DNA of 56,260 nt. Origin: a virus. This document shows, piece by piece, positions 1 through 56,260 of this stretch. The notes under the pieces were generated by a model. That model was not told the DNA's origin and made no database searches. It was given only the letters and a program-made list of their open reading frames with translations. The stretch lies in IMG/VR virus record IMGVR_UViG_3300042564_007410, positions 1-56,260 of that record. One strand, written 5' to 3'. The first letter of the stretch is position 1. Every line of letters starts with the position of its first letter. A program made the translations under genes and the position numbers.

Positions 1-85
1 CCCTTCCACATAGAATCAATTGCATCGTATTGTAGATTTAAGTTTTTTCCAAACTTATCAAAAAAGTGTAAATTTTGAATATTCA
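1..85 (-). CDS. Partial hypothetical protein, probable virion component (N-terminus only)
   Basis: An ATG at 85 on the minus strand opens a frame that runs off the left edge of the window. About 28 residues are visible, beginning MNIQNLHFFDKFGKNLN and continuing to Met-Trp-Lys. The opening, with a Phe-Phe-Asp-Lys-x-Gly-x-Asn-Leu pattern, is what I would expect of a T4-like virion or baseplate-associated protein, but no domain can be named from so little. It lies downstream of gp55 on the same strand across a 43-nt gap. Confidence 0.55.
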
Positions 86-128
86 TTAGTGGTCTCTAGC
101 TTTATGTTATTTATTAAATTCTATAACT

Positions 129-527
129 TTATATGCTATATACTGAATTTTCTCCGCTTGAACTAATTGAAATAAATTCTAGGGTTTCATCTGCGTCTAA
201 ACCAGTCTTCTTATGGATCTTTTTCCACTCTTTAGCATAGCCATTTTTACAAATTTGGGTAAAATATGCAAATGCATTTGGAATAGCCATCTTGGTTTCA
301 TCAAAACTTTTCCAATATTTTAAACAATCTAGGATTGCTGATTGTATGCAGTCTTCTCTATCACGATAATCTTTAAAATAGAGTCGATCAACTGCTCTGT
401 TTGCAAGTGAGATAAAGCAATTTACAGTGTATTCTGATAATTCTCCTTTTTTCTTACACTCGATAATATCAGCTGTAAATTCCTTGTTGTTAATGTAGTG
501 GGTGTCCCCTTTCTTTTTTCTTGCCAT
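129..527 (-). CDS. 55: Late-transcription sigma factor, T4 gp55-like
   Basis: This 132-residue protein is a minimal sigma-family factor like T4 gp55, which directs host RNA polymerase to late promoters. The best evidence is the central region with a helix containing RED-C-IQSAILDCLKYW followed by NAFAYFTQICKNGYAKEWKK (about residues 58-105), which matches the sigma region 2-like core of gp55 homologues. The N-terminus is basic (MARKKKGDTHY). T4 gp55 is 185 residues, so this version is shorter. It sits 10 nt after the RuvC-like gene. Its presence fits the late-promoter motif seen before structural genes here. Identification is by motif recognition, not alignment. Confidence 0.8.
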   Translation of the reverse strand: MARKKKGDTHYINNKEFTADIIECKKKGELSEYTVNCFISLANRAVDRLYFKDYRDREDCIQSAILDCLKYWKSFDETKMAIPNAFAYFTQICKNGYAKEWKKIHKKTGLDADETLEFISISSSGENSVYSI

Positions 528-537
528 TCATAGTCAA

Positions 538-1197
538 TTATTTTAAAAGTTGGTAAATCTTAACGACTCCTAAAAAAGAGTCTACCATATCAATTATTGG
601 AGAAACTATTTTTTCTCCTTGAACTATCCATTTTTCTTGAGAAACCGCTTTATATAGATCAGAGTCCTTTACTGATTCTATAATTGGGTCCTCTATAAAT
701 TTATTGAAAATATCCATTTTATTAGCATTTCCTTTACACTCAATTGCATTTTTAAGTTCACTTGGACTAAATACAAATAATCTATCTGCATCTCCATGTA
801 ATACTTGAGTAAGTAAGGCGCTTTTAAGTATTCCAGTAGACTGTGAAATATCTACTAGTGAATTTCCTTTTGATCCAAAAGAGATTCCTTCAATAGCTAC
901 GATTACTTGATCGTCTCCTACCTCTTTTAAAATGTTAGTGATAATTCGATTAATTAGATCTTGATAATTAACTAGCTTAGTTCTCTCTGTAATATGATAC
1001 TCAGGATGAGTTTTTCTTACAGTACTAGTTTGATCTAATTGAATATTTGGATATTTTATGACAAGATGCTCTAGATTTTCTTTGTCGACTTTACGCAGCT
1101 TAGTATTTACTACTGAAAACCACTTAAATTCTTTAAAGTCTTTACAAATACATATGCCAGGATAAAGTATTGAAAAATCTATGCTTACTATTGTCAT
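538..1197 (-). CDS. RuvC-like Holliday junction resolvase
   Basis: This 219-residue protein has a RuvC/RNase H-fold layout. The first acidic residue is in strand 1 (VSIDFSILYPGICI, D7). The second acidic residue is in VAIEGISFGSKGNSLVDISQ (E near 103), where the Gly-Ser-rich stretch and following helix are typical of RuvC. A C-terminal acidic pair lies in IIDMVDSFLGVVKIY. It would cut branched recombination intermediates, the job of endonuclease VII (gp49) in T4. It is transcribed just ahead of gp55. The start at 1197 is the only sensible ATG near the conserved first strand. Confidence 0.75.
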   Translation of the reverse strand: MTIVSIDFSILYPGICICKDFKEFKWFSVVNTKLRKVDKENLEHLVIKYPNIQLDQTSTVRKTHPEYHITERTKLVNYQDLINRIITNILKEVGDDQVIVAIEGISFGSKGNSLVDISQSTGILKSALLTQVLHGDADRLFVFSPSELKNAIECKGNANKMDIFNKFIEDPIIESVKDSDLYKAVSQEKWIVQGEKIVSPIIDMVDSFLGVVKIYQLLK

Positions 1198-1464
1198 TCA
1201 TGTTGATAATTTTTAAAATCCTGATACTGTTATACACTAGTTTAACAGAAAAGTTCTTTTTAGAAAAAATTATTTATTTTTTTAAAACCTTTAAAACTCT
1301 CATTAGTAGAAGAGGGTCAGTGGGTGGGAGTACTTCTATAGTACTTCTATAGTAAATATTACTTCTATCTTACTTTTTATTATTACTACTTAGATACTTT
1401 AGTAGTACTCGCGCCTGCGGAGATGGGATTTTTAAAGTCCTAAAAAAAGAAGTATCATAATCCT
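1198..1464. other. Divergent intergenic region with short direct repeats
   Basis: This 267-nt gap separates minus-strand gp55/RuvC from the plus-strand UV endonuclease gene, so it should carry promoters for both directions. It holds a T-rich tract near 1250-1290 and the word AGTACTTCTAT twice in tandem (1329-1339 and 1340-1350), with variants at 1358-1368 and 1369-1380. An ACTTTTT word lies at 1372-1378. A small GC-rich patch (cgcgcctgcgg) lies near 1410-1420. A 60-codon plus-strand frame across 1170-1352 has no support as a gene. Confidence 0.5.
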
Positions 1465-2397
1465 ATGAGACTAGGATATTGTTGTATAAATTTAAGCCTA
1501 AAGGAGCAGGGCGTCACTACTAATAGAGGCATGGTTCGCAAAACATTTGATGAAAAAGGATTGGCCCACGTAAGTAAGCTAGTCATTGAAAATCTAACAG
1601 ATCTTTTAACTATTATGAGTTGGAATGCTCTAAATGGAGTCCATGTCTATCGAATGTCAAGTGATCTCTTTCCATGGATGAGTGAATATCAATTTGAAGA
1701 CCTGCCTAATTTTGAAACCATTTCTGATCTTGCAAAAAAAGTAGGCAAATTTTCACATATTTACGATCAACGTCTCTCTTTTCACCCTGGACAATTTGAT
1801 GTACTTGCCTCCCCCAATCCAGAAGTAGTCCGCAAAACTATTTATGACTTGGACCAGCATGCTCGTATTATGGATCTAATGGAGCTTCCTCAAAATCACT
1901 ATTCGGCTATTAATATTCATATTGGTGGTTCCTATGGAGACAAGCAATCTGCACTAGAGAGATTTTGTACTAATTTCAAGCAATTAGCCCCCTCAACAAG
2001 AGCTCGACTAGTAGTTGAAAATGATGACAAAGCAAGCCAATTTGGAGTACTTGATCTTTTTGAGGGAGTCTACAATAAAGTATGCTGCCCTATTACATTT
2101 GACCATTTTCATCATCGTTTTTGTACAAATGGAATTACCTCTACTCAAGCTGCTCAATTAGCTGCTTCTACTTGGGGAGAAATTATACCTTTACAACACT
2201 TTTCTAGCTCTAAAGCTCTATATGAAGATTCATCAGTAATTAATCGTTCCCATGCAGACTATGTTTACGATACTATTCCAAATTATGGATTTGAGGCAGA
2301 TGTTGAAATAGAAGCTAAAGCCAAAGACTTAGCCCTACTTAGATATAGATTAGGTGAAGGTATTTTTACCCAAGAGTTAAAATTTGAATTTGAATAA
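1465..2397 (+). CDS. uvdE: UV damage endonuclease (UvdE/UVDE family)
   Basis: UVDE enzymes nick DNA 5' of pyrimidine dimers and other lesions, starting an excision pathway independent of UvrABC. The protein (310 residues, normal for the family) shows the TIM-barrel signatures in order: MRLGYCCIN at the N-terminus, LSFHPGQFDVLASP (about 112-125), NIHIGGSYGDK (about 150-160), VVENDD (about 183-188), ITFDHFHHRF (about 211-220) and QHFSSSK. These supply the His, Glu and Asp metal ligands. T4 uses denV for dimer repair, so this is a replacement of that function. It heads a run of small accessory genes. Confidence 0.93.
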   Translation: MRLGYCCINLSLKEQGVTTNRGMVRKTFDEKGLAHVSKLVIENLTDLLTIMSWNALNGVHVYRMSSDLFPWMSEYQFEDLPNFETISDLAKKVGKFSHIYDQRLSFHPGQFDVLASPNPEVVRKTIYDLDQHARIMDLMELPQNHYSAINIHIGGSYGDKQSALERFCTNFKQLAPSTRARLVVENDDKASQFGVLDLFEGVYNKVCCPITFDHFHHRFCTNGITSTQAAQLAASTWGEIIPLQHFSSSKALYEDSSVINRSHADYVYDTIPNYGFEADVEIEAKAKDLALLRYRLGEGIFTQELKFEFE

Positions 2398-2398
2398 T

Positions 2399-2899
2399 AT
2401 GAAAGCAAAACTAGTTAAAAGAAGTAATGGTAGATTTGATTTATATGAAATTAAAGACGTAGATCAATTAAATACAATTGCATCATCATTTGATAATCCA
2501 ATGGGAAAGCTATCACTTAAAAACTGCCAAGAAATTGAACGTGGTTATGATTTGGATGAGTTGGTTAAAGTATTTCATGAACAACATAAATTTGCTTCAT
2601 CACATATTGCGGATATAACAAGTTTTAAATTGGGTTTCCAAAAAGCACTTGAGTTGATGGGTGATAAAAAGTTTAGTGAAGAAGATATTGATGAAGCATT
2701 TGACGTTGGTCATGAAATGCTAGATTCACCAAAAAATTATAACGATGTTTTAAATTCTTTTAAAGAATCATTACAACAAACTGAATGGGATGTTGAGATT
2801 GAAATGGAATATCAAAGTTTTGAAGAAGATGGTAAACTAAGAGAAGCATATTTACCGAAACTTAATGCAGATAGTTGCTTAATACTAAGAAAATTATGA
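2399..2899 (+). CDS. Hypothetical protein
   Basis: Function not recognised. The start is ATG 2399, one base after the uvdE stop; the upstream TTG in the same frame lies inside uvdE and is unlikely. The protein has 166 residues. Its middle (SHIADITSFKLGFQKALELMG, then EEDIDEAFDVGHEML) is predicted helical and acidic, and its end resembles small accessory proteins common in phages and plasmids of Bacteroidota. The stop overlaps the next start as ATGA. Confidence 0.75.
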   Translation: MKAKLVKRSNGRFDLYEIKDVDQLNTIASSFDNPMGKLSLKNCQEIERGYDLDELVKVFHEQHKFASSHIADITSFKLGFQKALELMGDKKFSEEDIDEAFDVGHEMLDSPKNYNDVLNSFKESLQQTEWDVEIEMEYQSFEEDGKLREAYLPKLNADSCLILRKL

Positions 2900-3360
2900 G
2901 AAGTGATATAGTATATGATGAATGGATTCCATATGTTGACTATGAGAAAGCTGAATGTGATGTTAAATTAAAAGATGGTACTATCGTCTATCACTGTTGG
3001 CCAAATGCTGGTAAGTTTAATCCACTATGTTCTTCAACAATAGATTTTATTGAAGAAAAAGTTGTAGTAGAAATCCGTTACAGAAGATATTATCCTGATA
3101 ATTTATGTAAAAGTAATTGCAATGGAGATAATCCAAAAGGTGACAGAGACCTAAGACTAGTAGATTTAATAGAACCTAATAGAGAACTTGATTTAGATGA
3201 ACTCACAGATTGGAATAGTTATAGTGATACTACTTGGAGTAATATTCCTATGTATAACCCACCATTTGTTAGAGAAGAGCCCAAGACCCAAAGAAATGAA
3301 CTATGTCCCTGTACTTCAGGTAAAAAATATAAAAAATGTTGTATTAATAAAAAATTATGA
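2896..3360 (+). CDS. SEC-C motif protein
   Basis: This 154-residue protein ends with a clear SEC-C zinc-binding motif, ELCPCTSGKKYKKCC (about residues 136-150), with spacing C-x-C-x(8)-C-C as in the SecA tail. The N-terminal 120 residues are a beta-rich, acidic domain that I do not recognise, with a cysteine cluster (LCKSNCNGD). SEC-C motifs bind zinc and often mediate contacts with proteins or ribosomes. The ATG at 2896 overlaps the previous stop, supporting this start. The downstream gene starts inside the stop codon (ATGA), so the three genes are probably cotranscribed. Confidence 0.75.
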   Translation: MRSDIVYDEWIPYVDYEKAECDVKLKDGTIVYHCWPNAGKFNPLCSSTIDFIEEKVVVEIRYRRYYPDNLCKSNCNGDNPKGDRDLRLVDLIEPNRELDLDELTDWNSYSDTTWSNIPMYNPPFVREEPKTQRNELCPCTSGKKYKKCCINKKL

Positions 3361-3605
3361 AAACAGTTGTTTGCATAAATGATAAAAATTTACCTGAAGG
3401 TGCTTGCGTAGTTGAGGGTAAAGAATATCAAGTAGAGACAGAATACCTTAATTCATTTGATCAAAGAGTCTATATTATTTCAGGTATTGTAAATAAAGGC
3501 ACTACTAAAATGGGTATGCGATGGATCGGATATGATGCACTTAGATTTAAAGAAACCAATAGTTCAAGTGTAAGTAAAAAAGAATACGCATTTGCACTAA
3601 ATTAA
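3357..3605 (+). CDS. Hypothetical small protein
   Basis: An 82-residue protein that I do not recognise. Its pattern (KTVVCINDKNLPEGACVVEGKEY, then YIISGIVNKGT, then GMRWIGYDALRF) reads as a small beta-barrel like many phage accessory proteins. Start by ATGA overlap with the SEC-C gene; the next ATG lies 1 nt after this stop, consistent with a tight operon. Confidence 0.65.
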   Translation: MKTVVCINDKNLPEGACVVEGKEYQVETEYLNSFDQRVYIISGIVNKGTTKMGMRWIGYDALRFKETNSSSVSKKEYAFALN

Positions 3606-3606
3606 T

Positions 3607-4116
3607 ATGGGAACAAACTATTATAGAATACCAACTGAAGCTGAAATGCTTGAGAAAAAAAGGAAACTTCAAGAGAGGATAGAGAACTTAGATGTGTCTC
3701 TTGGAACAATTGAGAGAGGTTTTAGTACACTAGAAAATGGTGAATCTAATTGGGATTACCACTCACCTTGGAGCGAATTTATTGAGGGAACTTCGATTCA
3801 TCTTGGAAAACGCAGCGGCGGATGGAAGTTTTGCTGGAATTTCCATGAGAATAAGTATTACACCAACAAGGAAGAACTTTTAGCTTTTATTCGTAGTGGT
3901 CGAATCGTCAATGAATACGGAGAAGAGCAAGAAGTTGAAGAGTTTATTGAAATGGCCCTTACTTGGGGAGAGCCTGATGGCTTCATATATGACCAAGCTT
4001 ATCTTGATTACATGAAAAAAGAGGGCTATCATCGAGATTATAGTTTAGACCCGTCTAAATATTTTGATCGTATTGTAGATGGACTTAGAGTATCAACATC
4101 AACTGAATTTAGTTAA
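3607..4116 (+). CDS. Conserved phage hypothetical protein (MGTNYY family)
   Basis: This 169-residue protein belongs to a widespread group of phage proteins of unknown function that start MGTNYY and carry an HLGK-(S/R)-x-GW-KFCWNFH block, here at about residues 65-80. A predicted coiled segment (EMLEKKRKLQERIENLDVSL) follows the N-terminus. No catalytic motif is evident. It is in the middle of the accessory operon and its stop is followed by the next ATG with one intervening base. Confidence 0.75.
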   Translation: MGTNYYRIPTEAEMLEKKRKLQERIENLDVSLGTIERGFSTLENGESNWDYHSPWSEFIEGTSIHLGKRSGGWKFCWNFHENKYYTNKEELLAFIRSGRIVNEYGEEQEVEEFIEMALTWGEPDGFIYDQAYLDYMKKEGYHRDYSLDPSKYFDRIVDGLRVSTSTEFS

Positions 4117-4117
4117 A

Positions 4118-4468
4118 ATGAAACATATTAGTTTTTTAGCATATCGATTATCAACTGTCACTGATGACCAATTAACAATTGGTTTATTATACTCAGATGA
4201 TAACAATGAAATTACTTCACTTATTTCAGATGAGAGACTAAAAATTCTTAAAAAACTAGTTGCTCCTCATATGTATAAACATTTTTGCCTTTACATAAAA
4301 GCACTACGTAATAATAATATTAAATTAGCTGATCTTGAATACTTAAGCGTTTATCAAAACGGTTTTATTAAGATAGCTAAACCTGGACCATTTGGTGGTG
4401 ATCTTACTCAAGCCCAACAAGTATTTGAAAAATTTGTAAATAAAAACTATAAAGAAAATGGAAATTAA
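4118..4468 (+). CDS. Hypothetical protein
   Basis: Not recognised. I chose ATG 4118, directly after the preceding stop, over ATG 4079, which lies inside the preceding gene. The 116-residue product begins MKHISFLAYRLSTVTDDQ and is mixed alpha/beta with no cysteine or catalytic cluster. It overlaps the next gene by 11 nt. Confidence 0.7.
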   Translation: MKHISFLAYRLSTVTDDQLTIGLLYSDDNNEITSLISDERLKILKKLVAPHMYKHFCLYIKALRNNNIKLADLEYLSVYQNGFIKIAKPGPFGGDLTQAQQVFEKFVNKNYKENGN

Positions 4469-5072
4469 ATTTGCTGACTCATTTTTTGACTCAATCAAAA
4501 AGATGAATAACCATCAACGCTGGTATTGGAAAACATGGGACTTTTTCCGATATGACTTACCAAAGGGAATCAAAAATATCTTCTTCTTTTGGAGAGTAAT
4601 TTGGAGATATCGTTCATGGGATTCAAGTTTTCAAATGACAATATTAGCTCGATCTCTTGAACCACTGGCTCATACTCTAGAATATCATGGTAACGAAGTA
4701 GATGGCCCAAGATTAAAAAAAGTAGCTAAAATTAAAAGAGCTATTGAGATTCTAAACCGACAAGTCAATGATGACTATATTAATCTTGCTGAAGAGCGAT
4801 TAGGATCTACTGTAAATACCTCATATGGAATTTTCGGTGATAATCCTGAGGAGAACGAACCACTTGAAATAAAAGAGATGAATCGTAAAATATTTGCTCT
4901 ATCTGATGAACTTGAAGAGCAAGAGTGGGAAGAATTATTTACTATACTCAAAGGCCAAAACCATAATGCCTATGTAATGCTTTGCGATAAAGCAAAAGAA
5001 GAAGGTGACATTAATCGAGATATTTGGGATCAATGGTTTGATGGCACAGGTATGAGAGGCTGGTGGGATTAA
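4458..5072 (+). CDS. Conserved phage hypothetical protein
   Basis: A 204-residue protein rich in aromatic residues at the N-terminus (HQRWYWKTWDFFRYDLPKGIKN, residues 19-40) with a hydrophobic stretch NIFFFWRVIW (about 40-49). A helical region carrying ILNRQVNDDYINLAEERLG follows, then an acidic C-terminal half ending in Trp-Trp-Asp. It resembles phage proteins of unknown function. The Trp-rich segment could be membrane-associated, but no clean transmembrane helix is present. Confidence 0.7.
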   Translation: MEIKFADSFFDSIKKMNNHQRWYWKTWDFFRYDLPKGIKNIFFFWRVIWRYRSWDSSFQMTILARSLEPLAHTLEYHGNEVDGPRLKKVAKIKRAIEILNRQVNDDYINLAEERLGSTVNTSYGIFGDNPEENEPLEIKEMNRKIFALSDELEEQEWEELFTILKGQNHNAYVMLCDKAKEEGDINRDIWDQWFDGTGMRGWWD

Positions 5073-5083
5073 AAAATAAAAAT

Positions 5084-5323
5084 ATGAAAAATTTAAAATT
5101 AGTATTAGTAGTAATTGGAATTTTAACTATTTGGTTTATAATTGTATTTCTTATTCGTAGAGAATCAAAAGTTTGTGATACTCTAGTCTATGTTAAAGGA
5201 GAATTACCAATTGAAGCAACCATTGTTCACAGTTATAGTAATGGCTTTACTTCTATCAAGTTATGCAACGGCGGCTATGTCATTTATCATAGTAACCAAA
5301 TACTTAAAGTTATTGAAAAGTAA
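5084..5323 (+). CDS. Small single-pass membrane protein
   Basis: The 79-residue product from ATG 5084 has one clear transmembrane helix right at the N-terminus (LVLVVIGILTIWFIIVFLI, about residues 7-25) followed by Arg-Arg-Glu. The soluble tail of about 50 residues (ATIVHSYSNGFTSIKLCNGG) looks like a small beta domain. By the positive-inside rule the tail is probably cytoplasmic, but this is uncertain. A GTG at 5063 in the same frame would lie in the previous gene and is less likely. Confidence 0.65.
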   Translation: MKNLKLVLVVIGILTIWFIIVFLIRRESKVCDTLVYVKGELPIEATIVHSYSNGFTSIKLCNGGYVIYHSNQILKVIEK

Positions 5324-5364
5324 AACCTTCTACTTATTAAGTAGTTAATATTAAAAACATTAAA

Positions 5365-6099
5365 ATGTATACACCAGTAGAATTAGCAAAAGTCGTATTC
5401 TTTGATTTGGAAACAGCATCAGAATACAAATCGCTTGATCAGCTTGCGATTGAAAAACCAAAAATGGCAGAATTATGGGCAAACCGTTGTGAATATCTTC
5501 GTTCCAGATTTGAAGAGAATCGTGATTTAACCGATGAACAATTATATGAAACAAAAGCAGCACTATCTCCTGAATTTGCTCGAATTGTTTGTGCAACATT
5601 TGGAAGATTATCTTTTATTGGAGATGACCCAAGTGTGATCCTAAAAAGTTACTGTTCGGAACACGAAGATGAAGTCCTAGATGGAATTCAAAAAGTATTT
5701 GACAAATTTGCAGCTTTAAAATTCTCTGGACACAATATCAAAAGATTCGATATTCCAATGATGTGTAAACGTCTCCTAATCCACGGAAGAACATTACCAA
5801 AAGGTTTGCAAGTAGCTAATCTAAAACCTTGGGAAATGCCATTTATTGATACTTCAGAATTATGGAGCTTTGGTGCATGGCAAGAAGGATTTGTTTCTCT
5901 TGAATTATTAGTTACTTCACTTGGTCTTGAAACTCCAAAGGGTGATATTAAAGGTGAAGAGGTAAGCCGAGTATTTTGGCAAGAAGGGGACACTCAAAGA
6001 ATTTCTGAATATTGCCAACGTGATGTTTTTGCTGGAATTCAAACTCTTTTAAAACTTTCAGGACTTACTGTAGTAGAAGAGTTTGAGACACAACCTTAA
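5365..6099 (+). CDS. DnaQ-like 3'-5' exonuclease
   Basis: This 244-residue protein has the three exonuclease motifs of the DEDDy subgroup. ExoI is FFDLETASEY (about 12-21). ExoII is FSGHNIKRFDIPMM (about 120-133). ExoIII is YCQRDVFAG (about 217-225), with Tyr four residues before Asp. This arrangement is close to the predicted family-B-polymerase-like 3'-5' exonucleases found in many bacteria and phages. Likely roles are nucleotide recycling or DNA repair. It is followed at 2 nt by a RecB-like nuclease gene and then GroEL. Confidence 0.8.
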   Translation: MYTPVELAKVVFFDLETASEYKSLDQLAIEKPKMAELWANRCEYLRSRFEENRDLTDEQLYETKAALSPEFARIVCATFGRLSFIGDDPSVILKSYCSEHEDEVLDGIQKVFDKFAALKFSGHNIKRFDIPMMCKRLLIHGRTLPKGLQVANLKPWEMPFIDTSELWSFGAWQEGFVSLELLVTSLGLETPKGDIKGEEVSRVFWQEGDTQRISEYCQRDVFAGIQTLLKLSGLTVVEEFETQP

Positions 6100-6101
6100 T
6101 A

Positions 6102-8494
<2,393 letters not shown>

Positions 8495-8515
8495 GACCAA
8501 CCAATATTAAAAAGT

Positions 8516-8547
8516 AAAAGAGATAGGAAACTATCTCTTTTTTTTAT
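8516..8547 (+). terminator. Rho-independent terminator after groEL
   Basis: Inverted repeat AAAAGAGATAG (8516-8526), loop gaaa, then CTATCTCTTTT running into a T tract to about 8547. It ends the groEL transcript before the next promoter. Confidence 0.9.
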
Positions 8548-8557
8548 TTTACAAGAA

Positions 8558-8586
8558 ACTTTATACTAATTTAGTTGTATAAATTA
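8558..8586 (+). promoter_or_regulatory. Middle-like promoter for the S1-domain gene
   Basis: ACTTTAT (8558-8564), a 13-nt spacer, then TATAAATTA (8578-8586), 23 nt upstream of the ATG at 8601. The same architecture occurs before 14345, 14729, 25334, 34737, 39496 and 41599. Confidence 0.6.
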
Positions 8587-8600
8587 TAAATTAATTCGGA

Positions 8601-9758
8601 ATGACAACAATTGACCAATTCAAAAACGTAGGTAAATATAATACAAGTATTAAACTTACACCAGAGGACACTAAAGCAAAAGTAAAGATCTTTTGTCATG
8701 AGCCTTATGCGCAAGAGTTATATGATGCTATGGCAAAATATGAAAATAGCTCAAGTGTAACAACTAAAGATTTAAAAGAAAACGAAGTCTATAGAGTTAG
8801 AGCAAACACTATTTCATTTGATGATAAAATGATCTATGCTGAAGAGGTAGGCTCGCATACACCAATTATTGTTCCATTTAGAGAATACTCAAAGGATCTT
8901 AATTCACTATCTAGTGGAGAAAATAGAGATTTCCTTGTAATGGTTTACAAATCAACAAAGCACGGTGAAAATTTTGGATCCGAAAAGAAAGCACTATCTG
9001 TTTCATATAAACAAGAATTATTTAATAATCTTAATGAGAACACATGGTTTGATGTAACTATCACTAAATTAATTAAAGGTGGATACTTAGCTCTTTACAA
9101 GAAAGAAATTGAGTGTTTTATTCCAGGATCCCATGCAGCTGCAAACGTTGTGCATAACTTTAATGATATGCTTAATAAAACTCTTACTGTGATGGTAGAC
9201 AACTATGATCAATCAAATGACCTGTTCATCCTATCATACAAAAAATATGTTGCTGAATCAATGTCAACTATGATTGGCAATTTATCATTTAATAAAGAGT
9301 ACACTGGTGTTCTTACAAATAAACCATATGACTTTGGAGCATTTGTTGAAATCGACGGTTACTTTACTGGACTAGTTCATCAAACTGAATTTAAAGATTA
9401 TGATGCTATTAGAAAAACATTAAAAACTGGCGATACTCTAAAAGTATACGTTAAGGATATTACTTCAAAGGGTAATCAATTTAGAATTGTACTTACTCTT
9501 AATCCTGAGAGCGTAAATTCTGAAAAACTTGCATGGCAACTACTTAAAGAGAAAACTGAAGGTAAAAGCTTTACCTATGATATTGATGCTAAGAAAAATT
9601 CAATTTCAATTAATATTGATGGTGAAAGCTATGAAGTATCTTTAAAGAGAAAAGAATTAGAAAAAAATCTAAGCGCTTTTCCGTATGTTAAAGTTTCTAA
9701 AGTAGATATCCTAAACAAGAGTCTAAAATTTGAATTTGTGGAAGATCTTGAAAATTAA
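8601..9758 (+). CDS. S1 RNA-binding domain protein (ribosomal protein S1-like)
   Basis: This 385-residue protein has at least one canonical S1 domain and one degenerate copy. The canonical one is at about residues 230-302: KEYTGVLTNKPYDFGAFVEI, then GLVHQTEF, GDTLKVYVKDI and FRIVLTL. The degenerate one is at about 145-215: FDVTITKLIKGGYLALYKKE, CFIPGSHA, and SNDLFILSYKKY. It should bind single-stranded RNA. It has its own promoter and sits alone between a terminator and the ribonucleotide reductase genes. Because this phage, like Bacteroidota, seems to use AT-rich leaders rather than Shine-Dalgarno sites, a role in steering ribosomes to phage mRNA is plausible, but that is inference. It could instead be an RNA decay factor. 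Confidence 0.8.
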   Translation: MTTIDQFKNVGKYNTSIKLTPEDTKAKVKIFCHEPYAQELYDAMAKYENSSSVTTKDLKENEVYRVRANTISFDDKMIYAEEVGSHTPIIVPFREYSKDLNSLSSGENRDFLVMVYKSTKHGENFGSEKKALSVSYKQELFNNLNENTWFDVTITKLIKGGYLALYKKEIECFIPGSHAAANVVHNFNDMLNKTLTVMVDNYDQSNDLFILSYKKYVAESMSTMIGNLSFNKEYTGVLTNKPYDFGAFVEIDGYFTGLVHQTEFKDYDAIRKTLKTGDTLKVYVKDITSKGNQFRIVLTLNPESVNSEKLAWQLLKEKTEGKSFTYDIDAKKNSISINIDGESYEVSLKRKELEKNLSAFPYVKVSKVDILNKSLKFEFVEDLEN

Positions 9759-9899
9759 TTTCATAAAGACCACTCACACAAATAAAAATCAGATAAATAA
9801 TCAAGAACTAGTTCAGTTCAATCTAGATTTAACAAGTAAATTAAAAAATTAACAATTAGCGATGCTAGTAGTATAGCATCGTTGTCTAAAAAAATAAGT
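9759..9899 (+). promoter_or_regulatory. nrdB leader with stem-loop
   Basis: This 141-nt stretch has no gene. It carries a late-promoter-like word, AGATAAATAATCA (9791-9803), and a perfect 8-bp stem-loop at 9860-9881: CGATGCTA, loop GTAGTA, TAGCATCG. The loop region is followed by the AT-rich leader and ATG 9900. No T tract follows the stem, so it is not a classical terminator. It could protect the mRNA end or control nrdB translation. Confidence 0.5.
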
Positions 9900-10910
9900 A
9901 TGAGTATGGCAAGTTCCCTTTTTACTGAGAGAATAGAATATAAACCATTTGAATATCCAGTCTATTATACTGAAGGTTGGCTTTTACAAGCACAGGCCTT
10001 TTGGTTACATACTGAGATTTCAATGCAAGGAGATATTAAAGATTGGAACGAAAATCTAACACCAGCTGAAAAAAATCTAGTTGGTAATATTCTTCTAGGT
10101 TTTGCACAAACTGAGTGTGCAGTCAGTGACTATTGGACTGGTATGGTTACTAAGTGGTTTCCTAAATATGAAATCAAACAAATGGCAATGATATTTGGTT
10201 CACAGGAGACAATACATGCCGTTGCTTATTCTTATCTCAACGAAACTCTAGGCTTAGATGATTTTAAAGCATTTATGCATGAACCTACAATTGCTGCTAA
10301 ATTTGAATTTTTATTATCAACCACTAGCGATTATACCCATATTGATCTAGCTGATTCATCAGATGCCCGTAGAGATGTTGCAAAGTCACTTGCTATATTT
10401 TCCGCATTTGCTGAAGGAGTATCCCTCTACTCGTCCTTTGCTGTCCTATATTCTTTTCAAATGAGAAATTTCTTAAAAGGTATTGGTCAGCAAATGAAAT
10501 GGTCAGTTAGAGATGAATCGCTTCACTCTAAGATGGGTTGTCAATTATTTAGACATATGTGTGATGAATATCCAGGACTTAGAGAATCTGTTCAACCTCA
10601 AGTAGAAGAAGCTGCCGCTTTAATGGTAGAGATGGAGCTTACTTTTATTGATAAAATGTTTGAAATGGGAGACCTTGAAAATCTTAAATCAGAAAACCTT
10701 AAAGATTTTATTAGAAAAAGAGCAAACGAAAAGCTAAACGAATTAGGATACGAGTCAATTTTTAAGTATAATGAAGAATCAGCCTCTGAACTTGATTGGT
10801 TTTATCACCTTACTGGCGGAGTAACGTGGACCGATTTCTTTGCAATTAGGCCAACTGATTATTCAAAATCTGGAGAATCAGAAAACTGGTCGGAAGAAGA
10901 ACTCTGGTAA
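9900..10910 (+). CDS. nrdB: Class I ribonucleotide reductase, beta subunit
   Basis: The radical-generating subunit (336 residues) that partners NrdA to make dNDPs. Metal ligands can be assigned: E72 (QTECAV), E103 and H106 (QETIHAVAY), a Glu in FAEGVSLYSS, and Glu and His in DESLHSKMG. The first ligand is Glu where class Ia/Ib enzymes have Asp, as in the class Ic and dimanganese class Id enzymes. The tyrosine seven residues after E103 (Y110) is retained. No N-terminal ATP-cone is present. I prefer ATG 9900 because it follows a typical AT-rich leader; an in-frame TTG at 9882 touches the upstream hairpin. Confidence 0.93.
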   Translation: MSMASSLFTERIEYKPFEYPVYYTEGWLLQAQAFWLHTEISMQGDIKDWNENLTPAEKNLVGNILLGFAQTECAVSDYWTGMVTKWFPKYEIKQMAMIFGSQETIHAVAYSYLNETLGLDDFKAFMHEPTIAAKFEFLLSTTSDYTHIDLADSSDARRDVAKSLAIFSAFAEGVSLYSSFAVLYSFQMRNFLKGIGQQMKWSVRDESLHSKMGCQLFRHMCDEYPGLRESVQPQVEEAAALMVEMELTFIDKMFEMGDLENLKSENLKDFIRKRANEKLNELGYESIFKYNEESASELDWFYHLTGGVTWTDFFAIRPTDYSKSGESENWSEEELW

Positions 10911-10942
10911 ATTAAACAAATATTAAAGAATAATTAAAGAAA

Positions 10943-12757
10943 ATGGAAGAAACATTAACACAAGCTGATATTATTGCTGCTGAATTAGGTTGGAAAAAAG
11001 ATATAGATTATCCTAGCTGGGGTCATAACGAAGTATACTTAAAAACTGTATCTAAAGGTTATGTTCTTGATGGAGAGACCCCTAAGGATGCCTATTGGAG
11101 AGTCTCAACATCAGTCGCTAAAAGACTTAAAAAACCGGAGCTTGCGTCTAAGTTTTTTGACTATATGTGGCGTGGATGGTTAAATTTAGCAACACCAGTA
11201 TTTTCTAATACTGGGACAGAAAGAGGTCTTCCTATCTCTTGTTTTGGAATTGATGTTGCAGATTCAATTGCGGATATTGGCGGTAAAAACTTAGAGCTTA
11301 TGCTCTTAGCAAAACACGGTGGAGGTGTAGGAGTTGGTGTAAATCAAATTCGACCAGCAGGATCCACTATTTCTCAAAACGGTACTTCAGATGGACTTGT
11401 TCCTTTTTGTAAAATATACGATTCTTCTGTTCTTGCAACTAATCAAGGAAACGTTCGTAGGGGTGCTGCGTCTGTGAATATGGATATTGAACATGGAGAT
11501 TTTTGGGATTGGCTAGAAATTAGAGAACCTAAAGGAGATATTAATCGTCAGTGTTTAAATCTTCACCAATGCGTTGTAGTTTCTGATGATTTTATGCAAA
11601 AACTAGAACATGGTGATAAAGAAGCACGTCGTAGATGGACAGCAGTTTTAAGAAAACGTAGATCTTCTGGTGAACCTTATATTATGTATAAAGGAAATGT
11701 TAATCGTCAAAATCCTGAAGCATACAAGAAGAATGGACTTAAGGTTTACATGACAAATATATGTAGTGAGATTACTCTACATACTGACGAAAATCATTCA
11801 TTTGTATGTTGTCTATCCTCGTTAAATCTTGCAAAATATGAAGAGTGGAAAGATACTGACTTAATCTACACAGCCACTTGGTTCCTGGACGGAGTTCTTG
11901 AAGAGTTTATCCAAAGAGCAAAATACATGAGAGGCTTTGAAAATTCAGTTAGATCTGCTGAAAAGGGTAGAGCTCTTGGTTTAGGGGTATTGGGATGGCA
12001 TACTTATTTACAAAATAAAAATATTCCATTTGATTCACTGCCTGCTCAATTTGAGACCAGAAAAATATTCTCACAACTTAAAATTGAAAGCGAACGTGCA
12101 AGTAGAGATATGGCAAGGGAATACGGTGAGCCTCTATGGTGTGTTGGTACAGGAATGAGAAATACTCATCAACGTGCAATTGCGCCTACTGTGTCTAACT
12201 CAAAGCTTTCTGGTAACGTTTCTGCTGGTATTGAGCCATGGGCAGCTAATGTATTTACTGAACAGACAGCAAAGGGGACATTTATCAGAAAAAATCCATC
12301 ATTGGAAAAGGTCCTTGACCGATTAGGATTCAATACTAAAGAAACTTGGGATCAAATATTACTAGATGGAGGATCTGTTCAAAATCTAGAATTTATGGAT
12401 AATTATAGAGTAAAATTAGGAGAACCTGGAAACCCAATTACTCTAAATAAGTTGTCTAAACTTCCAGAAATAGATCAAAGTAATTATATTCCTCTAAAGG
12501 ACGTTTATTTAACATTTAAAGAAATAAATCAACTTGAATTAGTTCGACAGGCTGGACTAAGACAACAATACATAGATCAATCAGTTTCATTAAATTTAGC
12601 TTTTCCTACTGAGGCCGAGCCTAAATTTATTAATCAAGTTCACCTAGAAGCATATAATGCGGGTATCAAAACTTTATATTACATGAGAACTGAATCAGTG
12701 TTACGTGGCGATATTTCAGCTAGGGCTATGGTTGATTGCCTTATGTGTGATGGATAA
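10943..12757 (+). CDS. nrdA: Ribonucleotide reductase, alpha subunit
   Basis: Catalytic subunit of 604 residues, shorter than E. coli NrdA (761) because no N-terminal ATP-cone is present. Active-site parts are visible: the redox cysteine in LPISCFGIDV (about 97-106), GGGVGVGVNQIRPAG, the radical cysteine in NICSEITLH (about 272-280), and the partner cysteine in CCLSSLNLA (about 289-298). RHQRAIAPT-type substrate-loop residues appear in THQRAIAPTVSNS. The C-terminus carries the shuttle pair in DCLMCDG. Without an ATP-cone, dATP feedback on overall activity is probably absent. It starts 32 nt after nrdB and ends at a strong terminator. Confidence 0.95.
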   Translation: MEETLTQADIIAAELGWKKDIDYPSWGHNEVYLKTVSKGYVLDGETPKDAYWRVSTSVAKRLKKPELASKFFDYMWRGWLNLATPVFSNTGTERGLPISCFGIDVADSIADIGGKNLELMLLAKHGGGVGVGVNQIRPAGSTISQNGTSDGLVPFCKIYDSSVLATNQGNVRRGAASVNMDIEHGDFWDWLEIREPKGDINRQCLNLHQCVVVSDDFMQKLEHGDKEARRRWTAVLRKRRSSGEPYIMYKGNVNRQNPEAYKKNGLKVYMTNICSEITLHTDENHSFVCCLSSLNLAKYEEWKDTDLIYTATWFLDGVLEEFIQRAKYMRGFENSVRSAEKGRALGLGVLGWHTYLQNKNIPFDSLPAQFETRKIFSQLKIESERASRDMAREYGEPLWCVGTGMRNTHQRAIAPTVSNSKLSGNVSAGIEPWAANVFTEQTAKGTFIRKNPSLEKVLDRLGFNTKETWDQILLDGGSVQNLEFMDNYRVKLGEPGNPITLNKLSKLPEIDQSNYIPLKDVYLTFKEINQLELVRQAGLRQQYIDQSVSLNLAFPTEAEPKFINQVHLEAYNAGIKTLYYMRTESVLRGDISARAMVDCLMCDG

Positions 12758-12780
12758 ACCATTAATAAAATTAATTAATG

Positions 12781-12809
12781 AAGCAGCAAATTACTTTTGC
12801 TGCTTTTTT
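12781..12809 (+). terminator. Terminator after nrdA
   Basis: AGCAGCAAA (12782-12790), a short loop, TTTGCTGCT (12796-12804), then a T run. It isolates nrdAB from the late-type genes that follow. Confidence 0.9.
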
Positions 12810-12813
12810 GTTT

Positions 12814-12826
12814 AGATAAATAATAA
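12814..12826 (+). promoter_or_regulatory. Late promoter (AGATAAATAATAA)
   Basis: Exact AGATAAATAATAA, 13 nt before ATG 12840. The identical word lies 13-15 nt before minus-strand virion-type genes at 39410, 42640 and 53650. It is a variant of the T4 late element TATAAATA and would be read by gp55-programmed polymerase. Confidence 0.75.
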
Positions 12827-12839
12827 AAAATCTATTTTC

Positions 12840-13064
12840 ATGCTTAATTTCAATCAATTTGTAAATGAAAGTAAAGATAATGACTTTGATTCTATTAAAA
12901 AAGGAGATACTATTCGATGGGTAGGATCAAAACATACTGTTAAAAAAGCAGGAGATGGAATAATACTTATACAAATAGGTAGTAAAAGCATTAGAATAAA
13001 TAAAGGAATGTGGAAAGAAAGAGGCGGAGTACTTGAAAAAAAAGAAAAAGATGAAGAAAAATAA
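12840..13064 (+). CDS. Small protein with capsid-targeting-like N-terminus
   Basis: A 74-residue basic protein. The N-terminus MLNFNQFVNES fits a T4-type capsid-targeting sequence (aromatic-x-x-aromatic-hydrophobic-x-Glu), with a likely gp21-type cut after Glu10. The remainder (KKGDTIRWVGSKHTVKKAGDGIILIQIGSKSIRI) looks like a small SH3-like barrel with a Lys/Glu-rich tail. A late promoter directly precedes it. Inference: a capsid-internal protein injected with the DNA. The next two genes carry similar tags. Confidence 0.7.
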   Translation: MLNFNQFVNESKDNDFDSIKKGDTIRWVGSKHTVKKAGDGIILIQIGSKSIRINKGMWKERGGVLEKKEKDEEK

Positions 13065-13548
13065 ATATATTTATAAATATTCAGATTTCCTAGTTGAACA
13101 AGACATGATGGGTGCACCTCCAATGCCAGGTCAACCTGCTCCTGCTGCTAAAAAATCATTAATCTATAATTTTTTATTTATGACTGGGTCAGATGACGCT
13201 GGAAACTCTCGACGTAAATATCCGGATGGAAGTACTATTATTGAGTATCCTGCTTATTCAATTGATGCACCTACATTAACTTCATGGATAAAAGATAACA
13301 TTTTATCTTCTGAGTCAAATAAATTAAATTCTCCTGAATTAGAGATTCGTCAAAAAAATTTAGAAGATATTGTTAAAGGTGATCGTACTAATATTTCAAA
13401 TGATGATCTTCCATTTATTGAAAAATTAAAAAATGCAGTTTCTGCTAATTTAGTAGGCACAAAAGCTCCAGACGTAACTGTAGTATTTAGTGATGGTGTT
13501 CCAACAACCGAAGAAATAGATGTAACTTTCATAAAACATAAAAAGTAA
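13051..13548 (+). CDS. Hypothetical protein with capsid-targeting-like N-terminus
   Basis: 165 residues from ATG 13051, which overlaps the previous gene by 14 nt; an in-frame TTG at 13033 is less likely. The Lys-rich start is followed by YKYSDFLVEQ (about residues 8-17), again aromatic-x-x-Phe-Leu-x-Glu with a possible cut after Glu. A Met/Pro/Ala-rich linker (MMGAPPMPGQPAPAAKK) separates this from a folded domain of about 130 residues with an acidic, mixed alpha/beta sequence that I do not recognise. Probable capsid cargo by tag, operon position and late promoter. Confidence 0.68.
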   Translation: MKKNKYIYKYSDFLVEQDMMGAPPMPGQPAPAAKKSLIYNFLFMTGSDDAGNSRRKYPDGSTIIEYPAYSIDAPTLTSWIKDNILSSESNKLNSPELEIRQKNLEDIVKGDRTNISNDDLPFIEKLKNAVSANLVGTKAPDVTVVFSDGVPTTEEIDVTFIKHKK

Positions 13549-14297
13549 TGGTTAAATCATTTATTGAATTTATAAACGAAAACATGGATCATCAATCAGA
13601 TTTTATTAAAGAATTGTCTCAAAATCTAGTTGAGAAATTACGTACTTCAAATATTCAGTCAAGTACTGAGTATTCAGTTTTTTCTGGTATGGAGTTTATA
13701 CAACCATTTACCTTTGATTTAATATTAAAAGTAAGACGTGATGCTAATTTAGATATAGATTCAGATAGCCACTTTAATAGTTTATCTTGGGAAAAAATAA
13801 ATTTTGATAATCTAGGATACTGCATAGATGCTACCGCTAGAATGCATAAATCAAAAGTTGAGATTCCTACGATTACAATACATATTATTTTAAATCCTAG
13901 AGAGGAGCCTATCCTATATAGTCAATTATATTATAGGTTAATTGATATTCTTACCCATGAAACAAATCATTTAAACCAATTAGGATTAAATCGAAATCCT
14001 TTCAATACTCAAGTAAGTGGTAAAGAAACTAGATCAAGTGCAAAGAAAAATTATAAATATTTTCTATTAAATGATGAAGTTGAATCAATGGTAGAGGGCA
14101 TGTATGCTAGATCAAAAGCTCAAAATACTCCACTAGATCAAATATTTGATTCGTATTTACTTCCATTTATTAAATCTAAATACATAAGTGAGCCTGAATA
14201 TCAGGAAGTATTAAAAGTTTGGGTAACAAAAGCACTTGAACTTTACCCAGATGCAAAATTTTCTACCCGAGTTAATCATATAGTTAACTCAATCTAA
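13548..14297 (+). CDS. HExxH-motif protein (putative metallopeptidase) with capsid-targeting-like N-terminus
   Basis: A 249-residue protein starting MVKSFIEFINEN, which fits the capsid-targeting pattern with cut after Glu11. Residues about 138-150 (DILTHETNHLNQLG) form an HETNH zinc-protease motif. A candidate third ligand is a Glu in NDEVESMVEGMY about 40 residues later, the spacing of gluzincin-type enzymes. Conserved family membership cannot be stated. Inference: a protease packaged in the head and delivered to the host at infection, or one acting on the prohead. It is the third gene of the late-promoter operon and ends shortly before a middle-like promoter. Confidence 0.7.
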   Translation: MVKSFIEFINENMDHQSDFIKELSQNLVEKLRTSNIQSSTEYSVFSGMEFIQPFTFDLILKVRRDANLDIDSDSHFNSLSWEKINFDNLGYCIDATARMHKSKVEIPTITIHIILNPREEPILYSQLYYRLIDILTHETNHLNQLGLNRNPFNTQVSGKETRSSAKKNYKYFLLNDEVESMVEGMYARSKAQNTPLDQIFDSYLLPFIKSKYISEPEYQEVLKVWVTKALELYPDAKFSTRVNHIVNSI

Positions 14298-14305
14298 GAA
14301 CCAAT

Positions 14306-14334
14306 ACTTTTCCTAGAGTTTAATATACTTAAAA
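14306..14334 (+). promoter_or_regulatory. Middle-like promoter for the H1-like gene
   Basis: ACTTTTC (14306-14312), 13 nt, then TACTTAAAA (14326-14334), 11 nt before ATG 14345. The -10-like half is weaker than in the sister promoter at 14680. Confidence 0.45.
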
Positions 14335-14344
14335 GATATTAATT

Positions 14345-14614
14345 ATGAACGATTTTGAAAAACTAGTATTAGAAGTTGATGCAGTAAAGACTGCAATCTT
14401 TGATCCAATCCAAACCCTTTTAGTTGATGCTGCAGATGACGCAGATAAATATTATGGAAAAGGTGTAAAAAGCGCTGGTAACAGACTTAAGAAAAAAATG
14501 CAAGAAATTCGCAAAGCAATTAAGCATCCAGCAATTAAAGCTGAGATGACTAAAATTCAAGAAGGAGCAAAAAATTTACGTCAAACTTTGACTGACGAGA
14601 TCGCAGCAAAATAA
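14345..14614 (+). CDS. Histone H1-like (Hc1 family) DNA-binding protein
   Basis: An 89-residue protein matching the small histone H1-like proteins of Bacteroidota. The diagnostic part is DAADDADKYYGKGVKSAGNRLKKKMQEIRK (about residues 29-58), where family members have a K-G-x-K-x-A-G-x-R-x-(R/K)-K core, followed by a Lys-rich helix. It would bind DNA non-specifically, perhaps compacting phage or host DNA. It stands alone between a promoter and a strong terminator, so it is a single-gene transcript. The family call is from memory of the core pattern. Confidence 0.62.
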   Translation: MNDFEKLVLEVDAVKTAIFDPIQTLLVDAADDADKYYGKGVKSAGNRLKKKMQEIRKAIKHPAIKAEMTKIQEGAKNLRQTLTDEIAAK

Positions 14615-14640
14615 GAAATAGAATTTCTATAAAATTATTA

Positions 14641-14668
14641 AAATGCCTCTTTTTGAGGCATTTTTTTT
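14641..14668 (+). terminator. Terminator after the H1-like gene
   Basis: AAATGCCTC (14641-14649), T5 loop, GAGGCATTT (14655-14663) and a T run to 14668. Confidence 0.92.
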
Positions 14669-14679
14669 GTTTTATTAAA

Positions 14680-14708
14680 ACTTTTTGCCAAATCACTAGT
14701 ATAAGATA
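14680..14708 (+). promoter_or_regulatory. Middle-like promoter for gene 32
   Basis: ACTTTTT (14680-14686), 13-nt spacer, TATAAGATA (14700-14708), 21 nt before ATG 14729. This is the cleanest example of the class. The spacing matches that between the MotA box and the -10 element in T4 middle promoters. Confidence 0.7.
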
Positions 14709-14728
14709 TAAAAATAACAATAAAAATT

Positions 14729-15745
14729 ATGACAGATTTTTTTGATTTACCAGAAGACGGCTTTACGAATAAGCCTAAGAATGGTGGCGGTAAAAAAGTA
14801 GATCCGAACGTTTATGATCCGGATCCAAATGCACACAACGGTTCGTATAAATCAGTATTTAGATTTATCCCTTATGTGTTTGACAAAACAAAAAGCAAGT
14901 ACACAAAGTACACTGCTAAATTTTGGAATCCTTTAACTAAGGAATCCTTAATTATCGATTGTCCATCGAATGTTGAAAAACCTTCAATCCTATGGACAAT
15001 GGAATCAGTTCTTCGCTCTTTGAAAAAAGAGGAACCTGAAATTCATGAAGAGATTAGTAAAAGCTTCTCACGATGGAGTACTAATCACTCAGCAGTTTAC
15101 ATCAAGAAGGATCCACAGAGACCTGATCTTGAAGGGACTATTAAAATCTTCAAGTTTAGAAATCAAATTGGTATGTTAATTGACCAATTAGTAAATCCTG
15201 AAGAACTTGATGGATTCTCAACAAACAAAAAAGTAAATCCTTATCACTTACTTGAAGGAAAAGATCTACTTTGTGTTGTTGGTAAGAAAACCAAAGAATT
15301 TAGAGATTGGTCTAAATGTAAATTCATGGATGAGGTAACTCCATTAGTATTTAAAATCGGCGATACTCAAGTTCAAGTTAAAAATGATGAAAAATCAATT
15401 AAGCTTGTGACTGAGTTCATGACTAAAAATACTCCAACAATGGATGAGTATTTCCACCAAGACTGGACAGAAGAAACTTTCTCTAAAGTAGCTGAAGCAA
15501 TTATTGCAGCGGTTCCTCAAAGAGAAGTTCTTGAGATGATTCTTGAAAAAAGCAAAGATTCTAAAATGAATGAGTTAATTCGTTCTAAAATGAAACCTGG
15601 AAAATCAAACGCTCCTAAAGCAAGCGTTAATGACGATCTTGAATTTGCAAGTACTCCTGCATCAACTGAATCAGCTGTTACTGAATCTCCGGCAGCTGCT
15701 GGCTCTGAAGACGATGAGTACGATTCACTATTTTCAAATCTATAA
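14729..15745 (+). CDS. 32: Single-stranded DNA-binding protein, T4 gp32-like
   Basis: A 338-residue protein in the size range of gp32 (301 in T4). It has a Gly/Lys/Pro-rich start, a central OB-type domain (FRFIPYVFDKTKSKYTKYTAKFW, then CPSNVEKPSILW; HLLEGKDLLCVVGKKT) and a Ser/Ala/Thr-rich linker. It ends in an acidic tail, SEDDEYDSLFSNL, which closely mimics the gp32 protein-interaction tail. It would coat ssDNA and recruit replication and recombination proteins. It leads an operon with RNase H and GroES, and in T4 gene 32 also lies near rnh. Zinc-ligand cysteines are not obvious. Confidence 0.82.
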   Translation: MTDFFDLPEDGFTNKPKNGGGKKVDPNVYDPDPNAHNGSYKSVFRFIPYVFDKTKSKYTKYTAKFWNPLTKESLIIDCPSNVEKPSILWTMESVLRSLKKEEPEIHEEISKSFSRWSTNHSAVYIKKDPQRPDLEGTIKIFKFRNQIGMLIDQLVNPEELDGFSTNKKVNPYHLLEGKDLLCVVGKKTKEFRDWSKCKFMDEVTPLVFKIGDTQVQVKNDEKSIKLVTEFMTKNTPTMDEYFHQDWTEETFSKVAEAIIAAVPQREVLEMILEKSKDSKMNELIRSKMKPGKSNAPKASVNDDLEFASTPASTESAVTESPAAAGSEDDEYDSLFSNL

Positions 15746-15760
15746 AATAATTTAGTAATC

Positions 15761-16054
15761 ATGAATGAAACTACCGAATCTCAAGTAACTCTTGAAAAAG
15801 AACAATCTTCTACTGAACAAGTACAAGCTCCTCAAAATATTCTATTTGGATCTATCTCATACGCTGATGATGACGCATATGAAAAATTTATCACAGAGAT
15901 GAATATTAGTCAAGCAATATTTGTTTTAATTGCCTCTGCCAATTTTGCACAAGCTAAGGGATCTTTCAACCTATTGGAATCTGAATCACTTGCTACTGCA
16001 ATTAGAGCTATTCGCAAGACTAGCGAAAAAAATGAGCAATCACCAACTAACTAA
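15761..16054 (+). CDS. Hypothetical protein between gp32 and RNase H
   Basis: A 97-residue protein that I do not recognise. A Gln/Glu/Thr-rich N-terminal third is probably disordered. The rest (YADDDAYEKFITEMNISQAIFVLIASANFAQAKG, then ESLATAIRAIRK) should be helical. In T4 the corresponding position between rnh and 32 holds dsbA, 33 and 59. A role as a late co-activator or helicase loader is conceivable, but the sequence gives no support for either. Confidence 0.7.
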   Translation: MNETTESQVTLEKEQSSTEQVQAPQNILFGSISYADDDAYEKFITEMNISQAIFVLIASANFAQAKGSFNLLESESLATAIRAIRKTSEKNEQSPTN

Positions 16055-16062
16055 AAATTAAC

Positions 16063-17202
16063 ATGGACTTAATCATAGACGGAAACGCTTTTATTAATGT
16101 CGCAATAAGCGTCACTAAGTCTCTATCTTTTAAAGATAAAAGAACTGGTGATGCTTATTATGTTAATGATTTGTTTAATGATGGTGGATTTGTCCTAAAG
16201 GAACACGTAAGAATAACATTTAGAAATTTTTGTTTTACCTATTTGAATTCCTTAATTACACCAATTGCGTCTCATCCAGAAAAAGTCCATATTGTTTTTG
16301 ATTCAGCAAGTTGGAGAAAAGAGTACACTAATGATTTCTTTACGAATTCAGATTTTAAGACTACTTCTGCTCCTACTGAGTTTAAATATAAAGGACAACG
16401 TAAATACGATGACCATCAATATCTCTTCTTTGATTATTTCCAGCAAGTACTTATGCCTGTAATACAGGCTAGATCTGGTGTAAATCAATATAAATTTAAA
16501 GGTACTGAAGGTGACGACATTATTGCATATCTTTGCGATATTTTAAAATGTGATATCCTAATCTACACAGTAGACCAGGATATTAAACAAACTACTGGGA
16601 TTACTGATAAAAATGTTCTTGTAATTACGCCTAAGCAAATGGCTAAAACCAAGAGGCTCTTTGTCCCAGCCCAATTAATTCCAACTGCAGCTAATGAAGA
16701 AATCGATAATTTCTTTTCGCTAAGTGATGACCACATTACTGGAGCAACCATTGAAAAAACTATTTCGAATCTACTTAATAAAGATTATGTAGAATACAAA
16801 GTAGATTTTGTTGATGATGTATTAAGTAAAATATTATTAGGCGACAAGTCAGATAATATTCCAAAAATTACTAGTGTTTCTCCAGCAAAAGCAAAAAAGA
16901 TAATTCTAGCAGTTCATGAAAAAATTGGAGACTCGATTATCTCTCAAATTGATGATATGAATGAAGATGCAATTTCAGCAATTGTTTCAGAAATTCAAAT
17001 CGTTAATAAAATCAAAGATCAGGATAAACTAGATGAGATCAGGGAACACTTACTATTTAATATTAAGTTAACTCGTCTCTCTATTAAAGTATTTCCAGAT
17101 GAAATCAGAGAAGCCTTGATAGAATTCTTTGATTCATATAAGATGACAAACTTTAATTCTAGGGAATTTACTAATTTAAAAAATAATTTATCAGTACTAT
17201 GA
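16063..17202 (+). CDS. rnh: RNase H / 5'-3' exonuclease, T4 Rnh-like
   Basis: A 379-residue FEN/PIN-like nuclease that removes RNA primers and flaps. Acidic residues are in the expected order: IIDGNAFIN (D5), HIVFDSASWRKEY (about 88-100), KGTEGDDIIAYL (about 147-158), YTVDQDIKQ (about 168-176) and LLGDKSDNIPKI (about 259-270), the last being the helix-hairpin-helix signature of the family. It is longer than T4 Rnh (305) because of extra sequence in the middle and C-terminus. The gene overlaps groES by 4 nt. Confidence 0.9.
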   Translation: MDLIIDGNAFINVAISVTKSLSFKDKRTGDAYYVNDLFNDGGFVLKEHVRITFRNFCFTYLNSLITPIASHPEKVHIVFDSASWRKEYTNDFFTNSDFKTTSAPTEFKYKGQRKYDDHQYLFFDYFQQVLMPVIQARSGVNQYKFKGTEGDDIIAYLCDILKCDILIYTVDQDIKQTTGITDKNVLVITPKQMAKTKRLFVPAQLIPTAANEEIDNFFSLSDDHITGATIEKTISNLLNKDYVEYKVDFVDDVLSKILLGDKSDNIPKITSVSPAKAKKIILAVHEKIGDSIISQIDDMNEDAISAIVSEIQIVNKIKDQDKLDEIREHLLFNIKLTRLSIKVFPDEIREALIEFFDSYKMTNFNSREFTNLKNNLSVL

Positions 17203-17498
17203 AGCCTCTATATGAAAGAGTATTAGTTAAACCTAAGGACAAGGAGACTAGAACAAAACAAGGAATTATGCTTCCTGAAAAAGCAGTTAAAAAACCAAAT
17301 ATTGGAGTTGTTATTAACTGTGGAGATGGAACAAAAAATAATGAAATGGTAGTTAAGCCAGGTGACCAAATTCTATTTAATAGATATGCTGGTTTAGAAT
17401 TATACTACAAAGGAGAAAAACATTATGTTATTATGGCAAATGAAATTATTGGGGTCTTAGATGATCCTAATGATATTTCTTTGGAAGAATTTGAATAA
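17199..17498 (+). CDS. groES: Co-chaperonin GroES
   Basis: A 99-residue GroES subunit of bacterial type. It has MKPLYERVLVKPKDKE at the N-terminus, the mobile loop TKQGIMLPEKAVKKP (about 19-33) that docks on GroEL, and KPGDQILFNRYAGLEL and YVIMANEIIGVL further on. The C-terminus extends about 12 acidic residues beyond the usual end. It is much closer to ordinary GroES than T4 gp31 is. It starts inside the rnh stop (ATGA) and is followed by a bidirectional terminator. The partner groEL is 8.7 kb upstream. Confidence 0.95.
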   Translation: MKPLYERVLVKPKDKETRTKQGIMLPEKAVKKPNIGVVINCGDGTKNNEMVVKPGDQILFNRYAGLELYYKGEKHYVIMANEIIGVLDDPNDISLEEFE

Positions 17499-17528
17499 AA
17501 AAAAGAGGAGCTAACACTCCTCTTTTTT
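17497..17528. terminator. Bidirectional terminator between groES and endolysin
   Basis: AAAAGAGGAG (17501-17510), loop ctaaca, CTCCTCTTTT (17517-17526), flanked by A and T runs on opposite sides, so it can stop both converging transcripts. Confidence 0.92.
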
Positions 17529-17546
17529 ATTTAATAAGATTTTTAA

Positions 17547-18014
17547 TTACTTGTAAGTTACATAGCTAGTTTTTCCACCAGATTTAACAGCCTTTAGCAT
17601 TTGCTTACGTTGTTTTCCAGTTGACTCATAAGATACGTGAACCCAGTCTGGATTAGAAGAAGTCCCGAATTCCCAAATTAATTGGTCAAATTCTAAATTA
17701 TCTTTAATGTAATCAAATACCATTTTATTGGTAACTCCATTAGCACTTCCATCCATATCAATATCGATTGCCTCACCAGTACAATGTTGCGAAGAACTTG
17801 ATCCGCCTACTGCTTTATTTAAAGCTTCTGATCTGTAGCCTGACGAAATATTAATTGGACTTCCAAAATGATTTCTAATTGGTTCAAATACTTTTTCTGC
17901 CAATAATTTAAAGTTTGCAAGGTGTGCTTCAGTTGGCATATTTGAAACTCCTTTTCTTTTTGCTGTTTCACTACGTGTTACTTCAGCTAGAGATAAATGT
18001 TCACTTATTTTCAT
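17547..18014 (-). CDS. Endolysin, peptidase M15-type (D-Ala-D-Ala carboxypeptidase-like)
   Basis: A 155-residue zinc peptidase that should cut peptidoglycan cross-links during lysis. The M15 motif is complete: INISSGYRSEALNKAVGGSS, then SQHCTGEAIDIDMDG (His and Asp zinc ligands, about 76-90) and PDWVHVSYES (third ligand His, about 127-136). The N-terminus SEHLSLAEVTRSETAKRKG is characteristic of the M15_3 group. No signal peptide is seen, so a holin is needed; none is recognised nearby. A late-type promoter word lies 15 nt upstream. Confidence 0.88.
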   Translation of the reverse strand: MKISEHLSLAEVTRSETAKRKGVSNMPTEAHLANFKLLAEKVFEPIRNHFGSPINISSGYRSEALNKAVGGSSSSQHCTGEAIDIDMDGSANGVTNKMVFDYIKDNLEFDQLIWEFGTSSNPDWVHVSYESTGKQRKQMLKAVKSGGKTSYVTYK

Positions 18015-18029
18015 ATTATATTTTATTTT

Positions 18030-18037
18030 TATTTATC
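18030..18037 (-). promoter_or_regulatory. Late promoter for endolysin (GATAAATA)
   Basis: On the minus strand GATAAATA followed by AAAATAAAATATA and ATG 18014. It matches the late element seen before other virion genes. It lies at the foot of the sheath terminator. Confidence 0.6.
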
Positions 18038-18039
18038 AA

Positions 18040-18066
18040 AAAAAAAGAGATCCGAAGATCTCTTTT
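18040..18066 (-). terminator. Terminator after tail sheath gene
   Basis: AAAAGAGATC (18043-18052), cgaa loop, GATCTCTTTT (18057-18066). On the minus strand the stem is followed by a long T run, ending the sheath mRNA. Confidence 0.9.
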
Positions 18067-18085
18067 GTATTTAAGTATAAGTTGA

Positions 18086-21000
18086 TTAGAAACTTGGGAT
18101 AAATCCAGTTGCATCTGAACTTAATGTTCCTCCTACTCTTGTAATAGTGATTCGATTGATGAATTTTTGGATTCCTCTTGGGAAATCAATTCGAATATCT
18201 ATAATTGCTGCATTTGCTGAAATTACTTCATTTGTATTATTTGATGAATCAAATATTACTTCGTATGTAGAAATTCCTTTTGCACTAATTACTGCATTCA
18301 AATAATTTTCAACAATTGTTCTTACCCTTAATCTTGTAATCTCATCATTAAAGTCAAACAAGAAGTTAAATAAGATTTTTTCAATATCTCTTTCAATTGT
18401 AGATAAGTTATCTCTAACGTGTGCATTATTAAGAGCTGAATTAATTCTTTGGTATGCAGTATTATTAGAGAACAAGATAATTCCAAATCCTCTACGTTTA
18501 ACTGTCAAGTTAAATCCAACTGGCTCTAAATAATCTCTATCTTCATCAGTAAGATCATATTCTAATCCTACAATTTCTGGATCATTAAGAGCTCCACGTT
18601 TTCCACCAGCTACAATTAAGAATGGCGTACCATTTTTAAATTTTCTAACATATAGGTTAGAAATATATCCTGCTTGTGGAACTGAAATATTCTTACTTCC
18701 ACTTCTAACAATTAGGTTAGGAAAATGGTAAGATGCATAAGATGATAATGGAACTCCTTTAACATCCTCTTCAGCAAACTTATAAAGGAAACTAGGGTTT
18801 AGAGAAGTATTACCTCCTGCTGCAATTAACTCAGGTGATACCAATTTATTAGCAGTATCAATAAAGCTAGGATCAACTGATCTTTCAAATTGCTGCATAG
18901 ATGGAGCATTTAAAAGTGCCATAGCTTGGCCATTTACTGCTGCTAACTTAGCTAATTGATATTTAGATGAACTTGAAATAGTTCCAGCATAAGAATCGAC
19001 AACATATCTAAAATCAATTAATTCTCCATTTGAAAGAGCTTGTGGAATTAAAGTATCTGTGAAAAGATAATCTAAGATTCCGCCAGTTCCTTCTAAACGA
19101 TCAGCTGTTCCATTTGGTAAAAGGTCAGTTCTTATTTTAAACGCTGCTAATTTTTGACCTTTTAAGTTAGTCACGAAATTAGGAATTCCAAGATATACTT
19201 GAATTTCATTTCCAGTAACGTCTAATCCTAGAACTTCTTCTACTGAAGGAGCCATTGTAGTAATTTTGTATGTATTTGGAGAAGTAAGAGGTTCTTTTAT
19301 TTCAACTGAAACAATTTTTAATAATCTATTTCTTCCATCAGTTACATTTGCTTTAATATAACTATTTACTTTAAGGTACTTATTAACTAGTGCTTTATTA
19401 TTTACTGTAATTGCTCCATCTAATTCTAGTGTTAATACATTAGGCTGTGAAATTGAATAACTTGTAAAAAAGTCAGTATCAGTTAAATCAAATGTGCGTT
19501 TAAAATCATCACCGCTTGCTAAATTAACTTTAATGTAATCTCCTCCTGATGAATAATAATTAGGAGCTACTTGAGTAGTTAATGCAACATCTGAGTAGGT
19601 TGCAATTTTAATATACTTTAATACATTTGGACCAACAGTAACTGTTAAGTTATCGGTAATCTTTAAATATCTAGAATTGATTCCATTTGAACTAGTATCT
19701 CCAGTTTTTAAGAAACCTCCAATATATGCATCATATAATTTACTTCCTTCCATTGCAACCAAATAATCAGTTGCTGCATCAATAATATATTGATCACCAG
19801 TAGATACTCCAGTACCTGCTAAAAAGTCAACTTCTAATTCAGTGCTATCTAATTCAAAAATAAGTTGTTTATTTGCTGGTCTAGTATAACTTAGCGTATC
19901 AATTAATGGAGTAGGATCAACTGATGGATTAGCGAACGTAACTCCAGTAATTGTTAACTCCTCAAGAGTTATACCTCCATTTATAGTAACAGTATCGCCA
20001 AGTTCGTATCCTGTTCCAGCATTATTTACAGTAATTGACGTAATTACACCAAGTGCTGCAACAATATTAACTGTCAAACCAGTACCTCCACCTGCACTTG
20101 TTGTTGCAACTGCAGTTGCCGTAGTATAACCTGTACCTGCTCCGTCTGCTGTCCATGAACCAACTCCTCCAACATAAATATTATCAACTCCTCCATTATC
20201 TGCATAATAAGCTAATTCATCAATTCCTTGACCAATAATATCAACTCTGTGAGAAGTAACCTCTTGATCATCAAAATTATCTATCGTTAAATCAATTAAA
20301 TCAAGTTTTTCAGTATCTAGTGCACAAAGTAATCCAGTTGTTGGAAATGCTCTATTTACTAGTCTATCAATTGAAACAGTAACTCCACTTTGATCTTTAA
20401 AATCAGGAATTAAGCATCCAATTGTACGATTAATTACTTTAATTTCTCTTAGTGCAAAGAAATCAGCTGATTTTGATGATTTTAAACCATCTGCATCAAA
20501 AAATTGTTTATAGATAGGATCGTTTGATAATTTTAAGTAATTATTCCAATCACCATTTACAACAATAACTTCTACAAAATAATCTGAGATAAAATCATCT
20601 GGGTGAACATATTCAGGAAATTCAACAGAACCTCCACCAATACTTGCATACCACTCTTTAGCAGTAACATCAAAACCATTAACACTTGCTTTTCTAACCC
20701 ATACTGTCATTGTTGATTGACCTAGGTTAGCAAATGAAAGAATCTTATTTGATTTTTCATCAGTTATTCCAAATCCTCCAGGATTAGTAATATAGTCATC
20801 TCCTAGTGCAAGATTTTTTGATCTATTCAATTTAGAAGAATCTGCAAACCATAATCTTTGACGATTAAAGAATTCAACAATTGGATATTCATGTAGAGTG
20901 TCAGCTGCATTGTTTTGAGCAGCAGATTCAGTATTAAATGTTGTAAATGCAGCCTTATCTAAATTAGCTTCAACATCCGTTTCAGTATCTAGTGGTAATA

Positions 21001-21280
21001 CATTCATTGCAAATACTGGTCCTTCGCGAAGTGCAACTTCAATTGTTCTATGGAAGTAACTTCCTGCTTTTTCAAGTTTAGGGTCGATTTCGCCAAATAC
21101 TGCTCTTAGAGTTCTAAGATCATTAACCAATACTACTGTATTGAATGGTCCAACTCTACTTGATCCTACGATCAAACGACCAGTAGTAAGAGGTAACACT
21201 ACATTCTCACTTGCATCGATTTCAACTGTGTAAACACCGCTAGACTTGTAATTATTTAAGTTTATCCTTGGTTCAGCCAT
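18086..21280 (-). CDS. 18: Contractile tail sheath protein, T4 gp18-like
   Basis: This 1064-residue protein forms the contractile sheath around the tail tube. The N-terminal strand GVYTVEIDASENVVLPLTTGRLIVGSSRVGPFN (about 15-45) and the C-terminal domain (LEPVGFNLTVKRRGFGIILFSNNTAYQ, then INSALNNAHVRDNLSTIERDIEKILF and EVIFDSSNNTNEV) are standard sheath features. It is much larger than T4 gp18 (659). The extra length lies in the middle, including a Gly/Thr-rich segment (about 380-470) with a TGYELGDTVTINGG repeat-like insertion suggestive of a surface domain. It has a late promoter 20 nt upstream. Confidence 0.9.
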   Translation of the reverse strand: MAEPRINLNNYKSSGVYTVEIDASENVVLPLTTGRLIVGSSRVGPFNTVVLVNDLRTLRAVFGEIDPKLEKAGSYFHRTIEVALREGPVFAMNVLPLDTETDVEANLDKAAFTTFNTESAAQNNAADTLHEYPIVEFFNRQRLWFADSSKLNRSKNLALGDDYITNPGGFGITDEKSNKILSFANLGQSTMTVWVRKASVNGFDVTAKEWYASIGGGSVEFPEYVHPDDFISDYFVEVIVVNGDWNNYLKLSNDPIYKQFFDADGLKSSKSADFFALREIKVINRTIGCLIPDFKDQSGVTVSIDRLVNRAFPTTGLLCALDTEKLDLIDLTIDNFDDQEVTSHRVDIIGQGIDELAYYADNGGVDNIYVGGVGSWTADGAGTGYTTATAVATTSAGGGTGLTVNIVAALGVITSITVNNAGTGYELGDTVTINGGITLEELTITGVTFANPSVDPTPLIDTLSYTRPANKQLIFELDSTELEVDFLAGTGVSTGDQYIIDAATDYLVAMEGSKLYDAYIGGFLKTGDTSSNGINSRYLKITDNLTVTVGPNVLKYIKIATYSDVALTTQVAPNYYSSGGDYIKVNLASGDDFKRTFDLTDTDFFTSYSISQPNVLTLELDGAITVNNKALVNKYLKVNSYIKANVTDGRNRLLKIVSVEIKEPLTSPNTYKITTMAPSVEEVLGLDVTGNEIQVYLGIPNFVTNLKGQKLAAFKIRTDLLPNGTADRLEGTGGILDYLFTDTLIPQALSNGELIDFRYVVDSYAGTISSSSKYQLAKLAAVNGQAMALLNAPSMQQFERSVDPSFIDTANKLVSPELIAAGGNTSLNPSFLYKFAEEDVKGVPLSSYASYHFPNLIVRSGSKNISVPQAGYISNLYVRKFKNGTPFLIVAGGKRGALNDPEIVGLEYDLTDEDRDYLEPVGFNLTVKRRGFGIILFSNNTAYQRINSALNNAHVRDNLSTIERDIEKILFNFLFDFNDEITRLRVRTIVENYLNAVISAKGISTYEVIFDSSNNTNEVISANAAIIDIRIDFPRGIQKFINRITITRVGGTLSSDATGFIPSF

Positions 21281-21300
21281 CTCTGTGTAGATATTTTTAA

Positions 21301-21310
21301 TTATTTATCT
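21301..21310 (-). promoter_or_regulatory. Late promoter for tail sheath (AGATAAATAA)
   Basis: On the minus strand AGATAAATAA ends 20 nt before the sheath ATG at 21280. It faces away from the plus-strand dCTPase gene, making 21281-21395 a divergent promoter region. A TATAAGATA word at 21371-21379 lies before the plus-strand ATG 21396, but without an obvious ACTTTTT box. Confidence 0.65.
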
Positions 21311-21395
21311 TAAATCATATTAATAAATCTAAAAAAAATAAAAAATTAAGATCCTCGATAAGATTTACAGTATAAGATAGCAAAATATAATAAGA

Positions 21396-21863
21396 ATGGC
21401 AAATACTGATAATACCTGTGCCGATCTTAAGATCGAAGATCTATATACACAAAGTACTGATACTCTAGGCGACATTATGGCTCTCCAAAAGGACACTCAA
21501 AGCAATGTATATGGATGGAATTTTGACAACATGACTCTTCGCGAGATTATGTCATTTTGGCATGCCAACACACATGCTCTTGTTGATGAAATTCACGAAG
21601 CCACCGATGCATTGGGTGGAATTAAAGACGGTAGCGGAAATGCTATCTGGAAATATTGGAAGAAAGACTTTGAAAAGTATGGATTCATGAAGTTTTCAGA
21701 TCTTTCTGAAAGCGATCAACTTGAATGTAAGTTTGAAATCATTGATATGTTACACTTCTTTATGAATTATGCTATCTCAATTGGCATGACTCCACAGGAA
21801 ATGTATAATATGTACATGTCAAAAAATGCAGAGAATCGAGACAGACAAGCTCGAGGATATTAA
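21396..21863 (+). CDS. 56: dCTPase/dUTPase, T4 gp56-like (all-alpha NTP pyrophosphohydrolase)
   Basis: A 155-residue all-alpha nucleotide pyrophosphatase. Metal-binding helices are visible: DEIHEATDALGG (about 61-72) with E-x-x-E, and CKFEIIDMLHFFMNY (about 111-125) with E-x-x-D. The end, MSKNAENRDRQARGY, matches the conserved K-N-x-E-N-x-x-R-Q-x-x-G-Y tail of gp56 as I recall it, and a WKYWKK block precedes. In T4, gp56 removes dCTP and dUTP so that hydroxymethyl-dCTP is used instead. Plain dimeric dUTPase is the alternative, but the gp42-like gene at 34737 favours the T4 pathway. Confidence 0.82.
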   Translation: MANTDNTCADLKIEDLYTQSTDTLGDIMALQKDTQSNVYGWNFDNMTLREIMSFWHANTHALVDEIHEATDALGGIKDGSGNAIWKYWKKDFEKYGFMKFSDLSESDQLECKFEIIDMLHFFMNYAISIGMTPQEMYNMYMSKNAENRDRQARGY

Positions 21864-21878
21864 AATAATCCTAATCAA

Positions 21879-22106
21879 ATGGATCCAATTAAAGGCGAGG
21901 GAAAACCTCAATTAAATATTAACCTATCTGATGCACCATATCTAGAATGCGAAGAGTGTCAAGGCAAAGTATTTGATGAAAAAATGATGATTAAAAAAGT
22001 TTCCAAATTTATGACAGGCTCTGAACAGGATTCAATTGTTCCTGTTCCTGTACTTGCTTGCTCTAAATGTGGTCATGTTAACGAAATGTTTAAACCAAAA
22101 ATATGA
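21879..22106 (+). CDS. Small zinc-ribbon protein
   Basis: A 75-residue protein with two Cys pairs, LECEECQG (about 22-29) and LACSKCGHVN (about 58-67), the pattern of a zinc ribbon. A basic stretch (KKVSKFMTG) lies between. Possible roles are nucleic-acid or polymerase binding; nothing more specific can be seen. It overlaps the DNA polymerase start by 4 nt. Confidence 0.72.
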   Translation: MDPIKGEGKPQLNINLSDAPYLECEECQGKVFDEKMMIKKVSKFMTGSEQDSIVPVPVLACSKCGHVNEMFKPKI

Positions 22107-23524
22107 TAATAGGCGCTGAAGTATTAAATGATAATATTTTAACTATCTCTTACTACAACGATAAGGGAAAAATTGAATTCATTAAAAAAAGATTAATGGA
22201 TCATGAAATGTATAATTGGGTAGAATCTAAAACTCCAACCGCCACTAAAAATTGGAATGGAGCACACGTGAAAAAAGGTCAATCTGCTGGACAATACATA
22301 AATCAATTTAGAATACAAGAATTAATTCAAGAAAAATTAACAGCAGAGGAACTTGAGCTAGTTTACAATTTTGATAATTTTCCTAAAAAGACTTATCTTG
22401 ATATTGAGATTAAATTAATTGATGATTCCTTTCCAGAACCAGAAAAAGCTAGAATGCCAGTTGGACTTATTTCATTTTGTAATGAAGATAATGTTACCTA
22501 TATTCTCTCTATCTTAAATACAGACGATCAGCCAGATGGTCTTACTCCAGAACAAATAGTTCAAATGGAAAAAGACGTTAATTCATATTTTAGAAAAACT
22601 GTTCCTAAGAAACCAGAAGATGCTCGTTTATTCAATCAAGACTTTAAAATTAAATATAAATTCTTTAAAAGTGAAGATGAGTTAATGGCTTTCTATTTTC
22701 ATAAAATTATGCCTCATTTTAATTTTGTGACTGGATGGAACGTAACTGAATTTGACTGGAAGTATTTAATGAATCGTGGTAAAAATCTTAAAATCGATAT
22801 GATGGAGAATATGCCAACTCGTTCAACTGTTTCTAAAGTTAAGATTCCAACTCATCTAGGTGTACTTGATTACATGCAAGTATTTGAAAAGATGAAACCA
22901 TATAAAGTTGTAGAAAACTATAAACTTGATTATATTGCTGATCTTGTTCTAGGCACAGCCAAATTACATCATGATTATTCTTCATTCATGGAATTTCAAA
23001 AAGATACCTATCTTTTTACTATGTATAACGTAATTGACGTTATTCTTGTAAAATTAATTGAGGATAAGCTTGCACTAATGGACGTAGCCTTTGCTATGGC
23101 AAATGTCGCTCAAGTAGAAGTAAACAAAGTATTTAGTCCAGTATATATTGCTGAGATCTTAATGTGTCGTGAATTCCTAAATAAGAATCAAAAAATGATG
23201 AAACTTCCTTGGGGAGAAGAGGTACTTGATGGAACCTATGCTGGAGCTTATGTAAAAGATCCAATTCCAGGTTATTATAATGCTATTGCATGTTATGACT
23301 TTTCATCAATGTATCCAAATATTCAAATTCAATTTAATATTTCGCCAGATACTTTCCTTGGAAAAACTGATCAAGTTAAGCGAGATGGAACTGAAATCCA
23401 TACTAAAAATGATACACTATTTTCAAATAAAAGTGATTCAGTTGCTCGAAAAATTCTTACTCGACTCTATGATGAGCGTATAAAAACCCAAGGCGAAATT
23501 AAACAATTAAAAAATTCAAAATAA
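22103..23524 (+). CDS. 43A: DNA polymerase family B, N-terminal half only (T4 gp43-like)
   Basis: The product has 473 residues against about 900 for T4 gp43. It contains the 3'-5' exonuclease domain: ExoI YLDIEIKL (about 100), ExoII FVTGWNVTEFDWKYL (about 209-223) and ExoIII YNVIDVILVK (about 308-317). Palm motif A is CYDFSSMYPNIQIQFNISP, with catalytic D399. It then stops at LKNSK in the fingers region, before motif B (K-x3-N-S-x-Y-G) and motif C (D-T-D-S). Neither is encoded anywhere in this window. Split gp43 genes are known in some Aeromonas T4-like phages. The second half must be elsewhere or the enzyme is dead. Confidence 0.9.
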   Translation: MIIGAEVLNDNILTISYYNDKGKIEFIKKRLMDHEMYNWVESKTPTATKNWNGAHVKKGQSAGQYINQFRIQELIQEKLTAEELELVYNFDNFPKKTYLDIEIKLIDDSFPEPEKARMPVGLISFCNEDNVTYILSILNTDDQPDGLTPEQIVQMEKDVNSYFRKTVPKKPEDARLFNQDFKIKYKFFKSEDELMAFYFHKIMPHFNFVTGWNVTEFDWKYLMNRGKNLKIDMMENMPTRSTVSKVKIPTHLGVLDYMQVFEKMKPYKVVENYKLDYIADLVLGTAKLHHDYSSFMEFQKDTYLFTMYNVIDVILVKLIEDKLALMDVAFAMANVAQVEVNKVFSPVYIAEILMCREFLNKNQKMMKLPWGEEVLDGTYAGAYVKDPIPGYYNAIACYDFSSMYPNIQIQFNISPDTFLGKTDQVKRDGTEIHTKNDTLFSNKSDSVARKILTRLYDERIKTQGEIKQLKNSK

Positions 23525-23763
23525 TGGCAAAACCAATATTTATAGTTGCATATCCAATGGATTCAAATCTTTCCAGTGAAAGACTAAATGAAATCACAAA
23601 GGGACTTGAAATAAAATTACACGATTATCATGTAATTGGATATATTGCTTCAAATATTGAGGAGGTACAGATGACGACTCTAAATGCAGATTTATCAGAG
23701 GACCTAGACATTATAGAATTAAAAAAAGAAATAGACTCTAAACTTTTTAAAATAACCAAATAA
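23524..23763 (+). CDS. Hypothetical small protein
   Basis: A 79-residue acidic protein beginning MAKPIFIVAYPMDSNLSSERLNE, coupled to the polymerase gene by a TAATG overlap. It has an alpha/beta pattern and no recognised motif. It is not the missing polymerase half. Confidence 0.65.
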   Translation: MAKPIFIVAYPMDSNLSSERLNEITKGLEIKLHDYHVIGYIASNIEEVQMTTLNADLSEDLDIIELKKEIDSKLFKITK

Positions 23764-23764
23764 T

Positions 23765-24106
23765 ATGAATAACGCACAAGATTTTGTAAATTGGCTTGAA
23801 GGTTTCTTAGACGCATGTAAGAACTCGCCATCTCCTCAACAAATTAAAGAGGTAAGAAAAAAAATGTCAGCTTTGCCTGTAAGTAAAGATAACTTTGCAG
23901 TTAATAGAGCAACTGGAGAAGTCTATACTCCCCTATGGAGTCCAAGTGCTCAATCTAAACCAGCAGAATTCTTTTCAACAATTTCATTAGTTCCACCAGG
24001 ATCAACACTTCCAAATAATGGTCCACTAGATCAAATAGATGAAGAATTTCTTAAAGCTGTTGAGGAAAGTAAAAATGCTTCCACTATGGAAGAACTTATC
24101 TCCTAA
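23765..24106 (+). CDS. Hypothetical protein
   Basis: A 113-residue protein that I do not recognise. The N-terminal helical part (DFVNWLEGFLDACKNSPSPQQIKEVRKKM) resembles small phage proteins that carry a W-L-E-G-F pattern. The rest is Pro/Ser-rich, with an acidic helical end. It starts one base after the previous stop. Confidence 0.65.
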   Translation: MNNAQDFVNWLEGFLDACKNSPSPQQIKEVRKKMSALPVSKDNFAVNRATGEVYTPLWSPSAQSKPAEFFSTISLVPPGSTLPNNGPLDQIDEEFLKAVEESKNASTMEELIS

Positions 24107-24122
24107 AAAAAATAAAAATCAA

Positions 24123-24740
24123 ATGTCATTTGACGAAAATAAACTAATCTCCTTAATGGAGAATTTTTCTGGAGCGAAATTCCAGTGGATCAAGACAAAT
24201 CGTCCTGAAATATTAGGTAAAGTTGTTACTTGTAGAAATATTGAACCTAGAGGAGATCGATTCTTTGTAATGTTTGATGATGGGTCAACCGTTGACTCTA
24301 CTCAACTTAATACAAGTCTATTAATGTTGCACGGAGATATGCAACCACTAAGCAGAGCTGAGGTTGAATCAATTAATGGTCCAAAAAAACCTCAAGTTAA
24401 TCTTGGACAAGCAAATTCAAGTAGACCACAAAATCAGACAATGAATCAGCCAGCTCAATCTCAACCTTCTGCATCAAATATGTTTGACATGTTTAATTCT
24501 GAAGAGAGAAAAATTGATTTACAAGTTTCAATAAGTTTACCTGATCAAGATCTTCTTAGAATGATGTATTCTAATGCAAAAGACAAAGATAAGTTTCTTA
24601 GTGAGTTATCTGATTATGTATTTCGTGTGATAAATAAAACAGTAGTTCAGACTTCCATTTCAACAATGGTTATGCCTCATCCACCAAAGATGAATCGTAC
24701 TGGAACTAGTGTAAATATTACTGAAATACATGAAGATTGA
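24123..24740 (+). CDS. Hypothetical protein
   Basis: 205 residues from ATG 24123, which follows the previous stop by 16 nt; an earlier in-frame ATG at 24039 lies inside the previous gene. The N-terminal part has a small barrel-like sequence (GKVVTCRNIEPRGDRFFVMFDDGSTVD). A Gln/Asn/Pro-rich linker (about 95-125) follows, then an alpha/beta part with VSISLPDQDLLRMMYSN. It could be a modular binding protein. No enzyme motif is present. Confidence 0.65.
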   Translation: MSFDENKLISLMENFSGAKFQWIKTNRPEILGKVVTCRNIEPRGDRFFVMFDDGSTVDSTQLNTSLLMLHGDMQPLSRAEVESINGPKKPQVNLGQANSSRPQNQTMNQPAQSQPSASNMFDMFNSEERKIDLQVSISLPDQDLLRMMYSNAKDKDKFLSELSDYVFRVINKTVVQTSISTMVMPHPPKMNRTGTSVNITEIHED

Positions 24741-25287
24741 TCAATTTAATTCAACTGAGGAATACTCCAATAATAAATTTAAAATTCTAAATTTTACTGG
24801 AGATAAAGGTAACTTTAAAAGAATAAAGTCAACTCGGGAAGCAATTTGTTTGCTTCCCTTTGACGTTAATGAAAATAGCCAAATAAAAAATGTATATTTA
24901 GCTAAATACCATGACTATGTATTAGATGGACAAAATCATCGATGTATTACCTCTACTCTTGAGCCAGATGAATTTAATACTTATCATGAATCATTATCAA
25001 AATGCATTGATGTTGAATTAGGATTAGACGAAATAGAATTAAATGATATTTTTTATCTAGGTCAAATTCAACACACCATGCCTTTTACTAAAACGTATAA
25101 GTGTTATGCTATCAACTTAACTAAGTATAGCGAGGATCCTTCTGGATTTACCCCAAAGGTACTTGATCCTGATTCAAAGTTACACAGTATTGAAAAGGTG
25201 AGATTTAATAGAGTTATGAAAGGCGAAATACAGGACACATTAACTCTATCCTGCTCTATTTTATTACTTTCATATATTTCTGAATAG
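24730..25287 (+). CDS. Hypothetical protein, possibly degenerate Nudix fold
   Basis: A 185-residue protein located just upstream of uvsX. The order of elements (AICLLPFDVNENSQIKNVYLAKYHDY, then a polar segment, then VELGLDEIELNDIFYLGQI and YKCYAINLTKY) resembles a Nudix domain in layout. The catalytic box Glu residues (R-E-x2-E-E) are absent, so hydrolase activity should not be assumed. It overlaps the preceding gene by 11 nt. Confidence 0.6.
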   Translation: MKIDQFNSTEEYSNNKFKILNFTGDKGNFKRIKSTREAICLLPFDVNENSQIKNVYLAKYHDYVLDGQNHRCITSTLEPDEFNTYHESLSKCIDVELGLDEIELNDIFYLGQIQHTMPFTKTYKCYAINLTKYSEDPSGFTPKVLDPDSKLHSIEKVRFNRVMKGEIQDTLTLSCSILLLSYISE

Positions 25288-25288
25288 A

Positions 25289-25317
25289 ACTTTTTAGTCA
25301 TTTTCTAGTAAAAGATA
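25289..25317 (+). promoter_or_regulatory. Middle-like promoter for uvsX
   Basis: ACTTTTT (25289-25295), 13-nt spacer, TAAAAGATA (25309-25317), 17 nt before ATG 25334. T4 uvsX is also a middle-promoter gene. Confidence 0.65.
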
Positions 25318-25333
25318 ATAAAACTAGATAACT

Positions 25334-26536
25334 ATGGCTAAGTCAACAAATGACGCAATTAATGCTTTTAATAAGTTTAATGACATTTTAGAAAAAAAGG
25401 TCAAGTCTAAAATTACCTTAATGGGATTTTCAGATATTGACGATTATATCCCAACTGGAAACTATCTCTTAAACGCTCAAATTTCAGGATCAGTGTTTGG
25501 AGGATATCCAAATACTAGGAGTATTGGAATTGCTGGTGACTCTGGCGCAGGTAAAACATTTCTCTGTTTAAATGCAGTTAGAGAACTACAAAAGAAAGAT
25601 TACTTTGTTTTCTATATTGATACTGAAGGTGCAATCGATAGATCAGATTATACTAAATTTGGCGTTGATCTTGAAAAATTAAAATACCTACGTATGGGTT
25701 TAATCAGTGACGTTAAATTCTTTGTCAATGATTTTATTGAAACAATGAGAGATAATCCAGGACTAAAGGCAGCTATCTTTGTAGATTCAGTTGGAATGCT
25801 TGATACTGATAAGAGTAAAAGAGATATGGATGCTGGTAAAAATGCATCAGATATGGGACTTCGTTCAAAAGAGATGAGATCACTATTCAAATCATTTACT
25901 CTTGAACTTTCTAATCTTAAAGTTCCATTTATCTTTACTAACCATACTTACGCTTCGATGGACCAGTACACTCCAAAGGGAATGTCTGGTGGAGGTGGTC
26001 CTGAATTCTCAGCATCAATTATCTTAATGTTAAGTAAAGGTACTCTTCGAGACGAAGCTAAGACAACTACTGGAATTATTGTTCGTTCTAAAACTAGAAA
26101 GAATAGACTTGCTCGCCCAATTGATATTGAGTTCCATATCTCTTTCCATAAAGGTATGAATCAATATGTTGGTCTTGAACAATTTGTTAGTTGGGAAAAT
26201 TGTGGAGTCGGCCGAGGAAATAAGTTAACTGAAAAGGAATTTTCAAAGTTAAAAACAGATGAGCAATCAATTTGTTCTGAATTTAAAGTAGGTGATGAAA
26301 CCTTCTATTATCTACCTAAAAAACTTGGAAAAAGCTATGTTATTCGACATAGTGGAGATCTTGTTCCAGTTAAAGAATTTTTTACCTCTAAACTATTTAC
26401 TCACGAGGTATTATTAGAGCTTGATGAGAAAGTTATTAAACCAACTTTTAAATTTCCTGAAACTCAAGATGAAATTGATTTACTTGAGACAGAAGAATTA
26501 ATTGATTTTAGTGATGACGATGACTCTGCGCTCTGA
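25334..26536 (+). CDS. uvsX: UvsX RecA-like recombinase
   Basis: A 400-residue strand-exchange protein. Walker A is IAGDSGAGKTFLC (about 73-85), with FYIDTEGAID (about 97-106), Walker B AAIFVDSVGML (about 149-159), and a loop region with FIFTNHTYASMDQYTPKGMSGGGGPEFSAS (about 200-229), as in UvsX and RecA. The C-terminus is acidic (DFSDDDDSAL), as in recombinases that interact with mediators. It drives recombination-dependent replication with gp32 and gp41, whose genes are in this window. It overlaps the next gene. Confidence 0.94.
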   Translation: MAKSTNDAINAFNKFNDILEKKVKSKITLMGFSDIDDYIPTGNYLLNAQISGSVFGGYPNTRSIGIAGDSGAGKTFLCLNAVRELQKKDYFVFYIDTEGAIDRSDYTKFGVDLEKLKYLRMGLISDVKFFVNDFIETMRDNPGLKAAIFVDSVGMLDTDKSKRDMDAGKNASDMGLRSKEMRSLFKSFTLELSNLKVPFIFTNHTYASMDQYTPKGMSGGGGPEFSASIILMLSKGTLRDEAKTTTGIIVRSKTRKNRLARPIDIEFHISFHKGMNQYVGLEQFVSWENCGVGRGNKLTEKEFSKLKTDEQSICSEFKVGDETFYYLPKKLGKSYVIRHSGDLVPVKEFFTSKLFTHEVLLELDEKVIKPTFKFPETQDEIDLLETEELIDFSDDDDSAL

Positions 26537-26852
26537 TCTACCAATCAAGTACTATCTAAATATTCATACTGAGAGTAAATTATGTGATCAATTTACTCTC
26601 CTTTTTGAAATATTACAGTACACAATTAAAGTTGCAACCTCAAAAGATAAAAGTTTAGATCCCAATAATATCAAATTTTCTTCTAAATCATTAAAATATG
26701 TTTTTGGAGAAAGGTTAAAAGATGAAACTTTTAAAACAGATATAGTTAAATCATTAAAGAAGATGATTCACGATGAATATCTTACTACTGAAGGCGACTT
26801 CATTTACTTTACAAAAAAAACAATAACTTATTTTTATCTAACCCATGATTGA
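26520..26852 (+). CDS. Hypothetical protein between uvsX and gp41
   Basis: 110 residues from ATG 26520 (a second ATG at 26514 is equally possible), overlapping the end of uvsX by 17 nt. In T4 this slot holds gene 40, a protein of similar size involved in head vertex assembly. No sequence likeness to gp40 can be claimed. The C-terminal part (IVKSLKKMIHDEYLTTEGDFIYFTKKT) reads like a winged-helix wing, so a DNA-binding or helicase-loading role is possible. Confidence 0.65.
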   Translation: MTLRSDLPIKYYLNIHTESKLCDQFTLLFEILQYTIKVATSKDKSLDPNNIKFSSKSLKYVFGERLKDETFKTDIVKSLKKMIHDEYLTTEGDFIYFTKKTITYFYLTHD

Positions 26853-28326
26853 TTTTACAGAAAATATTGACTCTCTTGAAAAAATGGTATGGAACTTTAT
26901 CTTGAATTCAGATAATGATCTTAACGATATGCGACCATCTAATCATGATTCACTAAGAAGAGAGGAATTAATCACAATGATGAAACCTAGTTATTTTAAT
27001 GATGATGATAGACAGGAATCATTTAAAACAGCGTTAAAGTTTTTTAAAGAGTATGAAAAAATTCCAAATCGAAAAGAATTAAGAAGTTATCTTGATTTAA
27101 CTAATATTGGATTAGATAGTGAAGAGTTTGAAGATCTATATGCGTTTAATCTACTTGAATATAATTATGATTATCTTTATAAATACGTTAAAGCTTTTAT
27201 ACTATTACGTAACCTAAACTTAACAGTATTTGACCTATTAACCTATTTAAAAACCACAGCAATTGATCCAAAGAATATTGATAAGATTGCTGAAAAAATA
27301 AGGAATGATATTAGTACTAAGCTAGCACTAAATTTCTCAAGTACTGACTCTGGCTTAAATTTCTTTAATCCTGAATCTCATATTCAAATTTCAAAATCAG
27401 GAAGTCCAACAGGCTTTCCTTTTCTAGATAAAGTTCAAGGTGGAGGTTGGAATTCAAAATCACTAGTTGTTTTCCAAGGTCGACCTAAAGTTGGTAAATC
27501 AATGGTTCTTGGAAATATTGCAGCTCGATCATTTTTAACTGGTAATGTTACTGGTCTAGTAACTGTTGAGTTAGCAGATAGAGCCTATCTAAAACGTATT
27601 GGCTCAAATATTTTAAATATTAAATCTGAAGACTATGCAAGTATTATTGATGAGAATGCAGCAAAATTAATTGCTAAAAAAATAGATGAGCTTAAGGAAT
27701 CTGGTCAAACCATTGGAGAACTCGTAATTAAGGAATTTCCAACTGGCGGGGCTACTGCAATTGATATTGAAAATTATTTTGTTCGACTTGAACAAAAAAT
27801 GAATAAGAAATTCAAAGTTATTGTAGTTGACTACTTAAACTTATTACGACCAATCAACAATCAAAACGGACTCTATGAAAAAATAAAGGCAATCTCTGAG
27901 GAACTTAGAGGAGTTGCAATGAGAAATGAATGGTGTATAATAAGTGCCACTCAAATTCGTCGAGAAGATATTGATAATTTTGATTTAGGTATGGACTCAG
28001 TTGCTGAGTCCTTTGGTTTAATACATACAGTTGATGCTCTATTTGGTCTAATGAGAAGTCCATTGGAGAGTAGAATGAAGATCAAAGTAATTGCTAACCG
28101 TGATAATGGTTACGAAGAAAGTTATAAGTTCTACACAATGCATAAAGACTATTTTAGACTTAGTGAAGAGAATGGACAAAATAGTGAATTTTATAGTGAT
28201 GATGAGGAGGTAAGTCGAATGGCTGATGAACTTAGATCTGAATATTCTGAAATGAATAATCCATCACCTGTGATTGAACCTAATATAATTGAAGATGACT
28301 ATGATGCTCTCTTCAATGCAATATAA
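26845..28326 (+). CDS. 41: Replicative DNA helicase, T4 gp41-like (DnaB family)
   Basis: A 493-residue hexameric 5'-3' helicase. The RecA-like core has Walker A VVFQGRPKVGKSMVLGN (about 210-226), VTVELADRAYLKRIG, Walker B FKVIVVDYLNLLRP (about 325-338) and the arginine/glutamine block SATQIRREDIDNFDL (about 368-382). The N-terminal 150 residues are the helical primase-binding domain. The acidic C-terminal tail probably contacts partner proteins. It overlaps its upstream neighbour by 8 nt. A primase (gp61) gene is not visible in the window. Confidence 0.93.
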   Translation: MIDFTENIDSLEKMVWNFILNSDNDLNDMRPSNHDSLRREELITMMKPSYFNDDDRQESFKTALKFFKEYEKIPNRKELRSYLDLTNIGLDSEEFEDLYAFNLLEYNYDYLYKYVKAFILLRNLNLTVFDLLTYLKTTAIDPKNIDKIAEKIRNDISTKLALNFSSTDSGLNFFNPESHIQISKSGSPTGFPFLDKVQGGGWNSKSLVVFQGRPKVGKSMVLGNIAARSFLTGNVTGLVTVELADRAYLKRIGSNILNIKSEDYASIIDENAAKLIAKKIDELKESGQTIGELVIKEFPTGGATAIDIENYFVRLEQKMNKKFKVIVVDYLNLLRPINNQNGLYEKIKAISEELRGVAMRNEWCIISATQIRREDIDNFDLGMDSVAESFGLIHTVDALFGLMRSPLESRMKIKVIANRDNGYEESYKFYTMHKDYFRLSEENGQNSEFYSDDEEVSRMADELRSEYSEMNNPSPVIEPNIIEDDYDALFNAI

Positions 28327-28340
28327 AATAATATTTATGA

Positions 28341-28883
28341 ATGACCGATACCGATTTCACAGAAGATCATCTACCTGATGAACCTAGGGAAGACAAGATC
28401 TTCAACAACAGTTACTATAATGGTGACAAATTAAGGGACTCTGAACAATATGAGTTTCAAAAAAAAATATCTGTTTCATCAGATTATTCAGATAATTATC
28501 TAAAGGATCTATATGATTATGAAGAGCAACTCGAATCAAAATTTATACTTGATATTATCTTTGATTTTTTACAAAAGGACGAAGTCCTAAGTAAATATAA
28601 ACTTGACTTAACTGAGGAATCTCCAGTAGCAAAAATAAAATTTTCAAAAGAGGATATTAATCTTGTTTTTAATAGAGTCCATGAAAATCTAGATATTGCA
28701 AATCATGGAATATCTTTCTATAGTCCAATTTATATTATTGAAGCTATTTCATCAATTTCATCAATGGAGTACAGAAAAATATTTGACTCTCTTGAAACAG
28801 ATACTCAAGAAATACTAATTCTTGAATTAAATAAGAAATACCAATTTTTAGAAGGTAAAATGCATAAAAAAAGAATACACTAA
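28341..28883 (+). CDS. Hypothetical acidic protein
   Basis: A 180-residue protein that I do not recognise. It is strongly acidic, with a disordered N-terminus (TDTDFTEDHLPDEPRED), a helical centre (YLKDLYDYEEQLESKFILDIIFDFLQKDE) and a basic end (KMHKKRIH). It starts 14 nt after gp41 and overlaps the next gene as TAATG. Confidence 0.65.
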   Translation: MTDTDFTEDHLPDEPREDKIFNNSYYNGDKLRDSEQYEFQKKISVSSDYSDNYLKDLYDYEEQLESKFILDIIFDFLQKDEVLSKYKLDLTEESPVAKIKFSKEDINLVFNRVHENLDIANHGISFYSPIYIIEAISSISSMEYRKIFDSLETDTQEILILELNKKYQFLEGKMHKKRIH

Positions 28884-29110
28884 TGCGCTGGATTAAATTA
28901 ACACATACTACAGGGTCAGTCAACCTTAACCTTGAACAAGTATATCGATATGAATCAACTTCATCTACTGAGATTACATTTTATGATGCAAACTCAATAT
29001 TACCCACCTCATATAGTTTTGCAACAGCTGCTGAACTTACTGCAGTTATGGCAAAACTTTCAAATATTTTAAGTGTAATAGATATTGATCAGTTAGCCAC
29101 ACAAGGATGA
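28883..29110 (+). CDS. Hypothetical small protein
   Basis: A 75-residue protein with a predicted beta-hairpin (WIKLTHTTGSVNLNLEQVYRYE, STEITFYDANS) followed by a helix (ATAAELTAVMAKLSNILS). This pattern recurs in small uncharacterised phage proteins. It is embedded between gp41 and gp47 and overlaps gp47 by 4 nt. Confidence 0.65.
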   Translation: MRWIKLTHTTGSVNLNLEQVYRYESTSSTEITFYDANSILPTSYSFATAAELTAVMAKLSNILSVIDIDQLATQG

Positions 29111-30219
29111 AATTAGAAAACATTAAAAAAATATTTGTACTAGGTGACCTTCACTTAGGCGTGAGAAATAACTCAGTTGAGTGGTCTGATATTCAGACCA
29201 CTTTTCTTATAGACTACTTTCTTAATAAAATAGATGAGGAAGGATTTGATCCTAGCACTGATATTTTGGTACAAGCGGGTGATTGGAATCATGTTAGAGA
29301 ATCAACAAATGTTCGAATTTATAAATTATCACTTCAAATAGCTGAGGCACTTACTCAAAAATTTAAAAGAGGAGTTTATGTAATTCTTGGTAACCATGAC
29401 GTTTATTATAAAGATCGAACTGACACTCATTCACTGGAAGGATTTGACAAAATCTACAATAATTTTCATATATTTACTAAGCCTGATACTCTTTTAATAA
29501 ATTCACATAACTTTTTAATGTTGCCGTGGATTGAAAATTTAACTGAATTAAAGAGTCAAATTAAAAAGTATCCATCTGCAAAATATTCTTTTTGTCATAC
29601 TGACTTTAAAGGATTCAATTTTAATAAAGTTCAAAAACTCGAACATGGTTTAGAGACAGAAGATATTTCTTCATTTACTCGAATCTATTCTGGTCATATC
29701 CATATTCGACAAGAAAAAGGAAACGTTCTCTATCTTGGAACACCATATGAAATGGATAGAGGTGATCGTGGAAATACTAAAGGCTTCTACGTATTGGACG
29801 TTAGCGGAAAAGAGATAACTGAAAAGTTTGTGCCCAATGAAATTTCACCAAAGTATTTAAAGTTTGATATTTTAGAGCTATTGAATTTGACCCCAATTGA
29901 ATTAAAGAGCAAATTTAAAAATAATTTCATTGATATTATTATTGAATCTGAATTTTCAAAAAGATTTCCACTTTCTCAATTTACAGAATTTGTAAAAGAT
30001 TATGGACATCGTCGCCTTGAATTTGCATCCTATTCAAAAGATCAAATAAAAAATAAGAGTGAAGTTGAAATACAATCAGATTACGAATATAATATCTTTA
30101 CTCTACTTGACGAAAGAATAAAAATAATGAATCTTCCATTTGATCAGTCAACTAAAATTATTGATCGATTTAAAGAGATCTATGATTCACTAAACAATAA
30201 TAAACATTATAATCAATGA
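29107..30219 (+). CDS. 47: Recombination endonuclease subunit, T4 gp47-like (SbcD/Mre11)
   Basis: A 370-residue calcineurin-type phosphoesterase that resects DNA ends with gp46. All five metal motifs are seen: VLGDLHLGVRN (about 10-20), VQAGDWNHVRE (about 55-65), VILGNHDVYYKD (about 95-106), SFCHTDFKGF (about 160-169) and IYSGHIHIRQE (about 196-206). The C-terminal 120 residues form the cap and gp46-binding region. The stop overlaps the gp46 start. Confidence 0.95.
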   Translation: MKLENIKKIFVLGDLHLGVRNNSVEWSDIQTTFLIDYFLNKIDEEGFDPSTDILVQAGDWNHVRESTNVRIYKLSLQIAEALTQKFKRGVYVILGNHDVYYKDRTDTHSLEGFDKIYNNFHIFTKPDTLLINSHNFLMLPWIENLTELKSQIKKYPSAKYSFCHTDFKGFNFNKVQKLEHGLETEDISSFTRIYSGHIHIRQEKGNVLYLGTPYEMDRGDRGNTKGFYVLDVSGKEITEKFVPNEISPKYLKFDILELLNLTPIELKSKFKNNFIDIIIESEFSKRFPLSQFTEFVKDYGHRRLEFASYSKDQIKNKSEVEIQSDYEYNIFTLLDERIKIMNLPFDQSTKIIDRFKEIYDSLNNNKHYNQ

Positions 30220-31883
30220 GATTAACTGAATTTTCATATCGAAATATCTTATCATACGGCAATAAGCTTCAAACATTTAAGTTTGAAGATACTACTGGTT
30301 TAATTTTAGTAGAGGGAGAAAATGGTGCTGGTAAATCATCCATTAAAGAGGCACTAACTGTTGCAATCTATGGTCGCTCAGCTATTCGTAAAATGAAAGA
30401 CGTTCCAAATTGGATCAATCGAAATGCATATACTAATGTTAAATTTGTAACTAATTCTGGAGAAACCGTTGAACTCAATCGAGGGATCGATCCAAATTTT
30501 AGCGATATTAAAATTAATGGTACCGCTTTTAATCTTCCAGATAAAAGAAAGGTTGATGAATTTATTGAAGATGAACTTGCAAAAATTCCATTTTCAGTTT
30601 TTTGTAATACTATTAGTCTTTCCTTTGATGATTTTAAATCATTTGTTAATTTAAGTAAAGACGATAAACGAAAAATAATAGATCGTATTTTTGGAATAGA
30701 TATACTTTCTGATATGCGAGCTAAAGTAAAAGAGGAGCTTAAAGAAAATAAATCTGAACTTGATATTATCACAGCAACCCTAAAATCAAGTCAAACCAAT
30801 CTTACTAATTATCAAGATCAGCTTGAACAATTAAAACAAAAAATTAATCAAAAGAGGGAAGAATTAACAACTAAACTAACTACTGATATTGAAAATAAAA
30901 AGGTAGAAGTTGATGCTGCTCTCTTAGCAAAAAATAAATTAAAAGAGACAATTGATTCACAAACACTAATTAATCGTCAGGCCCAAGAAGAGGTAACCAA
31001 AATTAAGTCAGATATTCGTGATTTAACTACTAAACTTGCAATCTACGCTAAGAATCGCTGCCCGCATTGTCTAAATGATCTACATTCAGATTCTTCAATT
31101 GAAATAAAGGAAAGGATTGAAGATAGAATTAAACTACTCACATCTTCACAATCAGAAAAACAAAAAGCTGCAGATGAAATAAATGATAGTCTTACTTCAC
31201 TATTATTAAATAAGGGAGATATTGATTCTGATTATTTTAATAAAAAGGCTGAATTACAATCCCTAGTGACCTCACTGGAGGCTGCTAATGAGAGCAATGG
31301 GTCTGACGAAATATCTTCTATCTCTAAAATAATCAAGAGTCTAGAGGAGCAGATAGATGAGAGCCAATCCCAAATTAATACTTTAACTTCATCTCGAGCT
31401 ATTTCACTAAGTCTAGATGATCTCTTATCGGAGAGTGGAATTAAGAGAGATATGATTGAGCGAGTAATTCCAACACTAAATGCAAGAATTCTTGAGATCT
31501 CTGAAAAATTAGAATTTAAGTTTTCATTTGAATTTGACAATGAATTTGATCCTCATATAACTTATTTAGGATTACAAATTTCTCCAGAAAGTCTATCTAG
31601 CGGTCAGCGTAAAAAGATGAACCTAATTGTTTTGCTTGCTTTTATTGAAATAATTAAGATGAAACACAGCCAAATGAATGTAATGTTTCTTGATGAAATC
31701 TTTAGTTCACTTGATAAATCAAATGTATATCGAGCAATTTCAATTCTTAAAGAGTATTCAGAAAAATATGGAATGTCAATATTTGTAGTTTCTCACGAAT
31801 CCCTACCTGAAGAGCTATTTAACTATCGAATCTTTGTGACCCAACAAGATCATTTTTCAGAAATGGAGATTACTAAAATTTAA
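30216..31883 (+). CDS. 46: Recombination endonuclease subunit, T4 gp46-like (SbcC/Rad50)
   Basis: A 555-residue SMC-like ATPase. It has Walker A VEGENGAGKSSIKE (about 31-44), long coiled coils on either side of a zinc hook NRCPHCLND (C-P-H-C, about 284-292), the ABC signature ESLSSGQRKKMNL (about 456-468) and Walker B NVMFLDEIFSSLDK (about 488-501). With gp47 it would process double-strand breaks for recombination-dependent replication. It runs into a converging minus-strand operon, with 4 nt overlap at the stops. Confidence 0.95.
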   Translation: MRLTEFSYRNILSYGNKLQTFKFEDTTGLILVEGENGAGKSSIKEALTVAIYGRSAIRKMKDVPNWINRNAYTNVKFVTNSGETVELNRGIDPNFSDIKINGTAFNLPDKRKVDEFIEDELAKIPFSVFCNTISLSFDDFKSFVNLSKDDKRKIIDRIFGIDILSDMRAKVKEELKENKSELDIITATLKSSQTNLTNYQDQLEQLKQKINQKREELTTKLTTDIENKKVEVDAALLAKNKLKETIDSQTLINRQAQEEVTKIKSDIRDLTTKLAIYAKNRCPHCLNDLHSDSSIEIKERIEDRIKLLTSSQSEKQKAADEINDSLTSLLLNKGDIDSDYFNKKAELQSLVTSLEAANESNGSDEISSISKIIKSLEEQIDESQSQINTLTSSRAISLSLDDLLSESGIKRDMIERVIPTLNARILEISEKLEFKFSFEFDNEFDPHITYLGLQISPESLSSGQRKKMNLIVLLAFIEIIKMKHSQMNVMFLDEIFSSLDKSNVYRAISILKEYSEKYGMSIFVVSHESLPEELFNYRIFVTQQDHFSEMEITKI

Positions 31884-32053
31884 TTCAAATCTTTAGGTCG
31901 TTCGTCATACCACGTACAACCTTCAATAGGATATTCGTAAGTATCTTTCAACTCTCTTTTTAAAGTAAATGTTGGTCCATAAACAGCATTAGGTGCAAAT
32001 AACCATTCCCTATTTATATCATCCCATTTGTAAAATCCACTTGTATCTTCCAT
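31880..32053 (-). CDS. Small tail-fibre-linked hypothetical protein
   Basis: A 57-residue frame on the minus strand. It begins MEDTSGFYKWDDINREWLF and continues with PNAVYGPTFTLKRELKDTYEY and GCTWYDERP. Such short Trp/Tyr-rich proteins with F-Y-K-W-D-D and W-Y-D blocks commonly follow tail-fibre genes in phages. It lies 13 nt after the BspA-like fibre gene, fitting a three-gene fibre operon. The coding call rests on composition, the ATG start and tight spacing. Confidence 0.65.
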   Translation of the reverse strand: MEDTSGFYKWDDINREWLFAPNAVYGPTFTLKRELKDTYEYPIEGCTWYDERPKDLN

Positions 32054-32066
32054 ATCTATTTTTATT

Positions 32067-34657
<2,591 letters not shown>

Positions 34658-34671
34658 TTACTTACTCTTCT

Positions 34672-34686
34672 TTATTATATTTATTC
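34672..34686 (-). promoter_or_regulatory. Late promoter for fibre operon (GAATAAATATAATAA)
   Basis: On the minus strand GAATAAATATAATAA ends 14 nt before ATG 34657. It is a variant of the AGATAAATAATAA class at the same distance. Confidence 0.55.
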
Positions 34687-34696
34687 AAATATTGAA

Positions 34697-34723
34697 ACTT
34701 TTTAAAAGTAGCATGTATAAAAG
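34697..34723 (+). promoter_or_regulatory. Middle-like promoter for the gp42-like gene
   Basis: ACTTTTT (34697-34703), 12-nt spacer, TATAAAAG (34716-34723), 13 nt before ATG 34737. The promoter overlaps two in-frame upstream start candidates (TTG 34692, ATG 34713), which argues that they are not the true start. Confidence 0.6.
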
Positions 34724-34736
34724 TAAAAACAAAAAT

Positions 34737-35597
34737 ATGGTAACGTATCAAGCCAAGAATTTTGCAAAAGTATATAAAGACTCATTATTTGATCTTATCA
34801 GGAATCCTGAGTATACTACTCAACCTAGAGATATGAAAATTAATGAAATGACTAATATTTCTCTAGTTATTGAAAATCCTCTTTCGTGTCTATATGAAAA
34901 TACTTTTAGATCATCTCAATTAAAATATATTGCTGCTGAGTTTTTATGGTACTTTATGGGTCGAAATGATGTTGAATGGATTTCAAAATATGCTAAATTT
35001 TGGGAATCTATCCAAAATGAAGATGGTACAGTAAACTCATCATATGGAAACCTTCTCTTTAATACTAAGAATGAGCATGGGTTAACTCAATATGAATGGG
35101 CATTAGAATCATTACTTATAGATAAAGATTCACGACAGGCTGTCCTGCACTTTAATTTACCTATTCATCAAAATCATGGAAACAAGGATTTTGTATGTAC
35201 AATGTATGGAATTTTTCAAATTAGAGATAATAAGTTAAACTTCACAGTAAATATGAGAAGTAATGATGTTATTCTTGGTCTACCGACTGATGTTGCATTT
35301 TTTGCTACTCTACAATCTCAAATGTTAAATCATTTAAAATCTGCAAAATATCCTGACCTAGAGCTAGGGACATATACACATATTGTAAATTCTTTTCATA
35401 TTTATGAGAGACATTTTGATATTGCAAAACGTATGTTGAGTACTAGATTTAAACCAGTAGCTATACCAAAGGTTAAAAAAGACTTAGTTAATACTATTGG
35501 CGAACCTACTCAATCCCTTTTTGAATTATTTAGTAATACGAGTATTCAACAAGAGGATCCCCTATTTAATTGGATTCAAACAAATATAAACCTATGA
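34737..35597 (+). CDS. 42: Thymidylate synthase-family enzyme, probably dCMP hydroxymethylase (T4 gp42-like)
   Basis: A 286-residue member of the ThyA fold. The catalytic Cys is in KDFVCTMYGIFQIRD, followed by LNFTVNMRSNDVILGLPTDVAFF. This block reads almost like T4 gp42, which has DFMC and NMRSNDV in the same place. The last residue of LPTD is Asp where thymidylate synthases have Asn (LPFN, N177 in E. coli). That Asp is the known switch to dCMP as substrate. NSSYGN and SFHIYERH are further family blocks. It would make hydroxymethyl-dCMP. A true dTMP synthase remains possible. It overlaps the next gene by 4 nt. Confidence 0.75.
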   Translation: MVTYQAKNFAKVYKDSLFDLIRNPEYTTQPRDMKINEMTNISLVIENPLSCLYENTFRSSQLKYIAAEFLWYFMGRNDVEWISKYAKFWESIQNEDGTVNSSYGNLLFNTKNEHGLTQYEWALESLLIDKDSRQAVLHFNLPIHQNHGNKDFVCTMYGIFQIRDNKLNFTVNMRSNDVILGLPTDVAFFATLQSQMLNHLKSAKYPDLELGTYTHIVNSFHIYERHFDIAKRMLSTRFKPVAIPKVKKDLVNTIGEPTQSLFELFSNTSIQQEDPLFNWIQTNINL

Positions 35598-35809
35598 AAA
35601 AGATAATAATTTCAACTATATCAACAGTTATTAAACTGTTAATTCTTTCCCTACTTTGTAATTTCGTATACGACATAAATGAATTAAATAAAGTATTTGG
35701 CCCAGCTATTTCTTATTCTCAGTGGGTTGCAATTATAGTCATAATTAATTCAATAGTTCCAAATGGTATTACTAATCCAAGCCTAAAGAATGACGACGAA
35801 AGATCTTAA
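35594..35809 (+). CDS. Small membrane protein
   Basis: 71 residues from ATG 35594, which overlaps the previous stop as ATGA. Two hydrophobic helices are likely: IIISTISTVIKLLILSLLCNFV (about 4-25) and WVAIIVIINSIVPNGI (about 44-59). The ends are polar. Function unknown. It overlaps the dCMP deaminase gene by 20 nt, so the three genes form one operon. Confidence 0.65.
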   Translation: MKKIIISTISTVIKLLILSLLCNFVYDINELNKVFGPAISYSQWVAIIVIINSIVPNGITNPSLKNDDERS

Positions 35810-36209
35810 ATATCATATTACCTATTTAAAGATGGCTACTGAGTGGTCAAATCTTTCCTGTTGTAAACGCAAAAAAGTGGGTGCCCTAATTGTTAAGGAC
35901 GGGACTATTATTTCTGATGGATTTAATGGAACACCTAAAGGTTTTGCAAATGATTGCGAAGACGCCAATAATAATACTCATTGGTATGTTCTACATGCTG
36001 AAGCAAATGCAATGCTTAAAGTTGCAAAATCAACCCAAAGTACAGATGGAGCTTCCCTCTATGTTACCTATTCTCCTTGTAAAGAGTGCTCTAAGCTAAT
36101 TATTCAAGCTGGAATAAAATTAGTTGTCTATCGAGAAGAATATAGAGATACTTCAGGTATTAAAATTCTACGTGAAGCTGGCGTTGATATCGTAAAATTA
36201 GATGTGTAA
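35790..36209 (+). CDS. cd: dCMP deaminase
   Basis: A 139-residue zinc deaminase converting dCMP to dUMP. The zinc site is complete: HAEANAMLK (H-A-E, about 68-76) and TYSPCKECSKLII (P-C-x-x-C, about 93-105). The N-terminal block CCKRKKVGALIVKDGTIISDGFNGTPKGF is typical of phage dCMP deaminases. T4 cd feeds thymidylate synthesis; here it shares an operon with the gp42-like enzyme, so both draw on dCMP. Confidence 0.94.
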   Translation: MTTKDLKYHITYLKMATEWSNLSCCKRKKVGALIVKDGTIISDGFNGTPKGFANDCEDANNNTHWYVLHAEANAMLKVAKSTQSTDGASLYVTYSPCKECSKLIIQAGIKLVVYREEYRDTSGIKILREAGVDIVKLDV

Positions 36210-36210
36210 T

Positions 36211-36612
36211 ATGGAAAAAAGAATAATAGATATTGTATTTGTTAGAGATTACAAAAGTTTTATCCTAGCCTTTGATAAAAAAGACAAGGGTGACTATCTC
36301 CTAAATGTAAGTAAATTAATAAAAGATAAGTTTAGTACAAAATTTATTATTCCAAATAAAGTTCAATCTTTTCTATTAAATTACGAAATTAAAAAATTAC
36401 TAGATAAGACAATTACTGTAAAAAATGAAAAGTATTCACGTATAATTTATCTTAACTCTAACCTATCAACAACAACTGTTTTAAATACTGCTGATTTTAT
36501 TAATAGTGAATATCCAGAATTTACTTTTAACTATCATCTAATTGAATCCAAAGAACTTGCTGAAATTGATATTCCAATTGATATGCCACCGCTTAACGTC
36601 CTATTTATTTAA
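36211..36612 (+). CDS. Hypothetical protein
   Basis: 133 residues from ATG 36211, one base after the previous stop; an ATG at 36202 lies inside the deaminase gene. Alpha/beta pattern (RIIDIVFVRDYKSFILAFD, YSRIIYLNSNLSTTTVLNTADFIN) with no recognised motif. It ends the operon before a bidirectional terminator. Confidence 0.65.
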   Translation: MEKRIIDIVFVRDYKSFILAFDKKDKGDYLLNVSKLIKDKFSTKFIIPNKVQSFLLNYEIKKLLDKTITVKNEKYSRIIYLNSNLSTTTVLNTADFINSEYPEFTFNYHLIESKELAEIDIPIDMPPLNVLFI

Positions 36613-36615
36613 CAT

Positions 36616-36650
36616 AAAAAAACCTCATATTTCTATGAGGTTTCTTTTTA
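36616..36650. terminator. Bidirectional terminator between converging operons
   Basis: AAACCTCATA (36620-36629), short loop, TATGAGGTTT (36634-36643), with A and T runs on the outer sides, between a plus-strand stop at 36612 and a minus-strand stop at 36664. Confidence 0.9.
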
Positions 36651-36663
36651 TAATTTAACCAGT

Positions 36664-37320
36664 TTACATCATCCATTCACTATTTCCACATTCACTACAT
36701 CCACTTGGATTACCATCTGCTGAATATTCATCAGATTGATTATTTAATTTTTTTATCCATTCTGGAACTTCTCCAAATGGACTCTCCATTGGATTTGCTC
36801 CAAAGTCTTCCTCCTCTTCGTCAAAATTTCCACCCTTTTCAAAGCTTCTTAATTTATCTTCGATTTGTCTTAATCCAGACATTGTTCTATTTGAACTAGA
36901 TGCTTCTGCATATTCTTCTTCATCATCCATTCCCATTTCGTCTTCAACTTCATCATCAATTGCTTCATTAATAAATTTTTGAAAAGAAGTATATGTTTTA
37001 CCCTCTTTAAGTGGATCCATTTGAACTACTGGAATACCTGTTCTTTGATCATCATAGGTAAAAGCTTTTTTACCCTCTTGCTTGTAAACAAGATCTCCAG
37101 TCATTGCTTTATAAGTAGGATCATATACTGGATGAGAAAAAGCAGGATCGCGTTCAACCGTTCTTTGAAATCCAGCTAATCTTGGCTTAGTATTAACCAC
37201 TTTACCTTTTTCATCTTTTAATGCTAGTGCAGATTGTGGTCCACCAAATCCTGGTTTCTTAAGATCCATATAATTATCAAAATTTAGGATATCTCGACGG
37301 TGTGTATCAAACATTTCCAT
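36664..37320 (-). CDS. Acidic virion or prohead-type protein with internal gp21-like cut motif
   Basis: A 218-residue protein that I do not recognise. The N-terminal part carries a Gly/Pro-rich segment (KKPGFGGPQSALALKDEKG). At about residues 108-122, KTYTSFQKFINEAID repeats the capsid-targeting and cleavage pattern (aromatic-x-x-aromatic-Ile-x-Glu then Ala) inside the chain. The rest is highly acidic (EVEDEMGMDDEEEY; FDEEEEDFG), as in prohead core proteins, and ends with a Cys pair (GCSECGN). Possible roles are core protein or tail-tube-linked factor. It lies directly downstream of the tail tube gene. Confidence 0.65.
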   Translation of the reverse strand: MEMFDTHRRDILNFDNYMDLKKPGFGGPQSALALKDEKGKVVNTKPRLAGFQRTVERDPAFSHPVYDPTYKAMTGDLVYKQEGKKAFTYDDQRTGIPVVQMDPLKEGKTYTSFQKFINEAIDDEVEDEMGMDDEEEYAEASSSNRTMSGLRQIEDKLRSFEKGGNFDEEEEDFGANPMESPFGEVPEWIKKLNNQSDEYSADGNPSGCSECGNSEWMM

Positions 37321-37340
37321 GCTCTAATTTAATTTTTTTA

Positions 37341-37916
37341 TTATACTCTAATTTCACCAATTCTAGTTTCAGTCCATTGATCTGATCTATAGGTAACTGT
37401 AACTTCATAAAGCTCCTTTGAAGTATAGTCTAATTCAATTGCTTTTAGTGCACTTGCTGGAATAATTGATGGAAACGACCATTCTCTAAAAATTTCGCTA
37501 GTTTTATTTGTTACGTGAACTGACATTGATCCAACATAGTCTCTTTTTAATCCTTGTGAACCAGTTAATGGATCGTATACAATATCATTCCATCCTCTAA
37601 GGACATTGTAGATATATGCATCGTTTTCGTTATTTAAGTTAACTGTAAATGTAAGTACAAGATCAGCAGTCGTCTTATCTGGTGTAGCTCCAGCATAAGA
37701 ACGAGTAGCAAACTTGTATTTTTGTTCAGCTAGTTCCCCTGGTGAACTGATTTCAGGTAGTCCAGATAGTTTAGTTACGTGTTCTACTAGAAGAGCTACT
37801 CCAGGTCCGCTAATTGCGGCTGGTGGTGTTAAGATAACCTCAAACTGATTTTGATATATCGGTTCGTAGAATTCTCTAGATGCTTCGGAGTTAGTCCAAT
37901 ACGGTAAACCTGCCAT
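37341..37916 (-). CDS. 19: Tail tube protein, T4 gp19-like
   Basis: A 191-residue protein forming the inner tail tube. The fold signature is clear: FYEPIYQNQFEVILTPP (about 16-32), LLVEHVTKLSGLPEI (about 42-56), KYKFATRSYAGATPDKTTADLVLTFTVNLNNENDAYIYNVLRGWNDIVYDPLTG (about 66-120) and a C-terminal VHVTNKTSEIFREWSFPSIIP. T4 gp19 is 163 residues. It has a late-type promoter word upstream at 37936-37946. The sheath gene is not adjacent, unlike in T4. Confidence 0.9.
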   Translation of the reverse strand: MAGLPYWTNSEASREFYEPIYQNQFEVILTPPAAISGPGVALLVEHVTKLSGLPEISSPGELAEQKYKFATRSYAGATPDKTTADLVLTFTVNLNNENDAYIYNVLRGWNDIVYDPLTGSQGLKRDYVGSMSVHVTNKTSEIFREWSFPSIIPASALKAIELDYTSKELYEVTVTYRSDQWTETRIGEIRV

Positions 37917-37935
37917 TGTATATTGATTATTTTAG

Positions 37936-37946
37936 TTTATTTATTT
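37936..37946 (-). promoter_or_regulatory. Late promoter for tail tube (AAATAAATAAA)
   Basis: On the minus strand AAATAAATAAA ends 19 nt before ATG 37916. It overlaps the stop codon of the upstream gene. The motif is a looser match than AGATAAATAATAA. Confidence 0.5.
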
Positions 37947-38902
37947 GTATTATTTGTTAATATTTCACCAGTACTTTCCAAATCAATATCTTCCCCTTCT
38001 TCAGGTTCAATAATTTCAGATTTAGGTGCCTCTTCAATATTAAATAGATTATCAAAATCAATATTTGATCTAATTGATACTTGTGAAGATCTGTTTGAAT
38101 AGGTATCAATTTGTACACGATCCCCACTGAAAGATAGTACAAGAGAAGGTAGGATTGTTCTAAAAATAAGCTCATTAATATTTTCAATTGGGTCGTATAC
38201 TAGGATCTCAGATATTTTATGACCTTCTGAATTATCGATCGTCAGTGATTGTGCTCCTCCAACTTTAACCTTAAAATTATCCCAACTATTAATTGCCCTA
38301 CCGTCTAGTGTATCTACCATTCCAGTTGAAAGTTTTAGGGTGACGCTAGGAGACCCTGTATCCAATCCACTAGTTGATACTTCACGTAATACTATTCGAT
38401 CTACTGTAAATCTTACTGAATAACTTGTATTTCTAAAGTACTTATCATTGATTGCTTTAATTTGAGCAGAGGTAAGTTTAGTTGTAAAGAGAACTTCATT
38501 AACTTGAGTCTCCTCTTGAGCTACATCAAGTTCTCCTTCCTGTTGTTTAGGAATATCCTGTGGCTCAGTTTCGCTAGAGGTTAATGAAATACCATCCATC
38601 TCCTTAGCATAATTAGGATTAATAATCCTTTTAATTGCTTCGCTTGCTAATTCAAATTTTCTCTTTAGTAAATTAACTTCACTTAATATAACATAAGTGA
38701 GGGTTGCATAACCCTCACTAAATTTCATATCCGGAAAAATATCTACTTGATTTAGCCAGCCTTGAATATTTTTTTGATCAAGAGCAGTTTCGCCATCAAT
38801 TATTGACCATTGAAGATCATAATTTAAGATAGCTTGAAAGATGAAACCGCCGTCTTTTGCACTAATTTCATCTGAGTATGCTCTTTCAAATAATTTATTC
38901 AT
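37937..38902 (-). CDS. Hypothetical virion-type protein
   Basis: A 321-residue protein located between the tail tube gene and small virion-type genes. The first 100 residues (MNKLFERAYSDEISAKDGGFIFQAILNYDLQW, FSEGYATLTYVILSEVNLLKRKFE) are helical. A Gln/Glu-rich linker follows, then a beta-rich domain (YSVRFTVDRIVLREVSTSG, TVTLKL-type strands, ILPSLVLSFSGDRVQID) and an acidic disordered tail. Probably a tail or neck component by location. The start overlaps the preceding stop by 1 nt. Confidence 0.65.
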   Translation of the reverse strand: MNKLFERAYSDEISAKDGGFIFQAILNYDLQWSIIDGETALDQKNIQGWLNQVDIFPDMKFSEGYATLTYVILSEVNLLKRKFELASEAIKRIINPNYAKEMDGISLTSSETEPQDIPKQQEGELDVAQEETQVNEVLFTTKLTSAQIKAINDKYFRNTSYSVRFTVDRIVLREVSTSGLDTGSPSVTLKLSTGMVDTLDGRAINSWDNFKVKVGGAQSLTIDNSEGHKISEILVYDPIENINELIFRTILPSLVLSFSGDRVQIDTYSNRSSQVSIRSNIDFDNLFNIEEAPKSEIIEPEEGEDIDLESTGEILTNNTNK

Positions 38903-39159
38903 TAGTCGTTTTTACGGTCTCTGGTACGTTTGTAATTTTTCCAAAGCTCATTGTAAATATTACAAGATGCTCCTAGGAAGTTAATAATACCGACGAATTT
39001 TTTCTTCTCTTCACCTTCCATATTAGCAACTTTAACGCCAATTTTCTTAGCATCATTTACTGTAAGCTCTTCGTCTTCATCTTTTCCGACTAGCTTTTTA
39101 AGGTCACCCTTCTTTTCAAGTAGAGCATATTGCTCAAAGCTCGTAATTGCTCTATTCAT
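38902..39159 (-). CDS. Small protein with capsid-targeting-like N-terminus
   Basis: 85 residues. The start MNRAITSFEQYALLEKKGD fits the tag pattern (Phe-x-x-Tyr-x-Leu-Leu-Glu). A Lys/Glu-rich stretch (VGKDEDEELTVNDAKKIG) follows, then a basic C-terminus (NYKRTRDRKND). The tag is a weaker fit than in other cargo candidates. It lies in the late minus-strand cluster. Confidence 0.62.
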   Translation of the reverse strand: MNRAITSFEQYALLEKKGDLKKLVGKDEDEELTVNDAKKIGVKVANMEGEEKKKFVGIINFLGASCNIYNELWKNYKRTRDRKND

Positions 39160-39179
39160 TGGTTTCAGATTTTTATTAA

Positions 39180-39410
39180 TTACTTCTTACCTACAACGTT
39201 TTTATTCTTTGCAGTAGTCATGTATTGTTTAGTGTACTTGTCGATTTGAGGAGTACCTTTACCTTTAACTGGACCTTGAGCTAATTGTTGTTTAACTTTA
39301 ACAGTTCCTTTTTTATCAGTAGCTGCAACGTTAGCTTTTCCACTGTATCCTGCTGCCGCTCTATTGAATGCTGCCATAAACTGGCCGTAGTTCATAACTG
39401 GATTACTCAT
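39180..39410 (-). CDS. Small basic protein, late-expressed
   Basis: A 76-residue Lys/Gly/Ala-rich protein (NYGQFMAAFNRAAAGYSGKANVAATDKKG, KTKQYMTTAKNKNVVGKK-type tail). It is strongly basic and probably disordered, as DNA-associated internal head proteins often are. An exact late promoter lies 14 nt upstream. The N-terminus resembles the capsid tag (Tyr-x-x-Phe) but lacks the Glu. Confidence 0.6.
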   Translation of the reverse strand: MSNPVMNYGQFMAAFNRAAAGYSGKANVAATDKKGTVKVKQQLAQGPVKGKGTPQIDKYTKQYMTTAKNKNVVGKK

Positions 39411-39424
39411 TAGTATTGATTTTT

Positions 39425-39437
39425 TTATTATTTATCT
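39425..39437 (-). promoter_or_regulatory. Late promoter (AGATAAATAATAA)
   Basis: Exact AGATAAATAATAA on the minus strand, 14 nt before ATG 39410. Confidence 0.75.
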
Positions 39438-39452
39438 TTTTAAAGTAGGAGA

Positions 39453-39477
39453 TTTTATTGTATTATAACTATATAAA
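39453..39477 (+). promoter_or_regulatory. Promoter of the CAP-like secreted-protein gene
   Basis: TTTTATTGTATTATAAC followed by TATATAA. The same sequence of more than 20 nt recurs at 41557-41580 before the other signal-peptide gene. A T-rich box 13 nt before TATATAA gives the same geometry as the middle-like promoters. Confidence 0.6.
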
Positions 39478-39495
39478 CAAATTAAAAGTTTTATC

Positions 39496-40038
39496 ATGAA
39501 AACAATAGCAATAGCATTCTTTGCACTACTTTCATTCTCTTTGACTTCACAAATATATGTTGGAGTTCCTTCTAACTATTATGAAGATCTTACTCTTTCT
39601 AAATTTGCATTTAAAAAATTTAATGATTATCGTAAATCAATAAATGCAGGCTCATGGAAGTGGTCAGATAGCTCATATACTACTGCAAAAAGATGGAATT
39701 CAGCATTAGCTAAAGATGGTTTATGGGGACATTCTGACGCTAAATTATGTAGCTCTGAAATAATAGTTAGTGTAAATATAGATGCTACTCAGCCTCTTAA
39801 TTATGAGGTAATTGTTGATTCTTGTATGTTACAAATACTTAATTCAAAATATCATAGGGGAGGATTTACTGCTCCAGTTAGAACATCTTCTCAAAAATAT
39901 GCAGAAATTGAATGGGGACCAATTACCTTATCTAAAACATTATGTGATAGTGGTGCAGTTTCTGCATATATCTTAGATTATGGTCACTATAAACAAGTAA
40001 CGATTGTAATACACACAATCGTTACTCTATATAAATAA
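39496..40038 (+). CDS. Secreted CAP/SCP-like protein
   Basis: A 180-residue protein with a signal peptide (MKTIAIAFFALLSFSLTS, cut before Gln-Ile). The mature part reads like a CAP domain: FNDYRKSINAGSWKWSDSSYTTAKRWNSALAKDGLWGHSD (about 42-81) has the N-x-Y-R, W and H-S positions. CSSEIIV supplies a Glu, and LNSKYHRGGF a second His (about 113-122). CAP proteins are secreted and of varied function. The gene is on the opposite strand to its virion-gene neighbours and has its own promoter, as an inserted accessory gene would. Confidence 0.7.
   Translation: MKTIAIAFFALLSFSLTSQIYVGVPSNYYEDLTLSKFAFKKFNDYRKSINAGSWKWSDSSYTTAKRWNSALAKDGLWGHSDAKLCSSEIIVSVNIDATQPLNYEVIVDSCMLQILNSKYHRGGFTAPVRTSSQKYAEIEWGPITLSKTLCDSGAVSAYILDYGHYKQVTIVIHTIVTLYK
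39996..40026. repeat. 12-bp inverted repeat at the end of the CAP-like gene
   Basis: AGTAACGATTGT (39996-40007), loop of 7, ACAATCGTTACT (40015-40026). It overlaps the last codons of the CAP-like gene and precedes the converging stop at 40046. No clear T run follows, so terminator function is likely but not certain. Confidence 0.75.
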
Positions 40039-40045
40039 GTATTAA

Positions 40046-41512
40046 TTAAAATAGATCAATATCTGCTACTCTACATTTAAAGATTGCTGCATAGTCTTTT
40101 GTGCCACCTACTGAACCAACTGTTTTTAATACTGTTATTGGATCTAGTGTAGTTGCTGAATCTGGTTTTTTAACTTTAAATGAAACTTTAATGAATCGAG
40201 CATCCTCTGCTCCTTGAGTTATTTGATAAACCTTTTTTGCTGGAGTGAATCTGTTAGCTGATAAAAAATTTGCAATTTCATCACATCTAAGTTTAGCTAA
40301 AAATGCATTACCTGAAGCCATTGGATCAGTTACAATTCCAGCTACTCCTGAACCATTAATAACCTTATCTGCTGGTAATTTAATTCCATTTAAACCGGCT
40401 GTTGCTGGCACAAATTTATCTGCTCCAGGTTGACCTTTTTCTTTCCAATAATTAATTAATGCTTGACCTTGATTAGCAGTTCCCATGTTTATTGCTTCAG
40501 TTGATGCACTCCCATATACGGTAAGTTCAACTATTTCACCAACTTTCTTAACTTTATTTAATGTTTCAAGTAACTTATTAAGAGCCTCAGCTGATGGTTT
40601 ATAATAAAGTGATTGGTATCCTGCATCAATTGGTAGAGGTTCAATAACATCTCCTACTTGTTTAATGATTTCAGGTGCAGTCGTACTTGATGTTGTTTTA
40701 CTAGTTGGTGGAGTATAGTCACCAAGTGACCAAAAATAAACATCTATCTCGTCTGCAGAACTACCGTTTTGATAAGACGCTAAATTTTTCATAACTGACG
40801 ATTTACCTGCTGAATTATCTATAAATGAGCCATTTTTAAAATCCAAATATCCATTTACCTTTGAAGTTTTATCTTTAATTATCTCTGGAGAACCATACTC
40901 ATATCCAGTTGAAGTGTCCCAACTTATTACTACGTTATTTACAAGATTATATGTATTTACATATCTACATATTTCTTCTAGATTACTATCTGATGGAGCT
41001 CCGCCGACTGTTGAATCAATACCAGAAGTAGTTATCTTACCGACTGTATTAATATTCTTAGGATTAGTTTGCGACTGATTAAATTGAAATTCCTTCCATT
41101 CAGGCTCAACGGTTGCACCAAGCTCTGTTCGGATTCGTTCGTCTATCTGATTTACGACGGTTCCCCATTTAGCTTTATCCTTTTTAACTTTTTCTATCCA
41201 ATTTCCATCTATCTTAGATTGTCTTATCCACCCTGCTCCAGCATAAAGTCTAATATAACCCAATAGAATCCAATTTGCTGCTTCATCGGCGCTTATATTA
41301 AAGAGTATTTTTTGATTAACTAAAAATGACCGAATTGTTCCAAATCCTTCAAATGAAGCAGCAGTATCTTGATTCTTAAGTAAATCAACTGCTTGTTTTT
41401 CTACCTCACTCATTTCTCTAACATATGCAGCACCTCCACTTTCATATAATTTTTTAAATTCTTGAGACTCATGTAAAGTTCTCCAACCTTTATAATTTAA
41501 TAAATACGACAT
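40046..41512 (-). CDS. Large protein with capsid-targeting-like N-terminus and OmpA-like C-terminal region
   Basis: A 488-residue protein. The start MSYLLNYKGWRTLHESQEF fits the tag (Tyr-x-x-Trp-x-x-Leu-His-Glu) and is nearly the same as in the gene at 42640, which suggests duplication of the leader. The N-terminal domain (about 20-150) is helical. The C-terminal region (about 315-450; VELTVYGSASTEAI, AFLAKLRCDEIANFLSANRF, RFIKVSFKV) resembles the OmpA-like peptidoglycan-binding pattern, though the match is loose. Late promoter upstream. Inference: packaged or virion-associated. Confidence 0.68.
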   Translation of the reverse strand: MSYLLNYKGWRTLHESQEFKKLYESGGAAYVREMSEVEKQAVDLLKNQDTAASFEGFGTIRSFLVNQKILFNISADEAANWILLGYIRLYAGAGWIRQSKIDGNWIEKVKKDKAKWGTVVNQIDERIRTELGATVEPEWKEFQFNQSQTNPKNINTVGKITTSGIDSTVGGAPSDSNLEEICRYVNTYNLVNNVVISWDTSTGYEYGSPEIIKDKTSKVNGYLDFKNGSFIDNSAGKSSVMKNLASYQNGSSADEIDVYFWSLGDYTPPTSKTTSSTTAPEIIKQVGDVIEPLPIDAGYQSLYYKPSAEALNKLLETLNKVKKVGEIVELTVYGSASTEAINMGTANQGQALINYWKEKGQPGADKFVPATAGLNGIKLPADKVINGSGVAGIVTDPMASGNAFLAKLRCDEIANFLSANRFTPAKKVYQITQGAEDARFIKVSFKVKKPDSATTLDPITVLKTVGSVGGTKDYAAIFKCRVADIDLF

Positions 41513-41527
41513 AACGTAAAAATATTT

Positions 41528-41541
41528 TTATTTATTTATTT
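41528..41541 (-). promoter_or_regulatory. Late promoter (AAATAAATAAATAA)
   Basis: On the minus strand AAATAAATAAATAA, about 16 nt before ATG 41512. A variant of the late element. Confidence 0.6.
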
Positions 41542-41555
41542 GTTAAAGTTCAACA

Positions 41556-41580
41556 TTTTTATTGTATTATAACTATATAA
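41556..41580 (+). promoter_or_regulatory. Promoter of the second secreted-protein gene
   Basis: A T-rich box, ATTGTATTATAAC, then TATATAA. It is identical over more than 20 nt to the promoter at 39453-39477, 18 nt before ATG 41599. Confidence 0.62.
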
Positions 41581-41598
41581 CCACTTAATATTCTAGTC

Positions 41599-42033
41599 AT
41601 GAAAAAAGTAGCAATTCTCTTTTTAGCTTTGACAATCACAGCATTGTCTTTCTCACAAGTTGTAACTATTACTGGAAAAGATACTCGAGAGTCTTTTGGA
41701 ATATTTGATGATACTACAAATTTCATTGATATTGCAACAAATAAGTTCTATGAGTACCCATATCAAGCTCGTGAGACAAAGCAATTTAACTACCTTATTG
41801 ATTTTGAATCAAGTACTGTTAGTTTTCTTGATTTCGATTTCTCAACAATTTATGTATTGCCATTTACTGTAAGCTATAAAAATTCAGATTCTGATTTCTT
41901 AATCAAATTAGTATATGATTCAGAAGATTCTTTTGGAATATTTGTAAAAGAGAATATTGCAGCTTATTATCAAAGAAATGAAGTTGCTGCAACCTTGACT
42001 ATTTTTAATAATTGTAAAATGAGTGTCAGATGA
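41599..42033 (+). CDS. Secreted hypothetical protein
   Basis: A 144-residue protein with a clear signal peptide (MKKVAILFLALTITALSFS, cut before Gln-Val). The mature part is beta-rich (NFIDIATNKFYEYPYQARETK, FNYLIDFESSTVSFLDFDFS, FLIKLVYDSEDSFGIFVKEN) with no recognised motif. The same promoter and opposite orientation to neighbours link it to the CAP-like gene. It could alter the cell envelope of the infected host; this is inference. The stop codon lies inside a bidirectional terminator. Confidence 0.72.
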   Translation: MKKVAILFLALTITALSFSQVVTITGKDTRESFGIFDDTTNFIDIATNKFYEYPYQARETKQFNYLIDFESSTVSFLDFDFSTIYVLPFTVSYKNSDSDFLIKLVYDSEDSFGIFVKENIAAYYQRNEVAATLTIFNNCKMSVR

Positions 42034-42045
42034 CACTCATTTTTT
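42016..42045. terminator. Bidirectional terminator overlapping two gene ends
   Basis: AAAATGAGTGTCA (42016-42028), GA loop, TGACACTCAT (42031-42040) and T5. It overlaps the plus-strand stop (42031-42033) and abuts the minus-strand stop at 42044. Confidence 0.9.
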
Positions 42046-42640
42046 AATTTGAGGTATTAGTATTTTGTTGTACTGCAGGAGCTGCTTGTGTTTGAACTAA
42101 TCCGAAAAATTCTTTAAGCGGCTGACTTAAAAACTTAACATATTGCATTTCATTTTTTCCAGCAATAATCATATTTTTCTTAAATGATTCAACTGCAGTA
42201 TTGAATGCTGCTATTTCGGGATCAACTTGATATGCTGCTTTTAGTACAGCAACTGGAATTTTTGCAAAATCTGCATTTATTTGTTTAGCATAAGTTTCCA
42301 TTCTTTCTTCACCAAATACTGCTGGCATACAATATCCATTTTCTAATACTTTATCAAATTTGAATTGGCCGGTCGAGTCTGTAATTGGGGCAAGCGCAGG
42401 AAGTCCGAATCTTCCCATAACAAATGCAGTAACTGTACCTTGAATTAATGAACCTTGTGAAGTAGTTGGAACAAAAATATATTGTTTAATACTAATTGGA
42501 GTAGTTGAACCTTCTTGAATTTTAGATAGTGATTGCTCTACTAATTTTTTCCAAGTTGGATCTTTTACAAAATCCATCTCAACACCTACTTTAGATTCAA
42601 ATAATTGTTTCCATCCTTTATAGTCAAGTAATACACTCAT
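42044..42640 (-). CDS. Hypothetical protein with capsid-targeting-like N-terminus
   Basis: A 198-residue protein beginning MSVLLDYKGWKQLFESKVG, nearly identical in plan to the leader of the 488-residue protein at 41512. The expected cut is after Glu15. The rest is helical with Ala/Val-rich segments (LIQGTVTAFVMGRFGLPAL; IPVAVLKAAYQVDPEIAAFNTAVE) and a Gln/Asn/Thr tail. No fold recognised. An exact late promoter precedes it. Probable internal head protein. Confidence 0.68.
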   Translation of the reverse strand: MSVLLDYKGWKQLFESKVGVEMDFVKDPTWKKLVEQSLSKIQEGSTTPISIKQYIFVPTTSQGSLIQGTVTAFVMGRFGLPALAPITDSTGQFKFDKVLENGYCMPAVFGEERMETYAKQINADFAKIPVAVLKAAYQVDPEIAAFNTAVESFKKNMIIAGKNEMQYVKFLSQPLKEFFGLVQTQAAPAVQQNTNTSN

Positions 42641-42655
42641 TGCGAATAATATTTT

Positions 42656-42668
42656 TTATTATTTATCT
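42656..42668 (-). promoter_or_regulatory. Late promoter (AGATAAATAATAA)
   Basis: Exact AGATAAATAATAA on the minus strand, 15 nt before ATG 42640, in the 48-nt divergent gap with the Fpg-like gene. Confidence 0.75.
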
Positions 42669-42688
42669 ATTATTAGTATAATAATATT

Positions 42689-43483
42689 ATGCCAGAACTA
42701 GCCGAAATAAAAATAATGGCTGATTATATTAATCAGAGTATTGTTGAAGATCTTGATTTTACTACAATTGCTTATTCAGAAAGTGCAGGTAAGCGCGGTT
42801 TAGGGGTAATCCAACCTAGTGATCTTCAAATATTTAAAATCCAGGCTCAATCTAGAGGTAAGGAACTTATGCTTTCTCTAATTCAGGGAGGAGAGGAACT
42901 TATGAAAATTAGCTGTTCAATGGGCATGTCTGGTCACTGGCACCTAGCTAATCGATTTAATCCTCCCAAGCATACTCACCTAATGTTTAATGCAGTTGGT
43001 GATATTAGCCTATGCTTGGTTGATGTTCGTCGCTTTGCTCGATGGCGACTAGTTGATGATTGGTCCTCTACTCGCGGCCCATGTCCACTAATGGAACCTG
43101 CTCTATTTCGAGAAAATATCCTAGCTAATCTTCATAAGAAAGAATTCGATAAGCCGATTCATCTTGTGCTCATGAATCAATTATATTTTTCAGGAATAGG
43201 AAATTACCTCAGAGCTGAGATACTCTTCCATGCCTCACAGGATCCTTTCATAGACGCACGTACTGCCCTTACTATGAATCCATCAATTCTAGATCTTTGT
43301 GAGCAACTTCCAAAGGAAGCTTATATTCTTGGTGGAGGACAACTTAAGGATTGGGATAATCCATTTGAGGTACCTTCTGGCGGATTTAATGAATGGATTC
43401 AGTGCTATGGTAAGGCCAATCGAATAGTCGATAAGAACGGTCGAACTCTATGGTATCATACAAGTCAACTTGAAACTCTTTAA
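42689..43483 (+). CDS. Formamidopyrimidine-DNA glycosylase-like protein (Fpg/Nei)
   Basis: A 264-residue base-excision enzyme. The N-terminus MPELAEIKIMADYI provides the catalytic Pro2 and Glu3. SGHWHLANRFNPPKHTHL and DVRRFARWRLVDD are core blocks. The H2TH region is LYFSGIGNYLRAEILFHA (about 163-180). The usual C-terminal four-Cys zinc finger is reduced to one Cys in IQCYGKANRIVDKNGRTLWYHTSQ, so it is a zinc-less or altered version, as in some Nei-like proteins. It would remove oxidised bases with AP-lyase activity. Confidence 0.88.
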   Translation: MPELAEIKIMADYINQSIVEDLDFTTIAYSESAGKRGLGVIQPSDLQIFKIQAQSRGKELMLSLIQGGEELMKISCSMGMSGHWHLANRFNPPKHTHLMFNAVGDISLCLVDVRRFARWRLVDDWSSTRGPCPLMEPALFRENILANLHKKEFDKPIHLVLMNQLYFSGIGNYLRAEILFHASQDPFIDARTALTMNPSILDLCEQLPKEAYILGGGQLKDWDNPFEVPSGGFNEWIQCYGKANRIVDKNGRTLWYHTSQLETL

Positions 43484-43509
43484 AATTTTTGAGTTTTAAT
43501 AGTGTAACC

Positions 43510-43517
43510 TATAAATA
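43510..43517 (+). promoter_or_regulatory. Candidate late promoter TATAAATA
   Basis: TATAAATA, the canonical T4 late element, 7 nt before ATG 43525. The spacing is shorter than for the other late promoters here, so a transcript would have almost no leader. Confidence 0.35.
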
Positions 43518-43524
43518 AAAAAGA

Positions 43525-43707
43525 ATGTTAAAAAAAATATTTCAATCGCGTCTTTCAAAAAGGGAACTTTTAATAATCGCTGAATGTTGTAGACAAGTTT
43601 CTGATTCAATGAGTAAGGAAAATAATAAAAGTCCCCTCTCTCCTGAAATTAGTCAAATACACCAAGATATTCAACAAATAGTTAAAAAACTGGAAAAATC
43701 TAAATGA
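43525..43707 (+). CDS. Hypothetical small helical protein
   Basis: A 60-residue basic helical protein (MLKKIFQSRLSKRELLIIAECCRQVSDSM, then ISQIHQDIQQIVKKLEKSK). No motif. It is coupled to the split helicase fragment by an ATGA overlap at 43704, suggesting it belongs to the same transcript. Confidence 0.6.
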   Translation: MLKKIFQSRLSKRELLIIAECCRQVSDSMSKENNKSPLSPEISQIHQDIQQIVKKLEKSK

Positions 43708-43868
43708 CCGAAATCCCTCTTGAGTTTTCACCAAGACCCCAACAGGTAGAAATACTTGATTTTGTAAAATCTTCAATTAGTGAAGGTAAAAAATTTATCA
43801 TGGTTGATGCTCCGACCGGGTGTCTTACAAAAAATGAAAAAATTAGAATATATAAATTAAAAAAATGA
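43704..43868 (+). CDS. Helicase N-extein fused to a 15-residue N-terminal split intein
   Basis: A 54-residue gene. Residues 1-39 are the start of an SF2 helicase: FSPRPQQVEILDFVKSSISEGKKFIMVDAPTG, ending in the first half of Walker A (A-P-T-G). Residues 40-54, CLTKNEKIRIYKLKK, are an intein N-terminus: Cys1 followed by the Cys-Leu-x-x-x-x-x-Ile pattern of block A, then a stop. The rest of the intein and helicase start at 45025. Joining TG to TGKS from the second gene restores APTGTGKS. Such an N-intein is far shorter than usual (about 100 residues) but has a precedent in the VidaL split intein of a T4-like helicase, as I recall it. Confidence 0.9.
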   Translation: MTEIPLEFSPRPQQVEILDFVKSSISEGKKFIMVDAPTGCLTKNEKIRIYKLKK

Positions 43869-45510
43869 TTTATGGATTCTAATAAGTATCTTGAAATTTG
43901 TAGAAGCGCTCGACTGCTTAAAAATAACATATCGTATTTTACAGTAAAGGAATTTTTGGAAAAATTTAAAATTGACTTAAATATAAATTATGATAAAATT
44001 GATCAGTTAATCGCTAATATTTTATCTCAAGATTTATCAAATGAGCATATTACGCTTCAAAAATTAAATTTAAAGTATAAAAAAACATCTAAGGATTATT
44101 GGATTATTCGAGGATGGGATGAAAAATATTCAATCAGAAAAGCAAAAGAAGCAAATCAGATATATTCTCATTCAAGAAGACTAGAGAAAAATGGATATTC
44201 TCAGGAAGATATTAAGAAGATCATGGCTGATTCTTTTAGTAAAGGAATCGCTACTCTCAAGAAAAGAAAAGATTATTCAGATATTATTAAAAAACGAAAT
44301 AGGGGATTAACTCGAAATCGATATATTAATACAATAAATCCATTAACCGGATTATTATATACGTCTGAAGAATCTGAGAAAAAATATAAAGAAGATCAAC
44401 GAAAGGCTTCGCAGTCTGCAAATCTAAGTAGGAAGCCTGAATCATTTAATACTAAAATCGAATATTATTTAGCTAAGGGCTTATCTTTAGAAGATGCCCA
44501 ATCTGCTCTATTTGAACGCCAAATAAAAAATGGTCTAGACTATTATATCAATAAATATGGAATAGAACAGGGAACCGTTAAATATAATAATCGTATTGCA
44601 AAATACAGTAAAAAAATAAAAGATGCAAGATCGTCTTTTCCAGAAAAATGGAAAACTTCCAGTAAACGATATAGTAATAGTTCTAAGCGATTTTTTGATA
44701 ACTTAATTAATGATATTGATTATCTAAAAAATTTAACTATTTTCTATGCAAATAACGAACATTTCATATATGATAAAATCAATAAAAAAATATATTTTTA
44801 TGATTTTTATATTGAAGAATTAAATATTATAATTGAATATCATGGAATAGTCTGGCATCCTAAGCATCGTGATCAACCTGGCTGGATCCACCCATATACT
44901 AAGGAGACTTCTGAAAAATACTATGATTTAGATATTCATAAAAAAATACTTGCAAATAGTTTTGGTATTGATGTTATCGCAATATTTGAAGATGAGATAA
45001 CAACTAATCGTAATAATATAATAAATGAACTACACAATCGAATTAACACGTACCGTAATCGTAAATGATTTAAAACATTATTATAGTGACGAAATATTTA
45101 TTAATTTATCTGATTTTGACCTAAATGAATTTTTTACAAACCATGTCAATACTCATAGTGAGGAAATAACAATTAAAGATTTCTATGAGTTACCTGAAGA
45201 TTCACATTTATTAATTGAATCATTGGATGGATATGTTAGAGTTGGTGAACGAATAAAAAAGAATAACTTAGAGTGCTATACTTTAACTTTAAAAGATAAT
45301 CGTAAATTATCTGGTGCATTTAATCATTTAGTTGAAACTGAAAGAGGCTGGGTTAAATTAAAAGAACTATCATCCAGTGATTATGTTTTAACTACTTCTG
45401 GTTTTATTCAAGTAAAAAATATACGACAAATTAAAACGCAAGACGTTTATGATTTAGAATGTTTACATCCAAACCATCGATATTTATCAAATGGCATATC
45501 TAATCACAAT
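43821..45510 (+). mobile_element. Split-intein cassette with homing endonuclease
   Basis: The inserted element as a whole. It runs from intein Cys1 (TGT 43821) through the N-intein stop, the Vsr-like homing endonuclease (43872-45068) and the 162-residue C-intein to its final Asn (45508-45510). Removing it would leave an unbroken helicase frame across the P-loop. This is the fractured-gene arrangement described for metagenomic phage genes, with the endonuclease gene in the break. Confidence 0.85.
43872..45068 (+). CDS. Free-standing homing endonuclease, Vsr-like (EDxHD type)
   Basis: A 398-residue protein in the gap of the split helicase. The nuclease domain is C-terminal: a segment NSSKRFFDNLIND (about 274-286), then KIYFYDFYIEELNIIIEYHGIVWHP (about 306-330) with Asp, Glu322 and His324, then YYDLDIHKKILANSFGIDVIAIFEDE (about 351-377). 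This Asp, E-x-H-G and D-x-x-K layout is that of Vsr/PD-(D/E)XK nucleases and matches the EDxHD homing endonucleases linked to split inteins. The N-terminal 270 residues are Lys/Arg-rich and probably bind DNA. It starts 3 nt after the N-intein stop and overlaps the next gene by 44 nt. Confidence 0.82.
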   Translation: MDSNKYLEICRSARLLKNNISYFTVKEFLEKFKIDLNINYDKIDQLIANILSQDLSNEHITLQKLNLKYKKTSKDYWIIRGWDEKYSIRKAKEANQIYSHSRRLEKNGYSQEDIKKIMADSFSKGIATLKKRKDYSDIIKKRNRGLTRNRYINTINPLTGLLYTSEESEKKYKEDQRKASQSANLSRKPESFNTKIEYYLAKGLSLEDAQSALFERQIKNGLDYYINKYGIEQGTVKYNNRIAKYSKKIKDARSSFPEKWKTSSKRYSNSSKRFFDNLINDIDYLKNLTIFYANNEHFIYDKINKKIYFYDFYIEELNIIIEYHGIVWHPKHRDQPGWIHPYTKETSEKYYDLDIHKKILANSFGIDVIAIFEDEITTNRNNIINELHNRINTYRNRK

Positions 45511-46986
45511 ACTGGAAAATCTTATGCTGCAATTATGATCGCTGAATGGTATCGCAGTGAACATTCAAAAAAAGCAAAAACTGATATTGTAACAAATACT
45601 AAAATTCTACAGGATCAATACGTAAAGGATTTTAAATTTGCCGCAAATCTTAAGGGTAAGAATAACTATTGGTGTCGTACTCAAAATATGGGATGCGGTG
45701 ATGCACAAGTTATCAATAAAGCAAATGGTGCTCGCTGTAATATTTGTCCACATAAAATTGCACAATCTAAATTCTTAAAGAGCCCAGTAAGTCTTGCTAA
45801 TTTCCACCTAGTAACTGCCTATTCAATGTATTCACCAGATATGATGATTGAGCGTAGTTCTAAACTTTTAATTATTGATGAGGCACACGCTTTTGAAGAG
45901 ACATTTTGTGATTTTATTCTCTCTACCTATTCTGAACGAAGTTTAAAAATACTTGATGTATGGCAAGAGTGGATGGGGCGGGATCTTGACAATATTTCAT
46001 CACTTAGTGAATTATCTGATTGGACAAAAGACGTATTAGTTCCACTACTTGGCCAAAAGGCAGAAGACCTATTAGATGAGGCTAAGGAAACTAGAGCTAA
46101 GAAGAAAAAGATTGAACTAATTAAAAAAGCAGATCATGTTGATAAATCAATGTGCAAATACAATCGTTTTGTAAATGATAGAGAAAACTATAAAACAAAT
46201 TGGACTTTCGAAAAGGATATTGACCAATACGGCAAAACTAAAATTCTAGTTGAACCTATTTGGGGAAACCTATATCTTAAAGAATTATTTTGGGACCAAT
46301 ATGACCATGTAATCTTAATGTCAGGTACACTATTAGATCGTGAACTATTTTCATTTATTATGGGAATTGAGGATCATGAATCTACTTATTTAGCACTGCC
46401 TTGTCCATTTAAAGCAGAGTCTCGTCCAGTAATCTATGCAAAATTTGGTAAAATGTCATACTACAATAAAAAGGAGACATTTGCTAGAGCTGTGCCAATT
46501 ATTGGAAAGATTCTTGAAAAGAATCATGAGCATAAAGGAATTATCCATACTTCAAATTATGAACTTAGTAAATGGATTCAATCTTCAATTAAAGACAAGC
46601 GACTCTTATTTCATGACTCACTTACTCGTGAAAAAACATTAGAGACTCATTTAACCTCTCAATTAGAGACTGTCCTAGTTTCACCATCCATGATAAATGG
46701 TGTCGACTTAAAGGATGAACTTTCTCGTTTTCAAGTAATCCTAAAAATACCTTTTCCTAATCTTGTTAGTACAAAGATTAAACGCCGACTTGATACTCGT
46801 CCAGAATGGTATAATTGGAAGACCCTGGTTGATCTTCTTCAAGCATATGGTAGATCAATCAGAAATGATGACGATTGGGCAGAGACATATATCTTAGACG
46901 AATGTTTTGATCAAATCCTTGAAAATAAAAATGTTCCTCAATATTTCCTAGATGCACTTAAAATTAAAAAATTACTTAAAAAATGA
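45025..46986 (+). CDS. C-terminal split intein fused to DinG/XPD-like helicase C-extein
   Basis: A 653-residue gene. Residues 1-162 are the intein C-part: block B-like FNHLVETERGWVKLKELSSSDYVL (about 100-123), block F VYDLECLHPNHRYLSNGI and block G SNHN, with catalytic His161-Asn162. Thr163 is the first extein residue in TGKSYAAIMIAEW, the second half of Walker A. The helicase follows: Cys217, Cys224, Cys238 and Cys241 (iron-sulphur type spacing), LLIIDEAHAF (D285), ILMSGTLLD, and motif VI QAYGRSIRNDDDW. This is an SF2 DinG/XPD-like 5'-3' helicase. It functions only after trans-splicing with the 43704 product, giving about 530 residues. Confidence 0.92.
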   Translation: MNYTIELTRTVIVNDLKHYYSDEIFINLSDFDLNEFFTNHVNTHSEEITIKDFYELPEDSHLLIESLDGYVRVGERIKKNNLECYTLTLKDNRKLSGAFNHLVETERGWVKLKELSSSDYVLTTSGFIQVKNIRQIKTQDVYDLECLHPNHRYLSNGISNHNTGKSYAAIMIAEWYRSEHSKKAKTDIVTNTKILQDQYVKDFKFAANLKGKNNYWCRTQNMGCGDAQVINKANGARCNICPHKIAQSKFLKSPVSLANFHLVTAYSMYSPDMMIERSSKLLIIDEAHAFEETFCDFILSTYSERSLKILDVWQEWMGRDLDNISSLSELSDWTKDVLVPLLGQKAEDLLDEAKETRAKKKKIELIKKADHVDKSMCKYNRFVNDRENYKTNWTFEKDIDQYGKTKILVEPIWGNLYLKELFWDQYDHVILMSGTLLDRELFSFIMGIEDHESTYLALPCPFKAESRPVIYAKFGKMSYYNKKETFARAVPIIGKILEKNHEHKGIIHTSNYELSKWIQSSIKDKRLLFHDSLTREKTLETHLTSQLETVLVSPSMINGVDLKDELSRFQVILKIPFPNLVSTKIKRRLDTRPEWYNWKTLVDLLQAYGRSIRNDDDWAETYILDECFDQILENKNVPQYFLDALKIKKLLKK

Positions 46987-48146
46987 AATTAAAAAATTTT
47001 AATCAGTATTTAACAGAATCTGTTAATTCAACAACTTATTTTCAACCTCATTATTTTAATTTGCCCTATTCTATACCAGAGGACAGATTCAAAGACGGCT
47101 TATTAAAATCAAATACTTATAGAAAAACAAGTAATAGTCGATCTTTTAGTGAAAGTAAGTCTACATATTCATCAATTGACGAATTTCTTGAAAAAAATCC
47201 AATTGCTAAAATTGAAAAGTCAATTATTGCTGAAGTCAATAAAGTTATTAAATTTATCAATAACAATAAATTAACTGGTAAAGAACTTGATGCATCATTT
47301 AGTCAAGAAATGGAATTTTCTGAGTATTTAGATGAAATTTTAGAAACGCCAGAAGAAGATATTCCATTTGGAATAATAGAAACAGGCTTGCCTTTTTCTA
47401 CTTTTTCAATTAGAGTAGACTATGACATTTATAAAAATATTCCAGTTTTTACCTTTTGGTATGATGGTGATCTTTTTTATTATTATGGAGTATTTACTTT
47501 AGAATCAAATGATGTGAGTGGTTCAGGTGAAAATCATACTTATATTACTTCAACTGAATTAATTGATTATCTTTTTTATGAAACTGTTTGGAGAGCAGCA
47601 GTTTCTGAATTAAATTACTTAAGTATTGAACCAGTTTCAGTCAATGTTAAAGATGAGGAGTTTGATAGACTTAGCGAAATTACAAATGATCCAAATTATT
47701 CAAATCAAATAGTAAAAAACTATTTTGATAAAAACTTTATACAACTTTTAAAAAGATGGATAAAAAATGATGATCCAACTTCTGAAGATACACAAGGGAT
47801 AAAATTTAATTATAAAATTCTTGAAGAATTTACTCATATGAGTTTTCCTGGAGATGCCGGTACAGTACTATCGGCTTCTAGCGGACCTTATGAATTTGCG
47901 TCTTCTGGAAAAAATAGTTTTATCATTCGGCTTCTTTCATTTTGGGATAAAGAAGATATGTATCTTGCAATTAGATTTATATTTAATTCTCAAGATGGTC
48001 TAATTAGTATTGAATCTGCTGATTATTCAACTTCTGATGATTGGAATAAAGTAGATTGGAAACAATTAACCCAAGCTGAAATAAATACTCTATATGTTTT
48101 TGATAAAAGAGGAAAGGCAGTATGGATACAAAATTTAATGAATTAA
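46983..48146 (+). CDS. Hypothetical protein with capsid-targeting-like N-terminus
   Basis: A 387-residue protein beginning MKLKNFNQYLTESVNS, a very good match to a T4-type capsid tag (Phe-x-x-Tyr-Leu-x-Glu-Ser) with a likely cut after Glu12. The remainder is acidic, with beta-rich stretches (FSIRVDYDIYKNIPVFTFWYDGDLFYYYG; SFIIRLLSFWDKEDMYLAIRFIFNS). I do not recognise a fold. No separate late promoter is visible, so it may be expressed with the helicase. It overlaps the helicase stop by 4 nt and the topoisomerase start by 25 nt. Confidence 0.68.
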   Translation: MKLKNFNQYLTESVNSTTYFQPHYFNLPYSIPEDRFKDGLLKSNTYRKTSNSRSFSESKSTYSSIDEFLEKNPIAKIEKSIIAEVNKVIKFINNNKLTGKELDASFSQEMEFSEYLDEILETPEEDIPFGIIETGLPFSTFSIRVDYDIYKNIPVFTFWYDGDLFYYYGVFTLESNDVSGSGENHTYITSTELIDYLFYETVWRAAVSELNYLSIEPVSVNVKDEEFDRLSEITNDPNYSNQIVKNYFDKNFIQLLKRWIKNDDPTSEDTQGIKFNYKILEEFTHMSFPGDAGTVLSASSGPYEFASSGKNSFIIRLLSFWDKEDMYLAIRFIFNSQDGLISIESADYSTSDDWNKVDWKQLTQAEINTLYVFDKRGKAVWIQNLMN

Positions 48147-50056
48147 TATTTCATAAAAGAACTAAAGATAAAAATTACCAAAAAGTAATGGCTAAAAAAG
48201 CAATAGAGAGTAAATACCAAAAATTAACAGATACTGAACACGTTTTACTTAGACCATCTATGTATATTGGATCAGTTGCGACCCATACTGGAGATCAGTA
48301 TCTTTATGATGGAGAAAAAGTAATAGTTAGCGAAGTTAACTATAATCCAGGTTTTATTAAATTATTTGATGAAATCGTCTCAAATTCAGTGGATGAACAT
48401 CGCCGTAATTCTAAATTAAATGAGATTAGAGTAACTATTAATTTAGATAGTACTGAAATTTCAATTTGGGATAATGGTGGAATTCCAGTAGAGAAGCACC
48501 CAGTCCATAAAGAGTGGATTCCTGAAATGATTTTTTCAAATCTAAAAGCTGGATCTAATTTTGATGACACTGAACAACGAACTGTTGCTGGTACAAATGG
48601 TGTAGGTTCAACCCTAACTAATATCTTTAGTAAAAAATTCTCAATATCTACCTGTGATGGTAAAAATAGGTTCGACCAAACCTTTACTGATAATATGGGT
48701 AAGCGAACCCCTGCTAAAATTACTCCAGCTAAGAGAGGATTTACTGAAATTTCATTTTTTCCAGACCTAGAGAGGTTTAAAATGCAAACGATTGATGAAA
48801 CCTCATTTCAAATACTATTTAAACGCTGTTTGGACCTAGTTGCATGTAATAATAAGTTGACATTAAAGTTAACTAAGATTAGTAATACAGAAAAGACTGA
48901 ATATACTCTTCGATTTAAGAGTTTTGAGGAGTATATTCAATTATATGCAGAAGAATATTTCTTTGAAGAGTCAAAGGATTGGAAAATTGGCTTTGCTAAA
49001 TCTGAAAATGGCTTTCAAAATGTGAGTTTTGTTAATTCAGTTCATACAAAAGATGGTGGAACTCATGTAGATTATATCACTAATCAATTGATTACACAAT
49101 TACGAGAAATGATTAAGAAAAAACACAGGGTTGATGTTAAGCCAAGCGATATCCGAAATCATCTCTATGTTTTTATTGATTCAACTGTTGTAAACTCATT
49201 CTTTAGCTCACAAACTAAGGAAAAATTAATTACAGAAGTTAAAGATTTTGGTACTCGACATGAAGTTACTGATAAATTAGCAAAACTTATATTCAAATCT
49301 GATATTATTCAATCTGTACTTGATTGGATTGAGAAAAAAGAGCTTGCTCAAGAGAGAGCTGAGCTTCGAAAGCTAAATAAGGACCTAGATAAGACTAAAA
49401 TTCCTAAATTAATCGATGCACAGAAAAAAGGTGATCGTGGAACCTGTATCCTAGGTATTTATGAAGGACTTTCCGCAGTTTCAGCAGTTCGTAAGTTTAG
49501 AGACACTCAAATAATCGGTGCATTTCCTCTAAAAGGTAAATTTATCAATATTAGTGAGATGAAACCCTCTGAAATTGCTAAAAATGATGAGGCTGTACAA
49601 TTAATGGCCTCACTAGGCTTAAAATTAGGCGAAGAACCTAAAGGATTACGATATGGTCGCATCTATATTTATACTGATGCTGATCCAGATGGAAGTCACA
49701 TTGCAGCAACCTTAATTAACTTCTTTAATCGCTTTTGGCCTGAATTATTTGATCAAGGTCGAGTATATAAAGTAATGACTCCATTAGTTGTTGCTAAAAA
49801 AGGCAAAGAGTCGCTTAATTTTTATACAAATGATGAATTTGATAAATGGTTAAAGAAGAATAAGACTAGTGCATGGAATATTGAATATAAAAAGGGACTT
49901 GGCGCGCTTGAAGATGCTGAATATGAAGAAATTATTAAAAATCCATATTTAGTTCAAATCAAGAACGATAAAGACTATAAAGAATCACTTGAATCATGGT
50001 TTGGTAAGGATTCTCAACCTCGAAAAGAGAGAATACTTGAAAATAATAAAGATTAA
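48122..50056 (+). CDS. 39: DNA topoisomerase II large subunit, T4 gp39-like
   Basis: A 644-residue GyrB-like subunit with GHKL ATPase and Toprim domains in one chain. ATPase blocks are IKLFDEIVSNSVDEHRR (about 78-94), IWDNGGIPV (about 118-126) and AGTNGVGSTLTNIFS (about 157-171). The Toprim motif is YTDADPDGSHI (about 519-529). Unlike T4, where gp39 is split from gp60, it is not interrupted. The start is either ATG 48122, overlapping the upstream gene and preceded by a purine-rich AGAGGAAAGG, or ATG 48188, which gives MAKKAIESKYQKL, closer to gp39. The medium subunit follows at 50506. Confidence 0.92.
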   Translation: MDTKFNELIFHKRTKDKNYQKVMAKKAIESKYQKLTDTEHVLLRPSMYIGSVATHTGDQYLYDGEKVIVSEVNYNPGFIKLFDEIVSNSVDEHRRNSKLNEIRVTINLDSTEISIWDNGGIPVEKHPVHKEWIPEMIFSNLKAGSNFDDTEQRTVAGTNGVGSTLTNIFSKKFSISTCDGKNRFDQTFTDNMGKRTPAKITPAKRGFTEISFFPDLERFKMQTIDETSFQILFKRCLDLVACNNKLTLKLTKISNTEKTEYTLRFKSFEEYIQLYAEEYFFEESKDWKIGFAKSENGFQNVSFVNSVHTKDGGTHVDYITNQLITQLREMIKKKHRVDVKPSDIRNHLYVFIDSTVVNSFFSSQTKEKLITEVKDFGTRHEVTDKLAKLIFKSDIIQSVLDWIEKKELAQERAELRKLNKDLDKTKIPKLIDAQKKGDRGTCILGIYEGLSAVSAVRKFRDTQIIGAFPLKGKFINISEMKPSEIAKNDEAVQLMASLGLKLGEEPKGLRYGRIYIYTDADPDGSHIAATLINFFNRFWPELFDQGRVYKVMTPLVVAKKGKESLNFYTNDEFDKWLKKNKTSAWNIEYKKGLGALEDAEYEEIIKNPYLVQIKNDKDYKESLESWFGKDSQPRKERILENNKD

Positions 50057-50169
50057 TGAAATACGATAATGAATTTCAGCGCCGTCCTAAATTTGTATTA
50101 ATTTGGATGTTTGCAGTTGCTGGTCTCATATTTGGTCTAACTTTTATTTTTAAAACTTTATTTCAATAA
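50056..50169 (+). CDS. 37-residue single-pass membrane protein
   Basis: A short frame coupled to gp39 by a one-base TAATG overlap. The polar start (MKYDNEFQRRPK) is followed by one transmembrane helix, FVLIWMFAVAGLIFGLTFIF (residues 13-32), and a short end. Positive residues before the helix suggest the N-terminus stays in the cytoplasm. Function unknown. Confidence 0.6.
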   Translation: MKYDNEFQRRPKFVLIWMFAVAGLIFGLTFIFKTLFQ

Positions 50170-50197
50170 TAAAGTAAAAAATAGAAAAATCCACTAT

Positions 50198-50524
50198 ATG
50201 ACATTTGATAGTTTTAAACAGATAACTGACCTAATGGTCCAGTCGTCTATTGCTCTAGATAAATCAAAAGATCTAAATATTGATCTTCTTGATTTTGTCG
50301 AACCTTATCACATAACCATTAATTTTCTTTGGGGTCAACTATTAACCATTGAGGGTCTTGATTGGCTTGATTGGTTTATGTATGAAAAAGGATATCTTCA
50401 GGATGGAATTGGTAAATCTGATTTTGGTGCATACGATGGTGACACTGAAATTTGTAAAGATCTTGAAGGCTTATATGATTATCTTACTAAAAACAACTAT
50501 TTTAAATGCGCAAACCTGAAATAA
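50198..50524 (+). CDS. Conserved phage hypothetical protein
   Basis: A 108-residue protein with an acidic helical sequence. The block LNIDLLDFVEPYHITINFLWGQLLTIEGLDWLDWFMYEKGYLQDG (about 27-71) resembles a family of small phage proteins of unknown function that have E-G-x-D-W-(I/L)-x-W-F. The end (AYDGDTEICKDLEGLYDYL) also fits that family. It lies between the two topoisomerase genes and overlaps gp52 by 19 nt. Confidence 0.7.
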   Translation: MTFDSFKQITDLMVQSSIALDKSKDLNIDLLDFVEPYHITINFLWGQLLTIEGLDWLDWFMYEKGYLQDGIGKSDFGAYDGDTEICKDLEGLYDYLTKNNYFKCANLK

Positions 50525-51873
50525 AAACAGTTACTGACTATCTAGATACTGATTACAAAGAATATGCAATCTATGTTGTTGAAGAGAGGGCAATTCCATC
50601 GGTAATTGATGGATTTAAGCCAACTCAACGTAAAGTTATTTTTGTTGCAAATCGAGTATGGAAAAATGGTTCTGAAAAACCAATGAAGATTTTTCAATTA
50701 GCAGGTAGGGTTGCAGCAGATGCTTTTTATCACCATGGAGATGGATCACTAAATTCTGCAATTGTCGGCATGGCACAAAAATTTAAAAACTCAATGCCAG
50801 TATTAGAAGATATTGGTCAGTTTGGATCCTTACGTTCTCCTGAAGCAGCCGCTCCTCGATATATTGCAACTAAACTGCATAAGAACTTTAGACTACTATA
50901 TAAGGATTTTGAGTTATTAGAATCAAGATATGAAGAAGGCAATGAAATAGAGCCTAAATATTTCTTACCAATTATTCCAACTGTCCTCTTAAATGGTGGT
51001 AGTGGGATTGCGGTAGGCTTTGCAACAAATATCCTAAATCGTAATCCAATACACCTTATTGATGCTTGTTTAAAATCACTAGACGGCAAAAAATATACTG
51101 AACCTTCTCCATGGAATAGAGAATTTGCTGGAGATTGTGAACTAGTTGATGCTGAAAAGTTTTCATGGGTATTTAGCGGAAAGTATAATATTAAAAATAC
51201 TACAACTGTTTCAATTACAGAATTACCACCATCTATTACTTATGAAAAATTTGATCTACACCTAATTGATTTAGAAGAGTCTCGTAGAATTGCAAGTTAT
51301 GAAAATAATTGTAAATCAAATATTAACTATGTTCTTAAGTTTAGACGAGAAGATCTTAAGACCCTAAGTGATTCAATTCGATTAAAACGTCTTCTAAAAA
51401 TGGAAGAACGTCAAACTGAGAATTTTACAGTACTTGATGAGAGAGGAAAACTTAAAATATTTAATTCAGCTAGTGAAATTATTGAATATTTTGTAAAATT
51501 TAGACTCTCTTTCTATGATAAGAGAAAACAGTATATTATTGATACTTTATCTCAAGAGTTACTAGTTCTTTCAAATAGAGCAAAATTTGTTAAAGCTATT
51601 ATTGATGGTAAACTTAAAATCAATAATGTTCCACGAAAAGAAATTATTCTTTTCCTACAAACCTCTAATTTTGATGAAGTTAATGGATCATATCAATATT
51701 TATTAAGTATGCCAATTTACTCACTAACTAAAGAGACATATGAAGATCTTCTTGGCGCAGAATATCAAAAGGCACAAGAACTTGAAGAGTTTAAAAAGAG
51801 AGAACCTTTACAAATGTACAAGGAAGATTTACAAGAATTGAAAAAGGCACTTCAAAAAGAGTATAATAATTAA
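50506..51873 (+). CDS. 52: DNA topoisomerase II medium subunit, T4 gp52-like
   Basis: A 455-residue GyrA-like breakage-reunion subunit. It has YAIYVVEERAIPSVIDGFKPTQRKVIFVA (about 18-46), YHHGDGSLNSAIVGMAQKF (about 75-93), and GQFGSLRSPEAAAPRYIATKL (about 103-123) with the catalytic Tyr in A-P-R-Y. NGGSGIAVGFATNILNRNP is the conserved following block. The C-terminal 150 residues are coiled coil. With gp39 it relaxes DNA and assists replication forks. Confidence 0.94.
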   Translation: MRKPEIKTVTDYLDTDYKEYAIYVVEERAIPSVIDGFKPTQRKVIFVANRVWKNGSEKPMKIFQLAGRVAADAFYHHGDGSLNSAIVGMAQKFKNSMPVLEDIGQFGSLRSPEAAAPRYIATKLHKNFRLLYKDFELLESRYEEGNEIEPKYFLPIIPTVLLNGGSGIAVGFATNILNRNPIHLIDACLKSLDGKKYTEPSPWNREFAGDCELVDAEKFSWVFSGKYNIKNTTTVSITELPPSITYEKFDLHLIDLEESRRIASYENNCKSNINYVLKFRREDLKTLSDSIRLKRLLKMEERQTENFTVLDERGKLKIFNSASEIIEYFVKFRLSFYDKRKQYIIDTLSQELLVLSNRAKFVKAIIDGKLKINNVPRKEIILFLQTSNFDEVNGSYQYLLSMPIYSLTKETYEDLLGAEYQKAQELEEFKKREPLQMYKEDLQELKKALQKEYNN

Positions 51874-51879
51874 AAGAAT

Positions 51880-52113
51880 ATGGCAGAATTTTCAAAACAA
51901 TATTGTGATCAAGATGATCGAGATTTCGCATGGGATTTTGATATCCTAGAAGTAGCTGAAATTTTACCTAATGGATCATGTATTCAACGTATTTGTGAAG
52001 GTTATGGATTTATTGCAATTGGAAAAAATGAACTAGGCGAAATAATCCTTGCATTTAGAGAAAATAAAAAACTTATTTGGAAACCGTATCCTGAAATAGT
52101 GTATAATAATTAA
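51880..52113 (+). CDS. Hypothetical small protein
   Basis: A 77-residue acidic, aromatic-rich protein (QDDRDFAWDFDILEVAEILPNGS, then GYGFIAIGKNELGEIILAFRENKK). It starts 6 nt after gp52. Its strand pattern suggests a small beta-barrel. Function unknown. Confidence 0.65.
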   Translation: MAEFSKQYCDQDDRDFAWDFDILEVAEILPNGSCIQRICEGYGFIAIGKNELGEIILAFRENKKLIWKPYPEIVYNN

Positions 52114-52127
52114 AAAAACATAGCAAT

Positions 52128-52556
52128 ATGACAATCGCGCAAGCCTTAAAAGAAAAAAACAAAAAAGTAGCAAAGATCCAAAAAATTTGGGACAAAATCC
52201 AACGCTATAACTCTATTCAAGAGGGATCTGAAAGACCATATAGCACTACTGAGTTATTTGGACAAGTTCACGCTGAAGTAGCTGAGCTAATTGAATTAAA
52301 AACAAAGATCCATGAAGCATCTTCTCCAGTAAGATCAGATATCTTTACTCTTTCTGAAATGAAAAATTTCATACAGAGAGTACGTTCAGTTAGTACTGTT
52401 AAAGGTGTTCACCGAGATAGATATGAAAGCACATCATCTACGATGGTTGCTGAATTAGATATTATCTGGCAAGATACTGAGATTGAAGCACTTGAAGAAA
52501 AAATTGAAAAACTTCAAGAAAAATTAGATCAATTCAATCACACAACTAGCATCTAA
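52128..52556 (+). CDS. DIP1984-family protein
   Basis: A 142-residue helical protein whose layout matches the DIP1984 family (septicolysin-like): a helix with KIQKIWDKIQRYNSIQEGSERP (about 16-37), a middle helix ELIELKTKIHEASSPVR (about 53-69), then RYESTSSTMVAELDIIWQDTEIEALEEKIEKLQEKLDQFNHTTSI, where family members end in N-x-T-T-x-(L/I). Function is unknown despite the family name. Location after topoisomerase gives no hint. Confidence 0.62.
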   Translation: MTIAQALKEKNKKVAKIQKIWDKIQRYNSIQEGSERPYSTTELFGQVHAEVAELIELKTKIHEASSPVRSDIFTLSEMKNFIQRVRSVSTVKGVHRDRYESTSSTMVAELDIIWQDTEIEALEEKIEKLQEKLDQFNHTTSI

Positions 52557-52756
52557 AAAACATGGGCGACCCTAGTTGTAGTAGAGTATTATAAGCTTTC
52601 TAGGCTATTCAGTCTATACATTCTTGAAACTAAGATGGTACGATCGTGATGCTGAACTCAAATTTCCAGATACAAGAGCTCAAAATGGTAAACCTTATTA
52701 ACTCAAAACTCTGTAGCTAATTTTACTTTCTCTTCTAGGAGAGCCCACCATACTAA
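52557..52756 (+). other. Gene-free stretch with possible decayed coding sequence
   Basis: Two overlapping frames look coding-like. One is in frame with the DIP1984 gene past its stop and ends at 52650 (with LVVVEYYKLSRLFSLYILE). The other is open at 52585-52701 and ends in LKLRWYDRDAELKFPDTR then a stop. Neither has a normal start. They could be halves of a small gene broken by a frameshift. It is followed by a good terminator. The near-complementary ends (GGGC at 52564, GCCC at 52743) were considered for a tRNA or tmRNA but no such fold is convincing. Confidence 0.4.
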
Positions 52757-52786
52757 AAAAGAGGACTACTATGTCCTCTTTTGTTG
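52757..52786 (+). terminator. Terminator of the topoisomerase operon
   Basis: AAAAGAGGAC (52757-52766), loop TACTAT, GTCCTCTTTT (52773-52782), T-rich end. Confidence 0.88.
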
Positions 52787-52836
52787 TTATTAATAATATT
52801 ACCTATTTAGAAACTTTTTAAATGTTTGTAGATTTT

Positions 52837-53271
52837 TTATAGTCTAACTAAGTTTACTTTTATTTTTCTCTCTCCTAAAGCCCAATGAGCTATTAGTCTA
52901 TGATGGCCATCATATATTGCTTTTTCTCCATCACTGAATTGAACAACATTTATACGAGGCAATTTATCAATATTAGCAAGCATTTTATCTACTTTATTTG
53001 CTTGAATATTTGGTTGTGTTATATGAATATCCTTTATATCAATAACAACAATATGATGTTGTTCTTCGTGTTGTTCATACGCAACTATAACTTCATTCCA
53101 AGTATATTTGCTCATCTTGAAAACTCCTTCAATATTCTTTGCACTATCAAATAACTTACCTTGAGGCAAATTGTCTATTCTTTGAATAGAAGATTCTAGA
53201 TTTTGCTTAATTCTATTTAAGTAAGCAAAAGATTCAGTTAAGAAAAATTTGTATGTATACAGATGTTTCAT
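52837..53271 (-). CDS. ParB-fold protein with capsid-targeting-like N-terminus
   Basis: A 144-residue protein beginning MKHLYTYKFFLTESFAY, a good capsid-tag match (Tyr-x-x-Phe-Leu-x-Glu-Ser), with a likely cut after Glu13. The C-terminal half reads as a ParB/Srx-type domain: IHITQPNIQANKVDKMLANIDKLPRINVVQFSDG, then KAIYDGHHRLIAHWALGERKIKVNLV (about 110-140), with the D-G-x-H-R core. Such domains bind or cut DNA or act as NTPases. Together with the tag, this suggests a packaged, injected protein. It lies 10 nt after the Dps-like gene. Confidence 0.75.
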   Translation of the reverse strand: MKHLYTYKFFLTESFAYLNRIKQNLESSIQRIDNLPQGKLFDSAKNIEGVFKMSKYTWNEVIVAYEQHEEQHHIVVIDIKDIHITQPNIQANKVDKMLANIDKLPRINVVQFSDGEKAIYDGHHRLIAHWALGERKIKVNLVRL

Positions 53272-53281
53272 TCTTTACTGT

Positions 53282-53650
53282 TTACTTTAGGGTAAGTAAA
53301 TATTTAAGTTTATTAATTGCTGCAAGCATTTCATCTCTAAGATTTAATAAATCACTGTCTCGATTATTATCTAATTTATTATTAAAAGACAATAAGAATT
53401 CCGTGATAGTTTCTAAGAATTCCTCTATGTTAACTTCTCCAATATTTCCTAATAGTATTGCATCACTCTCTCCTTCTAGTGCAACTCTACCATATTTGCC
53501 CATATATATTTCCATGAAATTATCAGATAGGTCACTAATTGTATCATAAATATCTCCATATGCAATATGTTTAGAATAAGATTGAGTTTGCCAGTGAAAC
53601 ACTTTAAATTGTGCTTGGATCCCTAAGAAAGTAGACATTAAACTTGTCAT
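53282..53650 (-). CDS. Dps/ferritin-like four-helix protein (DUF5856-like)
   Basis: 122 residues from ATG 53650. I chose this start because an exact AGATAAATAATAA promoter lies 13 nt upstream, inside the longer frame that begins at 53686. The helix QFKVFHWQTQSYSKHIAYGDIYDTISDLSDNFMEIYMGKYGR (about 14-56) has the H-W, H and D/E positions of Dps-like ferritins. The C-terminus is one long helix. This resembles conserved phage proteins in the DUF5856 group. It could be a DNA-protecting virion protein or simply a helical scaffold; metal sites are not fully conserved. Confidence 0.65.
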   Translation of the reverse strand: MTSLMSTFLGIQAQFKVFHWQTQSYSKHIAYGDIYDTISDLSDNFMEIYMGKYGRVALEGESDAILLGNIGEVNIEEFLETITEFLLSFNNKLDNNRDSDLLNLRDEMLAAINKLKYLLTLK

Positions 53651-53663
53651 AGCTTTAAACTTT

Positions 53664-53676
53664 TTATTATTTATCT
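53664..53676 (-). promoter_or_regulatory. Late promoter (AGATAAATAATAA)
   Basis: Exact AGATAAATAATAA on the minus strand, 13 nt before ATG 53650. It decides the start of the Dps-like gene. Confidence 0.75.
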
Positions 53677-53686
53677 CCATAAACAA

Positions 53687-53714
53687 AAAAAGAGGACTCT
53701 TTCGAATCCTCTTT
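53687..53714 (-). terminator. Terminator after the major capsid gene
   Basis: AAAGAGGA (53689-53696) pairs with TCCTCTTT (53707-53714). On the minus strand it is followed by a T run. It ends the capsid mRNA just before the next late promoter. Confidence 0.82.
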
Positions 53715-53735
53715 AATTTATCTAAGCTTTATAGA

Positions 53736-55412
53736 TTAACCGACTGGGTTTAATGCAATAGAACCTGTAAGAACTCCAATAGCTTCTGCCTCGATATCCA
53801 TACTAATGTATTGTGTTTCAGGATGCCATCCAGCTTCAGTAATCGCGTATCTTGATTTCATACCGATTTTTGGAGAGAATGTACCTTCAGAGATAGTCTG
53901 AAGAGATTCAGCCATGATGTATGGCATAAATTTAACACCTGGTTCTTCGTCAGCTCCTTTACGTCCAATAACAAGTCTTGGATCTCCCCAAGACATGTTA
54001 GGGTCAACATAAACTTGTACACCGTAAACTTTACCAGCTGGGTAAAGATTACCTGCAACTCCACCCATATCAGTTGGAACTTGTGCAATTGAGTAACCAG
54101 CAACGTCAGCTAATGCAGAAGCAATACGACCATTTGTTACCATGAAAGTACCAGCTCCAAAACGACCTCTATGGTAGATTAAGTTAGCAAGTTCAAGAAC
54201 TTTAGTAACTAATCTTCTTTGTAAAGTAGAAGTATTATCAAATCCACCAGCTTGTAAGTTAAGACTAGTGATACCTGTACCTTCAACTAGGTCAAGCTCA
54301 GCAGAGTGAACGTCAGATAATTGTAATACTCTGTCAACTAATCTTTTGTTGATTGATTGAGCTAAGTCATTAACTGCTACGTTTTCCAACATAGAGATAA
54401 CATCATAATTCCAAACTCTATTTAAGTCTTGGATTTGCTCAACTGTTGCAGAAATTGATACTTGATCAGTTTCAGCTTCAACAAATTTAGTGAACATTCT
54501 TAATCCCATTTGACGGAATCTAGAGTTTTCACCAGCTTCTCTCTTCATTGATCCTGGTACTTGTCCTGTAGAAGGAAGGTATGAACCAGACCAGTGTGGA
54601 TTATTGTTTGTGTTTGGAGCAGAATCATCATATTTGTCATCAGATACTGATGTAAAACCAGAAATATGGTTTTCTAATGCAGAAACTAGAGAAACTCCAG
54701 TACATGCTGCTGCACCTACAAGAGAGTTACCGTCAATTGTAATTGCAGAACCTACATATTCAGATGCAGGAGTAGTAGCACCATTAGTTGAAGCATCATT
54801 AATAATTTTAATGATAATTGTACCATCTACACGTGAATAACCAACAAATGTTGCTGTGAAATCACCAAGTGCAACTGCTACAGTATCGCCAGGAGTAAGA
54901 GTAGCACCATAACTATCTGCAGTCAATCCTTCTAATTTAACCATATATGGGTCAAAGTTAGAACCATCAGTTCTACCACCAGCATATAAGTAATCCAAGT
55001 ATGGAAGGAATCCGACTGGAGAATCCATAGGGATAACTGGAACTAGGTCAAAACCAATAGTTTTTGCTGCTACTTGAATAGCAACTGGTAAAAGTGATGG
55101 AAATTTATCACCAGAACCATTAGAATCAGCTCCGAAAGAATTCTTAGCACCATTTGTGAATGGAGTTTGTTGGTAAGTTGGAGCTTGTGGATTTCCCATA
55201 AAACCACCAAGAGAACCTGGAGTTTGGAAAAATACACCTGGAGCAGAGTTTTCGAAAATTGGTGTTGTGTTATCAAAGATCGCGTGGTTGTGAGCGTACT
55301 CAGCTAACCATGGAGTTTTAGCAACATCTGCACCGTAACCTTCTAAAATAGGCTGCCATGTAGTAGCCAATCGGCTATCGCTTGAGCGTTTAAAAATTTT
55401 AGTACGTGCCAT
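53736..55412 (-). CDS. 23: Major capsid protein, T4 gp23-like
   Basis: A 558-residue capsid protein (T4 gp23 has 521). The N-terminal ATTWQPILEGYG (about 16-27) resembles the KWKPLLEGEG start of gp23. AAKTIGFDLVPVIPMDSPVGFLPYLDYLYAGG (about 114-145) and VEAETDQVSISATVEQIQDLNRVWNYDVISMLENVAVNDLAQSINKRLVDRV (about 305-356) are HK97-fold blocks. TFMVTNGRIASALADVAGY is in the C-terminal half. A candidate prohead-protease cut is after Glu54 (PIFE-NSAPG). It directly follows the prohead-core-like gene, as 22-23 do in T4. Confidence 0.92.
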   Translation of the reverse strand: MARTKIFKRSSDSRLATTWQPILEGYGADVAKTPWLAEYAHNHAIFDNTTPIFENSAPGVFFQTPGSLGGFMGNPQAPTYQQTPFTNGAKNSFGADSNGSGDKFPSLLPVAIQVAAKTIGFDLVPVIPMDSPVGFLPYLDYLYAGGRTDGSNFDPYMVKLEGLTADSYGATLTPGDTVAVALGDFTATFVGYSRVDGTIIIKIINDASTNGATTPASEYVGSAITIDGNSLVGAAACTGVSLVSALENHISGFTSVSDDKYDDSAPNTNNNPHWSGSYLPSTGQVPGSMKREAGENSRFRQMGLRMFTKFVEAETDQVSISATVEQIQDLNRVWNYDVISMLENVAVNDLAQSINKRLVDRVLQLSDVHSAELDLVEGTGITSLNLQAGGFDNTSTLQRRLVTKVLELANLIYHRGRFGAGTFMVTNGRIASALADVAGYSIAQVPTDMGGVAGNLYPAGKVYGVQVYVDPNMSWGDPRLVIGRKGADEEPGVKFMPYIMAESLQTISEGTFSPKIGMKSRYAITEAGWHPETQYISMDIEAEAIGVLTGSIALNPVG

Positions 55413-55441
55413 TTGTTAAAATGATTTTTTTTTAATTTTTG

Positions 55442-56260
55442 TTACAATCTAGAGTTTGCGCTTCTTAGCATAGTCTCTAAGTAACCTTGAGAGTAACCTC
55501 TCTGCATCTCAACAACCTGATTTACAGGTACTAGGCCTTCTGTACTTTGGCTTTCGTTGAGTTGTTGCATTTTTTTAGTGTTATATTTTTGAAATTCAAT
55601 TCTTTCATTGATTCCTCTCATATCTAAATCATCCCAAAATGCTTTAACTTGATATGGAGTATTTACTGTATACAATTGTGATTTTGCATGAATTCTACTT
55701 TTTTCAGCTTCATTCATTTCATTCCAAGTTGGTTTGTATTCAGCTGGCATAAATCTGATATATGTAGGAATATCTTGTTCTTTATGGTTTACTACTGCTT
55801 CCATGATTCCAACAATATCGTTTTCGTTAAACCATACTGAACCGTTAAGAGCTTCAACAATTGCTTGTTTAGTATTTGACTCTAATCCAAAGAAAGATTT
55901 TTTGTTAGCTTCTCCCATAACTTTTAAGAAAGGGTATTTGCTTTCAAGAACTGCTTTAGATGATTTATCATTTACTTCAGTAATTACTTGATCAACTTTA
56001 GAAATTAGGGTGTTAATTGAATTAGATTCATCCAATTTACCAACTGATCCTAAGATATTTCTTTTACCTACAGTTGTTCCACCTTCTAGTGATTCAGCAA
56101 TATATTCAGCATAACCAATTGTTTTACCAACAGTTTCAGCTAAATATTGAGAATAATCGCGATTTAAGTTAATGTTTTCAGAAAGATATTCTCCAAATTC
56201 AATTGAACGATTTGTTCCTTCTGCAACGTATTCAACGTATTGTAATCCTTTATCAAGTTC
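55442..56260 (-). CDS. Prohead core/scaffold-like protein, 5'-partial
   Basis: An open frame of at least 272 residues that enters from the right edge; its start is outside the window. The visible N-terminal part carries four 14-residue repeats with capsid-tag-like Tyr-x-x-Tyr-(V/L/I)-(A/S)-Glu motifs. A helical centre follows (KYPFLKVMGEANKKSFFGLESNTKQAIVEAL), then a C-terminal domain with YKPTWNEMNEAEKSRIHAKSQLY and VKAFWDDLDMRGINERIEF. Its place just upstream of gp23 is that of the T4 core protein gp22. It could also be a fused protease/core component. An internal TTG at 56035 is not the start. Confidence 0.75.
   Translation of the reverse strand, partial: ELDKGLQYVEYVAEGTNRSIEFGEYLSENINLNRDYSQYLAETVGKTIGYAEYIAESLEGGTTVGKRNILGSVGKLDESNSINTLISKVDQVITEVNDKSSKAVLESKYPFLKVMGEANKKSFFGLESNTKQAIVEALNGSVWFNENDIVGIMEAVVNHKEQDIPTYIRFMPAEYKPTWNEMNEAEKSRIHAKSQLYTVNTPYQVKAFWDDLDMRGINERIEFQKYNTKKMQQLNESQSTEGLVPVNQVVEMQRGYSQGYLETMLRSANSRL
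56093..56260 (-). repeat. Four 14-residue protein repeats with capsid-tag motif
   Basis: Counting codons from 56260 on the minus strand, the motifs are YVEYVAE (8-14), FGEYLSE (22-28), YSQYLAE (36-42) and YAEYIAE (50-56). The Glu residues fall exactly 14 residues apart. DNA identity is low, so the pattern is maintained at protein level. More copies may lie beyond the window edge. Confidence 0.85.

What the first reader, a model, noticed from the sequence alone, without database searches (positions are those of the whole stretch)
43704..46986. Helicase broken in its P-loop by a split intein with a homing endonuclease gene in the gap
Seen: a 54-residue gene ends APTG then Cys-Leu-x-x-x-x-x-Ile and a stop. 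A Vsr-like endonuclease gene follows. The next gene opens with intein C-terminal blocks ending SNHN and continues TGKSYAAIM into a DinG/XPD-like helicase. Joining the exteins gives the exact Walker A APTGTGKS. Known: inteins favour such conserved sites, and fractured genes with split inteins and endonucleases have been described from phage metagenomes. Inference: the phage needs protein trans-splicing to make this helicase. This would be a self-contained mobile system in a T4-like phage.
Basis: partly seen in the sequence, partly recalled or inferred. Interest (0 to 1): 0.95.

Follow-up and report, generated by a model that had tools for sequence, protein, structure and literature searches.

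The report
Phage helicase split by mobile intein
A T4-like phage carries a DNA helicase gene cut in two at its ATP-binding loop by a mobile cassette, whose two intein pieces should splice the protein back together and whose DNA-cutting enzyme spreads the cassette; close relatives with the intact gene, and one matched pair with and without the cassette, show that it moves, although splicing itself has not been demonstrated.

Summary
A 54-aa gene (43704-43868) ends APTG|CLTKNEKIRIYKLKK; a 398-aa endonuclease gene follows; a third gene (45025-46986) opens with 162 intein residues ending SNHN|TGKS and continues into a DinG/XPD-type helicase. The 15-aa N-intein and 162-aa C-intein form an atypically split intein of the VidaL type (profile to PDB 6VGV E 1.5e-47; C-intein model pLDDT 91, VidaL top fold match). 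The endonuclease is Vsr/I-Bth0305I-like, with residues in register with the Vsr active site. It is not an assembly error: the full cassette recurs in three other IMG/VR contigs, and 51 related loci carry the uninterrupted gene. Mobility is well supported: the cassette is 87-93% identical between two phages whose flanking helicase is only 72% identical, and in a near-isogenic occupied/empty pair changes cluster within 13 bp of the site (Fisher P 1.4e-6), including Val to Thr at the +1 residue needed for splicing. The kind is known (fractured genes; VidaL-type inteins); this host gene was not found described. A signature search, able to see only P-loop sites, shows the same intein type in several other phage NTPase families, often with a related endonuclease. 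Splicing and cleavage remain untested.

The parts
43704..43820 (+). N-extein: first 39 residues of the helicase, ending in the first half of Walker A (VDAPTG)
   Evidence: Continuous with the C-extein in 51 empty-site relatives
43821..43868 (+). N-intein, 15 aa CLTKNEKIRIYKLKK plus stop; Cys1 nucleophile
   Evidence: Same or one residue different in L016, L024, L026; resembles VidaL IntN and the PhoH-gene IntN of LR756500
43872..45068 (+). Vsr/I-Bth0305I-like homing endonuclease gene, 398 aa, catalytic domain about residues 290-398
   Evidence: Profile match to Vsr structures, fold match to 1vsr and 3r3p, D311/H324/H329/D354 in register with Vsr D51/H64/H69/D97, dN/dS 0.19-0.24
45025..45510 (+). 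C-intein, 162 aa: about 45-residue helical N-terminal extension, then the Hint domain without its first strands; ends SNHN
   Evidence: VidaL profile match E 1.5e-47; AF2 pLDDT 91; Foldseek top hit 6vgv
45511..46986 (+). C-extein: remaining 491 aa of the DinG/XPD-type helicase, starting with Thr+1 and the second half of Walker A (TGKS)
   Evidence: phrog_2488 DNA helicase E 2e-85; Helicase_C_2 E 3e-16; DinG/rad3 models below cut-off

Best explanation
A mobile cassette has inserted into the Walker A loop of a phage DinG/XPD-type helicase gene, right after APTG. It is a VidaL-type atypically split intein (15-aa N-piece, 162-aa C-piece) with a free-standing Vsr-like homing endonuclease gene in the gap. 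The three genes are translated separately. The positively charged N-intein docks into the acidic C-intein and completes a Hint domain. Class 1 trans-splicing (Cys1, block B His, penultimate His, terminal Asn, Thr+1) then removes the intein and joins the exteins, rebuilding APTGTGKS and a 61.7-kDa helicase. Unspliced, neither piece has a complete P-loop, so splicing should be needed for ATPase activity. The endonuclease cuts cassette-free helicase genes of co-infecting phages, and repair copies in the cassette with a short flank, replacing the usual Val codon by the Thr codon needed at +1. Shown by sequence: anatomy, homology, fold of the C-piece, intact alleles, transfer as a unit, clustered flank changes, purifying selection. 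Inferred: splicing, DNA cleavage, need for splicing.
For: Fused intein hits VidaL 6vgv at E 1e-10 and the C-intein profile at E 1.5e-47; C-intein model pLDDT 91, top fold match VidaL, rmsd 1.3. Block B His, penultimate His and terminal Asn invariant in 36 relatives. Contiguous homologues at the same P-loop position exist in UvsX. Endonuclease: Vsr profile match, 1vsr and I-Bth0305I fold matches, catalytic residues in register. 51 intact empty sites; same cassette in three more contigs. Cassette 87-93% identical but exteins 72% between L016 and L024. Flank changes clustered at the site in L024/L025, with Val to Thr at +1. HEG and IntC under purifying selection.
Against: No biochemical proof of splicing or cleavage. 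IntN and IntC could not be modelled together here. The endonuclease model is confident only in its C-terminal domain, and its fold E-values are weak (0.016-0.035). Only three distinct cassette lineages are known. The 25-nt flank boundary was chosen after looking at the data. The window is a 56-kb fragment, so a second helicase copy elsewhere in the genome cannot be excluded.
Confidence: 0.93

Rival explanations
1. Degenerate element: the insertion broke the gene, splicing no longer works, and the phage lives without this helicase.
For: Splicing has not been tested here.
Against: IntC dN/dS is 0.08-0.17 and HEG 0.19-0.24; the catalytic residues and all reading frames are intact in all four cassettes, and the C-extein is still conserved in them.
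Confidence: 0.04
2. RNA-level element: the endonuclease lies in a group I or II intron that is spliced from the mRNA, and the protein ends only resemble an intein.
For: Homing endonucleases in phages often lie in introns (general knowledge).
Against: No Rfam match in the window; only 3 nt lie between the N-gene and the endonuclease, and the endonuclease overlaps the C-gene by 44 nt, leaving no room for an intron core; the flanks encode a Hint domain.
Confidence: 0.01
3. Assembly error that joined unrelated pieces.
For: The window is one metagenomic contig.
Against: L059 is identical over 5,887 nt across the N-gene/endonuclease junction; three further contigs carry the whole arrangement, in two diverged lineages.
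Confidence: 0.01

Closest known systems
VidaL atypically split intein (PDB 6VGV/6VGW; IntN 16 aa according to PMC13014065)
   Same: Closest solved structure by sequence, profile and fold; same split position early in the Hint domain; the VidaL sequence itself lies at a UvsX P-loop in L073, L107, L111 and L125, and L111 has a Vsr-like endonuclease in the gap.
   Different: Host gene is a DinG/XPD-type helicase, +1 residue is Thr rather than Ser, IntN is 15 aa, IntC has an extra helical N-terminal part; about 28% identity between the C-inteins.
Fractured genes with split inteins and a Vsr-like homing endonuclease family (Dassa 2009, known from general knowledge and citations; paper not held)
   Same: Gene in two pieces, split intein at the break, Vsr/I-Bth0305I-type endonuclease gene between the pieces.
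   Different: From general knowledge the described cases are split at the canonical site (N-piece about 100 aa); here the break comes after 15 intein residues.
PolB16 OarG split intein (PMC10189870)
   Same: Natural atypical split with a 15-aa IntN and 168-aa IntC.
   Different: Uses Ser at positions 1 and +1 and lies in a DNA polymerase gene; weak profile match only (E 1e-4).
Tenacibaculum phage PTm1 DNA polymerase locus (NC_049340)
   Same: Annotated intein-containing split polymerase precursor, a VSR endonuclease related to the window's, then a second polymerase ORF.
   Different: Different host gene; its intein split position was not examined here.
I-Bth0305I (PDB 3R3P), EDxHD homing endonuclease family
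   Same: Catalytic-domain fold match, probability 1.00.
   Different: Weak E-value (0.035) and no full-length homology shown.

Membership tests
Intein (Hint domain, class 1) | Hint fold | tested here: met
   C-intein model pLDDT 91; 59 PDB matches at E <= 0.001, the listed ones inteins or intein-like domains
Intein (Hint domain, class 1) | Catalytic residues Cys/Ser 1, block B His, penultimate His, terminal Asn, Cys/Ser/Thr +1 | tested here: met
   Cys1 in IntN; H101, H161, N162 invariant in 36 relatives; Thr+1 in all four cassettes
Intein (Hint domain, class 1) | Insertion at a conserved site whose removal restores the host protein | tested here: met
   51 uninterrupted relatives read APTG|V/TGKS at the site
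Intein (Hint domain, class 1) | Protein splicing activity | not testable with these tools
   Needs expression experiments
Atypically split intein, VidaL type | Short IntN (about 15-37 aa according to PMC13014065) on a separate polypeptide, sequence related to VidaL | tested here: met
   IntN 15 aa with its own stop; IntC profile matches VidaL at E 1.5e-47
Fractured gene with homing endonuclease (Dassa type) | Endonuclease gene of the Vsr-related family lying between the two host-gene pieces | tested here: met
   Position, Vsr profile, 1vsr and 3r3p fold matches, residues in register
Fractured gene with homing endonuclease (Dassa type) | Canonical split position (IntN about 100 aa) in the cases described | tested here: not met
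   IntN is 15 aa; whether this feature defines the class could not be checked because the paper is not held
Homing endonuclease | Mobility of its own gene into cassette-free alleles | tested here: met
   Indirect: cassette far more similar than flanks between L016 and L024, clustered flank changes in L024/L025
Homing endonuclease | Site-specific DNA cleavage | not testable with these tools
   Needs purified enzyme
Group I or II intron | Intron RNA core around the endonuclease ORF | tested here: not met
   No Rfam match at gathering score; 3-nt gap and 44-nt overlap leave no room

The most novel reading that the evidence does not exclude
The element is one of a distinct clan of phage mobile elements: VidaL-type inteins broken after about 15-30 residues, with a Vsr-like endonuclease lodged at that break, adapted to the Walker A loop and settled in about eight NTPase families (UvsX/RecA, DnaB, DinG/XPD, PhoH, Clp, FtsH-like AAA, UvrD-like, gp46/SbcC-like). 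The clan would pass between forms that are split with an endonuclease, split without one, and contiguous, making it a system for testing how split inteins arise. Whether intein specialists already recognise this class could not be checked.
Probability: 0.55. Interest if true: 0.7.

Novelty: new member of a known kind. Interest (0 to 1): 0.58.

Why it matters
It gives a near-isogenic occupied/empty pair plus other cassette-bearing lineages for a fractured gene, so homing of a free-standing endonuclease with a split intein can be tested directly, including the idea that flank co-conversion supplies the required +1 residue. It extends ultra-short split inteins, used in protein labelling, to a host gene not found described elsewhere, with a Thr+1 junction. 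The related loci also show the VidaL intein, a biotechnology tool, in its natural setting: a phage UvsX P-loop, in one contig with an endonuclease in the gap.

Tried and rejected
Intron hypothesis: Rfam scan empty. Assembly artefact: rejected by L059 and three other contigs. Pfam alone identified the endonuclease poorly; profile and fold searches were needed. Scans with the closely related HEG and IntC alignments found almost only the known cassettes; a degenerate splice-junction pattern gave far more. The automatic search for N-inteins went through several versions: the first expressions were too strict and were loosened; even the last missed the DinG cassettes, which one search lists, so the class counts are approximate. 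Dassa 2009 and Burton 2020 are not in the paper library; no held paper mentions UvsX together with split inteins. Upstream flank identity among the three occupied lineages was not above that of empty pairs, so the shared-flank argument rests on the downstream side and on the L024/L025 pair.

Full report
OBSERVATION. The first encodes 39 helicase residues ending VDAPTG, then CLTKNEKIRIYKLKK and a stop. The second (398 aa) starts 3 nt later. The third overlaps it by 44 nt and encodes 162 residues ending SNGISNHN, followed by a 491-aa helicase part starting TGKSYAAIM. The joined exteins give DAPTG-TGKS and 61.7 kDa.

HELICASE. The third gene matches phrog_2488 DNA helicase at E 2e-85, Pfam Helicase_C_2 and, far below equivalog cut-offs, NCBIfam DinG and rad3 models. 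It has a DEAH motif and four cysteines spaced as in Fe-S DinG/XPD helicases (read from the sequence; the Fe-S role is general knowledge, not tested).

EMPTY SITES AND RECURRENCE. A search with the C-extein in IMG/VR returned 57 loci. Of the 54 examined at the site, 51 read straight through it as APTG|VGKS or APTG|TGKS, and three (L016, L024, L026) carry the cassette, with the same order and nearly the same lengths. A further contig, L059, is identical to the window over 5,887 nt covering the N-gene and most of the endonuclease. Assembly error is excluded for practical purposes.

INTEIN. The fused IntN+IntC sequence hits VidaL (6VGV) at E 1e-10; a 36-member C-intein profile hits it at E 1.5e-47. 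The C-intein model (mean pLDDT 91.3) has VidaL as top Foldseek match, rmsd 1.3. Block B His, penultimate His and terminal Asn are invariant in the 36 relatives. Contiguous homologues exist at the same P-loop position in UvsX, for example SCTP-2 and L083, L098 and L104, which is independent evidence that the two pieces belong to one intein. IntN has net charge +5 and the first 60 residues of IntC -10, which fits charge-assisted docking, though this is not general in the family: the L088 N-piece is -2.

ENDONUCLEASE. A 22-member profile matches Vsr structures at E 0.003 over the catalytic domain. The model is confident only in about the last 110 residues; its relevant fold matches are 1vsr and the I-Bth0305I catalytic domain 3r3p, both probability 1.00 but E 0.016 and 0.035. 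D311, H324, H329 and D354 fall in register with Vsr D51, H64, H69 and D97 (the role and numbering of the Vsr residues are general knowledge, and the H324 column is not conserved across the wider family).

MOBILITY. Between L016 and L024 the cassette is 92.6% (HEG), 89.4% (IntC) and 87.5% (IntN) identical at DNA level, whereas the exteins on the two sides are 72.6% and 71.6% identical; HEG dS is 0.23 while helicase dS is saturated. The window's cassette has been apart longer: its HEG is no more similar to theirs than its helicase is. L024/L026 and the empty L025/L027 share 94% of the helicase C-extein DNA, yet 10 of the 25 nt adjoining the site differ, against 6% elsewhere (Fisher P 1.4e-6; the 25-nt boundary was chosen after inspection). 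The changes include GTC (Val) to ACT (Thr) at +1. Of 29 dereplicated empty alleles, 26 have Val there and 3 Thr; all four occupied alleles have Thr. Three occupied lineages share 14 of the 15 nt downstream, reached by 0.8% of comparable empty triples. The simplest reading is homing with short co-conversion that brings the needed +1 codon. Loss in the L025 lineage would be the opposite direction, but explains the clustered flank changes less well.

SELECTION. dN/dS is 0.19-0.24 for HEG and 0.08-0.17 for IntC, so both are maintained.

THE WIDER FAMILY. Extein searches and inspection assign host genes to UvsX/RecA, DnaB, Clp, FtsH-like AAA, PhoH, UvrD-like and DinG/XPD; L063, found with the HEG, adds a gp46/SbcC-like gene (by inspection only; no Pfam match). 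Vsr-like endonucleases occupy the gap in the DinG, one PhoH, the gp46-like, many UvsX and several DnaB cases, and lie beside the Clp and another PhoH C-intein; other split forms have short gaps (18-141 nt) without one, and some are contiguous. L073, L107, L111 and L125 carry the VidaL intein itself, in UvsX; L111 has an endonuclease in the gap. Inteins and endonucleases cluster mostly by host gene. The DinG endonuclease is nearest that of PhoH in the huge phage LR756500, whose capsid protein is also the window's nearest in the phage collection.

MECHANISM AND LIMITS. Trans-splicing that restores the P-loop, plus endonuclease-driven spread, is by far the best account. Splicing, cleavage and the need for splicing are inferences. 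The window record is a 56-kb fragment, so another helicase copy cannot be excluded. By element type this is a new member of a known kind. The host gene, and a 15-aa split with an endonuclease in the gap, were not found described in the papers held, but key papers (Dassa 2009, Burton 2020) could not be read.

Noticed in passing
window 22103-23524: The DNA polymerase gene covers only the N-terminal half (473 aa; matches 71-488 of an 856-position family and nearly all of a 502-position family); no C-terminal half was seen among the listed ORFs.
   Followed up: partly
window 45025-45160 and L081, L105, L143: The C-intein has a helical N-terminal extension of about 45 aa that overlaps the endonuclease gene; in L081 and L105 the same region looks like a helix-turn-helix.
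   Followed up: no
L119: FtsH-like AAA gene with a split intein at the P-loop and, further on in the same protein, a second long intein match.
   Followed up: no
L070 (Salicola phage SCTP-2): UvsX with two contiguous inteins, one at the P-loop and one downstream.
   Followed up: no
L064: Topoisomerase II large-subunit gene split by an intein with a long N-piece and short C-piece, with a related endonuclease between.
   Followed up: no
L111 and L073: The VidaL intein lies in a phage UvsX gene; one contig has a Vsr-like endonuclease in the gap, another only about 58 nt.
   Followed up: partly
window 6860-8494: ORF that reads like a GroEL-type chaperonin in the phage contig.
   Followed up: no
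window 33242-34657: ORF with collagen-like GPTGPT repeats, next to probable structural genes.
   Followed up: no
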